A stretch of DNA of 64,000 bases from Aureobasidium sp. EXF-3400 (taxonomy: Eukaryota > Ascomycota > Dothideomycetes > Dothideales > Saccotheciaceae): contig SWBL01000047.1 in NCBI GenBank assembly GCA_024195585.1, forward strand, positions 140,723 through 204,722. Reading direction: 5' to 3'. Both the position numbers and the translations under genes were made by a program. How positions within the stretch are numbered: position 1 is the first letter of the stretch; each line of letters starts with the position of its first letter. Positions 1 to 64,000 of this stretch are shown in pieces. Below the pieces are notes generated by a model. That model did not search any database. It saw only the letters and a program-made list of their open reading frames with translations, and was not told the origin of the DNA.

Positions 1-399
1 TGCTGTCACGGGCTGTCTTCTGAGATGTTGCTCTTGTTCTGGATGTGTTCTTTGACTTTTATGGTTTTTATGTATTAGATAGGTAGGTAGATGTTGACGA
101 AGGAACAGCCTTAATGTTTATCATTTAGGAGCGTCGGGGACTCTCATAATCTTGTGATGGATCAATCTCTCTACGAGCACATATGGTGATACTCTCAGCT
201 CTCAAGACGCACAATGCATGGTTGCGATAGCTTCAAGCGCACGGATGAGGCACGAGCAGGAGGTAGGCATTTACGGAAAGGAGTAATCGGTTCCTATTTA
301 TGGAAGCAATACCAGCTGATCATACGCTTTTCTCGCGGCTTTATTCATTTCCATTATTACTCTTCATCTTCATCATAGCAGTCGTGCACACACCGGCTC
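1..399. other. Non-coding left edge
   Basis: I see no credible coding frame here. It is the 3' flank of the minus-strand WLM-domain gene and the cut edge of the window. Confidence 0.5.
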
Positions 400-2028
400 T
401 CATCTCGGTTTCGTCGATCCACATAGTCCACAGACTCCATAGTCACCCGGGTTGACGTACCCAACACTCTGACATTCTGTGCTCGTACATCTCCAGCAAT
501 TGGGCATGAGGGCTGGATTAAGCACGTGCGAGCAAGCCGCACACATGGCTGCCGTTGTTTCGTTTTCGAGCGAACAGATCTTACAGGTCGAGGAAGGAGC
601 GACTGGCGGGCGCTCTTTGGGTTTGCTCTGGGTGGCGATGTTGCCTACCTGGGTGCTGGTAGGTGTGACTGATGAAGACGGTACTGACGACGCATCTGGC
701 GCGTTTTTCTCACTTTCGCTTGCTGTCGATTCATCATTAATGTCGACTGGCGGCGGTTGTAACAGCTTGCTTGAAGATGACCGCTGTTCGGAGACATTCT
801 TCTCTTTCTGCTTGCTCTTTTCCTGCACAATGGCTGTGATGTCTTGTATCTCGTCTTCGCTATCCGTAGACAAGTCATCCGGGATCGGCTGCGTCTTGGT
901 TGGTGGTTTGATGAAACTGCGTGACGTGTCCAGGTCTTGATCGTCGTCACTTTCGGTCGAAGCATCATCATCAGGAACTGTCTGTTTAGCTTTGCCTTTC
1001 GAAGGTGGCTGTGTTGACGAATGCGTATACAATTTCGGCGTAGCCTGATCAATCTCACGCAGCTCGTCGAATTCTCGCTGCGCGTCTTTGTCTTCTGAGT
1101 CTTCGTTCTCACAGACTCTGACCATGTTGCCATCTTCGGGATTCATAGTCCTCTCGATAGTTGAGTATTCATAGTCAGAATCGGTTTCGTAATCGTCGTC
1201 ACTGATTGTTTCGGTCTTAGGCTCGGTCTTGACAGGCTCCTTTTTCACATTCTCAAAGCGTGCCAGTGCTGCTGCTGCTCGGAGCTCCCTTCCTCGTTTA
1301 CTGCCAGCTACTCTGGGCTTGACGGCAGGCTTTCCGCCTTTCTGACCAGCCTCGAGCTTGGCTCTGATACCCTCATCATCGCCCAAGGCGACGCCATTGA
1401 CACCAAACTTCTTTGCAATTCTACGTTGTTGGCGCTCGGCATAGGTGATCTTAGGAGCGTCTTCTTTGCGCCTTCTCTTCCGACCGCCTGATGATCTGAA
1501 TGTACCACCACACAGACTGGCGGGTATATCGGCAGCGTCGGGCATGTGGTTGGTCATGTACTTTCCAGTGATGAGAGATTGACCTTTTCCCCATAGACCT
1601 TCGCCAGTGTATGCTTTGTCCCAGAGAAGTTTCAGCTCGTCGGCATAGGCGTTTCTGACCTTCCAGAAAGCGCGAGAGTGGTTCATCTGTTTGCAATGTG
1701 CCAGCTCGTGCATCATGACCATTTGCACGTGTTTGAAGGGTAGCCACTGGTTGGTGTGTGGGGCCTTGAGGACCAGCTGAATGACTTCTCCAGCATTGAA
1801 ATTGCGGCCGATGAAATCAGGATTAGGTGGGTATTCTTCTAGTGCCATGACAACAATGTGGTTCTGCTTCATGATGGGATAGCAGATAGCAGCGACTCTT
1901 TCCAGAAAGTCTTGAGCCAGTGTCTTGTCCGGACCTTCGAGTGGTTTTATGAAGTTGATGAGTGCATTTGGTCTTTTCTTGCGCTCGTTGATGCGCTCGA
2001 AACCAAGAACCTTGTTCATGTTGGACAT
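400..2028 (-). CDS. WLM-domain metalloprotease, Wss1-like
   Basis: Single-exon gene for 542 aa. The N-terminal ~160 residues form a WLM domain with the zinc-binding signature HELAHCKQMNHSRAFW (His107, Glu108, His111, His117), which fits the HExxHxxxxxH pattern of the Wss1/SPRTN group. The middle is long, acidic and Ser/Thr-rich and looks disordered. The last ~60 residues (480-542) hold three Cys pairs that look like a RanBP2-type zinc finger followed by a second zinc knuckle. In yeast, Wss1 is a DNA-dependent protease that clears DNA-protein crosslinks and binds SUMO and Cdc48; the same role here is an inference from the domain. Met1 is used; Met4 is an alternative start. It is divergent from TGS1, with about 500 bp between. 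Confidence 0.85.
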   Translation of the reverse strand: MSNMNKVLGFERINERKKRPNALINFIKPLEGPDKTLAQDFLERVAAICYPIMKQNHIVVMALEEYPPNPDFIGRNFNAGEVIQLVLKAPHTNQWLPFKHVQMVMMHELAHCKQMNHSRAFWKVRNAYADELKLLWDKAYTGEGLWGKGQSLITGKYMTNHMPDAADIPASLCGGTFRSSGGRKRRRKEDAPKITYAERQQRRIAKKFGVNGVALGDDEGIRAKLEAGQKGGKPAVKPRVAGSKRGRELRAAAALARFENVKKEPVKTEPKTETISDDDYETDSDYEYSTIERTMNPEDGNMVRVCENEDSEDKDAQREFDELREIDQATPKLYTHSSTQPPSKGKAKQTVPDDDASTESDDDQDLDTSRSFIKPPTKTQPIPDDLSTDSEDEIQDITAIVQEKSKQKEKNVSEQRSSSSKLLQPPPVDINDESTASESEKNAPDASSVPSSSVTPTSTQVGNIATQSKPKERPPVAPSSTCKICSLENETTAAMCAACSHVLNPALMPNCWRCTSTECQSVGYVNPGDYGVCGLCGSTKPR

Positions 2029-2527
2029 GTTGTTTGTGGTAAACGGTGGCGAAATGTTAAGCAGCCATATATCGCGAAAGTGGGAGCAGGCAGAATAACG
2101 GAGTCAGTCAGAGCTGATCAGAGCAGGTCATGAAGCATGTTTTGAGTGGATGATGGTTGCTGTTGCGTCGTTGTCGTTCGACGAAGAAAGTGAAGGTACA
2201 CGTAAAAACAGAAACAGGGTCACGGACGCAACTTCCGTCTCGGCAAACCCTGCCGTGTAACATGATCCTCTGTCGGTGCCATGTGCTCTTTCTTCAGCAT
2301 CAACAACAGCAGATTCCGCCAAAAATTCAGACAGTAGTATCGACTTCAAAACTTGATCAAGCGTCTCCGATTCGAACGATTGGGATCTTCTCCGCGGCGC
2401 TACAGTATCTCCCTTCTCGTCATCGACAGTCAACCTGCACAATACCACTGGAACAAGCACGGATCTGGATTCTTCCTTTGAATCTCTAAGACGACGCGCA
2501 CACATAACTCTGCCAAGTTGAGGAATT
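2029..2527. other. Divergent intergenic region (WLM gene / TGS1)
   Basis: 499 bp between two outward-reading starts, presumably holding both promoters. I found no clear TATA box and no credible gene. Confidence 0.5.
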
Positions 2528-3451
2528 ATGGGTGGTACGGATGAGTTAATGCCGGAAGGTGTCCACCACTACGACGAATCATCAGAGATGCCAGAAAATA
2601 TTCAAAAGTCAGTCAGATCGACATTCAAGTCAACACAGAAACTGATTAGCCAACAGATACTGGCACCAACGTTATGATATCTGGTCGCGTTACGATGAAG
2701 GCATCTGGATGACCGACGACGTCTGGTTCGGTGTTACTCCCGAGCCAATAGCCAAGTGCATCCTGTCTTCCTTCTTCTAGCGCTCGGAATACTGACACTG
2801 ATCACAGCCGCATAGCTGACCACATTAAAACTGGCGGACCCGAATCAAAGTCAATCATAATAGATGCCTTTGCTGGTGCCGGCGGCAACGCCATTGCTTT
2901 CGCCCTTTCTGGTCGCTTCAAACAAGTTTTCGCCATTGAGAAAGACCCTGCAACCCTCGCTTGCGCAAGACACAATGCAGAAGTGTACGGCGTAGCATCA
3001 AAGATTTGGTGGATCGAGGGCGATTGCTTCGACGTTCTCAAGAAGCGACTAAAGTCATTGGCAAAGGACGCCATCGTGTTCGCCAGTCCACCTTGGGGAG
3101 GTATGTCTTCACACCCGACGCTTCTCCTGACACACATGTTGACAATTTGAATAGGTCCCCAGTACAGCGATGACAACATTTTCGATCTCAGCACCATGCA
3201 ACCTTACAACCTCAAGCACATCTACGACAGATTCTCAGCCTATGTTCCAGATTTCGTGCTCTTCTTGCCTCGGAGCTCTGATCTGAATCAGCTAGCGAAA
3301 TACGCGCCCGCTGATAAGAAGCTCGAAGTCACACACTATTGCACAAATGGTTCAAGCAAGGTAAGCTGCGAGACTTTGTCGTGGTATCTGGTACCTCGCT
3401 GACTTTTTACAGGCTCTGTGCGCCTACTTTGGCGGATTCAAGTTTCAGTGA
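2528..3451 (+). CDS. TGS1: Trimethylguanosine synthase (cap N2-methyltransferase)
   Basis: Five exons: 2528-2607, 2657-2755, 2808-3100, 3155-3360, 3413-3451; every intron has GT-AG ends and the spliced frame gives 238 aa. Tgs1 adds two methyl groups to the m7G caps of snRNAs and snoRNAs using S-adenosylmethionine, in the nucleus/nucleolus. Exon 1 joins exon 2 at the family hallmark KYWHQRYDIWSRYDEG. The SAM-binding motif IIDAFAGAGGNAIAFA and the catalytic SPPWGGPQYS (the Trp that stacks on the cap guanine) follow, then the FLPRSSDLNQL strand. It is short, as usual for fungal Tgs1 enzymes, which lack the long N-terminus of animal proteins. The start is the first ATG in frame; Met8 is an alternative. 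Confidence 0.9.
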
Positions 3452-3860
3452 TGGCAGTCAGAAGAGCCACACAGGAAGCAAACAGAAGGACAAATGTCGT
3501 TGAAGAGGAGGGATGACACCTCCAAATTATTCAGCTGACAGGAGGGGCGATCCCTGATGCAAAAAGATTGATGTTGGTCATTGCCTCAGCTCTGTATAAA
3601 ATGTTTCATAATCAAAGATGCCCGTTCACCCACCTGTAATTCGTGAACAGTTGATCCATCTTGACAGCTGCTTGCGTCTTTCTTCTCCAAGATCTAGAGC
3701 CACACATCCAGCGACCTGTAGTGGATATCAATGTCGTGTATAAATTAGCATGTCCTCTTACAGTTATGGGACATTCCATTGTAGCCCTTCGAGATGAGAA
3801 TAGGGCGTAAGCCACGCATAATTGTATGAATAATCTGTGATTTGATTCGTAGAGTTGTCT
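3452..3860. other. Gene-poor, AT-rich stretch
   Basis: Follows TGS1. No convincing frame; a 67-codon minus-strand frame at 3612-3815 shows no recognisable features. It may be part of the decayed locus to its right. Confidence 0.4.
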
Positions 3861-5570
3861 CTACAGCACTGCGAAGGGATTGTAAGATCCATATAATGTT
3901 TCGGATGGTCTTATGCTAGATGTCAATAATTTAACAAGAAGCTCGATCTCTATATCAACGCTATAAGCAAAGAAAGGCAGCAAAGAACCTGGAACGGTGT
4001 TAGAACAAATAACTGCAAGTGATTTGATATCAAGCCGTCCTAATGTGTGTAGGTCTGTGGCGATGTCAATGGCAGAAGTAATATGGTCATAATCATGGTC
4101 ATCGTATGTAGCGCCACTATGCTGTTTGATGAGAATAAGGTGGACTTGAGGCTTTGAAGACCGTGTAGTTGTAGCAGTATATCTATGCTGTAGAGTCGAG
4201 GAGTCTAGGACAGTTTATGGCTATAGGACTTGTTAAGGATCGGATGCAGAAGGACTAAGTAGTTAAGAAATATCTTGGATAACTATGTTAGGAGCAAAGA
4301 AGGGAACCAGCTAAAGTAATATAGAAGTAAGGTTGATGACTCTATCTTTGCCGATGTTTGAAACCTCTGGAAATTGGACAGCTACAGTGCCAGAGAGTAA
4401 TGAAGATGCCTGTATACAAAGAAGCTAGAGAGAAATAAGTTTGATTCAGCAATATCTAGTAGGGGTAGAAGGAATGGTGCAAGCTATAGATACCAAAGGC
4501 TCGGAGAATTTGTCAGGCAAAGCAGTTCTTGCTTTTGTTTAGGGGGTATAGGCAACAAAGGAAACAGGGTTCCATTAATCATTTGCCGTTTCGATGTGAG
4601 TTCCTCTTAAATAGCAGACATGACCCTAGTATGCCAAACCATCGCGGAATCCCTTATGACATACATGGTCCTTATAAGGGATAGCTGCATCCTAGTAGGC
4701 ATGTTAAGAGTGGGTAGCATTCCAGTGTGCGATGTGATCTAAGTCGGGTTTCTTAAGTATAGTTGTATAGCCCTGATAGCCGCAAACCTGAGGCTGCTAG
4801 AGAGGATCAGCTCTTGGTTTACCTAGACATCTGGCAGTGTGGATGCGGAGCTAGATCTCATCTGGGAATCCAATCTGGCATCCAAACTGGCATGGAAAGA
4901 GATCCGTAGAGAACATCGATCTTATGCATGGCTGTATGTTTAGCAAATGTGTCGTAAGAACTAGAGGCTAGAAGGGTATGACTGCAGGAGGATAAAGGAC
5001 ACTTAAAGGAAAGGTATAAGGGATCAAGGCCTTGAGGATCAGTAGTGCCGACTAGCTTAGAGGCAAGCTTGGGACCAAGAGAGACAAGGGTGAATTGCTG
5101 GATGGTGCGCTGTAGCAGTACATCAACAGATTGAGGTGCTTCGTGGTGGTCGTCTTGGTTGTCGCTATCTTCTTCATTGAAATCTTGCAAAGACTCGTAT
5201 TGGTATGTTGCTGGTTCTCGGTTTGAGGGACACCATTGTCAGCGGAGTGCGTAGAAGAATCAAGGGTCTGCTGGTCGTTGTGGCTCAATGAGGAAGAAGA
5301 TCCAGGTGAGTTATCAAGGGATTGTTGGTGACTGGAGGGCGATGTACTGTCGTCCAAATTGTTAGAACCTGACTGAGACTGGAGGCTTCCCTGGGGAGCG
5401 GATGCTAGGTTGGATGAAGTAGATGTGGTTGAAGGGGATGCTGTATTAGGGGCCTGTCGACGCTTGCGAGTTCTAGGAACGATGACTCGTGCAGAGGCTG
5501 CAAGGTTGGCCGGAAAAATAATGTAGATGTGCCCCGAGTGATATTGACAGAAGTGTACATGGATCATCAA
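3861..5570 (-). pseudogene. Decayed zinc-finger-like gene, unassigned
   Basis: A string of minus-strand coding-like fragments in different frames, broken by stops. Frame 5570-5052 gives a Ser/Gln/Asn-rich region with a basic RTRKRRQAP patch; around 5190-5250 sense passes to another frame (5190-4858) that ends with an acidic stretch and a C2H2-like CPLSSCSHTLLASSSYD then FAKHTAMH. Next, 4797-4704 reads CGYQGYTTILKKPDLDHIAH and WNATH, and 4685-4575 reads HVCHKGFRDGLAY, a TAG stop, then GHVCYLRGTH; both resemble eroded zinc fingers. A further open frame without a Met, 4214-3861 (118 codons), has no family I recognise. The surroundings are AT-rich. I read this as one inactivated gene or mobile-element relic; a multi-intron living gene cannot be fully excluded. 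Confidence 0.45.
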
Positions 5571-5705
5571 ATGCCCTGCTATGGAAGCAATTTCTTGTCC
5601 ATAGAAACATATACCAAGCGACCAGATTTCTCAAGAGCTTGATTAGTCAAAATTGTACTGTATTCATTTCTTCATTCTCTACAAAAGGTTATAATAGTGG
5701 ATCTA

Positions 5706-7503
5706 TCATGCCGTAGATGTGATGTTGCCTACGACAAGACCCTCAATGTTTGCCTGACTGGCCCACGCATCTCTCAAAGCCCAGACGGCCACACTGACGT
5801 TGGCACCCTGGGGAATATCCTTAGCTCCGATTCTAAGAGTGTCAAGGGGCTGTTCAGGGAAGAATGTCATGGTGCCACTCTGCTCGCCTCCATTGACAAA
5901 CAGCTCTAGGATGGTACGGTCAAGGATACCGCTGACTGTCCAGGTTCCGTTCTCGCTACCACTGTAGATGCCTTCTGAGGAGAACTTGTCGGTGAAGTAA
6001 GGGTTCTCAGCACCCCAGTTTGTGTTTCTTCGTGACAACCAAGTGGTGCCACCAGGAATTGTGCCGCCTTGAATGTTCTCACCACTGACAGACGAGGTGA
6101 ATGTGAAGTTCAAAGATCCGGCCAAAGTATCTGGGGTCAGACCAGTAATGTTGGCTTCGAAGTAGAGTGCAACAGAAGGCACACTAGAGTAGTCGAGCAA
6201 GATGCTGTTGTTACCCAATGACGAGTTGGAAGCAAGGACCTGCGAGAACTGCGAGCTGATGTTGAAAGGCGAACTGACAAGGTCCCAACCAATGTTGGGT
6301 AGCTTCTTCAAATGGTTCTGACGGAAGACAGTCATGGAGCTTCGCCAACCCTCGTTCGCAGTAGGAACGTTATTGGTGTATTGCCAGTTACTGGCCCAGT
6401 CCATGCTTAGGCGCTTCTCGGTGCCAGGAATACCGGAAAAGAATTGACCGGCATAGTTGTCTTTGGCAAAGTCGGAGATGCGAGCGACGGGGTCGACAGC
6501 CTCGAAGTGTGTGCCGTTGAACGATCCGGGGAAGTACTGGGAGATAGAGCCTCCAAGAGGAGCGCCAGGGTTGATGGAAATGAACATGAGCCACATAGTC
6601 TCGTTTGAGCCCTCTACGGGCATCTCAACCAGGTTAGGACACTCGTATTGGATGCCCAGAAGACCATGGCGAGAGAAATTCGATGCATGTGTCCACTGTT
6701 TCAGGTTGGGCGAGGTATAAATACCGACAGTAAACTCGGTAGCATAAACTGTGACCATTACCCAGCTTTGAGTTTCAGGGTGCCAGAAGACCTATCAATC
6801 AGTCAGTTGGAATGTGAAAGAATTTAAATGGTGCTAATAATCACCTTAGGATCACGGAATTGAGTCGAGCCAATGTCGATAACTGGGTTACCCTCGTAAG
6901 GCTCGAAGGAGTAACCACCATCCTTGGAAAATGCGATGTTCTGGTTCTGAGACGTGTTGTTGGACAAAGTGTAGATGGCAACTACGCCATTATCCTGACC
7001 AGGGAAGTAGCCACTGGTATTGTTTACATCAACCACTGCTGAGCCACTGAACACGAATGTCTCGTTGTTTGGAGGAAAGAGCGCAATGGGCTGATTCTCG
7101 AAAGTGTATCCATCGGTCGTAGTTGCATGGCCCCAATGCTGGTTGCCTGCTACATCAGCTGTTGGATTGTCTGTGGGTGTGTCAATGCTGGTTCTTTTGT
7201 CATACTGATGAGAGAAACGAACATTGATAGTAAACATGGTAAAGACCATTTGCATCGACAAAGAGACCATTGGGATCATTCTAAGCAGACATATTAGAAA
7301 GTTCCTCAACTCGTACAGATCTAGGTACATACCATGAAGCCTTTTGGAGGTGAGAAATGCACCTGTGGTCTCAGAGCACCTCCATAGTCACCAACAACAG
7401 GTGTTCCTGTCGGCACAATCGACGACGATGTGGTGGAAGCATCCTGTGCAAACACAGAGCCCAAACAAAGCAAGGAAGACAAAATGGATGAAGCACGAGG
7501 CAT
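5706..7503 (-). CDS. Secreted GH32 invertase / exo-inulinase type
   Basis: Four exons, 7503-7333, 7280-7223, 7170-6845 and 6791-5706, giving 546 aa. It hydrolyses beta-fructofuranosyl bonds in sucrose or fructans outside the cell. A signal peptide opens the protein; the Met at 7503 is preferred over an in-frame upstream Met because the hydrophobic stretch starts directly after it. The three GH32 active-site signatures are intact: NDPNG with nucleophile Asp59, FRDP with Asp183, and YEC with acid/base Glu235. The splice at YYQ|YNP restores the family's YYQYNP. Many N-glycosylation sequons are present. EC chemistry is typical of invertases and exo-inulinases; which substrate is preferred cannot be told. 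It lies head-to-tail behind a second GH32 gene. Confidence 0.9.
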
Positions 7504-7548
7504 TGTGATGGTTGTGTTCCTACCTCTTCCCACGGCGATCTGCTCGTT

Positions 7549-7556
7549 ATTTATAT
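7549..7556 (-). promoter_or_regulatory. TATA box of the GH32 invertase gene
   Basis: ATATAAAT on the minus strand, about 46-53 bp before the ATG at 7503. Confidence 0.5.
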
Positions 7557-7643
7557 GGACATCTTGTAGATCCTACCATGTTGTGCCCTCACTGCCTCGG
7601 ACCTCAGAATCCTGGATACGGGCCGTACAGTCGGTCATTGCTT

Positions 7644-7809
7644 GCGGAGCGGCTAAAGTGATCACACGATATTTGCCATGATTCCCTTGAAAGATGCCGC
7701 GAAATGCCAATGCAAGAGAAGGGCCGACTTTGCTTACTGAGATCTTTCGAAAACAGCATCTCCAGATGACGGCACTGTGGGTGAAAGTGGGGTCTTGCGG
7801 GAGGCGGAG
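7644..7809. promoter_or_regulatory. CreA/Mig1-like hexamers upstream of GH32 invertase
   Basis: GCGGAG at 7644-7649, GTGGGG at 7787-7792 and GCGGAG at 7804-7809 fit the SYGGRG consensus of the carbon-catabolite repressor CreA. The two at 7787-7809 lie close together, as CreA pairs often do. The motif is short, so chance matches are possible. Confidence 0.3.
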
Positions 7810-8175
7810 GGGAAAATGCGGATGCTTGCCTTCTTGGCTTGCTCTATCGGTCCGAGGACATGATCTTGTTTATAATTCAAAAGGTAAAGTTCATTAGGGC
7901 ATACCGGAAGTCTCTGCGGGATATCGGCAATAGCAATAAGAAGGGACGCGGCACAGAATGCTCGTCAGGCCATCTATGCCTGATATAGGGCCACTCCCAC
8001 ATTATTACTATGGCCCTGAGTCGCTGGAGCACAGGTAGAAATTGGACAAGATCGAATGAATTGTGGACTCTTAGAAGCCCAAATATATTGGAAGCATATA
8101 TACAGCTGTTTGACTTTTTTTTACACATTAAACAAGTTTTCGTTACATAAGCAGAGGCCTTCGATCAGCTCTGAC

Positions 8176-10068
8176 CTAGTTGCCGGTCCACCAGGTGCGG
8201 TTGTTGGTCTGTTCAACAGTATCCCAGACAAGCTGGCTCGAAGAGTTCAAAGGTCTCTCGGGCCAGACGTTGTACAAGTTTGACCACATGTCAATGCTCT
8301 CGAAAGTAGCAGAGGAACCACTAGGAACGTAGATACCGACACCAGTGCTGCTCTCCATGCTAGGGTAAATTCTGGTTGTGAGAGCAAAACGCTCGTTGAT
8401 GTAAACCTCAACCAGGGAGCCATCGACAAAGATGTCCCAGGCCAGAGCCTCCTGAGTAGCGTTACCATATTCGCCTTGAGTGGTGTAAGGGTGGAAGTAA
8501 CCAATAACAGAAGAGTTGGCAAAGCCATCGATAAGAGAAGAGTGACTGCGGTCAACGACAACAGTGTTGTTGGCAGGCTCGTAGTAGATGGTGGTGTATT
8601 CACGACCGTCAGGGCTGACACCAATTCTAACACCGGCGGGGCCACTCGCGCTGGTAATAACGGCGCTAAGTTCCATGTGAGCACTGCCATTTGCAACCAG
8701 AGTCTGGCTACCGTTGTAAGTGCGACCGGGCCACGAGTGCTGAGTGGAGCCATTGCGGAGACCGACGACAACATCGTCGAGAGGTCTGACACCAAGAGTC
8801 TGAGCTGTGAAGCTGCCATCAAGGTTCTGGGTGAGGTAAGAGTTGCCCATCTCAGTGACAAGACCATCCATGTTCACGACGTTCTTTACAGTGTGGACGA
8901 AGAGTTCACGAGGAAGAGAAAGGGCGCCCTGGAAACCTTGCTGATTAGCAGAGAAGATACCGCCATCACCAGTGATGTCTTCGGGTGCCCATCCGTACTG
9001 AACGCGACGATCGTTCTTGGTGTCGTTGAAGCTGGAAAGAGCATAGAGGAGACCCCAATCGCCAGCACCACCAGAAATGGGAGTGAATTCAGCAGAGCCG
9101 TTGGCGCGGCGAGTGACATGACCCTCGTTCCAGAGAGCCCAGTGGGCAGACTCATGGAAAGAAACATTGCCACCCTCAGTTCCCATGTTGACAAAGTAGT
9201 GGAGATGACCATCCTCATCAGGAAGTGTGAAGAAACCAGAGACTTCGAAGTTGTAGCCGTACGAGCCAGTAGAGAGCACTGAGCTGAGAGAGCTGTTGTC
9301 GGCAGGCTCGAAGAGGGAACCCAGGAAAGTCCACTTGGTCAGGTCTGAGGCAGGTGCGGCCCACAGAGGCATACGAGGACCAACACCCTTGATGCCGCTT
9401 CCGAATACGGCGTAGTAAGAAGGCTCACGTCCAAGAAGAGCATCAAGAGCGGGCAGAGGCTCGAAGAATGGATCACGGAAGCCAGTAATGTTCCAGTGGC
9501 CAGGGGGACCCTCGATGACAGGGTTGTTCTCGTACTGCTGCCATGTCTTACCGCCGTCGGTAGACATGGCCAGACTCTGGCTCTCGGTTCCATTCTGGTA
9601 AGGAATGCTCCAGCTTGTGGGAAGCTTGGAAACGGAGGTGTAGAAGATGAGCAGAGTTCCATCAACACCACCGGTCAAGTTGACAGGCTGAGCAGTACCA
9701 GAGAAGATACCAAGACCGTTGTAGCTGCCGTTGCCAGAAGGTCCCATTGCCAGAGCGTCTCTGCCCTGCCAGCCACCGACATCTGTCCAAGAGATCATAT
9801 CCTTCGACGTGGCATGGCCCCAAGAGATGTTACCCCAGTTGATGTGCTCGGGGTGCCACTGGTAGAAGGCATGGTACAGGTCCTCTGTGGGATCATACAT
9901 GAGACCACAAGGATCGTTCATCCAACCTGCTGGAGCAATGAAATGGTTCTGAGGACGCCATCTGGTGAAGAGAGTGTTGTTTCCCATCGACTCGATCATG
10001 GATGTAGTCAATGTTTGGCCGAGGGCAGTTGCGCCCATCAGACTACCAAGAGCGAGAGAGCCCTTCAT
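8176..10068 (-). CDS. Secreted GH32 fructosyltransferase / beta-fructofuranosidase
   Basis: Single-exon gene for 630 aa with an N-terminal signal peptide. Active-site signatures are NDPCG (Asp52 nucleophile), FRDP (Asp199) and FEVSGFF (Glu275 as acid/base). The EVSG form, instead of the YEC of invertases, is typical of the fungal FopA/fructosyltransferase branch that moves fructose between sucrose molecules to make fructo-oligosaccharides. WHPEHINWGNISWGHA and TDVGGW also fit that branch. Codon choice is strikingly C-ending and uniform, which suggests high expression. About 20 N-glycosylation sequons are present. Transferase against hydrolase preference is an inference. It precedes another GH32 gene on the same strand by 672 bp. 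Confidence 0.9.
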   Translation of the reverse strand: MKGSLALGSLMGATALGQTLTTSMIESMGNNTLFTRWRPQNHFIAPAGWMNDPCGLMYDPTEDLYHAFYQWHPEHINWGNISWGHATSKDMISWTDVGGWQGRDALAMGPSGNGSYNGLGIFSGTAQPVNLTGGVDGTLLIFYTSVSKLPTSWSIPYQNGTESQSLAMSTDGGKTWQQYENNPVIEGPPGHWNITGFRDPFFEPLPALDALLGREPSYYAVFGSGIKGVGPRMPLWAAPASDLTKWTFLGSLFEPADNSSLSSVLSTGSYGYNFEVSGFFTLPDEDGHLHYFVNMGTEGGNVSFHESAHWALWNEGHVTRRANGSAEFTPISGGAGDWGLLYALSSFNDTKNDRRVQYGWAPEDITGDGGIFSANQQGFQGALSLPRELFVHTVKNVVNMDGLVTEMGNSYLTQNLDGSFTAQTLGVRPLDDVVVGLRNGSTQHSWPGRTYNGSQTLVANGSAHMELSAVITSASGPAGVRIGVSPDGREYTTIYYEPANNTVVVDRSHSSLIDGFANSSVIGYFHPYTTQGEYGNATQEALAWDIFVDGSLVEVYINERFALTTRIYPSMESSTGVGIYVPSGSSATFESIDMWSNLYNVWPERPLNSSSQLVWDTVEQTNNRTWWTGN

Positions 10069-10154
10069 TGTGGCGAGATAAGGAGATGAATAGAAGAATG
10101 AGAAGGAGAGAAGGACTTGCTTGATGAGAGAGATTGTAAAGCGATACCTCGAGG

Positions 10155-10163
10155 TTTATATAT
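10155..10163 (-). promoter_or_regulatory. TATA box of the fructosyltransferase gene
   Basis: Minus-strand ATATATAAA about 87-95 bp before the ATG at 10068, in keeping with a strongly expressed gene. Confidence 0.6.
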
Positions 10164-10183
10164 TTCTCCAGGTCTCATAACAT

Positions 10184-10346
10184 CCGGGGCGCGAATGGGG
10201 AAAGAAAGCAAGAAAGCAAAGAATTGAGTTGCTCCAGAACAGATTCTAGGCGTTCTGGCAAGGATATGACGCCGATCGCGAAGGCATCAAGCCACCAAAA
10301 GTGTCGGACCGACAGAGATGCTCGTCTGCCACGTCTGGGGCCCCAC
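10184..10346. promoter_or_regulatory. CreA/Mig1-like hexamers upstream of fructosyltransferase
   Basis: CCGGGG at 10184-10189, and CTGGGGCCCCAC at 10335-10346, which holds two opposed SYGGRG hexamers back to back. Consensus match only. Confidence 0.3.
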
Positions 10347-10440
10347 ACCGGTAAAGCTATCGGTGCTATGGCCTCAGAGCGAGCATGCGGTTTTCTGTCA
10401 GACGATACATGTGCTTGAGCAGCGGTCAGTACACGCGCGC

Positions 10441-10459
10441 GAGAGAGAGAGAGAGAGAG
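10441..10459. repeat. (GA)n microsatellite
   Basis: Nineteen bases of perfect GA dinucleotide directly after a short CG run. Confidence 0.9.
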
Positions 10460-11308
10460 CCGAGTGTTTGATCTAAGCATAAGGAAGTGTGAAAGCCTTC
10501 CAGATGAGAGCTTCACGATGCGTAACCTGTCCTGCAATGAGTTTGGGTCAGCCCGTGAAGAGGTCGAAGGGCTATGCAAAAGAAAATTCATCATTAGTAA
10601 GTTGGACGGTGGTGCTCCCAAAGCCAAAGCTTCTTGATTGAATATCGCGCAGCAATGGCCTAACAGAAAGGACGGGATAGCCGACGCATAGTATACGAGA
10701 AGAGGAACAGGCGCGGCGCTTGGGCATGCTACGATGGAGACGCGGATGGTCGTAACTCATTTGATGATGATAGAGTTCGAAGGCTTGGAAGCGGATCGCG
10801 GGACAAGATGTCTGCATGTATTGGAGCCCCGCATGGAGAGCAAAGATGTATCTTGGGCTGGCACGTTACTCGCGTCTGGTGTTTGCAGGGATGATGGCTC
10901 ATGAACTGTAGTTGTTCGCGTGGCCGCAGCAGATGTTTGTGCCGATGCCATGTTATCTTGGGTGATAAGTGCCGCGATTGCGAGATTGCGGGAGGAAAGA
11001 GGACGGGCGGCAGTTGTTGGTGTTGTCGAAACGAAGCATCATGTGCCCTGTTCCCGAAAGAAGAGGCTGGTTTGCCGTGAGCGGAAGATTCAGAAATGCC
11101 ATGTCTGACTCTGAGTCGGGCCGAGAGATAATGTGGAAGGCGCGTGCGGCGTGCCTGCCATTGTGGAATTCTGGAGAAGTCGCGGGTGTGTGCACAGACC
11201 CATCGGACCTGTGACGACGTTCGGCATCGGATGTTGGCGTTGTTTCATCCGGCTGCTACGTTTACGTGTTCGCATGTGCATGTCCAACCTTCGCGACGAC
11301 AAGACACA

Positions 11309-13876
11309 ATGAGGCTCGCTGCCTATGCTGGAACATCTGCGCTGGTGGCAGCCGGTGCTCTGCTGAAGGCTTTCCACCAGCGGCCCAATTTCTATTCGGC
11401 CACAGTCTACCTGTCGCAGAGCAATGCCTGTGTTCTTGTGAGCTGCTGCTTCTGCTATGCCATCAGGACCCCGCTAACTCCGTCACCACCCAGATCCTTA
11501 CTAACCTCGCTCTGGTCACCGCCTGCAGCTTCATCTACGGTCTTCAGCGTCTCTTCTACGGTCCTCTTCGTCCCATTGAAATCGAGCATCTCTCGGAAAA
11601 GGCCTGGTATGCCGTTCTCGACACCCTCTTGGCTATGCCCTCGCTCAGGGACGAGGTCGGAGGATGGATGCTCGCCGTCTTTGTTCTTCTACTAGCTGGT
11701 AAGGTCTGGAGTTGGATCGGTGAAGGCCGCGTCGATATTCTCGAACAACAACCCCCACAAAACCCTCGTCTCTTCCACGCACGACTTGCTTCATCGCTAC
11801 TCGTATCCACCGCATTCAGTGCCGCCATGCTGAAATACTGCATCGCTACCGTCAAGGATGACCCTCGCCCCGGCATGATGGTCATCTTCACCTTCGAATT
11901 CGCCATTCTTTTGATCTTCTCTCTATTCACCCTCCTACGTTATGTGCTGGCTCTGACAGAGGCACGTGTGCTGAAGCAACAAACAAAAGCCAAGATGGAC
12001 GAAAGGCGAGCAGAGATCCGTGCAGAAAGAGAACGTCTGGAGCGAGAGCGAGAGCGTGAAGGATCAACAGATCCAGAGAGTCTGCCTCCTCTACCCAGCG
12101 AAGAAGATGTGGATGAAAACGAGATCGATGTTCCAGGCTGGGAGGAAAAGCGTCGTTGGTTGTTTGGCCTCGAGCTTGCCACAGGTCAGTCACTCTTGTT
12201 TCGGTCTGGGCCATCAAGACTAACCATACGCAGACTTCATCAAGCTCATCGTCTACACTGTTTTCTTCGGAATCTCCTTGACTTTCATGGGACTGCCCAT
12301 GCATATTATTCGCGACGTCTATCTGACCTTTGCATCATTCGTCAAGCGTGTCCAGGACTACAACAACTATCGCAAGGCCACCCAGAACATGAATAGTCGA
12401 TACCCAGATGCTACCAGCGAAGAGCTGGCCAACGACAACACTTGCATTGTCTGCAGAGAAGTTATGGTGCCATGGAGTCAACCCGATGCTGCAGGACAAG
12501 CCCGTAGACCCAGTCTTATAAATGAGGGTATGCGCGCGAAGAAATTACCGTGCGGTCACATCCTCCATCTGCGCTGCCTCAAGGCTTGGCTCGAACGCCA
12601 ACAGGCTTGCCCAACCTGCCGCCGCCCTGTCATTCCTACTGGCACCTCTTCTACTGATCGCGCAGGAGCCGGAAACCAAAACGCAAATGGTGATGCTAAT
12701 GGAGGCGCGCAACAAGGGGCCAACGCTCCAGCTGGTGCTCCTAATGCCGGCAATGGCAATGCAAACCGTCCAGCTCAGCCGAGACTGCGTATGCTCAATC
12801 TTGGCCCAATCCGGATTGGTGTCTACAACGGTCCTGCCAACCGCGTACAAGATGCTTTGAACCAAAGACGCGCCCAGGAAAATGGTAATGCCGCTGGAAC
12901 AGCAACACCAACAGTGACTCCAGGATTTGGAGCAATGGCTGGAACAAGATCGATGGACACTCAGTTTCAGCTTCTTCAAGTTGAGGAGCGCCTGCTTCAA
13001 GAAACTCGTCGCTTGCAGATTGAGCAAGCCCAACTTGCGACGGTTCGTGCTTTGGAAGCAGAATTAGCAAGACTCCGCGCCTATTACAGCAACAACCAGG
13101 CTGGAAATGGTGTTACTGGTCCTCCGGTTGGTATAAGGTCGGCGACGCCTAGTCTCTTCCCAGCTCCTACCAACATGACGGGACGTGGCGCTGGTTTTGC
13201 ACAACCACAAGTGTTCCAACCTGGTCCGGGGCAAGCACCCATGATGCAGGGTCACGAAGGATTGCCGCCTGGTCTTGTTTTGCCTGAAGGCTGGACCTTG
13301 ACGCCTCTTAATAGAGTCGAAGGTACTTCACAGCTTGGTGGTGTTGCCTCGCAGCCCCCGGTGCCTACGCCCACCATCGCAGTCCCGGCGACTGAAGCTC
13401 CAGCTCCACGGGAGCAAACAGAGGAACCCACAACTTCAGGCACCACCGAAACTCCCACCGTCAATCAATCGACCGAGCAGAGTCACAATGCCCAAGAAGA
13501 AGCGCCCGAGGTAGAATCCTCTAGTCACAACGAGGAGCTCTCTTCGTTGCTGCCTTCACAGGCTCCCTCCTCATCGACTCAGTCCGAACAGCCAGAGCCT
13601 CCAAGTGTAAACGATCAAGTCGACTTGGATGAAAAACGCCCTGTTGAGCATCCCGTAGAGACCTCGTTGGGAGCCCCGGCACAACCGAGCTCTAGCTTAC
13701 CGACAACTCGATCTAACGGATCGGGAGAAAGCTCAAGCTGGAACTTTGACAATGTCGACAACGCCGAAGCTGAATCCAGCACGCAGCAAACAGACCCTGA
13801 GGAGCAGCCCAAAGCAGTTGACAAGGGCAAAGGCAGAGCAGTGACTGTGGAGGATATCGCGGATGCGGAACAGTAG
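11309..13876 (+). CDS. HRD1: ERAD RING E3 ubiquitin ligase Hrd1
   Basis: Exons 11309-11437, 11494-12184 and 12234-13876 give 820 aa. Hrd1 is the endoplasmic-reticulum membrane E3 that ubiquitinates and retrotranslocates misfolded proteins. The N-terminal ~320 residues contain several hydrophobic segments, starting [19 protein letters not shown] and including [19 protein letters not shown] and [18 protein letters not shown] charged Arg/Glu-rich loop separates the last segments. A RING-H2 domain spans about residues 344-402, from CIVC through [12 protein letters not shown] to CPTCRRP, with a ~20-residue insertion between the first and second metal pairs. The remaining ~400 residues are low-complexity Gln/Pro/Ser/Glu-rich, normal for filamentous fungi. 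Confidence 0.92.
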
Positions 13877-14250
13877 ACGGAAAACTTTCATTGTTTATAT
13901 CATTGATGATCATGGCATCAAAACAAAGGCATAGGGCGGGCATAGCGAGGCGTTTTCTTTTGGAAGCCGTATCAAGGCTTGGTATTCTCGTTAAAGCCAA
14001 CCACGACCGGCGCAATTCTACATTCGTTGTACAGAGATTACCATCTTTCCACATGAACCTGTATGTGACTTTTGCTGTACTTCGGAGTTCCGTGCGCCTG
14101 GATGAAGCCTTGCAAGTTGAAATCGCTACAGTGGTTACAAACGCCCCGATACAAGGATATCCAGAGAAGCATAATTCAGCAGTGCAAATGGTGATATGAT
14201 ACAGTGGTATACAAGAGAAGCAAAAGAGAAAAAGGCGCTCCGCTGGGTGC
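13877..14250. other. Convergent 3' region, HRD1 / mL49
   Basis: 374 bp between two gene ends. No gene seen. Confidence 0.5.
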
Positions 14251-14887
14251 TTAGAAGTTGCGGGCCTTGAGGAAAGCCTCTATCCGCGGCTTGTGCCAGC
14301 CCTTGATCATGACATGGTTTGTGAGTCTGTTGATGACACACTCAGCCTCGGGAACACCGAGTTCGATCTGAAGAGCATCGCGTAGAACATCAATGCTTCC
14401 GTCAATCTTCTTGACGCGGGTCAAGCGCATGTTGCCGCCGCGTTTCCTCAAAGTATAGATGGGCAGTTCGTTGGAAGGTGTCCTGGTGACAAAGTATGGG
14501 AGGTTGGGAGCGATTTCTGACTCTGGCAGGGCAGGTGCTTCGGAAACGGGAAGGTCCTTTTGAGGTTGGCGGTCGGGGTAGTTGCGGAGCTTTGTTGGTT
14601 GCGAGGTGCGGTGTGAGGCGTGTGATACGAGGGGTCGCGGGATGGACTTGAGCGAAGTGGGAGGGTATGATGGAGAAGCAGTACGCGAGGCGACGAGGTT
14701 GGGATCCACCGAGGGAGGAGTGTAGACATCTGTAGAAGATTTAGGGCATGTCAGAGTGTGAGAGGTGGGCAAGACACATACCTGATCGGATTGTGGATGT
14801 TGAAAAGCGCAGACATTGGCGCACGGCGACTGAGCGCGGGACGGCCAGAAGGCGTAGTGAAGGCATAACCGGCTGCAAGAACGACAT
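14251..14887 (-). CDS. IMG2: Mitochondrial large-subunit ribosomal protein mL49 (Img2)
   Basis: Two exons, 14887-14782 and 14729-14251, give 194 aa. The N-terminus (MSFLQPVMPSLRLLAVPRS, then basic) looks like a mitochondrial targeting sequence. The C-terminal ~90 residues match the Img2/mL49 domain: PYFVTRTPSNELPIYTLRKR, GGN, then a KGWHKPRIEAFL end. The protein would be a structural part of the mitochondrial 54S subunit. The linker between is Pro/Ser-rich. It shares a 206-bp divergent promoter with eIF3e, pairing a mitochondrial and a cytosolic translation gene. Confidence 0.88.
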
Positions 14888-15093
14888 GATTGTGAAGGGA
14901 TGTGGTGTATTGAGTGGGCAACTTTTCTGTTGCAAGTCGCTGGTCGCAGCTGGATTTTGCCAAGAGTTTGCGGAGAATCGGCGCTTCTCGTGCAACGAGA
15001 AATTCGCCAAAGTGGCAGCGACGACAAGCCAGCGACCAGCAGCGTCACTCACCACCTCGTCGCCCATCCCTATCGCCTCGCGCAAAATCAATC

Positions 15094-16526
15094 ATGGCCG
15101 CTACCGCCGACGCTGCTAAGCAGCAGTCCATCCTGCCCACCTTGATCCCTTACCTCGACCGCCATCTCGTCTTCCCTCTGCTGCAATTCCTCGAGGACCA
15201 GGAAGATGTCGACGAGCCCTCGCTCGAGCACACCAAGCTCAAGTTTGAGCTGCTCAAGCACACCAACATGACCGACTTTGTCGGCGACCTGTTCGCCAAG
15301 ATCAACAACCTGGACGAGCGCCCGGAGGAGTACGTTCAAAAGCGCGACGAGGTTCTCAAGAAGCGCGAGCAGCTGCAGGATGAGTGCTCCAAGATCCAGG
15401 ACCTGCTGGCCGATACCGAAGTTGTCAACAACCTGCGTTCCGACAAGGTCCAGAACTTGAACTACCTCAAGGAGAACCACGGCGTCACTGTCGAGATGGT
15501 CGATGCTTTGTACGAGTTTGGCCAGTTCCAGTACAGCTGCGGTGATTACAACAGCGCCTCTGAGCTGCTTTACCAGTTCCGCATTCTTGTACGCCACGCC
15601 TCTGCCTACATATACAACGCTAGCCATCGACTAACATACTTCTCAGAGCACCGACAACGACAAGGTTTCGGCCGCAACATGGGGTAAACTCGCCTCGGAC
15701 ATTCTTACCACTAACTGGGAATCCGCCATGGAGGAGGTACAAAAGGTTCGCGAGAACATTGACACACGCCTGTTCAGCAACCCCCTGGCCCAACTCGAGC
15801 ACCGCGCCTGGTTGATCCACTGGTCGCTCTTCCCCTTCTTCAACTACGAGCCTGCACGCGACCAGCTCACCGACCTCTTCTTCTCCCCCACATACATCAA
15901 CACCATCCAGACCGCCTGCCCCTGGATCCTTCGTTACCTCGCCGCTGCTGTCATCACCAACCGCAACCGCCCCGCTGGCAAGAACGGCCAGAACTCGTAC
16001 CAGAAACAACTCAAGGACTTGATTCGCATCGTCAGACAAGAAACCTACGAGTACACCGACCCCGTCTGCGAGTTTGTAAAGGCTCTCTACGTCGACTTTG
16101 ACTTCGAGGAGGCTCAGAAGAAGCTCGGCGAGGCCGACGAGATTCTGCGCAGCGATTTCTTCCTTGTCGCTACTAGCGAGGCATTCAAGGATGCTGCCAG
16201 ACACCTCATCTCAGAGTCATACTGCAAAATCCACCAGAGAATAGACATCAAGTACGAGCATTCCGAACAAGCATCCCCTACTTTGAGCCTTCTTACTGAC
16301 ATTGGTTTCTAGGGACCTCTCCAAGCGTCTTGGTCTGTCCGAGGACGAGGGTGAGAAGTGGATCGTCAACCTGATCCGCGACACTCGTGTCGACGCAAAG
16401 ATTGATTACAAGGAGGGTACCGTTGTCATGAACCACCCGCCACAGTCAGTGTACCAGCAGGTCATTGAGAGAACTAAGGGCGGTTTCTTCCGTACCCAGG
16501 TCCTCAGCGCTGCTGTTGCCAGGTAA
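15094..16526 (+). CDS. INT6: Translation initiation factor eIF3 subunit e (Int6)
   Basis: Exons 15094-15588, 15647-16251 and 16313-16526 give 437 aa. The protein is a PCI-domain subunit of the eIF3 complex that brings the 40S ribosome to mRNA. The N-terminus [19 protein letters not shown] is the conserved eIF3e opening. The repeat-rich middle has [20 protein letters not shown], and the C-terminal PCI/winged-helix part includes [20 protein letters not shown] and [18 protein letters not shown]. Length is normal for the family. Codon use is C-rich, as expected of a well-expressed translation gene. Confidence 0.95.
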
Positions 16527-17354
16527 ATCGAGAAGTAATGAAAAGATAAAAACCAGCAGCAGAAATGGATCAAAAAAAGCAGCAAAAGTTTTTTCCAAAT
16601 TCCTCTCTTTTCACGATACCTCGAATTACCTTTTTCTTACATGGCATGAAAAGGGCAAAAAGGAGCCAGAAACATTTCTCGGGGCTGGGGGGTGTCACAA
16701 TACTCTTTTTGTGTTACGATCAAAGCTAGGCGTTTTTATTTTCTTTCAAAGTTTTTGGGAAAGAGGGATTGATCGAATACGCAAGGAGAAGGAAGAGAAG
16801 AGATGTTGAGAGCAAAGAGTTCGATGTCATAAGCGAGCCTTTTGATCTTGACTGATGTGTGTAGAGTTTGATGAATACACGGACATAGACCATCTACATT
16901 TCCCTCTTATCACTTGCAGACCTTCCTTCCCTTATGATTTTGTGAGCATCGTGGGAAGCAGTGTACATATGGACGTGGTGAATGAAGAAACAAGGCCGTC
17001 ACTTCCTGTATCACATGCTTTGCCTATTTCATCGAGTGCCTTGAATTATTCATGCTCATACTCGATGTGCTTACAACAATATTGTTTGCGAGGAGTTCGA
17101 TTGTCTGCTTGATACTGAACTCACACGACCAGATGTGGCGTGGCATTAACGCGCCACAGCTAACGCCACAGTTTCTCCAAAGCGACCACCAAGCCCTTCT
17201 TTTCTCGTCTATTTCATTATCTCCAAGGCACCTACTATAACAAAACTCAAAACCCATCACTATCTGTTGAACCGACTCTACAGCATCGAAACCCTCCTGA
17301 TATACGGCAGGAAATCAAGAGAACGAGACACAAAAGACGACAAGCAGCGAAACA
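16527..17354. other. Intergenic, eIF3e to MDM35
   Basis: 828 bp. Contains A-rich and T-rich runs near 16560-16640 and no credible reading frame; presumably the eIF3e 3'UTR and the MDM35 promoter. Confidence 0.5.
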
Positions 17355-18104
17355 ATGTCGGCATCATTAGCGCCAGAGTGCAATGAAGTCAAGGAGTGAG
17401 TTCTTCTTTTTCCCCTCTCAAACAAATATTTGAATACATGTTCTATCTGTAGAGACACCAGAAGTGCTGAGAAGCAAAACATTGTGGGCTGACTAGTCGG
17501 ATCAAACAGGCGTTACGACAGCTGCTTTTTGAAATGGTATAGCGAGAGTAAGTTCTATGATTCTTTTTCTTTTTTTTCTCTATTTCTCGATTTCTCGTTC
17601 TCTATCATCCTTTTACTTTTTTCTTTCTTTTTTCTTTCTTTTTTCTTGAGTGACTTGGATTTGTCTCATCCTTCTTATCCCCTTGTTGTCCTGTTCTGCA
17701 GCCGAAACAGCTCTTGCTTGCTCCATAATGTCTTTGTTGTTCCGTTGTCGAAGTTAGCAAAAGCAGACAGAGAAAAACGCGCAAAGCCCAAAGACGCATC
17801 AAACCAACTGCAAGACAAGAAAGTAAATATTGTCGTGTGTGGTTGCTAATGTTCATCGAACAGAATACCTCCGCGGCACGGCAACAACAGATGAATGCGA
17901 ACCTCTATTTGCTAAATACAAGCAATGTCTGGGTGTAAGTTTTGCTTCTTTACTCCTACCTTCCACCTTGGAGAACATTCAATATTGACACTAAACGTTT
18001 ACTTACAGCGCGCACTCAAAGAACGAGGCATTGATAAAATGCTCGATGAAGCAAGAGCAGACAACCGCGAGAACGACCTCGAGAACATGAAACCCTCGAA
18101 TTGA
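17355..18104 (+). CDS. MDM35: Mdm35/TRIAP1-family intermembrane-space protein
   Basis: A small gene built from four exons: 17355-17395, 17510-17547, 17864-17934, 18009-18104; spliced length 81 aa. Mdm35 sits in the mitochondrial intermembrane space, pairs with Ups1/Ups2 and carries phospholipids between membranes. The twin CX9C pattern is visible: C9-x9-C19 in CNEVKERYDSC and a second pair in TDECEPLFAKYKQCLG; YDSCFLKWYSEKYLRG is a family hallmark. Intron 2 (17548-17863, 316 nt) is far longer than its neighbours and very pyrimidine-rich. Confidence 0.9.
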
Positions 18105-18460
18105 AAAACGGCGTTGGAGAGATTTCTTGTGCCCTTTGCCAGACCTTTTGTATTCTTACTTCTTTTCTTCTTCTTCTCTCATGATGTGTAGCCGTTCACA
18201 GTATAAAGCATCTCCATTCTCTTCCACGTGATATGATGCAAAGAATCTATGGGACCGTGTCCAGTATCTTGATTTGTAACGAGTCGTACGTAGGAAAGAA
18301 AACTTATAGAGTATTGAAGAACAAGCAGAAAAGCCACTAGAGAGAACCGAGATAGAAACGCCAATCCACCGACCTACCCCGTCTTGTTCCCAACACCATC
18401 CAATTCCGAAAAAAAAACACCTACCCATCCCACCCGAATAATTCACCCGAAGGTGCAGGA
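18105..18460. other. Convergent 3' region, MDM35 / Yop1-like gene
   Basis: 356 bp between gene ends; nothing recognised. Confidence 0.5.
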
Positions 18461-19533
18461 TTAGTCATTCTTCTTCTGTCCGGCAGCAGAATCCTTCTCG
18501 CCGTAGTTGCCCCAGACCCATTTGCTCCAGCTGCCGCTTCTGTCAGGAAGTCTTGGGCTGGGCTTGTTGCTTCCTGTAGGCACATGCTCGTAACCTAGAT
18601 CCTCAAACTCGGTCTCGCTTCTACTTCTATTGAGCAGGCCTTCAGCGGCGGGTCTTAGATAGTCCTGGAGGTTTGGACCGGGCCCATCGTTGGTGGGGTA
18701 GGGTGGAGAAGAGGCTGGGGCGTGCTCGCGAGAGGCTTCATTGTCGAAAGCTTGGAGAAGAGTGCGTAGACGGTCCTTTTGCGTAGAGATGTAGGCGCTG
18801 CGTTCTTCGCCTGACATGTGTGGAGGTACAAGGTTACCACTGGCGCTGAGGTCTTCAGCTTGCGCATCACGAGAACGACTGGCACCACCGGGACCTGCAG
18901 CTTGAGCCATCACATTGCCGAGCATGGAAAACAGGTCGTTGGCACCAGGAGCAGATTGTGAAGATCCAGGACCGCTGTAACCTTCGGGACGAGCAGAAGG
19001 CATGACGAAGCGGTTGTACAGAGCTTGGCTGTAGCTGACCTGTCTGCTGGCGGGAGGAGTAGGACGACGAGGTTGCATACCAAGAAGGTTAACCTTGACC
19101 CACTCGATGCCCTGCTTGAGGTATTGCAGACCGGCTGCTTTCGCTTTCTCATGGCTGTTTGTGATGAAGCGGTCGATTTCGCGCTCGTGCTCGTAAAGGA
19201 AGGGATAGATGTAGTTTTGGTAGACAAAGACGCTACCTTGCTGGCCAGGCAGCACGAGGTAGAGGTGAGCGCCGAGACGGATCCAGGAATAGAAAGGTAC
19301 CCAGCTGAGGATGGGGTAGAGAAAAGATTCAGCGGCGAGGGCAAGTGAGAGGGTGGTCCAGTACATGAGCCATGGTGCTAGCTGAGCCGGGTCTGAGCTG
19401 CGCAGCGCCTTGTAGGATGCGAAGATAGGGAAGAGGATCGAGGTCACCGAGCTGTGACAGGGATGTTAGTGATGTTGCATGGGATTAGGGCATGTCTCTC
19501 ATACGTGAGTATGTCAGCTACGAAGCCAAACAT
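18461..19533 (-). CDS. TB2/DP1/HVA22 (Yop1/REEP) family membrane protein
   Basis: Exon 1 (19533-19505) encodes MFGFVADIL and joins exon 2 (19451-18461); total 339 aa. The first ~120 residues carry the TB2/DP1/HVA22 domain with hairpin-type hydrophobic stretches (PWLMYWTTLSLALAAESFLY and FYSWIRLGAHLYLVLPGQQG) and the FVYQNYIYPFLYEHEREID end. Such proteins bend tubular endoplasmic reticulum. The ~200-residue Ser/Pro/Gly-rich tail is much longer than in yeast Yop1 (180 aa), so this is more likely the second, long-tailed fungal family member. It is divergent from the DUF676 gene. Confidence 0.85.
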
Positions 19534-20519
19534 GGTGAATAGGTGGTGGTTGTGCGAAGCTTAGGTGATGTACGAGTAGAAATAAGGAAAGGTCGCTGGG
19601 TCAGAGGAGAGGTTGACGAATAGCTCAGGCCAGCTGAGACACGACTAGTTGTCAGGATCTTTTGCTTTTCACGGCCACGTTGACTGAAGCGACTAGGCAC
19701 CAAGTTCGGCTTCAGGTCAAGAGTGTGCGTACTGAGGCCTGTATGTAGGGAACCTCTGACGATGCTTCCGAAACCCGCTCAAACGGCCAAGGGCATGTCG
19801 ACTTGCGGCGGGGTAAATCAGTCTACCACCTTATCTCTTATCGTCTTTCACTCTTGGCATCCGCCCCTTCCGTATCCCATGTCAGAACCTCATACCAAAT
19901 GACCGTGATGCACTGCTTCAGAGCACTTTCAAATGTGATGCTTTGGCATCATGTGTATTCTGATACAGTCAACTGTCATACGCTAGCTCGTGAGGGGCGC
20001 GGATCTCTGCACATCTTGGACAAGTTCGCATAGAAGAAATTCATGTCACTCCATCTTCCTTTCGTCTCATGCTTTCTCAAAAACTATGCTACGCTCAAAA
20101 AGCCTGACCGAGCACAGAATCATGATCAACTCGGAAATGCTGCACATGTGGTAGCTGAATAGCTTTACCTGGTCATTGCTAAGTGACGGTCAAGGACGAA
20201 CGGCGGGAGATTGGTGTGGCTGTGCAAGCAGAACAGCCAAAGCGTCACCGGCATCCGGATCAAAACATTTGATGGTGACGGTTGCGACTATGACGAACCA
20301 AGATGAGAAACCGTCTCTTCTTTTGCCCATCTGTACACCTGTAGTTCGTTCACCACGCGTATTACCCACAACCAGTATATCCACAAACATAAACAAAGCC
20401 ATGGCTCTGACAATTGCATCATAAGGTCAGGTGCACACTCTGTATAGACCCGTCACAAGAACAAAGACTCGAGGCCTCTTGGACTGCAGACGGTTCTTGT
20501 CAGTGGTGACGCGACGAGA
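19534..20519. other. Divergent intergenic region
   Basis: 986 bp between the Yop1-like and DUF676 starts. I see no coding frame that looks real. Confidence 0.5.
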
Positions 20520-23500
20520 ATGTTACTTGTCCATCAAGCCGGCAGTGTCAAGGTGGGCGAAGTAGTGCGGTATGTCATGCGACCTTGATGTTCGACGCGT
20601 CGACGTGCGGCTTTCTGACCATTCTATAGATTCACCTTGACCTACACGCCTAGCAACGATCGTATCCTGCCCAGTCCTTCGCATCTGCACTTGAAGATCA
20701 AGAACACTTCGGCCATCCCACTGCGTGCCGCCTACCTCCACGGCCCCTACACCCTACACGTTGCCGCATATCCCGCCTCGTTCAACCCGAATCACAAGGT
20801 CGAGGATCCGCAAAAGGAGGGCGTGCCGGACTTTGAACCACTGCTTAAAGCAGGCTCGAGCTGGTCTACCAAGCTGACTGTTCCCGAGAACATCCGAGAG
20901 ACGGGCAATACTTTCGCCTCTGGCCATCAAACCCGTGCTTCGCAAGATGCACACCGAGACGACAAGAAGGGTCCGCCGAGTGTCACATGGATAATCGAGA
21001 TTGCTTCGCAGGTCTTGTTTTCCAACACTGCCGCCGTCCATTTCGAACTCTTGGTTGGTCGGGATGAAAGAAGCTTAGACCTCGGCTTTGCAGCCGTCGC
21101 TAGCCACGGCCACGGTACTCCTGGACAGATACACGACCACCAGAAAGACAAACGTAGAGACAATGTTGGCCAACAAAAAGGTCTCTATTCGCGTGCTGTC
21201 AAACTCGTCGTCGAGGACACACAAGCCCTCTGGGACAAGCCCGCTCTGCCTTCCAACGATGCTCGCAAAGACATTAAGTCTTCTAAGGAATCGTTCCGTA
21301 AGTCTAGAGAGACGAAAACCAGCATCGACGAGGCCAAAGACAACGTCCCCAAGAAAAAGAAGAAAATCCATCTAGTTGTTCTCACCCATGGTCTTCACAG
21401 CAACATCGGCGCCGACATGCTTTACATGAAAGAAAGTATAGATGCAACTGTCAGACAAGCAAGGATCGATGCAAGAAACAGGAAGGCTGCCTACAAGAAG
21501 TCACAGAACAAACCTTCCTCTTCAGCAGACCAGCAAGATCAGCCGACTGACGACAAGCCCAATGAACAAGCCACAACTGCACCTCTATCAGGAGGCCAAG
21601 AAGATCTCGATGATGATGGCGATGACGATGAAGAACAAGTCATTGTGCGTGGCTTCAGCGGCAATGCTGTCAAGACCGAGAAAGGCATCCAATACCTTGG
21701 AAAGCGATTGGCCAAGTTTGTGCTAAATTTTACTTACCCCGATCAACCATTTCAACCAGTCAAAAAATCCATGACAAGATCCTTTACCGACCAGTTCAAA
21801 TCTCAGGCCACTAAGAATGCCAGAGATGGCGAACCTGCGCATCATGGAAGCAGCATCCACCACGACGACAGCAATAGCGAAGAGCTCCCCTACACCTTTA
21901 CTAGCATCAGCTTCATTGGACATAGTCTTGGTGGTTTGATTCAAACATATGCGGTTGCTTATATCCAAAAGCATGCGCCGCATTTCTTTGAACAGATTCA
22001 CCCTATCAATTTCGTTTGTATGGCTTCTCCTATGCTTGGATTGAGTAATGAGAATCCCATGTACGTAAAGTTCGCCTTGGATTTTGGCCTTGTTGGACGT
22101 ACTGGACAAGATCTCGGTCTGACGTGGCGCGCTCCAAACATTGCAAAGTCTGGCTGGAACGCTATGATGGGAGGATTCGGAGCTGGTTCAAAAGAAGAGC
22201 ATCAGGAAGACCCAGGAGCAAAGCCTCTCTTGCGTATTCTGCATACCGGCCCTGCTCATACAGTCTTGCGCATGTTCCGCAACAGAACTGTGTATTCAAA
22301 CGTCGTCAATGATGGTATCGTACCACTGCGGACTAGTTGTTTGCTGTTCCTCGATTGGGGCGGTCTTGGTAAGGTGGACAAGGCACGTCGCGAGAACGGT
22401 CTGATAGGTACATTGGCCGAGTTTGGATGGGCTGAGCTTACTGGCGCCAACGCTTTGCCTAAAGCGCTCAGAAATAATGGTGTAGGAAGCGTCGCTGGGA
22501 CTGAAGATGAAGGGTCGGGTGCTGACACACCAACTGGAAAACAAGGCGACGATGTTCCCCAACCGCCTACAGAAGCGACGGCAGATGACAATCGCGACTC
22601 TACAACTTCTGCTACCGAACCTACTTCGGGTCAATTCTTGAGACTCCACGATCGTGGAAGTGCAGACACTTCGACGCATGCAGCAAACCACAGCGGCGGA
22701 CTTTTGAATGGATTCTTCAACTTTTTCCGTCCTGCACCCTCACCTGAGCGTCCATCCTCAAAAACCATCAAGGCAGTCCGTCGTGGTCAAACTGTCGATG
22801 TGCGAGCCAACGATGAAGATGAAGACGCGCAACTGGACGAAGGCATTCAACGAAGAACTCGCCGGAACAGTAGAGGTACGACAGACAACCCAACGATGAG
22901 GCCAAGCAAGCGTCCGGTTGCAACACGCGGCGGATCTATGAACTCCAATCCCGACACACAAGCACCTCCAAGCACATCCATCTTTGAGGCAGCTAGCGAT
23001 ATTCTTCACCCGCCTATTCCATCCACAACCTGGCTCATCGACCCAGCATCTCGCGAGCGTACCATATTCCACGACAGAATTTACCATCCCGAGGACATCC
23101 CACCACCTCCTGTAAAGCGTCCTAGTAGACTTTCGCGCTCGTTCTCTTCCGACTCTGCAACGTTGAGAACATCTCAGTCTCGTGATGACACGGCTTCGAT
23201 TGATCTGGGAAATATGAAGGTCGAGGAAAAGATCGCTCGAGCATACCACAAAGATTTATCTTGGCGAAAGGTCTTGGTGCGTCTTGAGCCAGATGCACAC
23301 AACAACATGATTGTGCGAAGGATGTTTGCAAATGCATATGGCTGGCCTGTGGTCAAACATCTGTGTGACACGCACTTTGGAGACACCTTCACTGCGACTA
23401 CGAGAGACGAAGACGAGCCAGCTGTCGATCGTGCTAAAGATTATTCAAAGGCTGATCATGGAGCCGGCGAAGAGGTCCAAGGTCAAAATGAGCGAAAGCC

Positions 23501-24116
23501 CGTCCAGAGACGTGCGTCGGATATGCGCGAAGCTCGGGACGAGCTGAAACCACTCCAAGAGTCTACCGACGGCGCCATCAAGCACAAACTCAACCCACAA
23601 GGTTCCGCCGTATGGGATGATATCTATTTCGAGGGTAGCGACGATGACGACGATGAAGACGAGGGTTATGCAGCCAAGGTACAGAGATTTCTGCATCTGA
23701 ATCAAGGCGAAGGTGATGGAGCGACTTGGATAGGAGGAGGTGGCGGTCCTTTAAAACAAAGTACCGACAGCACCATTCGTCCTGCCAAGAAACACCATTC
23801 GACTGAGGTGCATCGTGGTCTGGGACCAACCAGAAGCCATGAGCCGTACTCTCCTCGTCTTTCTACATCCTCGAATAACGGGCCGGTATTGTCACCTAAC
23901 TCGGCCAGTGGGAAATTTACAGGCAAGGCGATGACAGAAGAACCGCCCAGTATGAGTGCTGGAGAGAGTATATTGAGTAATGCAAAGCGCAACAGTACGA
24001 CTGGAGTGGGCTTGCAAAAGCCCATCAAAGAAGTTGTCGCCAAGCCTGATACAAATACTGATAACGAGGCAGGTGTTGGTGAGGAAGTCGCTCGCAAGGC
24101 AAATAGAGCGTCGTAG
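20520..24116 (+). CDS. DUF676 lipase-like protein, large
   Basis: Exon 1 (20520-20569) encodes MLLVHQAGSVKVGEVV and joins exon 2 (20630-24116); 1178 aa. An N-terminal beta-rich domain (to ~residue 190) precedes a DUF676 alpha/beta-hydrolase: strand plus oxyanion loop VVLTHGLHSNIGADM, nucleophile elbow FIGHSLGGLIQTYA with Ser449, an NDGIVPLRTS stretch that may carry the acid, and DAHNNMIVRR with His907 as likely catalytic histidine. Several acidic or Ser-rich insertions break the domain. Yeast relatives (Rog1 and allied proteins) are putative lipases linked to lipid droplets; substrate here is unknown. No signal peptide or clear membrane segment is seen. Confidence 0.85.
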
Positions 24117-24801
24117 AGATTTTTTGATTACGTAGTGCTCAGGTCGCTCCTGCTTCCTGATGCTCGTATCTAGATTGGTTTTCATGGTGCATCTCTCTTG
24201 TCTCTTTTGTCTCTCTTGACTTGCTTACCGCATCAAATATCTCACCTACAATTATCGATCTCAGGACACTCCATGCCTTCAACCAGTCGCAATAAAACAC
24301 CTCGCCGTCGGCATAGACACGCCATTTCTCCACACCATCACTGTTCAATCTCTGCTTCGACACCACCACATCACCATAGCCAGCGTGCAACAGCAACACC
24401 GCTAGCGAGTTCTTTCGAATGGCAAGACTTGCGCAAAGATCATCCCGCCAAGAAGCACAAACCCAATAAGGCGACAGATCACAGAGCAAGAAGAGCAAGC
24501 GGAGTCTAGTAACAGGGAGTATCGCCGCAAGTACGGCAACACCTTCGCATCATCCATTGTTCTTGCCGCAGATTGACGTTCCAAAGCCGATGCACATGCG
24601 TTCAGAAGCGAACCGAAGGAATATACATCACGTACTGTTGAGGACAGGTTGAAGCAGGCGTCAGAGTGTTACGTATCCGTCCTAGGCCGCCTCAGCACAT
24701 CACGACCACTGGTCAAGCTGGCAAAGCACAACAAAGTATCTGTGGAATGAGACGGAAGAGTGACGGATCCGATCACATAGGTTATAAACATTCTAAGTAA
24801 T
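24117..24801. other. Convergent 3' region, DUF676 / aminotransferase
   Basis: 685 bp, without a credible gene. A plus-strand frame at 24198-24509 is His/Ser/Arg-rich and looks like chance. Confidence 0.5.
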
Positions 24802-26352
24802 TCATAGCTCGCTCCTTACTGCGTCTGCGAACTGCTTGACCGCCCAGTCGAAGCTGTCCAAAGGCGCAGTAGCAAACGTCAGACGAAGCTTGATACCCTT
24901 AAGCTGGTCAGGCTCAGCTGCAAACCAACTTCCCTTGCTGATCACCACTCCTTTCTCCATGGAACGATTGTAGATCCTCTCCTCCAGGTCCAGCAGAGCA
25001 GTCTTCTCCTTCTCGATCGAGCACTCCGAATAAGACGAGCATGAGATACGAGGCGTCGGTGACTGAAGATGGAGCCAAAGGAACATGCCGGCTTCGGGCA
25101 CAACCCAAGTGAAGAGATCAGGTGGAAGGTACTTCTCGCATGCCGAAACCAAGGCATCTCGTCGTTGGCGGTATTGGTGCGACAAGAATGCGAGCCAGCG
25201 AATGAAGCCATCATGACCCCAGGTCACATCTAGCAGCTTGTACATGGCCACCTGAGAGAATCCAGAAGGAGCTACACTGCCGACTTCTGTGTAGTTCATG
25301 TACTTTTCGGCGATCTGAGAGCAACATGTCATCCAAGCACATCGGAGTCCAGGCGCGAGAATCTTTGATGTGGCATCCAGACGGACAACACGGCCGGAGA
25401 CGTCCATCGAGAGGTAGGACGGAGGCAGTTGTCGCAGGTACTCGTCCACTGGCATCGGCGAGTCTTCTCCGGACTCCAACCTGGAGTGTAGCTTCAGGAA
25501 GTAGTAAGGGTCGTCCTCGATGATGTATATGTCATGTTCCTCTGCGACCTGGTAGATCTTCCTCCGTCTCTCAGCAGATTGAGTGGCTCCTGTAGGGTTC
25601 TGACCGCAAGGGACAATGTACATGACAGAAGGCTTGCGTCCCTGAGCCGGATCCCAAGAGCGCAACTTGGCCTCCAGATCTTCTGGTATGAGACCCTGCC
25701 CATCCATCTTGATCCCCAAGATATTGATGCCCAGTGGTGTGACAGCTTCAATGGCCCCAGGGTACGAATATTCTTCAGTGATAATCCAATCTCCCCGGTC
25801 GCAGAACATACGGAACACAGTATCCATCGCCGATGTGGTACCACTCGTCAAACAAGTTTCCCAATCATCGTACGGCGGGTTGTGAATCATCTCAATGTGT
25901 TCAGTGATGAACCTCAACAACTGCGGCGATCCAGCTGCATACCCATAGTTCAAAGCAACCGCAAAGTCAAAATCGTCTTCTCCTCTCGTACACGGCATGA
26001 CCACAGCCTCATCAACAGGCGACCCTCTAGACTGCTTCCCAGAAAGCACCAACGAGTCCCAAGGAAAGTACTCTGGAATAGGCCGTCCAGCTCCCAAACT
26101 AATCTGCCGTTGAGGAATAATGGGAGCGCCATCGAGACCAGGTTTCACACTGCTCGCGGACGCTTTCAGGTTCGAGGGTAGTCTGTTGCGGCATTCGGTA
26201 CTGAGATGATGGTCCCAGTTCTTGGCTTTGGGTTTCGTGCCTGGTCGACACAGTTTGAAGAACTCGGAGGAGGTGAAGGGGGCAGGACCTGAGGGGAGAG
26301 GGTCGGATGTGCTCCGGTGTAAGGTATAGTCGGCAATTGCTTGGGATAACAT
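24802..26352 (-). CDS. Aromatic amino acid aminotransferase (Aro8/Aro9 type)
   Basis: Single-exon, 516 aa, class I/II PLP enzyme of fold type I. It would transfer the amino group of Phe, Tyr or Trp to a 2-oxo acid, giving phenylpyruvate, 4-hydroxyphenylpyruvate or indolepyruvate. Visible signatures: ISLGAGRPIPEYFPWDSL at the N-terminal substrate edge, TSGTTSAMD phosphate loop, CGQNPTG (Asn252), IIEDDPYYF with the PLP-ring Asp near 280, and DATSKILAPGLRCAW with Schiff-base Lys330. These fit the Aro8/alpha-aminoadipate-aminotransferase subgroup; 2-aminoadipate as substrate is the main alternative. It runs in the same direction as an Aro10-like decarboxylase 683 bp upstream, and next to a Zn2Cys6 gene, which favours a catabolic Aro9-like job. 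Two TCGGAGT heptamers lie in its promoter. Confidence 0.85.
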   Translation of the reverse strand: MLSQAIADYTLHRSTSDPLPSGPAPFTSSEFFKLCRPGTKPKAKNWDHHLSTECRNRLPSNLKASASSVKPGLDGAPIIPQRQISLGAGRPIPEYFPWDSLVLSGKQSRGSPVDEAVVMPCTRGEDDFDFAVALNYGYAAGSPQLLRFITEHIEMIHNPPYDDWETCLTSGTTSAMDTVFRMFCDRGDWIITEEYSYPGAIEAVTPLGINILGIKMDGQGLIPEDLEAKLRSWDPAQGRKPSVMYIVPCGQNPTGATQSAERRRKIYQVAEEHDIYIIEDDPYYFLKLHSRLESGEDSPMPVDEYLRQLPPSYLSMDVSGRVVRLDATSKILAPGLRCAWMTCCSQIAEKYMNYTEVGSVAPSGFSQVAMYKLLDVTWGHDGFIRWLAFLSHQYRQRRDALVSACEKYLPPDLFTWVVPEAGMFLWLHLQSPTPRISCSSYSECSIEKEKTALLDLEERIYNRSMEKGVVISKGSWFAAEPDQLKGIKLRLTFATAPLDSFDWAVKQFADAVRSEL

Positions 26353-27034
26353 TGCGGTGTCAATGGAATCTGAATTCGAACAAAAGAATAATTATATTCA
26401 AGAAGAAATCGTGGTACAGTAATTGATATTGTTCTGACAGAATTGAATCAAGTTTGTCAATTGGGAATGCTCCAAGTTTACTTGGAATAGAGTAAATGGC
26501 GGAGAAAGAGTAGTATAGATATATGTGACGAGCAGGTGGTGTAGTCGGACAATTCGGAGTAACAACGTTTTGGTGCTCCCTTCCTTCGGAGTATACTTTT
26601 ACGTTTAGCATTCGAACCCCCTTGCGTATCACGATTGCTCAAGGCACCGCGTGTGCAGATAAGAAGCAATCAGAAACCGTACCGGGGTGGCACGACTCAA
26701 AAGCAGAAATCCAATCCGATAAGGAAGTCGGAAGCCGACGTAACGCGGGTTGAATACGGCCTTAAGGAGACCACAACATCAAGAATTTAGGAATTGCTCT
26801 AGAACAAAGAAATGTATTCAGCGTGACTGTGTAGGCTTTGGTGGAAGAAGCACCGTGTCTTCCAAGAACTTGATAGATACATGTGGTACGAAACCGTTGG
26901 TATGTTCCGTGACGACGGTGCTGCGTGACACTATCAACGTATCTCCGTATGGAAATCGTACTTATAGCTGTTCTGAAACGTCGATTGGCTGATTTCTTAA
27001 TCATGCTGCATGTGTGCTGTAGTGTCCGCGATGC
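26353..27034. promoter_or_regulatory. Upstream region of the aminotransferase gene
   Basis: 682 bp between the aminotransferase start and the decarboxylase stop. Contains TCGGAGT at 26554-26560 and 26586-26592, both followed by A/TA, and a related TCGGAC at 26545-26550. Candidate sites for the clustered Zn2Cys6 regulator; no gene seen. Confidence 0.4.
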
Positions 27035-28780
27035 TCAATTCTCGGACGATTCACGAGCTTTCTGGTTGTTCAAAAGCTTCAACAACAGGCCCTGAGCATC
27101 TTCGCGCTCCATGAAAACCTCGAGCATTCTGACACCTTTCCCGTTCGTGAGTAGACCACATCCTATTGCTGCTTGTAGTTCTCTCCAAGTCCGTGCCGAG
27201 AACGTGTTCATTTCCACCTCGTCCTCGGTTGCTCCGAACATGTTGAGCGCTTGCAGATATCTCCAAGATGCAATATCGTTGTATGTCTGCTTGCGTCCGT
27301 GTATGACACGCTCGATAGTGTAGCCGTCGTTGTTGATGACCACAATGATGATATTTAACTTTTCTCTGATCATGGTGCTGATCTCTTGCACGGTCATTTG
27401 CAGACTTTCATCGCCAATAAATAGAACCACTCGGTTTTCGGAGGCATCTGTGCTGCCTGATCTTTTCCTCCATCTTTCAGAATCGCGCTGGGCTAGTGAT
27501 GCACCAAGGGTTGCAGGTAGCATGTAGCCGATACTCAACCACGTAACAGCCGTGAAATAGTAACTTCCGCTCGGGAGCACAAGATCACGAGTGCCGTGAG
27601 AGGCCGTACCAGTCTCGCCCATGACAATATCTCCAGATTTGAGAATAGGGTTAATGACACGGTAGAAGTCTTTTTGAGTGAGTGAGCCAGACGATTCGAC
27701 GGACGGGGTTACCTTAGATGGCTTCGGAGGGGCTTCGGGTTTTGAGATCTTGCTGTGGTCCAGTTGCTCCAATAACATTCCTATGAGCTTCTTGTTTGAA
27801 ACGTCACGAGTGATCTCAGTCCCGATTTTGACATGACGCTCGGAAAATGACAATGAGATTGCTTGCTTCGGGATGCTGGAAAACGAGCCAGTGTTGGTGC
27901 TGCTGTAGTGAGGACCAAAGACCAGAGCGAGATCTGCTGATTCAAAGTAGGTTTTTGCGCTTTCGCTGCCTAAGTCGGCATTATAGATACCTTGAAAGCT
28001 TTCAAGATGCTCATCTACCAAACCTTTGCCGAAGGGCGATGTCCACACAGGCCACCCGGTAGCCTTGACAAGCTCATTTATCTCGTCGAGGATGTCTAGA
28101 CATCTGCTCTCACCATCCACATATATCAAAGGGTTCTTGGCAGAATGCATCAGCTCAATAATGCGACCCGATACTTTCGACTCGTTGTCGCCATTTGAGA
28201 TCGAAGGCAAGGAGATCTTGGACTCTAGACCGGCCGCAGACACCTTCACATCCACCATGTCGGCCGGAAGTTGAATATACACTGGTCGGCTGTGGATCAG
28301 GGCCTGCTGCACAGTCACATCAAACTGCTCGGGAGCAGTACGAGGATCCAAGAGGTTTGTCTGTGCGATGGTCACATGTGTATGCATGGTTGCAAAGCGA
28401 TTGAAGTCACCGTCGGCGAATGTGTGGTGTACATTGGTACGAGCGTCTTGCGTAGCTCTGGCTGGGGTACCAACAATAGAAATGATAGGAGCCTTTTCCG
28501 CGTATGCACCAGCAATACCATTGACGGCACTGAGTTCTCCCACGCCAAAAGTGGTGATCAGGGCACTCACACCATGGATTCGAGCGTAGGCATCGGCAGC
28601 ATATGCAGAGTTCAATTCATTACAATTGCCAACCCAGTGCAAGCCTGCAGGCTCAACGAAGTCCAGCAAGCGAAGGTTGTAGTCGCCAGGGACTCCAAAG
28701 ACAGAGCGAATGCCAAGTTGATGGAGTCTTGCAAAAACGTAATCGGCGAGCGTGATCGTATCTTGCGATGCGGATGACAT
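27035..28780 (-). CDS. ThDP-dependent 2-oxo acid decarboxylase, Aro10/PDC-like
   Basis: Single-exon, 581 aa, with the three-domain layout of the pyruvate/indolepyruvate/phenylpyruvate decarboxylases. It should turn an aromatic 2-oxo acid into an aldehyde and CO2. Conserved parts: VFGVPGDYNLRLLDF, catalytic Glu55 in GNCNELN, the His118-His119 pair in VHHTFADGDF, and NNDGYTIE with Glu490. The Mg/ThDP-binding motif reads GDESLQMT (456-463) with NN at 483-484; the third residue is Glu where Gly (GDG) is normal. Substrate is inferred from neighbours: an aromatic aminotransferase downstream and a divergent Zn2Cys6 regulator 256 bp away. It lacks the intron found in the window's canonical PDC gene. 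Unusual pyruvate decarboxylase is the alternative. Confidence 0.82.
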   Translation of the reverse strand: MSSASQDTITLADYVFARLHQLGIRSVFGVPGDYNLRLLDFVEPAGLHWVGNCNELNSAYAADAYARIHGVSALITTFGVGELSAVNGIAGAYAEKAPIISIVGTPARATQDARTNVHHTFADGDFNRFATMHTHVTIAQTNLLDPRTAPEQFDVTVQQALIHSRPVYIQLPADMVDVKVSAAGLESKISLPSISNGDNESKVSGRIIELMHSAKNPLIYVDGESRCLDILDEINELVKATGWPVWTSPFGKGLVDEHLESFQGIYNADLGSESAKTYFESADLALVFGPHYSSTNTGSFSSIPKQAISLSFSERHVKIGTEITRDVSNKKLIGMLLEQLDHSKISKPEAPPKPSKVTPSVESSGSLTQKDFYRVINPILKSGDIVMGETGTASHGTRDLVLPSGSYYFTAVTWLSIGYMLPATLGASLAQRDSERWRKRSGSTDASENRVVLFIGDESLQMTVQEISTMIREKLNIIIVVINNDGYTIERVIHGRKQTYNDIASWRYLQALNMFGATEDEVEMNTFSARTWRELQAAIGCGLLTNGKGVRMLEVFMEREDAQGLLLKLLNNQKARESSEN

Positions 28781-29036
28781 TGTTAAGGTGGTTTCAGGTC
28801 CGATGGTCTAAAACGTGTGCTCGGAAACCATGATATGTCGTTGTCCTCGGAGTAAGCGGGAGCCAGCGGGGTAAGGGCAACCGCGGCTTGCAAGGCGTCT
28901 CCACACCCCTCAGATACTTTGCCAAGCCGCTCCTAGCCGAACTCGCCGAAGACTCCTATCGAATCGGAGTGATCTGGCAATTCTCTACTCCGACATACCA
29001 TAGCAGAAGGAAAATCACAATCCGCGCCAGGAAGCT
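28781..29036. promoter_or_regulatory. Divergent promoter, decarboxylase / Zn2Cys6 regulator
   Basis: 256 bp. Three copies of the heptamer TCGGAGT: 28847-28853 and 28964-28970 on the plus strand and 28987-28993 as ACTCCGA. The middle one ends an imperfect palindrome, ACTCC-9 nt-GGAGT (28952-28970). CGG triplets of this kind are the usual half-site of Zn2Cys6 proteins. Confidence 0.45.
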
Positions 29037-31097
29037 ATGCCACCTCGTGAGGCAGCCTGTGAGCCTTGTAGGAGGTCTAAGTTGGCCTGCGATCATGTCC
29101 GACCGGTGTGCACTCGATGCTTGGGTGCCAACAGGGCCGACGCCTGCGAGTATCGAATATCTCCCTTCAAAAGAAGACGAACAGATTTGGGACCTTCGCC
29201 TAGGACGAATATTTCACGGTACAAGATAGCAGAGATTCTACGACTTTGTGTGGTTGTTGATTGATCTTGTAGCAATGGAAGCCAGACTCGAGAATCCGAG
29301 CCACCACCAACAGCAGCAGCGACGCCAACCATTCGACCTTATCCAAACCCAGGTTTTCAAGGCTCGTTGAGTTCTGCTGCGATTTTCAGTCACATCTCTC
29401 CTCGACATCATGAACCGGGCGCTGCTCAACCAGAACCTGATACTGTACCAGCTGGAGTGTCCGTACCTGCATTGCTCGATAACGATGATATCGCTTGTAG
29501 ACAAGGAACGTCATTAATCAAGCTACTTCTTGAGGAGTACCCGTTGAGTACCCTCAAAGATCTAGTTTCGTTTTGGCTCGCAAAAGGCATCAGTCTCTCA
29601 CATGCCGAGTCTCTATTAGATTCGTGCATCGAAAGTATGGACGAAGCTCTAAACTCTGGACAGCCAACAGACAGCTGTATGGAATATTTGACTCGTAATT
29701 CGCAGAGTCCGTTACTCTTCGGTCCCGAAACAACTTTCGCTGCATACGTAGCGCAGTTTTCTGGTCACAATGCCCGTCTGGAGACCCTAGGTATCTTTCT
29801 ATCAGCTGTGGTCAGAGCCACGAACGATGTACCTTTCTTCCCAACACTTTACAAAACAGACGAGGATAAGTTCAGGCTACGAAAGTTGGCTACTCGGCTG
29901 AGCGACCACGCTCTGGAAGTCTGTCTATCGCTCGACTGCTTGAATGACCTTCAGCTTGCCTTCCAATACGAGAATTTTATCGTGCATACATTCGTCGACG
30001 GAGACCAGAGTTACAGCTCATGGCGAAGGCTTGGAGATGTTATCGCCTCCATGCTTGCTCTCGGCTACCACGAACGTGTCGAGACCCGATCCAGAATCCC
30101 AGACTTTGTGGTGGAACTACGGCAAAGTGCATTCGCACGCATATACACTGACGATAAGGAAGTCTCCATCTTTCTTGGTCGACCACCCCGACTGAGTCGA
30201 AGATTTTGCCATTTCCGAATACCAATCGCTTTGGACTCATTCGAGGCCAATGAGTCTGCTCCTGGTACTGAAGTTGTCGGACAAGCAAGTGAAATCAAGA
30301 TTGATTACAGAGCGGGATGTAGTTGGGCGGCTCTATGTGCGCTACTCAAGGAAGAGATATTGGAGTTGTTCATCGAGAAAAATCGAGAGCATTGCGTACA
30401 ACGAGCGAGTGTTATCTGGGCAAAAGCGGAAGCACAATGGAAACAGCTACCCACACACATGCGCTACGATGTTAGTTGTCTCAACGACTACAGAAGGAGC
30501 CCCTTCGAGCGCGACTTCCTGATTAGTGCTCGACTAGACCACATACACATCAGGTTTCTGTTGCGATTCATCCTGATCAATAGTCTGGCCCAGCCAGATG
30601 ACGAGATGATCCAAATCGCACATGAGATGCTCACATTGGTCGTTCAAGCTGTTCTTGCCCGTGACAGGCTTGCAAATTCTGGAAGTGGTCTCGTCTGGAA
30701 AGTTATCCTCTACGGCTTACCGGCCTCAGGTATCATACTACTCGCCATCTTGGAACAACGCAATCCTTACCACTTTGGTGGCCTATCGCGCGCAAAGGTC
30801 TTGCAGAACCTGAGGATTCTCGTAGCCGAGATACAGATTGGCGCACTATCACATCCAAGAGAGCCGAATTTTGCTTTGCTCACCAGAGCCGCGCAGACCA
30901 TTGAGAACTTCCTCGACTCTGAGGAAAGGCATGATCATCATCCGAATGGTCAAATCAGCGCTCATCACGATGCGGCTCCTGGACAAATGGGACCTTGGGC
31001 TTCGAATTTGAACCTGGAGGCTTGGGATTTTGATCTTGGGTTCTGGGAGAATCTTGCCGAGCATCCCTTCTTGTCGAATCTCGAGTTTCCGACATAA
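29037..31097 (+). CDS. Zn2Cys6 transcription factor, likely cluster regulator
   Basis: Exons 29037-29218 and 29273-31097 give 668 aa. The binuclear zinc cluster lies at the N-terminus: Cys8, 11, 18, 25, 28 and 37 (C-x2-C-x6-C-x6-C-x2-C-x8-C), followed by a basic KRRR patch. A fungal-specific TF (MHR) domain fills the middle, with GDVIASMLALGYHE and SIFLGRPPRLSRRFC as typical landmarks. Function is inferred from position: it diverges from an Aro10-like decarboxylase next to an aromatic aminotransferase, the gene pair that Zn2Cys6 protein Aro80 controls in yeast. It is shorter than Aro80 (~950 aa), so direct orthology is not claimed. TCGGAGT also occurs at 31141-31147 just behind the gene. Confidence 0.85.
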
Positions 31098-31542
31098 GGC
31101 GATTTACAAGCTGTATAAGTGCACAAAAGTTATCAAAGAATCGGAGTGGGGCTTTGGAAGTATCCTTGAGCGACGTCATCTTGTGAATGAATGAATGCCA
31201 CTCAGCTGTGGAAACTACTATGCGTTCTGACAGCTGCAAATATCCTTGTCCTCATTCAATAGTCTCGCGATCACACTCTCTCCCCTGGCAGATATAGCAA
31301 TATCTTGAGCTGTAAAAACGCACAGTTGTTTTTGAATCAGAAGCATGGCCACGGAAGTATTCTGAATTGCTGCTCTCACTGTGATACTCACTCCGTTCTA
31401 GAAAATGTTATGCATTTCGATAGCTATATCATGACCGTCTTCAGCATACGAATCGAGCTCTCTACCCGCGATTGTCTTTGTTCAGCTATCGTTGTTCGTC
31501 CATCTCTCTACATGAATTTTCGCCGCTTCATGTCAAACCCGC
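31098..31542. other. Convergent 3' region, regulator / F-box gene
   Basis: 445 bp, no gene. Segment 31401-31457 resembles DNA in and after the F-box/LRR gene at 43-45 kb (see findings). Confidence 0.45.
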
Positions 31543-32967
31543 TCAATAACAGGTGTTAACATTGCCATCGTAGTCCTCCCACAATCCCTCCTCCGGCAGG
31601 TCTGAGTTTCTCAAGGGAGAGCCGACATATCCTTTAAACTCGTCGTAATCATCATCGTCATCATATGGCAGAGGTTCTGGCAGCACGCCTCCATTCAAGA
31701 CAAAGTCTTGTGCTTCTGAGCACCATTTAGGAGAGTACTGGGTCACTTCTTCGTCGCCTTCCAACTCGCAGACGGAAACAATTTGCACCCTCTTCAGTGA
31801 GGTCATTTGACACGAAACGCGTCTGAATGTCGAACTCCAATTTCCAGCGCTCAGAGCGAGGCCAATGTCCAGCTGCTGCAACGACTGAGAGTGGCGAAGA
31901 AGGAAAGAGACCAGGGCATCTTCAGTAACAACAATGTCATCAAGAAGGACATCACGAAGGTGTTTTGAGTCGAGTGCATGCAGCAACGCGTCTCCATTGA
32001 ACATGTTTCTTCTGCGAGGTTGCATCGCTACCCAGAGGGTCTCGAGAGCACTCGCCTTACCGATTGCTTCCTCGAGATTGAAACCGAACATGGTCTTTGG
32101 GTTGTTGGGAAGACGGTTGTAGCCAATGCGAACATGCTTGAGATGTTCAAAAGACTTCAAACTCTTGATCGTGGCGTAGTCTGCACATTTGAAGGGAAGG
32201 TCGATGATGGTCATGGAATGTAAACCAGCATTTTTATGGTCTGCAGCCGACAGTACCTCTGCGAGGCCGAACTCGAAAGGGTCATGCATATCAGCATCAA
32301 CCCATGCCTCTGGGTGCGGATGTATGCTCTTAAACATAGAGAGCAGCTTGAGGATGACATGATTCTGACCTGGTTGCGGAGGAGCGATGACGATGTTGAC
32401 TAGGTTGGGACACATCTTGAAGGCGTAGGCGATAGTGTCCAAGAAGCAACGACGGAACTCTTCGGTGGATTGGTACGCAGCAATCTGACGCTGAGCCTTC
32501 CAGTAGTGTTCCTGAGACTTTTTCAAAGCCTTGGTGACTTTATTTACAGCAGCATCAAACTTCTTGTTTGCATTGGACCACTTTGAGCGTGCGTCGGAAG
32601 TATCAAGTAGCGGATCGCCATCCTCGTCGTAGTCGATGTCGTCAGGCTTGAAGTCCCACCAGTCAGGGAAGCTATGTCGAAGATGAGAATGCTCGTCAAC
32701 CCATTTCTGGAAAGACTTGTGGTTCTTCAGATTACTGGGATCGACAACCAGGGTGGTAATGTGCTTGCTGAAGATAGCATGATCAGCTATTTCGCGAACC
32801 TCAGCGCAACTGTCCCTATGCTTGACGAGGAAGATGCGTGGCAGTAGATAAGGCGCAGCTGCATCAGCAAATTGTTTTGAGACAAGGCGGATTGGCTTGA
32901 GGAGCTTGGGATCGGCGTGAAGGAAGCTACAGACGCGCTGCTTCAATTCGAAAGGGAGTTTCTCCAT
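31543..32967 (-). CDS. F-box-like protein
   Basis: Single-exon, 474 aa. The opening MEKLPFELKQRVCSFLHADP, followed by LLKPIRLVSKQFADAAAPYL, fits an F-box, the motif that docks on Skp1 in SCF ubiquitin ligases. The remainder has spaced leucine-rich segments (for example LHSMTIIDLPFKCADYATI and FEHLKHVRIGYNRLP) that suggest a degenerate LRR substrate-binding region. An acidic stretch YDDDDDYDEF is near the end. Substrate unknown. Such orphan F-box genes are numerous in Pezizomycotina. Confidence 0.75.
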   Translation of the reverse strand: MEKLPFELKQRVCSFLHADPKLLKPIRLVSKQFADAAAPYLLPRIFLVKHRDSCAEVREIADHAIFSKHITTLVVDPSNLKNHKSFQKWVDEHSHLRHSFPDWWDFKPDDIDYDEDGDPLLDTSDARSKWSNANKKFDAAVNKVTKALKKSQEHYWKAQRQIAAYQSTEEFRRCFLDTIAYAFKMCPNLVNIVIAPPQPGQNHVILKLLSMFKSIHPHPEAWVDADMHDPFEFGLAEVLSAADHKNAGLHSMTIIDLPFKCADYATIKSLKSFEHLKHVRIGYNRLPNNPKTMFGFNLEEAIGKASALETLWVAMQPRRRNMFNGDALLHALDSKHLRDVLLDDIVVTEDALVSFLLRHSQSLQQLDIGLALSAGNWSSTFRRVSCQMTSLKRVQIVSVCELEGDEEVTQYSPKWCSEAQDFVLNGGVLPEPLPYDDDDDYDEFKGYVGSPLRNSDLPEEGLWEDYDGNVNTCY

Positions 32968-33593
32968 GATGCCGAGTGGTTAATGTCGATTCAAAACATC
33001 AGTTGTAGTGTGTTTGGGGGTCTTGAGGTATACGGCGACGGTGCGTAAAGTGCAAGGTGTTAAAGTGGGTGTGCGCAGGCCAAAAAGGCGCGTTGGCACA
33101 GAGATTGTTTTGAAGTCGGAGGTTCTGGATGATTGTTTGAAGGTGAAGCGAGTGCGTGTTATTGTGCCGAGCAAGCTTTGTTTGGGTATTTGCTCAAGGC
33201 AATCGCGATGGGCTCATTTCTGACAAAGGCAGTAACCATGCTCTCTCCAGTCTTGAAGCATGTGGTTTGCGTAGTTATACAAATGCACAATATTATCAAG
33301 AACAGGGCAGTTACCATTGAGAGACGAAATGCTATCGGCTTTCTCAGGTCACATCTCTGTGAGAATCCTTTGTGCTTTTTTACAGTCTGGAACATTGACA
33401 CTTCATCGTGGAGAGAATTGCTGAGGCTTTCCCCTGAAGAGGGGCTTACGTGCAGTCGGTTGACAAAGACTTGAAGACTCAATATCGGATTAAGCAGGCA
33501 TAGACTACGTGAATTGACTTTCACACTATTGTCAAGAGTTTAGAGTCAAATATAGATTGATGCTTTTGGCTTACTATGTAATACTCGACTTCT
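32968..33593. other. Intergenic, F-box gene to GH28 gene
   Basis: 626 bp; no gene or clear signal recognised. Confidence 0.5.
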
Positions 33594-34972
33594 CTATCTG
33601 CTGTTCTCCTCCCACGTCGGACCGGTGCAGTTGAATCCAACAGAGGAAACATTGTCACACAAGTACTGGCTAGGAGCAGTATTGTTGACAGTGTCGACAA
33701 TGTCGATACCAATAATTTCTTGACCAGTGCAAGGAGATGCAGCCGAGCACTGAATAGCACCGACCACATCACTGACGGCGGTTCCGGTCCAATTCTGAAG
33801 GCGAATATCGTGGAGGTTAAACTTGCTGCTATCGCAGCCACCAGTCGCGCCATTATAAGAGGTACACTGAGTCACGGCATAGATACCAGTATTGTTGTAG
33901 AGAACAAAATCGGAGAACGTAATGTTGGCAGCATAACCCAGGCCACCACCACCGCCGTTGGGAGGATAACCAGTAGAAACTCCAGTCCCTAAGCAAGTTA
34001 GCAAGTGATTTTGTTGGGACGGCGCGATTTTACGAACAGGTCTTGACGTAGGCGCCATATCTCATGTTGTACGAGCGGATGTCACGAGCAGTGACATTTT
34101 CGATGATTTCGAAAGTGTTGTTGTATTGACCAATGCTGCCAATAGCGACACCAAGACCCATATAGAAGTCACAGTCCTCGATAAGGATGTTGGTGCTGTT
34201 GGCCTTCAAGGCGATAGAATCATCTCCGTTAGTGACATTCCAGCGGCGGAAGGTGATGTTGTTGGCGTATACAGTGTCGGCACCGTCAGTGTTCAGACTT
34301 GAAAAGTCAAAGCCAACAGGCTCGTTGCCAGTGCTGTTCACATAAATATCTTCCAGAAGAATGTTCTCGCTGTGAATGACGGTCATGGTCCACATCTGGG
34401 AGTCCACAAATCGGGTGCCCAAGAAGGTGCTATCCTTGGTTCCAGTAATGGTAATCTGGTGAGGTCTGCCAGGGCTACATCAAAATCAGTATGTCAATCG
34501 ACGATATAGCAAATGTGAGCACTTACTAGTTGTTTGTTCCATTGACAAAGGTATACCAAGTCTGTCCAGAGCCATTGAGAGTAGCGTATCCATGACCATC
34601 CCAGTTGATATTCTCTCCACCAAACAACCAAGCCGAAGATTGGTTCTGGTAACCAACAGGGAGGGAGTGGTTGAGCCAGTAAGGGATATTCGTGTCCCAA
34701 AGGAGTAAACCATTCAAGTCGACGTCAACATTCTTCAAACCAGTAGTGTTCATAACACTATGGATGTTGTAGGTTTCGTTGCGGAAGACAACTTTTCCTC
34801 GTGAGGGTGCCTCGTTACGGCCGCATTTTTCGAATGCCTCGACGATGGCGGGAGCAGAGTCACCGCCATTCGCACAGGGCTCGACAATGCAGACACGTTC
34901 GGGGATAGTGACGACTGTTTGGGCAATTGCAAGTGCTGGCACACTGAGTGCCGCGATGAGAGAGGCGTACAT
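33594..34972 (-). CDS. Secreted GH28 pectinase, exo-type
   Basis: Exons 34972-34527, 34474-34038 and 33988-33594 give 425 aa. A signal peptide (MYASLIAALSVPALAIAQ) marks secretion and there are many N-glycosylation sequons. GH28 right-handed beta-helix signatures: NTDG (210-213), GDDS with catalytic Asp pair (232-235) and RYGAYVK (287-293). The usual GHG motif, which carries the active-site His of polygalacturonases, is GLG here (255-257), in the context YMGLGVAIGSIGQY. That form recalls the exo-acting rhamnogalacturonan/galacturonan branch (RgxB-like) rather than an endo-polygalacturonase. Substrate is therefore uncertain between galacturonan and rhamnogalacturonan ends. Splicing restores the junction YVKT|WTGVSTG. 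Confidence 0.85.
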
Positions 34973-35495
34973 TGTGATACTGGTGATAAAAAAACAAGAT
35001 GCACTTACAGCACAAACAGCGGGAACAGCCCTCTAAATATACTCATCTGCAGTTCATGGTTCGGCATTCAGGTTACATTGATCACCGCAAAAACCTCCAA
35101 CATGCCTGCTGATCGCTGCCTCATGGTTACAGTGACGATCCTCGAGTCGGGGACACCGTGGTCATGGTGGAGAGAATGATGTCGAGAGACCTGGAGAAAA
35201 AGCCGGAGCAGCACGGGCACTTCTCTTGGGGCTCCACCTTTCTCCACATGTCGGCAACGGATTCAAGTCGTCGGCTTTTGGATGACTGCCATGTGCATCT
35301 GAGCTATGGTCTAGTGGTCTCAAGCCAACCAAGATCATGTCTTGGAAGGTGGAGGTAAGAACGGATGAGTGAAAGAAAATTGAGAGTACATCATAGTACA
35401 TTTGCCAAGTATTGCTCTTGCAGTTGGTGCGGGGAATCAACAGCGTTTGCTGTGTGCATTATATATTTATATGGTCATGAATCATGAGCACCTAC
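34973..35495. other. Promoter of the GH28 gene
   Basis: 523 bp between the GH28 start and the TSR3 stop. A minus-strand TATATTTA-like element lies about 60 bp before the GH28 ATG, near 35034-35041. No gene seen. Confidence 0.4.
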
Positions 35496-36680
35496 TCATG
35501 CACCTGGAGGCCACTTTGAGGGCGCATCGATGACAGTCCTCGAGAAGCGAGCACTGATCTGATCCTGGGCCTTTTGTTTTTGCTTTGCACCAATTCCTGA
35601 GCGGTCCAGGACTGGGGTTGCATTCATGATGTTGTCAATATCATCGTCCTCAGCACCGCCAAAATCTGAGCCTGACTCGTCGTCCGAGTCGTGAAGAGGC
35701 TTAGGTTCAGTCTGTGCGATGCGACCTGGTTGTGGCTTGTCGTCCGAAACAGCAGGAGCAGGATTTTGGAAGGGCTTCGAGGCAAGAACACGGCGACGAA
35801 GCTCAGCCATTTCTTCCTCATCATCGTCCGAGGGTGGCATGCCGTAAGGATCGTGGTCATCCTCCTCCTCTTCTTCTTCATCTTCGTCATCCTCGTCCTT
35901 GTTCTCCCTCTCTTCGCCATCGCTGTCTTCGTCGCTTCCCTCTTCGTCGGACTCGTCAAGCATGCGAGTACGGTTCAGATTGCCTCCTCTCCATGCGTCG
36001 TCCTCGTTGGCTTCTCTCTCGGCTCGGTCCTGGACGTATTCGTTCTCAATCTTCTCCAACCAAGCTGCCTCGGCCTGCTTTATGCCGGCTTCATCCTCGC
36101 AGGCAGCATAGCGTTTGAGCACAGCTTCGTTGATGTCGAGGAAGGCCTGGCCGTAGCTGAAAGTGCTGAGAATGTGTTCGGCCCACTCTTTCTTTCGACA
36201 AATGTAAAAACAGGCAGCAAGAGCCTCAACACAGTTCATTCTCCAGGGCTTTCCGTAGTTTGTTGGGTTTGCAGCAATCAGGTAGGGAAGAAGTCGTTGG
36301 TGGGGGCCTCCAATCCTGCTGAATGGGACTTCTTGGATACGCTTCCAGCTGGCTTCGACAACAGCAGCACCGTACTGCTCGAGAAGTGGGGCATCGGCAG
36401 GTGAGATGATAGTTTTTGCATTGGGCGAAACGACGATACCGGCGAACTTCTGGCCGACATGCAGTTCGCGCATGAGCCCCAGACGCATCAGACGTTTGCC
36501 GCTGCATCGTTTGGCATCGCAGTGGCCAAGGTCCCAGGCGGCAGCCTTGTAAGGAGGACGTTTGGAGGCAGCAGGATCGATCTCTCCTTCCTCGCCACGG
36601 GCAGGAGGTAAAGGGCGAGCAGAACGACCGTTTGCGAAGCGCTTGCCCTTGTTGGACATGTCCTTCTTGTGGCGGACCAT
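35496..36680 (-). CDS. TSR3: 18S rRNA aminocarboxypropyltransferase Tsr3
   Basis: Single-exon, 394 aa. Tsr3 moves the 3-amino-3-carboxypropyl group of S-adenosylmethionine to the hypermodified uridine of 18S rRNA (m1acp3-psi) during late 40S maturation in the cytoplasm. The conserved core runs from WDLGHCDAKRCSGKRL through SWKRIQEVPFSRIGGPHQRL, LPYLIAANPTNYGKPWRMNC and AEHILSTFSYGQAFLDIN. The last ~170 residues are very acidic (runs of Glu/Asp) and poorly conserved, as in other fungal Tsr3 proteins. It is divergent from the GGA gene. Confidence 0.93.
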   Translation of the reverse strand: MVRHKKDMSNKGKRFANGRSARPLPPARGEEGEIDPAASKRPPYKAAAWDLGHCDAKRCSGKRLMRLGLMRELHVGQKFAGIVVSPNAKTIISPADAPLLEQYGAAVVEASWKRIQEVPFSRIGGPHQRLLPYLIAANPTNYGKPWRMNCVEALAACFYICRKKEWAEHILSTFSYGQAFLDINEAVLKRYAACEDEAGIKQAEAAWLEKIENEYVQDRAEREANEDDAWRGGNLNRTRMLDESDEEGSDEDSDGEERENKDEDDEDEEEEEEDDHDPYGMPPSDDDEEEMAELRRRVLASKPFQNPAPAVSDDKPQPGRIAQTEPKPLHDSDDESGSDFGGAEDDDIDNIMNATPVLDRSGIGAKQKQKAQDQISARFSRTVIDAPSKWPPGA

Positions 36681-37060
36681 GCTGACTCTGGCGCTTCTTG
36701 TTGGTGTCGATATATAGGTGTGATATGTGCGAGTGAGATAAAAGCAGCCAAATGAGATTAAGGAAAGTTGATAAAATGAAGTCGAGTGTGTATATGACGA
36801 GATGAGGGGCAGGCAAATTTCGAGACGGATAGCGAAAATCGACGCGAGTCAGGTTGACGAGCGAGGGCTACGTCAATGTCGAGGCCCGCCAAGATCTTAG
36901 CTTAGGAGCAGTTCCGCAATACACCACAACGTGGTGCATACCGCTGCCTGCATTCGACTCGTTATCTTTACATTATTCTGCAACAGAAGCGCCCATCGTA
37001 ACTCACACACGCCTACAAGACCTTCATTCTCCAACACTATCCACCTCAATATCGCCCACC
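36681..37060. other. Divergent promoter, TSR3 / GGA
   Basis: 380 bp. A 9-codon upstream ORF starts at the ATG at 36876. The stretch from about 36931 to 36986 begins with GT and ends with CAACAG, and could be a 5'UTR intron of the GGA gene. No in-frame ATG for GGA is present. Confidence 0.4.
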
Positions 37061-39177
37061 GTGGAGGCAGCATCAGCGAGATACGCGGCGCGGGACCGCT
37101 GGGTCAACGACGGACCTGCTCCCCAAACCCCGCTGCAGCGCTACATTCGTCCGTCTACTACATGACCGTGTACCGAGAATCTATCAATCTGACATGTATC
37201 CTCAGACAATGCCTGCGACCCGCAAAACTTCGAGCCAAACCTGGCCCTCAATCTCGAGATTGCCGACTTGATCAATGCTAAGAAGGGAAATGCTCCTCGC
37301 GAAGCCGCCGTCGCCATTGTGCAATACGTCAACCACCGCAATCCCAATGTCTCCATGCTTGCCCTGACCCTGCTCGACATCTGTGTCAAGAACTGCGGCT
37401 ATGCTTTCCACCTTCAGATAAGCACAAAGGACTTCCTGAACGAACTCGTCCGTCGCTTCCCTGAACGTCCACCCATGCGCGTCAGTCGTGTTCAAAACCG
37501 CATTCTCGAGCTTATCGAAGAATGGCGATCTACCATTTGCGTCACCTCAAAGTATAGGGAGGATCTGGGCTTCATTCGCGATATGCACCGCCTGTTGAGC
37601 TATAAGGGCTACACCTTCCCCGAAGTCAAGAGAGAGGATGCTGCTGTACTCAATCCCACAAATGATCTCAGATCAGCCGAAGAGATGGAGGAGGAGGAAC
37701 GCGCCGCTCAGTCTGCAAAACTGCAGGAGCTCATCCGCAGGGGTACTCCTCATGATTTGCAGGAGGCCAACAAGCTTATGAAGATTATGGCTGGATTTGA
37801 CACTCGTCGCAAGACCGACTACCGTGCAAAGGCTGCTGAGGAGGTTGCCAAGGTTCAGCAAAAGGCAAGATTGCTCGAGGAAATGTTGCAAGGCTACAAG
37901 CCAGGTGACGAGATTAAGGAAGGTGATGTGTTCGAGGTGAGTACTGACAGAAGCTTCATGTTGAGAGCTGAGATTGACCAGACTAGGAACTCGCAAACGC
38001 CTTGGCCAGTGCGCATCCCAAGATCCAGAAGATGTGCGAGGAAGAGTCCGAGGACCACGAAGCTGTCGCAAAGCTGTTCGAGATCAACGACAGCATACAC
38101 CGTACAAGCGAAAGATACAAGCTCATCAAGAAGGGTGATCTCGAGGGTGCTAACAGAATCGCTGCTGGCACTCTGGGCATCAGCGGTGCTGGTGTTAAGA
38201 GCGGACCCAACAACGAGTTGTCTCTGATTGATTTCGGTGGTCCAGAAGAAGAAGAAGCCGCTCAGCCTGCTCAATCCCAGCCTTCCCAGGCTGCTGCTCA
38301 ACCCAAGGGTAATGCTTTAGAAGACGACTTGCTTGGTCTGTCAATTGGCGGTTCTGTCTATGGTTCTGGTGGTGCCTTGACCCTTGGCTCTCCTAACAAT
38401 GGTCTGGCCGATCTTGCTGGCTCCTCGAGCTCACAGCCGACTCCTGCACCTGCACCTGCTGCTGTTCCTCCTCCCGTCCAACCTCAAGCAGCCAAAGCAA
38501 ACTACGATCCCTTTGGCATGACTTCTTCTCCCGCACCTGCATCAAACTCCTTCCACCAGCCTCAGCAACAACAAAAGGCAGCAGATCCATTCGCTGCTCT
38601 GTCCGGTAATTCGCGCACCGCGTCGCCCTTCCAGTTCCAGCAATCTGTCAAGCCTCCAGCATCACCTGCGGTTCCGCAATCAGCTGCATCACTATTGGGT
38701 GGTGACGACGAGTGGACCTTTTCATCTTCTCTCCCTGCGCAGCCGCAGAAACCTCAATCCAACACTGTGACTGTCATCGACTCGAGCGTGAGAGCCATCT
38801 TCCACGTTTCGAGACCAGCAGGTGCAAACGACTATCTAGCCATTGACGTCAGGATATCCAACAAGACCCCTCAACCCATCAGTGATTTTACTCTCCAACT
38901 TGCAGTAACAAAGGTACGATTATAGCTCAACCACAAACCTCCACATCTACAGCAAGTTAACATTTCCACTTCCTAGGCATTCTCCCTGCAACTTCAACCA
39001 CAATCGGGTCGCAACCTGTCTCCAAGCCAGGTTGACGGTATCAAGCAAGCCATTCGTTTGCAAGGCGTTACTCCTGGTAAAGGAAGTGCTGTTCGTATGC
39101 GTTGGCGTGCCAGCTATGTTATCGGTGGTCAACCGCGTGAGGAGAGCGGCGAGGTTAGCAATTTGGGCGTGCTTTAG
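37061..39177 (+). CDS. GGA: GGA family clathrin adaptor (VHS-GAT-GAE)
   Basis: Exons 37061-37148, 37206-37936, 37987-38913 and 38977-39177 give 648 codons from a provisional GTG start. GGA proteins are Arf-dependent adaptors that sort cargo from the trans-Golgi to endosomes. Order of domains: VHS (residues ~20-155, with LQRYIHNACDP, NLALNLEIADLINAKKGN, LLDICVKNCGYAFHLQIS), GAT (~180-310, NKLMKIMAGFD to FEINDSIHRTSERYKLIKKG), a Pro/Gln/Ser hinge containing DLLGL and DPF-type motifs, and a C-terminal GAE ear (RAIFHVSRPAGANDYLAIDV onward). No ATG precedes the VHS domain in frame; CCCACCGTGGAGGC at 37055-37068 resembles a Kozak start with GTG in place of ATG. A near-cognate start, an unseen upstream exon or a base error are all possible. 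Confidence 0.85.
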
Positions 39178-39299
39178 AGACTCTACCTCATTTAATAGAA
39201 AGTTCATTCTTTTTCTGCAAGTTAAGCAATACATTTTGACCCAAGGCATTGTCCTCGACGCATTCGTTTTACATATCCTACAGCATAATCCTTGTGATC

Positions 39300-39327
39300 G
39301 CTGATGTCGCTGATGTCGCTGATGTCG
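39300..39327. repeat. Tandem 9-mer (CTGATGTCG)x3
   Basis: Three perfect back-to-back copies just behind the GGA gene. Confidence 0.8.
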
Positions 39328-40087
39328 GTAGCTGTTCGGTGAATTGTATTAGTGGCAAAGGAGAGGCAAAAATCACTCGGTGAAGATCGGAGAGGGTGAA
39401 CAGACGTCTCTATCTTCTGCGAGGAAATGTGTTACTAGTAGACCAAACCTCCGAGTATTGTTGACGTTCGGAGGAAGAAATGTGGCCTGAGTGAGAAAAA
39501 AACAATCGTGATAGGGAAATCGTGACACGCGCTACTGCTGTTGGGACCAACGAACAAACATGCATATGAGCTGAAATGCACACCACGTTACGAGCCGAAA
39601 TCACATCCATACCTGTGGTGTCGCCAGTGTTAATGAACGCGTGGTGGCCAGAGGAAGGAGACGTTCGCAGGCTCGGGAGCGGCCGAAGCTAAGGCTTGAC
39701 TCGCTCAGTTTGGCGCTGGCCCAAGCTTCAACATGGTTTAGCACGATGTCATCAAGGTCCAACCTTTCTGTTATGTAGCGTCCTCCGAACAATGTCTGGC
39801 TGTGCAAATCAAATACTACGAGGGTGCTGTGGAAGATGAAAACGGAAAAGAGTGAGAAGGGTTGTGAGATGTGCGGATCCGGTCGCACTCTTGAGTAGGG
39901 CCGCAGAGAGGATGGCGAGGTTCTGGTAATGGGGTGACTTTTGCTGGTCGGGCCTACCCACGATGTTCCGGTTCGGCCCTGCATCGTCATACCTACTCGT
40001 TGTCGGGAAGGAGCTTGCTCCAAGGGTGTTCCAGGGAGCAGTTCAGCGGTTGGAGCTTCATGATTTCGTTCCACATCTAGCATTTGA

Positions 40088-40095
40088 AATATAAA
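40088..40095 (+). promoter_or_regulatory. TATA box of pyruvate decarboxylase
   Basis: AATATAAA about 83-90 bp before the ATG, in a long upstream region typical of a strongly regulated glycolytic-fermentative gene. Confidence 0.6.
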
Positions 40096-40177
40096 CCAAC
40101 CGAAGCTCCCGAACACAAAACCTCCTCTTCTCTTCTCATCCTATCCAAGATCCTACAACAATCACACCTACCCCGCC

Positions 40178-41961
40178 ATGGCTTCTCAAGACATCCGCAC
40201 CAACTCGCTCAAGAAGCCAATCACCATCACTGAGTATATCTTTGCTCGCATCAAGCAATGTGGTGTCACCTCTGTCCACGGTCTTCCTGGTGACTACAAC
40301 CTGTCTGCCCTCGACTACCTTGAGAAAGCTGGTCTGAAATGGGTCGGCAACTGCAACGAGCTCAACGCTGGTTACGCCGCTGATGGCTACGCCAGAATCA
40401 AGGGTTAGTCGACCGAGTTTCTCTCGTGATAGCATAGGCTAATTGTGTCCAAGGCATGGCCGCCCTTGTCACCACCTTCGGTGTTGGTGAGCTCTCTGCC
40501 ATGAACGCCATCGCCGGTGCCTACTCGGAATACGTCCCCATTGTTCACGTTGTCGGTATGCCCGCGTTGACGGCACAGAAAGATAAACTTATGCTCCATC
40601 ACACTCTCGGCAATGGCGACTACAATGTCTTCGTTGACATGTTCCGCCTTGTTTCCTGCGCCGTCGCCAACCTGAAAGACCCTAGCACTGCTGCCGATCA
40701 GATTGACCATGTCATTCGCGAGTGTTACCTCCAATCACGCCCCGTCTACATCGGTCTGCCTTGTGACATGGTCGAGGACAAGGTCGAGGGCGAGAGACTC
40801 GACCAGCCCATTGACTTGTCATACCCTCCCAACCCCGAGGAGCAAGAAGATTACGTCGTTGATGTTGTCTTGAAGTACCTACATGCAGCAAAGGACCCTA
40901 TCATTTTGGTCGATGGTTGTGCCATCCGCCACCGCGCTCAGAAGGAGACCCACGATTTGATCACCAAGTCCGGCCTGCCCACATTCGTCGCTCCTCTTGG
41001 TAAGGGGTGTGTTGACGAGACTCTTCCCAACTTCTGCGGTGTGTATGCTGGTGACGGTTCAGCCGAAGGTGTTCGCGACCGTGTCGAAAGCTCCGATCTT
41101 GTTCTCAGCATCGGCGCCATCAAGTCCGATTTCAATACTGGAGGCTTCACATATCGCCAGAGTCAATTGACTACCATCGACTTCCACTCTAATTTCATCC
41201 AAGTCCGTTACTCGCAATACCCTGGTATCCGCATGAACGGTGTCCTCCGCAAGGTCGTCGAAAAGATGGGCAAGCTGAACGTCAAGGAAGGCCCCAAGCC
41301 CGGCAATCACATAAGCAGCAAAGACAACACCCAGGTCATCACACAGAAGTACTTCTGGCCTCGTCTTGGCCAATGGCTGCGTGAGAACGACATTGTTATT
41401 GCTGAGACTGGTACCTCGGGCTTTGGTATGTCGGATGCTCACTTCCCTGCCAAGGTTCAACTCATCTCTCAGATCCTGTGGGGCTCCATCGGCTATGCTA
41501 CCGGTTCTGCTCAGGGTGCCTCATTGGCCGCCAAGGAGCTTGAGGAGGAGAAGGGCGAAAAACACCGCACTATTCTGTGCACTGGTGACGGTTCATTCCA
41601 ATTGACCGCCCAGGAGGTCTCAACCATGATCCGCCGCAAGCTGAAGCCCATCATCTTCCTCATCAACAACGATGGCTACACGATCGAGCGCATGATCCAC
41701 GGCATGGAAGCCGAATACAACGACATTCAGATGTGGAAATACCAGGATCTGGTTCCCGCTTTCGGCGCAAAGGAGGGCGAGTACAAGACCTACACGATCA
41801 AGACGCGTGACGAGCTCGACCAGCTCATGGCAGACGACAACTTCAACGCTGCTCCTTACCTGCAGTTCGTCGAGCTATTCATGCCCAAGGACGACGCTCC
41901 TGAAGCGCTCAAGCTCTCTGCTTCGGCAGCCGAACGCAGAAACAAAAAGGCCGAGGCCTAG
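40178..41961 (+). CDS. PDC1: Pyruvate decarboxylase
   Basis: Exons 40178-40403 and 40454-41961 give 577 aa. It converts pyruvate to acetaldehyde and CO2 in the cytosol using ThDP and Mg2+. The catalytic Glu61 (GNCNELN), the HHTLGNGDY His pair, the intact GDGSFQLT cofactor motif and [13 protein letters not shown] are all present. Codon use is strongly C-ending, like the fructosyltransferase gene, which suggests high expression. The single intron follows the codon for GYARIKG. Compared with the cluster decarboxylase at 27-29 kb, this copy has canonical motifs and is the likely housekeeping or fermentative enzyme. Confidence 0.93.
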
Positions 41962-42506
41962 AAGATATCGGGACCGCGAACAACTTGGACTTCTCATGGG
42001 AATGTCATCAACGAATAACTTAATTGACTTGTGCTCTTATAATGATGTAAATAGACGTTTGGCGTTTTAGTTTTCAGAATCCACTTTTCTTAATTCTTGA
42101 CTCGTCTCGTTGTCCTTGACTCTGTGATTCGTGCCAGTGATCCAGATATCTCCGCCTAGGATTCAGACTCTTTGATGGCATATACCTTGCTCAATAGGCT
42201 CAAAACATCTGGCAGGGATGGCTTTTTTGGCAGAAGCTCCTCTATATTGGATTGACATGGGTGTGTTGTATGTTGTGGAGTTCTGAGTCCCGGTTCAACT
42301 CTGCAGACAGCTTGGTGGCTTAGCTGCTGCCAGACCATGAATTCTGAGCACGAAGCGTCTATTGCGCCTCGCCAACAGCCGGTGTGTTTGTGTTAAGCAT
42401 GGCCATTTCCCGCCTTCCAGAGAAGTGTGCGCGACACCCGTCGTCGCGATCGATCGGGTTGTTGTGCGTCCAAGAGATTGTACACGTCTGGTTCGGCTCT
42501 CATCTT
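41962..42506. other. Convergent 3' region, PDC / MED9
   Basis: 545 bp between gene ends; nothing recognised. Confidence 0.5.
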
Positions 42507-42959
42507 TCAACTCTTGTCTTCGTCAGCCAAACCCGCCAATCTAGCCAACACCTCCCTCTGCCTCTTGATCTTGTCCTCAAGTCCTTTGATCTCTTCCTCT
42601 TGCTCCTCAACGCCCCTGTGCATATCCGCCAGCCCAGCTAAATCAGCCAAGGCCTTCCTGATCCTGCTTTTCAGGAATTGCGCAGCCACAGCCGCATCTT
42701 TGTAGTCTAGTTGCTGCGGCGCTGAGCTGGGGAGTGCGGAAGCTGAGGTCACGGGTGTGTGGGGAGCATTGTTTGGTGGTATCGCGGCGGAGGTGTCGGG
42801 GGTGTAGACATTTAGTGAAGGTTCTAGGCGTGAGAGCAGGGCGTGCAGAGGTGGGAGGATGTCGAAGGTTTGGGCGGGCGGGAGTGGTGGTTGTGCGGTG
42901 GTGGGAGTTGGATTTAGAGGTGGTGCAATTGTTGTGGTTGGTGTTGCATTTGAAGACAT
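42507..42959 (-). CDS. MED9: Mediator complex subunit 9
   Basis: Single-exon, 150 aa. Med9 is a middle-module subunit of Mediator, the bridge between activators and RNA polymerase II. After a Pro/Thr-rich N-terminus come the family landmarks FDILPPLHALLSRL, then DYKDAAVAAQFLKSRIRKAL and the terminal coiled-coil VEEQEEEIKGLEDKIKRQ. The Met at 42959 is chosen over an upstream in-frame Met (42995) since it directly precedes the conserved composition and has a fair context. It shares a 360-bp divergent promoter with an F-box gene. Confidence 0.85.
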   Translation of the reverse strand: MSSNATPTTTIAPPLNPTPTTAQPPLPPAQTFDILPPLHALLSRLEPSLNVYTPDTSAAIPPNNAPHTPVTSASALPSSAPQQLDYKDAAVAAQFLKSRIRKALADLAGLADMHRGVEEQEEEIKGLEDKIKRQREVLARLAGLADEDKS

Positions 42960-43319
42960 GGTTTCTGTTGTTTGTGGATTGTTAAAGAAGCGCACGAGAA
43001 GTTATCAAATTGATTGTTGGTAATTAAGGTAGTGTTTAAAGTGAATTGTTTGAGGTGTCGGACTGTCGGACTGAAAGATACGTTGAAGTGGTGCGCGATG
43101 CTGCGGGGAGCGACTTCCTTCGAGCCAACTCAAACTGTGGAAGATGCCACAACCATGCGTTATGACGCGAACTATCTCAATGCACGATAGTCTCAAGGAC
43201 CGAAGCAGTGTCGATTGACAGACCAAATCTCATTGACTCTCTCAGTCTGGAAAGAACTGTGTCTCTATGATCACAATTCGTTCTTCCTCTCTTACTACTT
43301 CGCTTTTCAATCTACCATC
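42960..43319. other. Divergent promoter, MED9 / F-box gene
   Basis: 360 bp between outward-reading starts; no clear elements recognised. Confidence 0.45.
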
Positions 43320-44917
43320 ATGAGTGAGCAAACGCCACACGCCCTCACGATTCCTGAAGTTCTGCGCGAGGTCTTTCAATATCTGGAATCTGATCGCAAA
43401 GCCCTCTACTCTGCTAGCCGAGTGAACAGAACCTGGGCTGAAGAATGCCTCAATGTACTGTGGCACCACATAACCGTGAACGGCGCAAAACTTCTCGCTT
43501 CAATTCCCACGCAGCGACGCCAGTTTTATGCTGACAAGATTCGCTGCTGGTCCCTAGATATGAGCTCAACCGATCATCAGGACGAAATATGCGACCTGGA
43601 CTTTCCGCGACTTAGAAGGGTCGATCTTTGGCTAACTAAAGACAACTGGAGATATGATCACCAACTGGTACCAACTCTCGAGGACTTTCGATTATACGAT
43701 ACTTCGAAAAAAGCAGAGTATATCTTGTGGGAGCTGCCAGACTGTTGTCCTAACCTTCGCAAATTGTGTGTTCGTTCTGACCAACTCGATTTCGATGGTT
43801 TGGAAGGATACTTGAAGGAGTTTTCGAAACTGCGAGCTCTGGACCTCACGGGTATGTCCGATGATACTGTTACCGATGAAGTATTCTGTCACCTAGCAAG
43901 TCTGCCACTACATGAATTGCGCATGAAAAAGCCTATTACATCTGAGATGGTCGACCTAGCCTGTCAACGATTAGGTTCTGACAATCTGTTGCCGGAACTT
44001 CATTGTCTTGAAGCTGGGATGGAGTGGTGTGTTGCAGCAAGGCTGTTACCTAACATGACAATGTTGAGAGAGCTCAGACTTGATCTTGTGTCCAGTGATA
44101 CAAACCATAAGAGTTTCCAGGCTATTGGCACACTAACAGAACTGAGAGAACTACACCTTAAACTTGCCTACCAGCCTGAAAGGATTCTCTCTCGTGAAGA
44201 GGTGCTTGCCATTGGTCAACTGCACAAGTTGCGCAACGTGGAGATACTGGGGGGTTCGCTGATCTTCGACGAGCTTGTTACTGACGACGACCTGGTTATC
44301 TTCTTTTCAAGCTTTCCTGAAGTCGAGAATATCTACGTCGATGCATTCAACACCAACATCATCCCAAGTCCAGCTATGATTGCTCTTGCAACGACTAGCA
44401 CGCGACTCCGGCATTACGTGTTCAAGGCAATCCTGGATGTGGGTTTCGCCGAGTCGAGCACGCCACCACTGTTCCCTGAACTGCGATCCATGCAGTATCA
44501 ACATCTGTTGTATTGGGATATATCAGTTGAAGGGTAAGCTCGTATGACCACCACGCCTGCGACACGTGTAGCTTTCAAGATTGCGGAACAATATTCGAGA
44601 CCAGGGCATACACAGAGAGAGAAATTACTTTCTCAAATCTCTTTGGAATTCCTCTGGCATAGAGAATATTGTGCATTTTTGTAGCTATACCATGACCAAT
44701 CGAGACAAATGTCGTTGATACACCTACTAACATATTATCGTGCAGTTCGGAAGCAAGGCTGCAGAAGGTTGCAGAGCTTGCAAAAGGCATCCACAGAAGC
44801 TGCCCCAACCTCAGAACCTTTTGTGCATGGCCTGTTGTGGTAGAGGACAAGTTCACCTTAGAGCTTGAAGACGCTGTACGGCATCTCCTGCATCCCTTAG
44901 GGCTAATGTTATGGTAA
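43320..44917 (+). CDS. F-box/LRR-like protein
   Basis: Exon 43320-44533 plus a proposed last exon 44746-44917 give 461 aa. LTIPEVLREVFQYLESDRKA and LYSASRVNRTWAEECLNVLW form the F-box; repeated leucine-rich units follow (LRRVDLWL, LRKLCVRSDQL, LRALDLTGM, LRELRLDLV, LRELHLKLA, LRNVEILGG). Without splicing the frame stops at TAA 44535-44537 directly after an ideal donor GTAAGC. Behind a perfect CTAAC branch site and TGCAG acceptor (44745), the frame resumes for 56 residues with the LRR-like stretch IHRSCPNLRTFCAW. The 212-nt intron is long for this genome. Target unknown; role by analogy is substrate choice in an SCF ligase. Confidence 0.75.
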
Positions 44918-45245
44918 GGCTCATGTTGAGCCATGGCTAGAGTCTTGGTTCACTGTGCAGAGAAAGTCTATGGCTCAATTGGAGTTCCATCGATCTGCGT
45001 ACAGCAGAATTGTCACAAACAAGCTACATTGAGCACAGGATGTGCTGGAAAGCGATCGTATGTCACGATTACGGAATCATGTACAAGTGCAAGTACCATC
45101 ATAAACTTAGAGAAAATGTATTGCTAAAAATGCAGCTGCTCTGCATCTTCCAGGGTTGACCAAATGGATAGCTATCCACGCTATTGACTTTAGCATACGA
45201 AGCGATAGCGGAAACATACTCCTAAGGGAAGCATGTCTGCAATTG
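44918..45245. other. Convergent 3' region
   Basis: 328 bp. A short plus-strand frame near 45105-45245 and a segment at 45165-45215 resemble DNA near the other F-box gene; no gene called. Confidence 0.4.
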
Positions 45246-46223
45246 TTACATGGGCAGTTTCCCTTCTGCGCACAGCTTCCTAGCTTCCTCTTTTGGCAAA
45301 TGAGGCATGTCTCCATTGAGACCACAGACCGCGTTCCGATATACCACTTGACCCACATAAGCAACTCCAGAGTCCGACCTAATGGCATCCAAATCCCGCA
45401 TAGCATCATCTCCCTCTAGCAAGATTGTGTAACCAGCAGTCTGCAGGTACTCGGGATCTTCTTTTTGTCGATTCGTGATGCGTTCGTCAGGAAGTCTTCG
45501 CTCGATAATGGAGAAGTGGTCGTCCAGCGTACGGCCAGGTTGCAGTCCAATCTCGTACTCGTTCTCTTGAGGATAAGCCCAGGGGCTGTTCGTTTCCCTG
45601 TCTGTCAACGGTCTTATAGGCTGCAGTTTTCCCTCTGGCAAACGAGTAGGCGTGGAAGGTGCGAGCTGCCTCCTTATCTCTTCATTAGGCCAAGCCGGCC
45701 AATTAGGATGGAATTCATCCCAAGGTTCCTCTATGAACTCTTTTCCAACAGAGGCAAATGGCTCGAGAGGAAAGGTCATGTTCAAGGGCATCACCTCTAC
45801 CAACATCGCGCCCTCGAGCCGCAAAAGTCCAGTGTCTCGTCTGACGAGTTCGACATCGGTTTGATTTTCCAGATGCGCTACATATCCATGCTCATGTCGA
45901 CGGAGAAGCTGAGGACCAAGGTCTTCTCCGATAACTTTGAAACGCCCTTGTACTGTATGGTCCGGTTTCAACGTGACATTGTAGTACCCAGGAGTATCGC
46001 AGCCCCAAGCGCGCGGATCTTTGTATACGAAGATGAGCACGTTTCGCATGAAATACGCACTGAGATCTTACTCACGAACGGCTTTGCTCCAGCGCTTGTA
46101 AGAACAGTCTAATTCGTCGTAATCTTCAAGCGGTGGTACATCTTCAGGTTCCAACAACGTGTAGTTGCACAATGCGATCGAAAAGTATGCAAGCAACCAG
46201 AGAATACTGAACGATAGCTTCAT
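45246..46223 (-). CDS. Secreted protein of unknown function
   Basis: Exons 46223-46076 and 46018-45246 give 306 aa. The N-terminus MKLSFSILWLLAYFSIALC is a clear signal peptide; there is no later membrane segment or GPI signal. The mature part begins with an acidic stretch (LLEPEDVPPLEDYDELDC) and contains few Cys (in DCSYKRWS, WGCDTPGYYNVT, NAVCGLNG, KLCAEG), which might form two disulfides. Three N-glycosylation sequons are present. I do not recognise a family. The next gene on the same strand also encodes a secreted protein. Confidence 0.75.
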
Positions 46224-46516
46224 TGTCGATGACACCAGTTGTCAGAAACGAGCAGTGGTTTTGTTCATCTAGGTGGAATCTTGCTAAGATATATGTATGT
46301 GTTCTTAATATCAGGCGCTGGCTTTCCTTTCCACGCTTGGCCTGACAATGACTCAAGTCCGTCCGAAACATGCTATACAAAACATTGAGGACGAACAGGG
46401 CCCTTGATAGCTTCAGAATCTTTCGAAAGCTTGGTTTGAGGAGAAGATATTGAAGCGCTTGAATATTTCGCAAATCGAGCCTGCTACTATTTTGAATACG
46501 TGTCTGCCAAGATTCG

Positions 46517-49500
46517 TTACCACACAAACAGCAAAGCCATCACGAGGCACGTTGTAACAGACGACCAGCTTGGGGTGCCCACATTCATACCATCCGACTT
46601 GCTCGCAGTAGTTGTAGCAGCCGTAGCCTCGGGTCCAGTTCCAGCTCCAGCCGTGCTGCTTCTGGCAGTGCTACTGACCAATGACCCCGAACCACCCGTC
46701 GTAATGGAGCCACTTGTTTCAGTCGAGCGAGAGGCAGAAACTGTCTTCAAGGTTGAAGTGGAAGTAGCGATTCCCTGCCAGATGTAATCACCCAGGCCTT
46801 CTGTCGTTGTGCTCTCGCCCGATTTAACAACCACGACATTTCCACTGTTCGCCAAACTCAATGTCTCACCGTTGACAGTAACGACTTCACCAGGATATAG
46901 TGTTTGTGCTGCTACCACTATACCAGATTTCAGTGGTGTGAAAGAAAGTTGTTGGGAGTCGAGTGTTAGAACAGCAATGCCGGATGCTTGTGCTAGGCTT
47001 TTTATTTGGCCATTCACGACTAGGCCATCTGTTACCGAGGAAGGGAGGCTGTACGTTATGCCGCTAACTGTGATGGCAGGACCGCCTGGGGCAAGAGTCT
47101 GTGACGCGATGACCAGTGGTGTCGCAGAAGCGGCAATGGCAGTCAAAGTCTGCGATCCAATGGTGAGAGGTACAGCAGCAGCTATGTCGCGGAAAGTAGT
47201 CGGTTTTCCATCGATAAACACAGTGTTCCCAGATGTGTCCAAAGAGTACGTTGTTCCTGAAACTTCAATCGCAGTGCCACCAGCACTCAAAACTTGAGAA
47301 GCCACAACGTAACCTCCTGCTATGAACGGAGCAGCAGTGACACTGCCAAACGTCACAGGCACAGTTGTGCTCACAGCATCTGCCAGGGAAGTGGCTTCGG
47401 TAACAGGTGCAACAGGAGCCGCAGTTTGTATTGCAGTTGGCTTTCCATCAACAAATACAGTATTTCCAGATGCAGCCAGAGAATATGTTGTTCCTGCAAT
47501 CTCAACCTGGGTACCTCCTGGACTCAAGATCTGGCTAGACACGATATATCCACCACCTATGAATGAGGCAGCAGTGACGCTACCCAAGATCACAGGAGCA
47601 GGGATGCTTGCAGTATTCGCGTATGAGGTGGCTCCATTAACCACAATGTTCGCTCCAGACTTTGGCAGAGAATATGTCACACTGGAGATCTCTATTGCCG
47701 AGGCGCCAGGAGAGAGTGTTTGTCCAGCAACAACATAGTAAGCTCCGGATGACTCAGGAGCAGCCGTCAGATCACCGATCACGACTGTTGCTGGCTGTGC
47801 GATGGTTGTCTGCAGAGCAGTGACTAGTGTCGGTTTCCCATTGACAACGATGTTGTCTCCAGATGGCTCCAATGAATATGTGGTGCCAGAAATCTCAATA
47901 CCTGACCCTCCGCGACTAAGAGTCTGGTCAGCCACAACATAAGCTCCAGATGTCACACGTCTACCCGTCGAATCACCCAACACGATAGGTGCTGCTGATT
48001 CGGCGGGAGACGTTAATGTCGTAATCTGGACATCTTGTCCATTGACCTCGGCAGTACCGCCAGACGTATGTATAGAATATGTTGTCCCAGAAATCTCAAC
48101 GGCAGAACCTCCAAAAGCCAGAGTCTGGCTTCCCACGATGTACCCATGAGACGCATGCGATGCTGTAATCTGACCGATTGCCACAGGTGGAGGGGATTGG
48201 GATATCTCTGTGGGCGACGTGCCACTCACAGTTGCCGTTTTCTGAATAGTGTCAACTGTGAGGATTTCGTGAGTAGCAGCCTGCGAGTCTACTGGTTTGG
48301 GTTCTGGCAGATTTAAAGCTTGACCCCCAGCTGACGTGATTTGAGCTGAATTTTGGTCTCCGATAGACACCGGTTCGCCCGATGACTGTACCGGAGCTGC
48401 AGGAGAATCAGCAGTAGTCTTTTGTGTGACCGGCTGATTTGATGCATCAGAGGTGATTGTGGGCTTTCCGCCAGGTTCCTTCAGCGATGTATCGGAAGTC
48501 GTCGGAGAACCATCAGGGCCTTGGGATGGTAATCCAGGTTCTTGCGAAACTTCTGTGGCAGCATTGGGAGATGAAGGATTTGGCTGATCAGGGACTCGAC
48601 CAGATGGGTGATCCGGCTGACCAGAAGGCTGTTTCGATGGAGTTTGAGTGACCTTGGTGGTCTGAATGGTCGACTGCGTAGTGCTTATAGGACCAGCTGG
48701 AGGAGGCTGGCCAGCAGGAACTGCTGATGTTGTGCTGGCCTTGTTGATGAACATCGCATTCGTAGTGCTAGTCACAGCGCTTGAAGTCGTCAAGAATGAG
48801 GCACGGATATGAACATTTGGTGCTCCTCCGCCTGATACTGGAGAGCAACTTATGATCTTTGGTACAGCTGAGAGAGCCACTGGATTATGTGCAAGCCACG
48901 TGATGAATGCGTCTTCGAGTTTCGTTGCCTTTGCAGTGGTGTAGAATTCACCAGGCGTTGTTGAGACTGCAGTGACGTATGGTGTAGACAACGCAAAGTC
49001 GGTTGCTGGGATGAATTCGGGAATCATGCCAATTGGGTTAAACACGGCACCACTAAACCAGCTCACTGCTTCGGATAGTACATCGTATGTGGTGATCGAG
49101 GTAGATGCCGGTTGATCGGACGTGTCTGTGTGTGTCACCATACACCTTCCTGCATCATTGACCGTGCCAGAAAACACGTAGACATAGTCATATTCGATGA
49201 ACGGCGTTGGAGCTGTGCTAGAGGTAATAGTCAGCACATATTCCATCGTACTCAGGCCAGTGGAGACCTTTTGACCTACATGGTAGTATATCCAAAGTCG
49301 ATCTCAGTTTCTGTAAGCACGATCGTCTGATCGTATGCATTGAAGGGTGCAAAAGGCGCGTTCATGCCTGTCGGGATACCTGAGAAGGAGGGGCCAGTGC
49401 CAGCCGCATCTAACTGAGCATTATAAGTGCCTGTCACTCCAGCAGCAGATGAATTGGTTATTGTGACTGTGGCGGTTGGAATAGCTGTATTGTTGTATCT

Positions 49501-49746
49501 CAAGTACTCGGTCACAACAGTTGAGTCGACGACCTCAATTGTAGTGTTGATGTACCACCAGTTCAAAGCAGCTACCGGAGCATAAACTTGACAACAGAAA
49601 GCACCAGAAGCGGAAGGATCAGTTGGCGGTTTGGTCGTAACTGACGAGTTTGTGTATTGCGTCGTTCCTGCTTGCCTTGGAACACGCAAGGCAAAAGCGG
49701 TCGATAAGCACGAGACAAAAGACAGGATATACAAAAACCTCGCCAT
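46517..49746 (-). CDS. GPI-anchored Ser/Thr-rich repeat protein (adhesin-like)
   Basis: Model: exons 49746-49380 and 49275-46517, 1041 aa. A signal peptide (MARFLYILSFVSCLSTAFA) starts it and a GPI-type end (SSVTTCLVMALLFVW after a Ser/Thr/Gly/Ala-rich stretch) closes it. The N-terminal ~250 residues are an unrecognised beta-rich domain; then a Pro/Ser/Thr-rich linker; then seven imperfect ~65-residue repeats (DNA 48187-46817) with the core G-Y-x-V-x-x-Q-T-L-x-x-G-G-x-x-x-x-[IV]-S-G-T-T-Y-S-L and x-x-VNGKPT. Most likely a cell-wall surface protein. The first-exon boundary is doubtful: the frame reads on to a TAG at 49276-49278, and the next frame resumes there, so either the 104-nt phase-1 intron 49379-49276 or a one-base frameshift near 49280 joins the halves. 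Confidence 0.7.
46817..48187 (-). repeat. Seven diverged tandem protein repeats
   Basis: Coding repeats inside the GPI-anchored protein, each about 55-75 residues, spaced by Ala/Thr/Pro-rich linkers. Copies 4 and 5 (starting PVILGSVTAASF and PVTFGSVTAAPF) are closest to each other, which points to the most recent duplication. Confidence 0.8.
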
Positions 49747-50279
49747 AATTCCTTGTTGCGATGGACCAGCTTCGAGGATGTCGCCCAAGAAGCAGCTTGA
49801 GCGTAAGCCTTACCTTTAACAAAATTCATTTGCTGCAACTCGGCCTCGTGGAGAACCAACTACTGTATGCGAGAAGGATTTCAATAGGCACTGCTGCACA
49901 TGCATCTCGACCGCGAATCCTGTGCGACAGTCCATAACGAGTATAAGATGATCAGGCATGCAACCAGAACATGAAGGCAGCGGCCCGACCTGCTTTGTAT
50001 CATGTACACCAGAAACTAGCCAGGCACGCCTGACAACTCAGCAGCCTATCAAGATGATGAAATCGTGTTCTAAGAATAGACGAGGCTGGGCCAGGCTGGC
50101 AGGTTGGCGTCCAATGAAGCGCTCTTGTGAGCGAAGAGACCAAAACGTAAGTACGGATTGTTTCACAATACACGATTTAGATTACTCACTTTCATCGTTT
50201 TTAGTAAACTGCAGACTCGCTAGAGATATCATAGTCCCTCTGGCTGCTAATTCAACGGATATGACTTCAAAGCAGCGTT
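49747..50279. other. Intergenic, GPI-protein promoter
   Basis: 533 bp, no gene. Segment 50073-50138 is one copy of a dispersed repeat (see 51890-51945). Confidence 0.45.
50073..50138 (+). repeat. Dispersed repeat, copy 1
   Basis: Shares TTGGCGTCCAAT, AAGC and CTTGTGAG with 51890-51945 on the same strand; differs by a ~9-nt insertion and mostly C/T and G/A changes. Confidence 0.6.
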
Positions 50280-51512
50280 TTAGTCCTCCTTGTAGACCTT
50301 GAGAGTGCTGTCTACACAGCCTATAATCAATCGCTTTCCTGTCTTATCAAAAGCACTGCAGAAAACCCCTGCCTCGGCATCTAGACTGCCTGAATAGGGT
50401 TTATTCCTCTGTTGCAGGAACTTTTGACCGGTCTTCCAGTCCCAGAAAGTGAGTAAGCCATCATCACTCCCTGAGAACATAACATTGTCTTTGTTAACTG
50501 ATAGCGTATTGATAAGGCCATCATGGCCTCTGAAGTTGTGCATAAGAGCGCTTTCGGGACACTTCCACTTCTTGACCTGATCCTTGGATGCAGATGCGAA
50601 GGTGAACTCTTTGGGATGGATAGATAAAGCGCGTACACCTTCCTTGTGATGTGTTAGGACACGCGTTGCCTTACCTGCTCTGAGATCCCACACGCGTATG
50701 CTTCCGTCAAAGGACGCAGACAAGACCTGTGGGTCGACCTCCTGGCACTTGACGTTGGTCACAGCCTCGGTATGGCCATTCAGGGTACAGACCGCACCAC
50801 GAGTACGTATGTCCCAGACGCGCACAACTTTATCACGACCTCCCGTACAGAGCACGTCAATCGTAGGATGTAGAGCAAGTGTATAGACACCACCCAGATG
50901 GCCATGGTACTCACGGATGGGTTGATTATGCTCAAGATCCCAGCATTTGACCTTCTTGTCCTCGCCGCAGCTGAACAGCAGTGGATGGCGCGGACTCACA
51001 TCCAGACCTCGGACGGTCGAGATATGTCCCGGAAGCGTAATCTTGGGTTTTCCAGAAGCCATGTTCCAGAATTTCAGTGTACCATCACCGGCTCCAGAAG
51101 CAAACCATTCATTGCTAGGGTCCACAGCTATAGCGCGAACCCACCCCTTGTGTGATTTCAGGACTCTGGTGAGCTTCCACGGCCGGTGCCATTCAGGCTT
51201 TTCTTGACGTATGGAACTGCGGATCAGGCTGCAAGACTGCGCATTGGGTGATTCGACGGCGGTTGCGGGTTTTCCAGTGCCTGGTGGCTCTACTGTCTTT
51301 TGTTGTGTCTTTCTTCGATCGAGATTAGTGGTCGCTTGTATGGCTGCAAGCCTGGGAGGCAGCTCCTTCACATGGGCATATTCGCTATAAACCCGAAAGG
51401 AAACCGTGCTACTTTTCTCCGGGATACCTAAGTCAGCGGCAAAAACACTTCTTGTACGTTGAGCTGACTGTCGCACCAACTCGGAAGGATCAGGCTCTGT
51501 GGGTGTCGACAT
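50280..51512 (-). CDS. PRP46: Pre-mRNA splicing factor Prp46 (PLRG1)
   Basis: Single-exon, 410 aa, with a short N-terminal extension and a seven-bladed WD40 propeller. Prp46 is a core member of the Prp19-associated (NTC-related) complex in activated spliceosomes. Blade signatures are easy to read: [109 protein letters not shown] and a closing [11 protein letters not shown] blade. The strict conservation of the repeat order and of [16 protein letters not shown] is typical of PLRG1 orthologs. Confidence 0.93.
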
Positions 51513-52581
51513 CTTGGTGTATGTGTTGTGTTGGATATTACGAGAAGTCTTTCGAGCGCTGAGTTACTCTTCTGTCAGTCCGCAGCGACATCGTGTTTGT
51601 GGAAGAGGATGGGAAACCTCAGTAGTTATCCCATCACTCAGTCAGAGCCTCTACTGAGGTATGACTCAAACAGCCACATGGTCATAATTTCATTGCATGA
51701 GAACACCGTAGTTGCCCGTAGGCAGCAGTTCAGCGTCTATGAGAGTGCGTTAACCTTATACGAGTAAATGACAGCGAACCAAACATATGACTAAGGTTGA
51801 ATCAAAGAAGTTTGTAAGCCACCACTATTCCATCAGGTGGCCCGATGCCCTGCATAGAAGATGGACCGTTCATGTTTCAAAAAGACCCAAAGATAGATGA
51901 GGCTGACAAGTTGGCGTCCAATAAAGCATCCTTGTGAGAGTGGAGCACTGTCTTGACATGCAGGGACATCGACCGGTCAAGTTATCGTGGTGTGTGGTCG
52001 GTGAAGCCTGGCATGTTCTCAAGCCTACAGTGCCGGACACCGCTTCGAGCAAAAGCTTCTATCGTGAGCGTGAGCCAGACCAACTGCTCACGGAGCAACC
52101 AGTAATTTGTCGTTAGCAAGAGGAGCGGGAAGCTGACTTGGTGGGATGCTGCTGTTCTTCATGAACCAAGCGTTGCGCCAAGACGTGCTTGCCGCGAGTA
52201 CCACCCTGTTATGTTAACGAGACTTCCATATAAAAGCAACGAGGAGGCAGATCGCTGTGGCTCGCAGTTTCAAGTTATCCAAGGATATCCACTAGCCGGG
52301 TGGAAGTTTATTGGAAGCGTCTCTGTGATTGAATGTGCCTGAGAATGTTGGCATACACGAAAGTGGCTGAGAGTTGAACGCAGTTCCACTTCTACCAGAA
52401 CAATCATCCAGCCTTCACGTGTGCAAACAGAACGATAGAGAAACAATAAATATATAGATTCAAGCACGCTAATCGCTATCGAAGGATCGATGAGCGAGAA
52501 AATTAGGTATAGAATGCTTAAGAGCCATGACGAACGAGAAGAAGAACCGCTCCGGTCGCGCCAGAACCCCAATGCCCCCGA
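51513..52581. other. Intergenic, PRP46 promoter side
   Basis: 1.07 kb with no credible gene; contains copy 2 of the dispersed repeat. Confidence 0.5.
51890..51945 (+). repeat. Dispersed repeat, copy 2
   Basis: Second copy of the element at 50073-50138; the two flank PRP46. Confidence 0.6.
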
Positions 52582-55304
52582 TCAACCACCTCGTTCACCG
52601 AATTCCTTAGCCCAATCTTCGAACTCTTTCAGTCCAGAGGCCGAGACACTGGGTCGAATGTTGACGAGACTCGCCTTGAAATCCGTGACGTCGATCGGTC
52701 TGATATCGTCAGGAGACATGTGTAGCAGTTTCTCTCCTAGAGAACGCAGAGGTCCCATCGCTGCGTCTTTTGCTAAAGCTGTGATATCACTACCCGAGAA
52801 ACCTGAATTCTACTGTTAACATCGGTCTTCAAAATGCTCAAAGCGGGTTCACATACCTTCAGTCAAATACACCAGCTCGTTCAAGTCTTCGTCGCTGATG
52901 TTGTGTTTTTGCGCTGCCATTAACGTCGTGAGCTGTAGCTTACGCACCCAGTCTTCAGGCAGAGGAATATACTGTCTTCTGACAAATCGTCTTCTCGCCG
53001 CTTCGTCGATCGCCCAGGGCAAGTTTGTAGCTGCCAGTACCAACACTCTGCTGGCGTCGCCTCGCTCTTTGTCTTTCTCGCTTGTTTCCTTACCTGCAGC
53101 TGCTTTTGCTAGGTCGCTCCATTGAATCAAGAACTCGGTCTTGATTCGACGAGTAGCTTCATGCTCGCTCGATCCACCACGCGCCGAGAGTAGCGAATCA
53201 ATTTCGTCGACGAAGATTATGGATGGTGCCAGTGCCTTTGCGATAGCAAACAGCGCGCGGACGAGCTTCTCACTCTCGCCAAGGTACTTGCTCGTCAGAC
53301 TGCTAGCGGAGATGGCGAAGAATGTACTTTTGCTCTCTGTGGCTACCGCTCTGGCCAACATGGTCTTTCCTGTTCCTGGTGGTCCAAAGAGTAACATACC
53401 ACGTGCCGGCTCACGAAGTCCCATGAATAGATCCGGCCGCAAGAATGGATAGACGACTGTTTCTTTCAGCGCACTCTTCGCGATCTCTAGACCGGCAACA
53501 TCATCCCAATGTACCTCGTCACCCTGAATCACAATCTCGTTGAAGATCTGTTTCGCGGCTGCCTCATCTACGCCACGGGGTAAGTTGTTGAGCAGATTCT
53601 TGACACGTTCATCCCACTCGGACAACTCATTCTGCGGCTCAGTAGGTGCTTCAGGGTTTTCGGTAACAGATTCGACGATAGGCGCAGGAGCGTTCTCTTC
53701 CACGGTAGTGTTTTTCTTTCGTTGCACTCTCGTCGAGTTCTCTCTTCCACTACTATGTTCGTCCGCACTATATCCCGATGAGACGTTTCTGTCGTCTAGT
53801 TGTTGTCGTGCCTTTGCAGCGTTGACTACACCAACTGCTTTCCTAGGAATCGGCGGTGCTACTTTTGGCTTTGTCTGACTTGTCGCAGCAGGCATCGTAG
53901 ATGAAACCTGGCTCTCCAAATCCTTCAAAGTCTTAGGTGGCCTAGCGTTTGGTGGATTCTTGTATTTGCTCGGCTGTACAGGAAGATACTCGTTGCGATA
54001 TGATGGCAATCTGACAGGTTCAATCCTGCGAACAGGTGATTGCTTTCGCGCCTTGGTAGTGTTAGCAGTAAAGGTGGGATTTGGTCGTTGGCGGGGTGAA
54101 GTTATTGGTGAGGGTGGACCCAGGTGTTCGGAGCTGCTGGCGTATGCTTGATATGGTTGTACGGGGTTCAACAAAGAATGATCAGGATATGGTGGGCGTT
54201 GCGATTCAGTCTGAGATCCATTTGAAGTGGGTGGCTGGACGAAGTAATCCGATGGACTGGGAGGTCGTACGTGCTTTTGAGGATGTCTTGGCTGTTCATG
54301 AGAAGAACGAGAATTGGATGGATGGAGCGCAGCTGGAGGAGCAGAAGCAGTGTGAGTAGGCGCAGTGGGTCGAGAAGAATTGGAGGGATCGACAAGTGTT
54401 CGCGTGTAGGGATCCCAAACAGTGGCAGAACTAGAGGGGCCGTCCAGATGTCCGTTCGCTTGCTCCAAACTACCAACACTCGCATTTCGTTGAGTGATGC
54501 CCCACGCTTGAGTGGCGGCTTTCGAAGCAGCAGCAGGCTTCCTGAAAGTGGCACTGGACAGTTTACCTGACGAAGTCGTCCTCTCCTTTCCCCCAGCGCG
54601 CAAAGTTCTCAACATGCCTCCTCTCTTGTCCGGACTAGGGGTGCGCGAGCCTTTCCGCTGGCCACTCGACGATTGAGGAGCTAGCATAGATGATGATGAT
54701 GGAGCAAAGGCAGAACTGGTCTGCAAAGGCGACCTGCGAATGGTTGGAACATCGGTTCCAGAACTATGTTTTGAGGTATAAGATGGTCGCTTGTTGCGTG
54801 TCGGAAGAGCAGGAGGCGTAGGACGCGAGATGTCTGAGTAGTTAACTGGAGGGATGCTTCCTCCGCCTAGACCACCAGCGTTGCTGATCTGGTCTGCACT
54901 TTCCTGAAGTGGAATGCTTGTGCTGGACGCTGTTGCCTTTGCTTGTGTTTCTGCCTCCGCAGCTTCCTCCCGGCTCTGTCGGAGTGCCTCAAGTAGGTCC
55001 ACGCGCTCTTTGCATTGCAGCTCCATCTGTCGCAATGACTCCTGCAGGGCCTTCTCGGTTTCGGAACGTGGTCGCCATCCGGTAGGCATGCGATAAGCGT
55101 TGTGGTAGTATATTTGGTCCAGTGCGTTGCGCCATGATCGGAGAGCTTCAGCCTCGTTATTCTGACTCACTGTCAGTTGCTGCATCTGATTACTGTCAAC
55201 ACGAAACCGACCTTCCCCTCGAAGTACACAGCAGTCGAGCATGTCAAATAACAATCGTCATATGTCTTCTGCATGGAAGACGCTGGCTTCCCGCGGCCCA
55301 ACAT
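52582..55304 (-). CDS. SAP1: MIT-AAA ATPase, Sap1/Yta6 (spastin/fidgetin type)
   Basis: Exons 55304-55212, 55161-52857 and 52802-52582 give 872 aa. Exon 1 supplies the start of an N-terminal MIT-like helix domain ([20 protein letters not shown]), joining [21 protein letters not shown] ~450-residue Ser/Pro-rich disordered region follows. The C-terminal AAA module has the meiotic-clade lead-in [20 protein letters not shown], Walker A GPPGTGKT (about residue 624), Walker [13 protein letters not shown] and the arginine-finger stretch [12 protein letters not shown]. Exon 3 adds the last helices ([20 protein letters not shown] and a Vps4-type C-terminal helix). Relatives sever microtubules or remodel other complexes; the substrate of fungal Sap1 is not settled. 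Confidence 0.88.
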
Positions 55305-55702
55305 TGTGTCAACAACGACGGCCTCTCTACATGCGAAATTGGGAGAGCAGTATGCAGTCGAATGTGGTGACCTCGAGTGGTCGAACGAATGTGCCTAGAG
55401 TTGATTCAAACTTCTTGTCCCTCTGTCCAAGCCTCGCTCTTTGCGCGGCCAATCTAATGGACGGTAGGCATGACGTAGAGAGTGCACCTGCCAAGTCTCG
55501 TGCCAATTTAAGTAGTCACATCGTGATCTGCTCAGATACGCAGATCCTAAAGAATATGCTTCGAGAAGAACACGAAGAAGATTTGTATTTTCCCACAATT
55601 AAAAGGAATATATTCTATACAGACTCTGAATCAAATCATTTTACCGCGAGCAACGCCATCGAGTAAAAGTTCTGTCGAGACACGAGACGACTTTTGCTTT
55701 GT
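55305..55702. other. Intergenic, SAP1 / LCB1
   Basis: 398 bp between the LCB1 stop and SAP1 start; nothing recognised. Confidence 0.5.
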
Positions 55703-57419
55703 TCACTTCTTGCGTGTCATAATCTTGGTGATGGCATGCCTGATGGTCACACCAGCCTTCTCCGTCTCCTTCTTTGATAGTCCAGTGGTGACACAGACCT
55801 TCACTGCAGCTTGAGGTTGCCAGCCCTCGTCGCGAGGTGTACCGCCGAGTGGTGGAGGCATGCTCTTTAGTCGCGTGATCAAGACGCCATTGGCAAGACA
55901 CTATTTAGACACAGTCAGTTAGATGATACAGCGCGATGTATAGATGAACGCCTGGCTTACCTCTTCGACAATGTCTTGCATGATGACACCTTGCTCCGGT
56001 GCACTCAATTGCCTGCTCTCAACTACCTCTTCCTTCAGGACAAGCATCAGGACAGGGTTGTCAACAGCACTTGTGCAAGTAACCCAGTCGCTGCGTGGGT
56101 CCAATTGAGCACGCATAGCGCGAATGTTCTCTCTCAATGCGACAAGAAGCTCGGGTTGTTCCTGCAGCATCCTGCTAGTCGCGCTAGCAGTCGTTGCAAG
56201 CATAGCAGGCAGTGCGGCCGAGAAAGTATATGCGCTACCAGAAAGGCGTTGATGTTCGACAATCTCCTCACTGCCAGCACAGAAACCACCACCTCCACAG
56301 AGGGAACCGGCGAGCGAGCCAATGATCATGTCGACCTGGCTGGCGTCCACATTTTGTTGCTCAGTGACACCGCCACCTGTGCGGCCCAGGACACCATATG
56401 ACCATGTCTCGTCCAGGATTATGCGGAACTTGTACTTTTGCTTGAGCTCAATGAGCTTGGGGAGATTGACGACATCGCCTACGTTCTCGAACAAGCCCTC
56501 GGTGATGATGAAACGACGAGTCAGGGGTTTGCGAGCATTCTCTTTTACCAGCTTTGCAAGCACGCGCTCAAGGTCTTCCATGTCGTTGTGTTCGTACCAT
56601 CGGACTGTACTGCGCGAAATCTGGATACCTTTGCGTATGGCGAAGTTGATAGCTTTGTCGGCAACGATGATGTCGCCGCGCTTGGAGAAGGCAGGAATGA
56701 CCGAGGAGATGGTACTGAAAGACTGGGCATAGACAATGGCAGCGGGTGTGCCTAGGTGAGCGGCAACGTCGGCTTCGAGGGTTTGGTGGACATCCTGTGT
56801 ACCGTAGAAACCAGGGGGACCGCAGGGACCGACACCGTAGGCGCGCAGAGTCTTGACAGCAGCCTCCTTGATGGCTTCCGAGTTGATAAAGTTGAAGTGG
56901 TTGTAGGTGGCAAGGTTTGTCACAGTGCGACCATTCGCTAGCTTCGACTTGGGTGCTGAAGGACTGTACTCTGTGTTAGCATTTTGCTCATGGTTGTATG
57001 TAGCCAAATTGCGCACCCAACGATGACTGGTCTCTTCTCGTTCTCGGCCTCTTCAAAAGCTGTCACGGGGGCTGCCAATGGTTCGGGGGTCCAGTCTTCA
57101 ACAAGCTCATCAATTTCCTATGTGTCGTGTTAGCAGGCGATAGACGAAGACAGTGACAGTGGTGGCCGGGGCGTACCTCCTCAGTCAAGGGGATCTGCTT
57201 CTGCTTCTTGGTCGAGTATGAGGGCGAAACCAGGTAGTAGACGGCGAAGAGGAACAGGAACAGCTCCATGGCCGAGCGCACAGGATCATTTTGGTAGCTG
57301 GAGCGGATGTATCGGATGACTATTGAAGAGCCGGGAATCTTCTGTATCTGATCAAAGGCCTGGTTGACAAGCTCAAGGGCATTGCCTAATGCATCTGGCG
57401 GAGGGCTTGTTGTATTCAT
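55703..57419 (-). CDS. LCB1: Serine palmitoyltransferase subunit 1
   Basis: Four exons, 57419-57177, 57117-57017, 56963-55961 and 55900-55703, give 514 aa. With Lcb2 it condenses serine and palmitoyl-CoA, the first step of sphingolipid synthesis in the ER. A membrane segment (AMELFLFLFAVYYLVS) lies near residues 48-63. The alpha-oxoamine synthase core has YNHFNFINSEAIKEAAVKTL, YGVGPCGPPGFYGTQDVHQ (this Cys is the one whose human counterpart is altered in hereditary neuropathy), RRFIITEGLFENVGDVVNLP and ILDETWSYGVLGRTGGGVTE. As normal for Lcb1, the catalytic PLP lysine is absent: the region reads IIGSLAGSLCGGGGFCAGS. Start Met at 57419 is preferred over an in-frame upstream Met at 57470. Confidence 0.93.
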
Positions 57420-57985
57420 CGTGGGCGCATAGTCTCGTGTGTACAGAAGTCGAAGTGCGACGGTCATCAAGGCGTCTCGGTGATTAGACTCAGACCCCTA
57501 ATTGCTGTCGTCGGCAACTCGAACCGACTTTCTTTACAATCAATTTCAATCTAAACTCGGGCGCGTACCCCTATCCTCCATGACTGGTGCTTCACTGCAG
57601 TGAACGTTTTTCTGAAGAACACCAGCCTGTGTTCTAGGCATGTCATTATGCTAGCTATGTAACGGCCCCTTTATGCAATCTCTCGCCTCGTCATTGAACA
57701 TGTTTGCTCTGCCGGTTCTTGGAATAAACTGAAAACTCAAAAGCACGCGAAATGAACACGAACCGCGTCCAACGAACGCCATGTAACCCCTCCCATCTCG
57801 AACCCCTTTACCCGGCGCCATAGAGCGCACCCCACCTCCTGACCATTGGAAAAAACAAAGGAGAATTGACTGAAAAAGAATAACGTGCGGGTATCGATAT
57901 TGGGTATGCCCCAGGTAGGTCGTGAAATCCAAACGTCAGTCTGGAAATCGTATCGTCGTGAAAGGAATGTATGCTAAGGCTGAGC
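57420..57985. other. Intergenic, LCB1 promoter
   Basis: 566 bp, no gene recognised. Confidence 0.5.
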
Positions 57986-59140
57986 TCACTGGAGAAGAGC
58001 TCCAAGCTCCAAGCTGCTGCTCGTGTGCCTTGCTGCTTCAGGGCTGGAACTTGGTTGCAACAGGCCGTCGAAGTTGAGTTTTCGATGTGGCTCTCGTGCC
58101 GATAGAGGACTTTTGTTAGACGCCCAATTGACTTGGGCAGGACTTGGTGTAACGTTGCAGAAGTCGGCGAAATTGAAGTTGTTGGAAGGAGTACTCAGCG
58201 CGAATCCAAAGAGGCCGTTGCTTCCTCCTGGCGTGTGCATCATCGACGACGGTAGAGGTGTTGTCTTGGATGGAGGTGTGGACGGAGCAATGACCCGAGC
58301 ACTGTTGAGACCATTTGCCGGAGTAGGCGAATTCAAAAGCCCAAACATTTCAGGGTCATCTTCTTTGGATGTGCGCGAGAAGCGGTGTTGAGGAGGCGGT
58401 GTCTTAGGAGGTGATGACCGAATGTTGTACAGGTCGCTATCGACATTGAAAGAGTGCACGGGAAGATCGGTGTCGTCGTCTTCAGACAACTCGGGAGAGG
58501 GAGCGTCATCGATAAGGCTAGAGCCTTCGGATATGAAAGACAATTTGGGGACGTGAAGGGTCGAAGGAAAGACTGCGGTTCTGTTGTGGTAGGCAGGAGA
58601 CGACTCTGGAAGTCTGTGTGATCTCTTCCAGGATTGGACAGCGAGAGCACTGCGAGTCTTGCGACCAGTCTGACTGCTGGATGCAGGGTATTTGTGGACG
58701 TCGGCAAACCTCGGACGTTTGCTGCTGTGGGTGCTGCCATGTACACTGCTGTGAGAGCTGCCTAGCCGAGGCATATCGTCGGAGAAGATGGGGGCAGTCA
58801 ATGGCGATGAGGCCATGCCGCCGATGGAGTGGAAGCGGCTCGAGACGCTGGATGAGGTGTCCGAGTAGCTGTCGTTGATGCTCGAGGCGGTGCGTTTACG
58901 CTTGAGTTGTTGGTCGATGTGCGGCTCGATGGTATCGATACTGAGGTTCTCCCAGCCATTCTTGATCTTGACATTGGCCAGTGCCAATCTGTCTTGCAGA
59001 GCTCTGGTCATCTGTGATAGACAGTTAGTGACGTAGATAAACAAGCCATGAATATCGAAGCTCTTTCACACCTTTGATACTTCCAGCCGGCGCATGACTC
59101 TGTTGGCGACATCGTTGCCGGTAGCGTCGGCTTCTGCCAT
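57986..59140 (-). CDS. Whi5/Nrm1-like G1/S transcriptional repressor
   Basis: Exons 59140-59072 and 59011-57986 give 364 aa. The only clear domain is near the N-terminus: MTRALQDRLALANVKIKNGW followed by ENLSIDTIEPHID (residues ~24-56), which fits the GTB motif of Whi5/Nrm1/Srl3 proteins that bind the SBF/MBF-type G1/S transcription factors. The rest is Ser/Pro-rich and disordered, with many SP/TP sites (RSSPPKTPPPQ, APSTPPSKTTPLP, TPSPAQ) that cyclin-dependent kinase could use, and basic nuclear-localisation-like KRKR. The role as a cell-cycle repressor is inferred from this motif and site pattern. Confidence 0.72.
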
Positions 59141-60522
59141 GGCGCTCGAGTGTATGAAGAGATTGTGGACGAGATGCGCTGCGGTGTGGTGAGGTGTATG
59201 GGTTTAAGGAGAAAATCCGACAGTTTGGTCAGAGGAGAAAAGAGTGGTCAAAGAGCAATTATGCACGAGGTGTCAAGCATAGAGTGGTGGAATGCATGGT
59301 CAGTTGCTGGGGCAGTTATACGCTAAAGCTTAAGCGCTGTCAAGTTTGCAAAACTGTGGGACGGAGTCGAGGGGCTGCTTGACCTGAATCAATTCCCATC
59401 TCGATCAAACGCTCCAAGTATCGGCAGCGCCTTGGTTCGTTTCGTCACCAACTCCAAGCTCTCCGCAGCCAGTCTGAGATCTATGGTTGCTTATTCCAGG
59501 CACCAGCTCAAACAGGCATATCGATGTCTCTCGTCGTCTAGCAACAACGGCAACAACAACAATGAATACCTCTTGGCAATCGATCTTCACATCACTTCGC
59601 TTGCTCCCCTTTCTCTCCTGGGCGCTTGATCTGGATATATGAGGCAGACAAGCTTAGAAGGTGGTTCAAAGGAACAAAAGTGGATTACATAGAGATCCTT
59701 CCTTGGCCCGCTCTCTCTGCCTTGGAAGAAGAGGAGAGAGGAGTAATTAATGGAATTGGCACGCGAGTCGGATTCGGCGACTCTGTTTAGCTCACGGGCT
59801 TGGTGAGGATCGGCCGAAGATATGAATAGAAGCAAGACTTGTGATTTTTGCGCATGCAGCAAAGCGATAAGATGTCGTATTTGATGTCCGGAGTCGTGTG
59901 CATGCCGTCCTGCAGAAGGACACGGCCTTTGGATCAAGAGCGTCTCTCGTAGTGGACTGGCACGGATGGGTTCGGATGGTATGCACCGATGGACAAGAGA
60001 AGCATAAATCTCGTTCGGGTATAGTGACCGAGGAGGCACATGCAAGCCGCATCAGCACGGCCGGTACGGCGGCGCCAACGAGGCTTGATAGTTGGTAGTG
60101 ATGCAATGGGCAGTCGGCGGGTTGAGGAACATTCGTGCCAGCAGGCTCAACGGACATGTCAATTCAAGGATCCAAGTCAAGGTTCAAAGTTGCCAGCCAT
60201 AGTTATCCGCCATCCTCATGCTGCTTTCTTGTCAGACCTGACCTGACTTGACCGTCTCTCGTGGGAATTGCTTGGCCAGTCTCTTGAAACGCGTACCTTT
60301 GGACCAGCGCCCGATCGACCTGTCTATCGGCAGACTGCAGCATCTCCAGCAAGCAACCGCTGTGTCGCGCATATCCGTACCACTCGCTACCGCAGCCTCC
60401 GTTCTTCTGTCTAGCTTACCCCTCTGTTTGCTGCAAACGAACATATATTCGAGAGAAGCGTCTACAGCCATCATCCGCAGCGTCGCACTGCATTGCCATA
60501 GCAGACAACCACAACCACCACC
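59141..60522. other. Divergent intergenic region, Whi5-like gene / metallopeptidase
   Basis: 1.38 kb. No frame looks coding; a short AAC-rich tract occurs near 59539-59563. The length suggests long 5'UTRs or complex promoters for both genes. Confidence 0.5.
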
Positions 60523-63035
60523 ATGCCTTCATTCCTAAAAGACTTCCGCCGAAGGTCCAAGGCCAGCTTCAAAACCGACAAGACAAGCTCTGGAAACGAC
60601 GGCCATTCACATTCTAGCAGCAACGATTCGCGCTCCCAAGATGGCACTACCGTCGAAACCATTCCTGAGATGCCTCGCAACAAATCCTCCTCAACACTGA
60701 ACTCTGTCTTTGGAGGAAAGTCTCCGCCGCCTCCTGCCGGTTCTCCTCCACTTCCTTCTCTCCCTTCTGTCTCGGGCTCCAATACGAACCTCGCTAGCAT
60801 GAATGGCAGCAAGACCCCTCCACTCGGCTCCCGCCCAACGCCCTCAAATAACAACAGCAGTCGCTACAGCATCGCTGTGAGTACATAGATGGCCCTTTCC
60901 ACGCCATAAACCACTGACAACCGAGTAGGGTTCCATCAATGGCTCGCCAAAGCCCACCCAATATACGTCTCCACTCGCACCTCGCGTTCTGTCGGCATCC
61001 GAAGGTTCCTGGGTCCACCAGAAAGTCCTTCTCATGTACGGCCAGGTTGGTGACCCATCACAACCCTTGGACGGCGACATTGTCGTCTGTTCGCACCAAG
61101 ACTGCTTTCCTCCCATGACTTGGCCCGTCAGCGACTCGCATTTCAAGGCCCTCGTATACCTTCAACCCGGCCCCAACCGGCTCCGCCTCGACTTTATCCC
61201 TCGCCAGCGTAGACCTTCGCAAGGCCAGCTCAACGGCCAGCCCGCCCATTCTTCCTACTTCCAAATCAATTACCTTCCCATGAACACCTCTCCACCTCTC
61301 CACCTGGCTATCCTGGTTGCAAAAGATTCACCGAGGACATACGATGCGGTACCTGAGCGTATAAAAACCGAGGGCAATGGCATGGAAACAGCGGTGCGCA
61401 AGTTCCGTATGGCTGCTTATCTATGGCAAGCCTTTACAGGCGAGCAGATGAATCGTCATGGGTTCGGCCGTCGCTGCTTCCGCTACGAGGAGGAATGGCA
61501 ACAAGGTACCTTGACCGGTCGTGACCTTGCAACCGGACAAATGCGTAATGAGGCCAAGATTCATATCATCACTCTGGACAAGACTGTTGCCGAGATTCAA
61601 GATCTCAATATCGCACAACAGTACGAGCCTGCGAAACAAAAAGGCGATTTGTTTTCCTTTGCGATGGACGCTGTCAAAAATCACTTCAAACCTCGACCTG
61701 GTCAGAAAGAGTATGTCTCGTGTATGTTCTTGGATACACATTGGGACCCTAAGGTCGGAACGGTAAGAGGGCATGCTGCTCTGGGAGGTGGTGATGAACA
61801 GATCAAACTTGCCATCTTCGGTTCTCACTCTCTGCAATCTTATCCCGCTCACCTCGAGGAAGTCATACCCGCCTTCACCGACTGCACGAAAACCGATACG
61901 AAGTACGTCGCAAACGATTGTAACGAAAGTGGAAGCAACTGGGAGGCTGCCAACATCGGAATTGGCGCTCATATGCACGAAACCGGCCACTTGTTTGGCT
62001 GCCCTCACCAAGAATCTGGTGTCATGCTCCGTGACTATGTTCGCTTGAACCGCACTTTCACCACCAGAGAACCCTACTCAACTCGTACTGAATCACAAGG
62101 CATGCGTCTCTGTCTTCAACAAGATGAATGTGCGTGGCACAGGTTGGATGCTTTGAGATTCAGATTACATCCTTGTTTCGCTCTGCCTACTGATACGAAC
62201 ATTCCTCCGGAAGATAGCATTCAAGTATGGGCTGTCGATAAGGGAGCTGCTCTGGTCACCGCAAGCACGGGCATAGCATTCATTGAGATCTATACCGAGG
62301 GAGATGACCTTTGTCGTCACTGGATTGAATATATGGATCCTAGCAATGGCTCTGGCTCAGTCGCACCTCGCCAAATCACGTTGACAGAAGCAGATCTAAG
62401 AACCAGAGTAGGAGAGGCTAACAAGAACAAAAAGCTGAAGATCAAGATCTTCTCTCTTGGTCAGGGCGATCATGAAGTTGCCGATTTCGCTCAGCACGTG
62501 AGCAAGGATTCCAAGTTGAAGCTTCCAGACAGCAGAGTGGGCTTCAGAGGCTCAAAAGTCGGATTCTCACAAATGGATGGAACTCAGCCCCAAGAAGTGC
62601 TTTTGCGATCATCACACGAGAAGCGCAAACTCTTGGTCTCGATCAGAGTTTACCACGGTTTCGCACTGGATGGCATCGAATTTGTGTATGAGGACGGGGA
62701 GAATCAACTCTTCGGAAAGAGAGGCGGCAAAGCAGGCGGTGACGAGTTCCCCATCAATGCAAGGTTTGGCGAAACGTTGCTGGGCTTCAATCTGAGAGCT
62801 GGTCTCTGGATTGACGGTATCCAGATCTTGACCAGTGGCGGTCGCCGTAGCGAGTGGTACGGCAACAAAGACGGTGGTAGCGGGTAAGTGGTTGCATCGA
62901 GATGGAACACAAGACATTTTTGCTAACACTGTCAACAGATGCAGTCTGATCCCTCCCAGAGGATACAGCATTGCCGGTGTGTACGGCACATGTGGACAGT
63001 GGCTTGATGGTTTCGGTCTTATCATCACTCGCTGA
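60523..63035 (+). CDS. Putative zinc metallopeptidase with jacalin-like tail (YIL108W type)
   Basis: Exons 60523-60876, 60929-62883 and 62939-63035 give 801 aa. A basic, Ser/Pro-rich N-terminus (MPSFLKDFRRRSKASFK) of ~130 residues precedes the peptidase domain. HMHETGHLFGCPH carries the metzincin-type HExxHxxGxxH motif (His468, Glu469, His472, His478), and CMFLDTHWDP precedes it. The C-terminal ~170 residues look like a jacalin-type beta-prism (GSKVGFSQMDGTQPQEVLL to the end GYSIAGVYGTCGQWLDGFGL). This layout matches the uncharacterised yeast protein YIL108W and its fungal relatives. No signal peptide, so a cytosolic protein is expected; substrate unknown. Confidence 0.88.
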
Positions 63036-64000
63036 GTCCGCATTGCATCAGTTCCCGTCACAAAAATTTCTATATCCTAATACTAGAGTCCGGCAAGAAG
63101 AACTAATCATCCTATGAGCGTTTATGTGTTATTTGTGGGATTAAGGTTCTCTTTGGCCACATTTTTCGTATTTCTCATCAGCATCTGTCATACCACCATG
63201 GAAAATCCTTTTCCCTCTTGTCTTTCTGCTTTGTTACAGCTAAATTCGCAACGCAGCACAACAGTCTGAATGAAGGGCATGTTCTATCTTTCTGCTATCC
63301 GATGGAAGCGTTGTATCTCCATCATTCCTTTCTTTTTTTTTTTTCTTTTTTTTTTTTACCATCTCTTTATTCTTTTCTTTGCATGCATAAGGGAACATGG
63401 ATGGCGTTGTCCTTTTTTCAACTCTTCGTCTGTGTGCTCTAGGAGAACACCTTATTTTGGTATCATATATCATTCTCTAGATATGAGATGTTTCTTCTCT
63501 AGCAGATCTATGCTGCTCAACAGCTATGTTCCGTCCTTTGCTTGTCCGTCAGACTTGAAGCATCGAATTATTTGGTGAGTTTCAAGATGTCGACTGCCTT
63601 AAGCTTGAGAGCCGTGCTGTCTTCGTATAGTGATGAATTGGGTATATGGCCCGTGTCCGAAAGGAATTTACACAAAAGGGATTTACGCAACAGGTCTGTC
63701 ATGGTCCATGGAAACCTAGCGAGCTCTTGCATCCGTCAAGCTCGCGACTTCCTTACGAATTACTAGCATCGACTGCAGATCAAGGCCTACAGACACACAG
63801 TACCGTACTTAAATGCCAATATAGGATCTGATTGAGAATTTGACTCAAGTTTACGCATCGAGTGTTGGCCAGTCTATGTTCATATTGAATTGAGATTGCT
63901 CACCAAGCACGTACGGCCACAGTCAGCTGAAAACTGGGCATCCCGTCCGCTCTGCCATACATAAGCAGTTGAACGGCAGATTAGTACTACGGTGGGTGAC
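63036..64000. other. Non-coding right edge with poly-T tract
   Basis: 965 bp after the metallopeptidase gene. Contains an impure T run of ~45 nt around 63312-63358 and no credible gene. Confidence 0.5.

What the first reader, a model, noticed from the sequence alone, without database searches (positions are those of the whole stretch)
24802..31097. Candidate Ehrlich-pathway gene cluster: aminotransferase, decarboxylase and Zn2Cys6 regulator
Seen: an Aro8/Aro9-type PLP aminotransferase, an Aro10/PDC-like ThDP decarboxylase and a Zn2Cys6 protein are adjacent, the last two divergent. Known: in Saccharomyces cerevisiae Aro80 (Zn2Cys6) activates ARO9 and ARO10, which lie apart in the genome. Inferred: here the same pathway, aromatic amino acid to 2-oxo acid to aldehyde (toward 2-phenylethanol, tryptophol or indole-acetic acid), is packed into one locus with its own regulator. 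No dehydrogenase or transporter is next to it, so the last step must be encoded elsewhere.
Basis: partly seen in the sequence, partly recalled or inferred. Interest (0 to 1): 0.75.

Follow-up and report, generated by a model that had tools for sequence, protein, structure and literature searches.

The report
Fungal amino-acid-to-aldehyde gene cluster
A black yeast keeps the genes for two successive steps of amino acid breakdown side by side with what looks like their own switch, and the enzymes appear to belong to families other than the best-known ones.

Summary
An aminotransferase (AT), a thiamine-diphosphate (ThDP) decarboxylase and a Zn2Cys6 regulator lie side by side, the last two divergent; the regulator's zinc-cluster exon (29037-29218) was added here. 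The assembly matches Aureobasidium sp. EXF-3400 and holds two subgenomes; the second carries the same trio.

The Ehrlich reading is partly supported. The AT is not the aromatic/aminoadipate AroH, which is another gene here, and the decarboxylase is not a ScPDC1 orthologue. Contig sharing links this regulator family to the decarboxylase in 12 of 20 other named species, and to the AT in 5 of 5. AT-linked and decarboxylase-linked regulators fall into two subclades; the window's is of the decarboxylase type. AT and decarboxylase share a contig outside this assembly only in A. uvarum.

The divergent promoter holds the only near-identical 55-bp block between 19.4 and 58.1 kb, with an Aro80-type CCG-N7-CCG and one of five TCGGAGTR sites shared with the AT promoter. 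Most likely one regulator co-controls transamination and decarboxylation of a (probably aromatic) 2-oxo acid. Substrate, inducer and Aro80/Aro10 orthology are untested. The window's decarboxylase has a private Gly-to-Glu change in its ThDP motif and may be inactive.

The parts
24802..26352 (-). PLP aminotransferase of the AroH/Aro8 superfamily, separate clade
   Evidence: PF00155; best solved relative 6S8W AfAroH, 470.7 bits; tree; PLP lysine and carboxylate-binding arginine kept
26353..27034 (.). 682-bp intergenic stretch taken as the AT promoter, two TCGGAGTA sites
26554..26561 (+). TCGGAGTA site 1 of the AT promoter
   Evidence: TCGGAGTG in the homeolog
26586..26593 (+). TCGGAGTA site 2 of the AT promoter
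   Evidence: kept in the homeolog
27035..28780 (-). ThDP-dependent 2-oxo acid decarboxylase, own clade of the PDC/KDC superfamily
   Evidence: PF02776/PF00205/PF02775; tree; residues
27407..27409 (-). codon of residue 458, Glu (GAA) where relatives have the Gly of the GDG cofactor motif
28781..29036 (.). divergent decarboxylase/regulator promoter, 256 bp, three TCGGAGTR sites
28919..28973 (.). 55-bp block with at most 1 mismatch between homeologs; holds CCG-N7-CCG at 28927 and TCGGAGTG at 28964
28847..28854 (+). TCGGAGTA site
   Evidence: kept in the homeolog
28964..28971 (+). TCGGAGTG half of the inverted pair
28986..28993 (-). TCGGAGTA half of the inverted pair
29037..29218 (+). regulator exon 1 with the Zn2Cys6 cluster
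29219..29272 (+). 54-bp intron (predicted, GT-AG, frame kept)
29273..31097 (+). regulator exon 2; whole protein 668 aa

Best explanation
This is a compact catabolic gene cluster for the first two Ehrlich-type steps: the AT turns an amino acid into its 2-oxo acid, and the decarboxylase turns the 2-oxo acid into an aldehyde. The divergently placed Zn2Cys6 protein is most likely the pathway-specific regulator. It would bind conserved sites in the decarboxylase/regulator promoter (acting on the decarboxylase and on its own gene) and the shared TCGGAGTR sites in the AT promoter. An aromatic amino acid (tryptophan, tyrosine or phenylalanine) is the likeliest substrate, but this is not shown. Shown here: gene content, the separate clades of the two enzymes, family-level linkage to this regulator family, the conserved promoter block. 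Inferred: DNA binding, regulation, substrate, fate of the aldehyde.
For: Domains. The trio in both subgenomes. Regulator and decarboxylase on a contig of identical length in 14 pairs of the 120 x 120 listed hits, against a mean of 0.075 when lengths are shifted: 12 of the 20 other named species present in both lists, plus A. pullulans and an unnamed contig; in A. wentii the locus tags are consecutive, MW887_004061/004062. Regulator and AT: 5 such pairs against a mean of 0.02, 5 of the 5 species in both lists. AT and decarboxylase: A. uvarum. The AT clade excludes AroH and this genome's AroH-type genes (100/100); the decarboxylase clade excludes ScPDC1 and two own paralogues. Catalytic residues kept. 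TCGGAGTR: 8 in the window against 3.31 expected, 0 of 100 shuffles as many; 5 of the 8 in the two promoters, all five kept in the homeolog. Conserved 55-bp block. A. fumigatus AroH takes Trp, Tyr and Phe (PMC6279937, passages).
Against: No expression, binding or enzyme data. The regulator subclades divide by partner, so relatives do not show one regulator serving both enzymes. Shared-word test over all words: 173 of 20,000 random pairs do as well for 7-mers, 88 for 8-mers, 4,770 for 6-mers, so moderate. Genome-wide, direct pairs of the site (7 places) do not exceed the reversed-pattern control (10); inverted pairs (3 places) hardly exceed it (2). The window's decarboxylase copy may be inactive.
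Confidence: 0.57

Rival explanations
1. Two independently regulated units that merely lie together: the regulator serves only the decarboxylase, and the AT is a bystander with its own control.
For: The window's regulator belongs to the decarboxylase-linked subclade while AT-linked regulators form another. AT and decarboxylase share a contig of equal length only in A. uvarum, and in Neoarthrinium they do not. CCG-N7-CCG is absent from the AT promoter.
Against: TCGGAGTR occurs twice in the AT promoter of both homeologs (expected 0.026-0.027). The trio is kept in both subgenomes.
Confidence: 0.28
2. A specialised or non-aromatic pathway: the AT and decarboxylase act on another amino acid (branched-chain, aliphatic or an unusual one).
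For: The decarboxylase scores equally to a branched-chain 2-oxo acid decarboxylase (395.3 bits) and ScPDC1 (394.4). The F393 position of ScPDC1 is mostly H or Y in this clade. Two listed AT homologues carry the name SwnA (P0138, P0199).
Against: No PKS, NRPS or tailoring gene among the ORFs scanned: 5 and 9, trio included. AT kinship to broad aromatic aminotransferases.
Confidence: 0.25
3. Ordinary housekeeping AroH/Aro8 and PDC genes that are neighbours by chance.
For: Source records name the decarboxylase 'pyruvate decarboxylase'.
Against: Both enzymes fall outside the clades of AfAroH and ScPDC1, and AroH-type (C76/C82) and other PDC-type genes (C155/C86) exist elsewhere in the genome. Linkage to the regulator family recurs.
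Confidence: 0.05

Closest known systems
S. cerevisiae Aro80-ARO9-ARO10 regulon
   Same: Aminotransferase, 2-oxo acid decarboxylase and Zn2Cys6 protein; CCG-N7-CCG in the decarboxylase/regulator promoter
   Different: Regulator 668 aa against 950 aa for Aro80 (PMC9142190, passages). The site shared by both promoters here is TCGGAGTR, not four CCG repeats spaced by 7 bp. Orthology to Aro80 and Aro10 not tested.
A. fumigatus AroH (PDB 6S8W)
   Same: Full-length similarity, 470.7 bits; same catalytic lysine and carboxylate arginine
   Different: Separate clade (100/100); AfAroH groups with this genome's C76/C82 genes, weaker support 88/66
Fungal pyruvate decarboxylase (ScPDC1); N. crassa CFP as indole-3-pyruvate decarboxylase
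   Same: Three ThDP domains; D28, E51, H114/H115, E477 kept; CFP (NCU02193) acts in the indolepyruvate route (PMC5805262, passages)
   Different: Own clade on a branch of 1.65; ETGTA[SA][HY]G is usual where ScPDC1 has ETGTSAFG. CFP sequence not compared.
Bacterial indolepyruvate decarboxylase (TIGR03393)
   Same: Best NCBIfam match, 388 bits
   Different: Far below the family cut-off of 946 bits
Aspergillus oryzae PpdA (phenylpyruvate decarboxylase)
   Same: Aspergillus 2-oxo acid decarboxylase active on an amino-substituted phenylalanine route in E. coli (PMC4863162, passages)
   Different: Sequence not obtained, so membership of this clade is unknown

Membership tests
Ehrlich-pathway locus of the Aro80/ARO9/ARO10 kind | aminotransferase of the Aro8/Aro9 superfamily | tested here: met
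   PF00155 and matches to 6S8W, 6HNB, 4JE5 and 6HND/6HNV
Ehrlich-pathway locus of the Aro80/ARO9/ARO10 kind | ThDP 2-oxo acid decarboxylase with catalytic residues | tested here: met
   but the window copy has Glu for Gly in the GDG motif
Ehrlich-pathway locus of the Aro80/ARO9/ARO10 kind | decarboxylase orthologous to Aro10 | not tested
   no Aro10 sequence was obtained
Ehrlich-pathway locus of the Aro80/ARO9/ARO10 kind | Zn2Cys6 regulator orthologous to Aro80 | not tested
   Zn2Cys6 met; no Aro80 sequence obtained; lengths differ, 668 against 950 aa
Ehrlich-pathway locus of the Aro80/ARO9/ARO10 kind | CCG repeats spaced by 7 bp in both enzyme promoters | tested here: inconclusive
   one conserved CCG-N7-CCG in the decarboxylase/regulator promoter, none in the AT promoter
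Ehrlich-pathway locus of the Aro80/ARO9/ARO10 kind | induction by aromatic amino acids | not testable with these tools
   no expression data
AroH/Aro8 orthologue | falls with AfAroH in a tree | tested here: not met
pyruvate decarboxylase (ScPDC1) orthologue | falls with ScPDC1; substrate motif TSAFG | tested here: not met
   quick tree, tool warned of long branches
indolepyruvate decarboxylase TIGR03393 | score over the curated cut-off (946) | tested here: not met
   388 bits

The most novel reading that the evidence does not exclude
A fungal regulator family has two ancient branches, each hard-wired beside one step of the same route: one beside the aminotransferase, the other beside a decarboxylase clade with a His/Tyr pocket residue. 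Aureobasidium has brought both enzymes under a single, decarboxylase-type regulator that reads a TCGGAGTR site.
Probability: 0.33. Interest if true: 0.6.

Novelty: new variant of a known kind. Interest (0 to 1): 0.45.

Why it matters
How filamentous fungi control Ehrlich-type breakdown of amino acids (fusel alcohols, tryptophol, indole-acetic acid) is, to my knowledge, less worked out than in yeast. This locus offers a concrete regulator, two target promoters with named sites, and enzyme families that can be tested at once. One Aureobasidium pullulans strain is reported to make indole-acetic acid (PMC4252105, passages). If the split of regulators by partner is real, it shows how one pathway can be controlled step by step in some fungi and as a unit in others.

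Tried and rejected
Rejected: the AT as AroH. The decarboxylase as a ScPDC1 orthologue. The 55-bp promoter block as coding: an open frame crosses it, but the window copy has no ATG in that frame, and the single difference between homeologs changes Leu to Pro rather than being silent. The site at C56:147627 as a further target: no obvious gene start beside it, and no second place in the genome matched, so it is not kept in both subgenomes. Direct pairs of the site as a regulon finder: no excess over control. The contig of 25,903/25,904 bases as evidence for AT+decarboxylase linkage: within chance. tRNA and Rfam scans gave nothing (whole window, 20-36 kb). NCBIfam: among the families shown, none over its cut-off for the five proteins given.

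Unanswered: genome-wide density of the site, everted pairs, copies of the C106 intron, and a pattern for the promoter block (the machine was busy). No fungal genome other than the window's own assembly could be read, so linkage in relatives rests on equal contig lengths and, once, on locus tags.

Species were counted by eye from the lists. The odds of the main reading were lowered from 0.60 to 0.57, of the novel case from 0.35 to 0.33, and the first rival raised from 0.25 to 0.28, because the second AT+decarboxylase contig fell away.
Full report
What is there. The window is C47:140723-204722 of a 53.4-Mb, 717-contig fungal assembly. A close homologue of the decarboxylase, P0013, is named Aureobasidium sp. 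EXF-3400 with a longest contig of 146,343 bases, the exact length of contig C106 of this assembly. The assembly therefore most likely is that strain (inference). Contig C106 carries a syntenic copy of window 14.1-63.0 kb at 65-84% DNA identity per block, with one inverted segment (window 39865-41964). That resembles the highly heterozygous diploid hybrids described for A. melanogenum (PMC9535773, passages only; neither EXF-3400 nor EXF-12298 is named in its text).

Genes. The AT (24802-26352) and the decarboxylase (27035-28780) are uninterrupted ORFs on the minus strand; the regulator is divergent from the decarboxylase. The listed regulator ORF lacks the zinc cluster. Exon 1 (29037-29218), a 54-bp intron and exon 2 give a 668-aa protein with PF00172. 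All three genes are on C106: AT 94%, regulator 95-97%, decarboxylase 83-87% identical by aligned piece, so the decarboxylase diverges faster. The C106 decarboxylase holds an extra 267-bp stretch bounded by GT and AG (C106:112571-112837); the 581-aa record P0013 implies that it is treated as an intron.

Aminotransferase. The best solved relative is 6S8W, 470.7 bits, which is A. fumigatus AroH (PMC9290597, passages). AroH uses aromatic amino acids, kynurenine and aminoadipate (PMC6279937, passages). In a 50-row tree (42 of 120 listed homologues plus own and PDB rows) the window AT and all 42 lie on one side of a branch supported 100/100, while AfAroH groups with this genome's C76/C82 genes (88/66) on the other. 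The PLP lysine, the substrate-carboxylate arginine and the active-site tyrosine are kept. So it is a relative of AroH, not its orthologue.

Decarboxylase. In a 51-row tree (47 of 120 listed homologues) the window protein and 47 others are separated (SH-aLRT 100) from ScPDC1, the window's second ThDP gene and C155; the tree is of the quick kind and the tool warned of long branches. Residues for ThDP chemistry are kept. The ScPDC1 motif TSAFG is usually TA[SA][HY]G in the clade: at the F393 position 27 rows have H, 21 Y, 2 F and 1 V (all 51 rows). The best curated family, TIGR03393, scores 388 against a cut-off of 946. The window copy has Glu where 50 of 51 rows have Gly in the GDG motif. Of the 120 listed homologues 109 read GDGS, one GEGS, and 10 gave no match to the search expression. 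The window protein differs from its closest listed relative P0001 at two residues, 458 and 496. The C106 copy has the usual motif. The change is likely to harm cofactor binding (inference), unless it is an assembly error.

Relatives. Fungal genomes could not be read, so linkage was inferred from equal 'longest contig' values among the 120 best hits of each gene. Exact equality: 14 regulator-decarboxylase pairs (mean 0.075, largest 1, when lengths are shifted by 13 to 212 bases), 5 regulator-AT pairs (mean 0.02, largest 1), 1 AT-decarboxylase pair (mean 0.135, largest 3). Regulator and decarboxylase: A. pullulans, an unnamed 60,768-base contig, and 12 of the 20 other named species present in both lists. 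The eight misses are A. avenaceus, A. hancockii, A. pseudonomiae, A. heteromorphus, P. canescens, P. paradoxum, Penicillium sp. DV-2018c and Mariannaea; P. salamii has further regulator hits on other contigs. A miss may only mean that different strains represent the clusters. In A. wentii the tags are consecutive (MW887_004061 and 004062). Regulator and AT: Lophiotrema, Dactylonectria (a second regulator hit lies elsewhere), Dothistroma, Annulohypoxylon moriforme and C. karsti, 5 of 5 species in both lists. AT and decarboxylase: A. uvarum only, where both rows name the species; in Neoarthrinium the contigs differ. An unnamed pair of 25,903 and 25,904 bases is within chance, although its AT is sister to the Aureobasidium AT (99/96). 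Many contigs are megabase-sized, so sharing a contig is not adjacency. The lists hold only the best 120 hits, so absence of an AT from Eurotiales, or of the decarboxylase from the AT-linked species, is not shown.

Regulator tree. In a 38-row tree (37 of 120 listed homologues) all five AT-linked regulators fall in one group of 12 (99), and the 13 decarboxylase-linked ones included (of 14), with the window's, in the other group of 26 (99). Both groups contain Dothideomycetes and Sordariomycetes (class names recalled), which suggests an ancient duplication (quick method, SH-aLRT only, midpoint root, two long branches). None of the five AT-linked species appears in the decarboxylase list and none of the 12 named decarboxylase-linked species in the AT list (read by eye), so no relative yet shows both kinds of link side by side. 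The split by partner is the most interesting outcome, and it weakens the simple idea that one regulator has always served both enzymes.

Promoters. TCGGAGTR occurs 8 times in the window (3.31 expected, 0 of 100 shuffles as many); two sites lie in the AT promoter and three in the divergent promoter. The homeolog keeps all five. With background density from 181 kb of this genome outside the locus, the AT promoter expects 0.026 and has 2; the divergent promoter expects 0.010 and has 3. The site was chosen from these sequences, so the fairer test searches all words: 173 of 20,000 random segment pairs reach the observed 7-mer sharing and 88 of 20,000 the 8-mer sharing, while 6-mers are not unusual (4,770 of 20,000). 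The inverted pair occurs at 3 places in the genome, two of them this promoter in both subgenomes (control 2 forward, 2 reverse). Direct pairs occur at 7 places, two of them the AT promoter in both subgenomes (control 9 forward, 1 reverse).

Independent footprint. Of 36,111 aligned 55-column stretches (plus-strand alignments), those with at most one mismatch form 15 blocks; the only one between 19.4 and 58.1 kb is 28919-28973 in the divergent promoter. It contains CCGCTCCTAGCCG (CCG-N7-CCG), a third CCG six bases on, and TCGGAGTG. [quoted passage not shown] The AT promoter has no CCG-N7-CCG.

Reading. The best account is a two-step, Ehrlich-type catabolic cluster under its own regulator. It may work like the Aro80 system but is not filed as a member of it: the enzymes are not orthologues of AroH or ScPDC1, and Aro10 and Aro80 orthology are untested. 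In 10 literature searches of an open-licence library, the listings and the passages that I opened did not describe such a cluster in Aureobasidium; most subscription papers are not held, so this does not show that it is unpublished.

Noticed in passing
27407-27409: The window's decarboxylase has Glu at residue 458 where 50 of 51 compared rows have Gly in the GDG cofactor motif; the homeolog on C106 is normal. Either an inactive allele in a hybrid or an assembly error.
   Followed up: partly
L011:8571-8837 (C106:112571-112837): The C106 decarboxylase holds an extra 267-bp GT-AG stretch with internal inverted repeats (seen by eye), absent from the window copy; possibly a recently gained intron or introner-like element. 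The copy-number search did not complete.
   Followed up: partly
40223-41961: A second, distantly related ThDP decarboxylase gene (39% identical) lies about 11.4 kb away, in a segment inverted relative to the homeologous contig.
   Followed up: partly
L013:1444-2931 (C106:125444-126931): The homeolog of the second ThDP gene reads GEG and NEG where the window copy reads GDG and NDG, so each subgenome may carry one altered ThDP gene.
   Followed up: no
28919-28973 and C106:114261-114416: The conserved promoter block lies inside an open frame that forms a 51-codon upstream ORF with an ATG in the C106 copy only.
   Followed up: partly
33594-34058: A 154-aa ORF that resembles part of a secreted polygalacturonase (recalled resemblance, not searched).
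   Followed up: no
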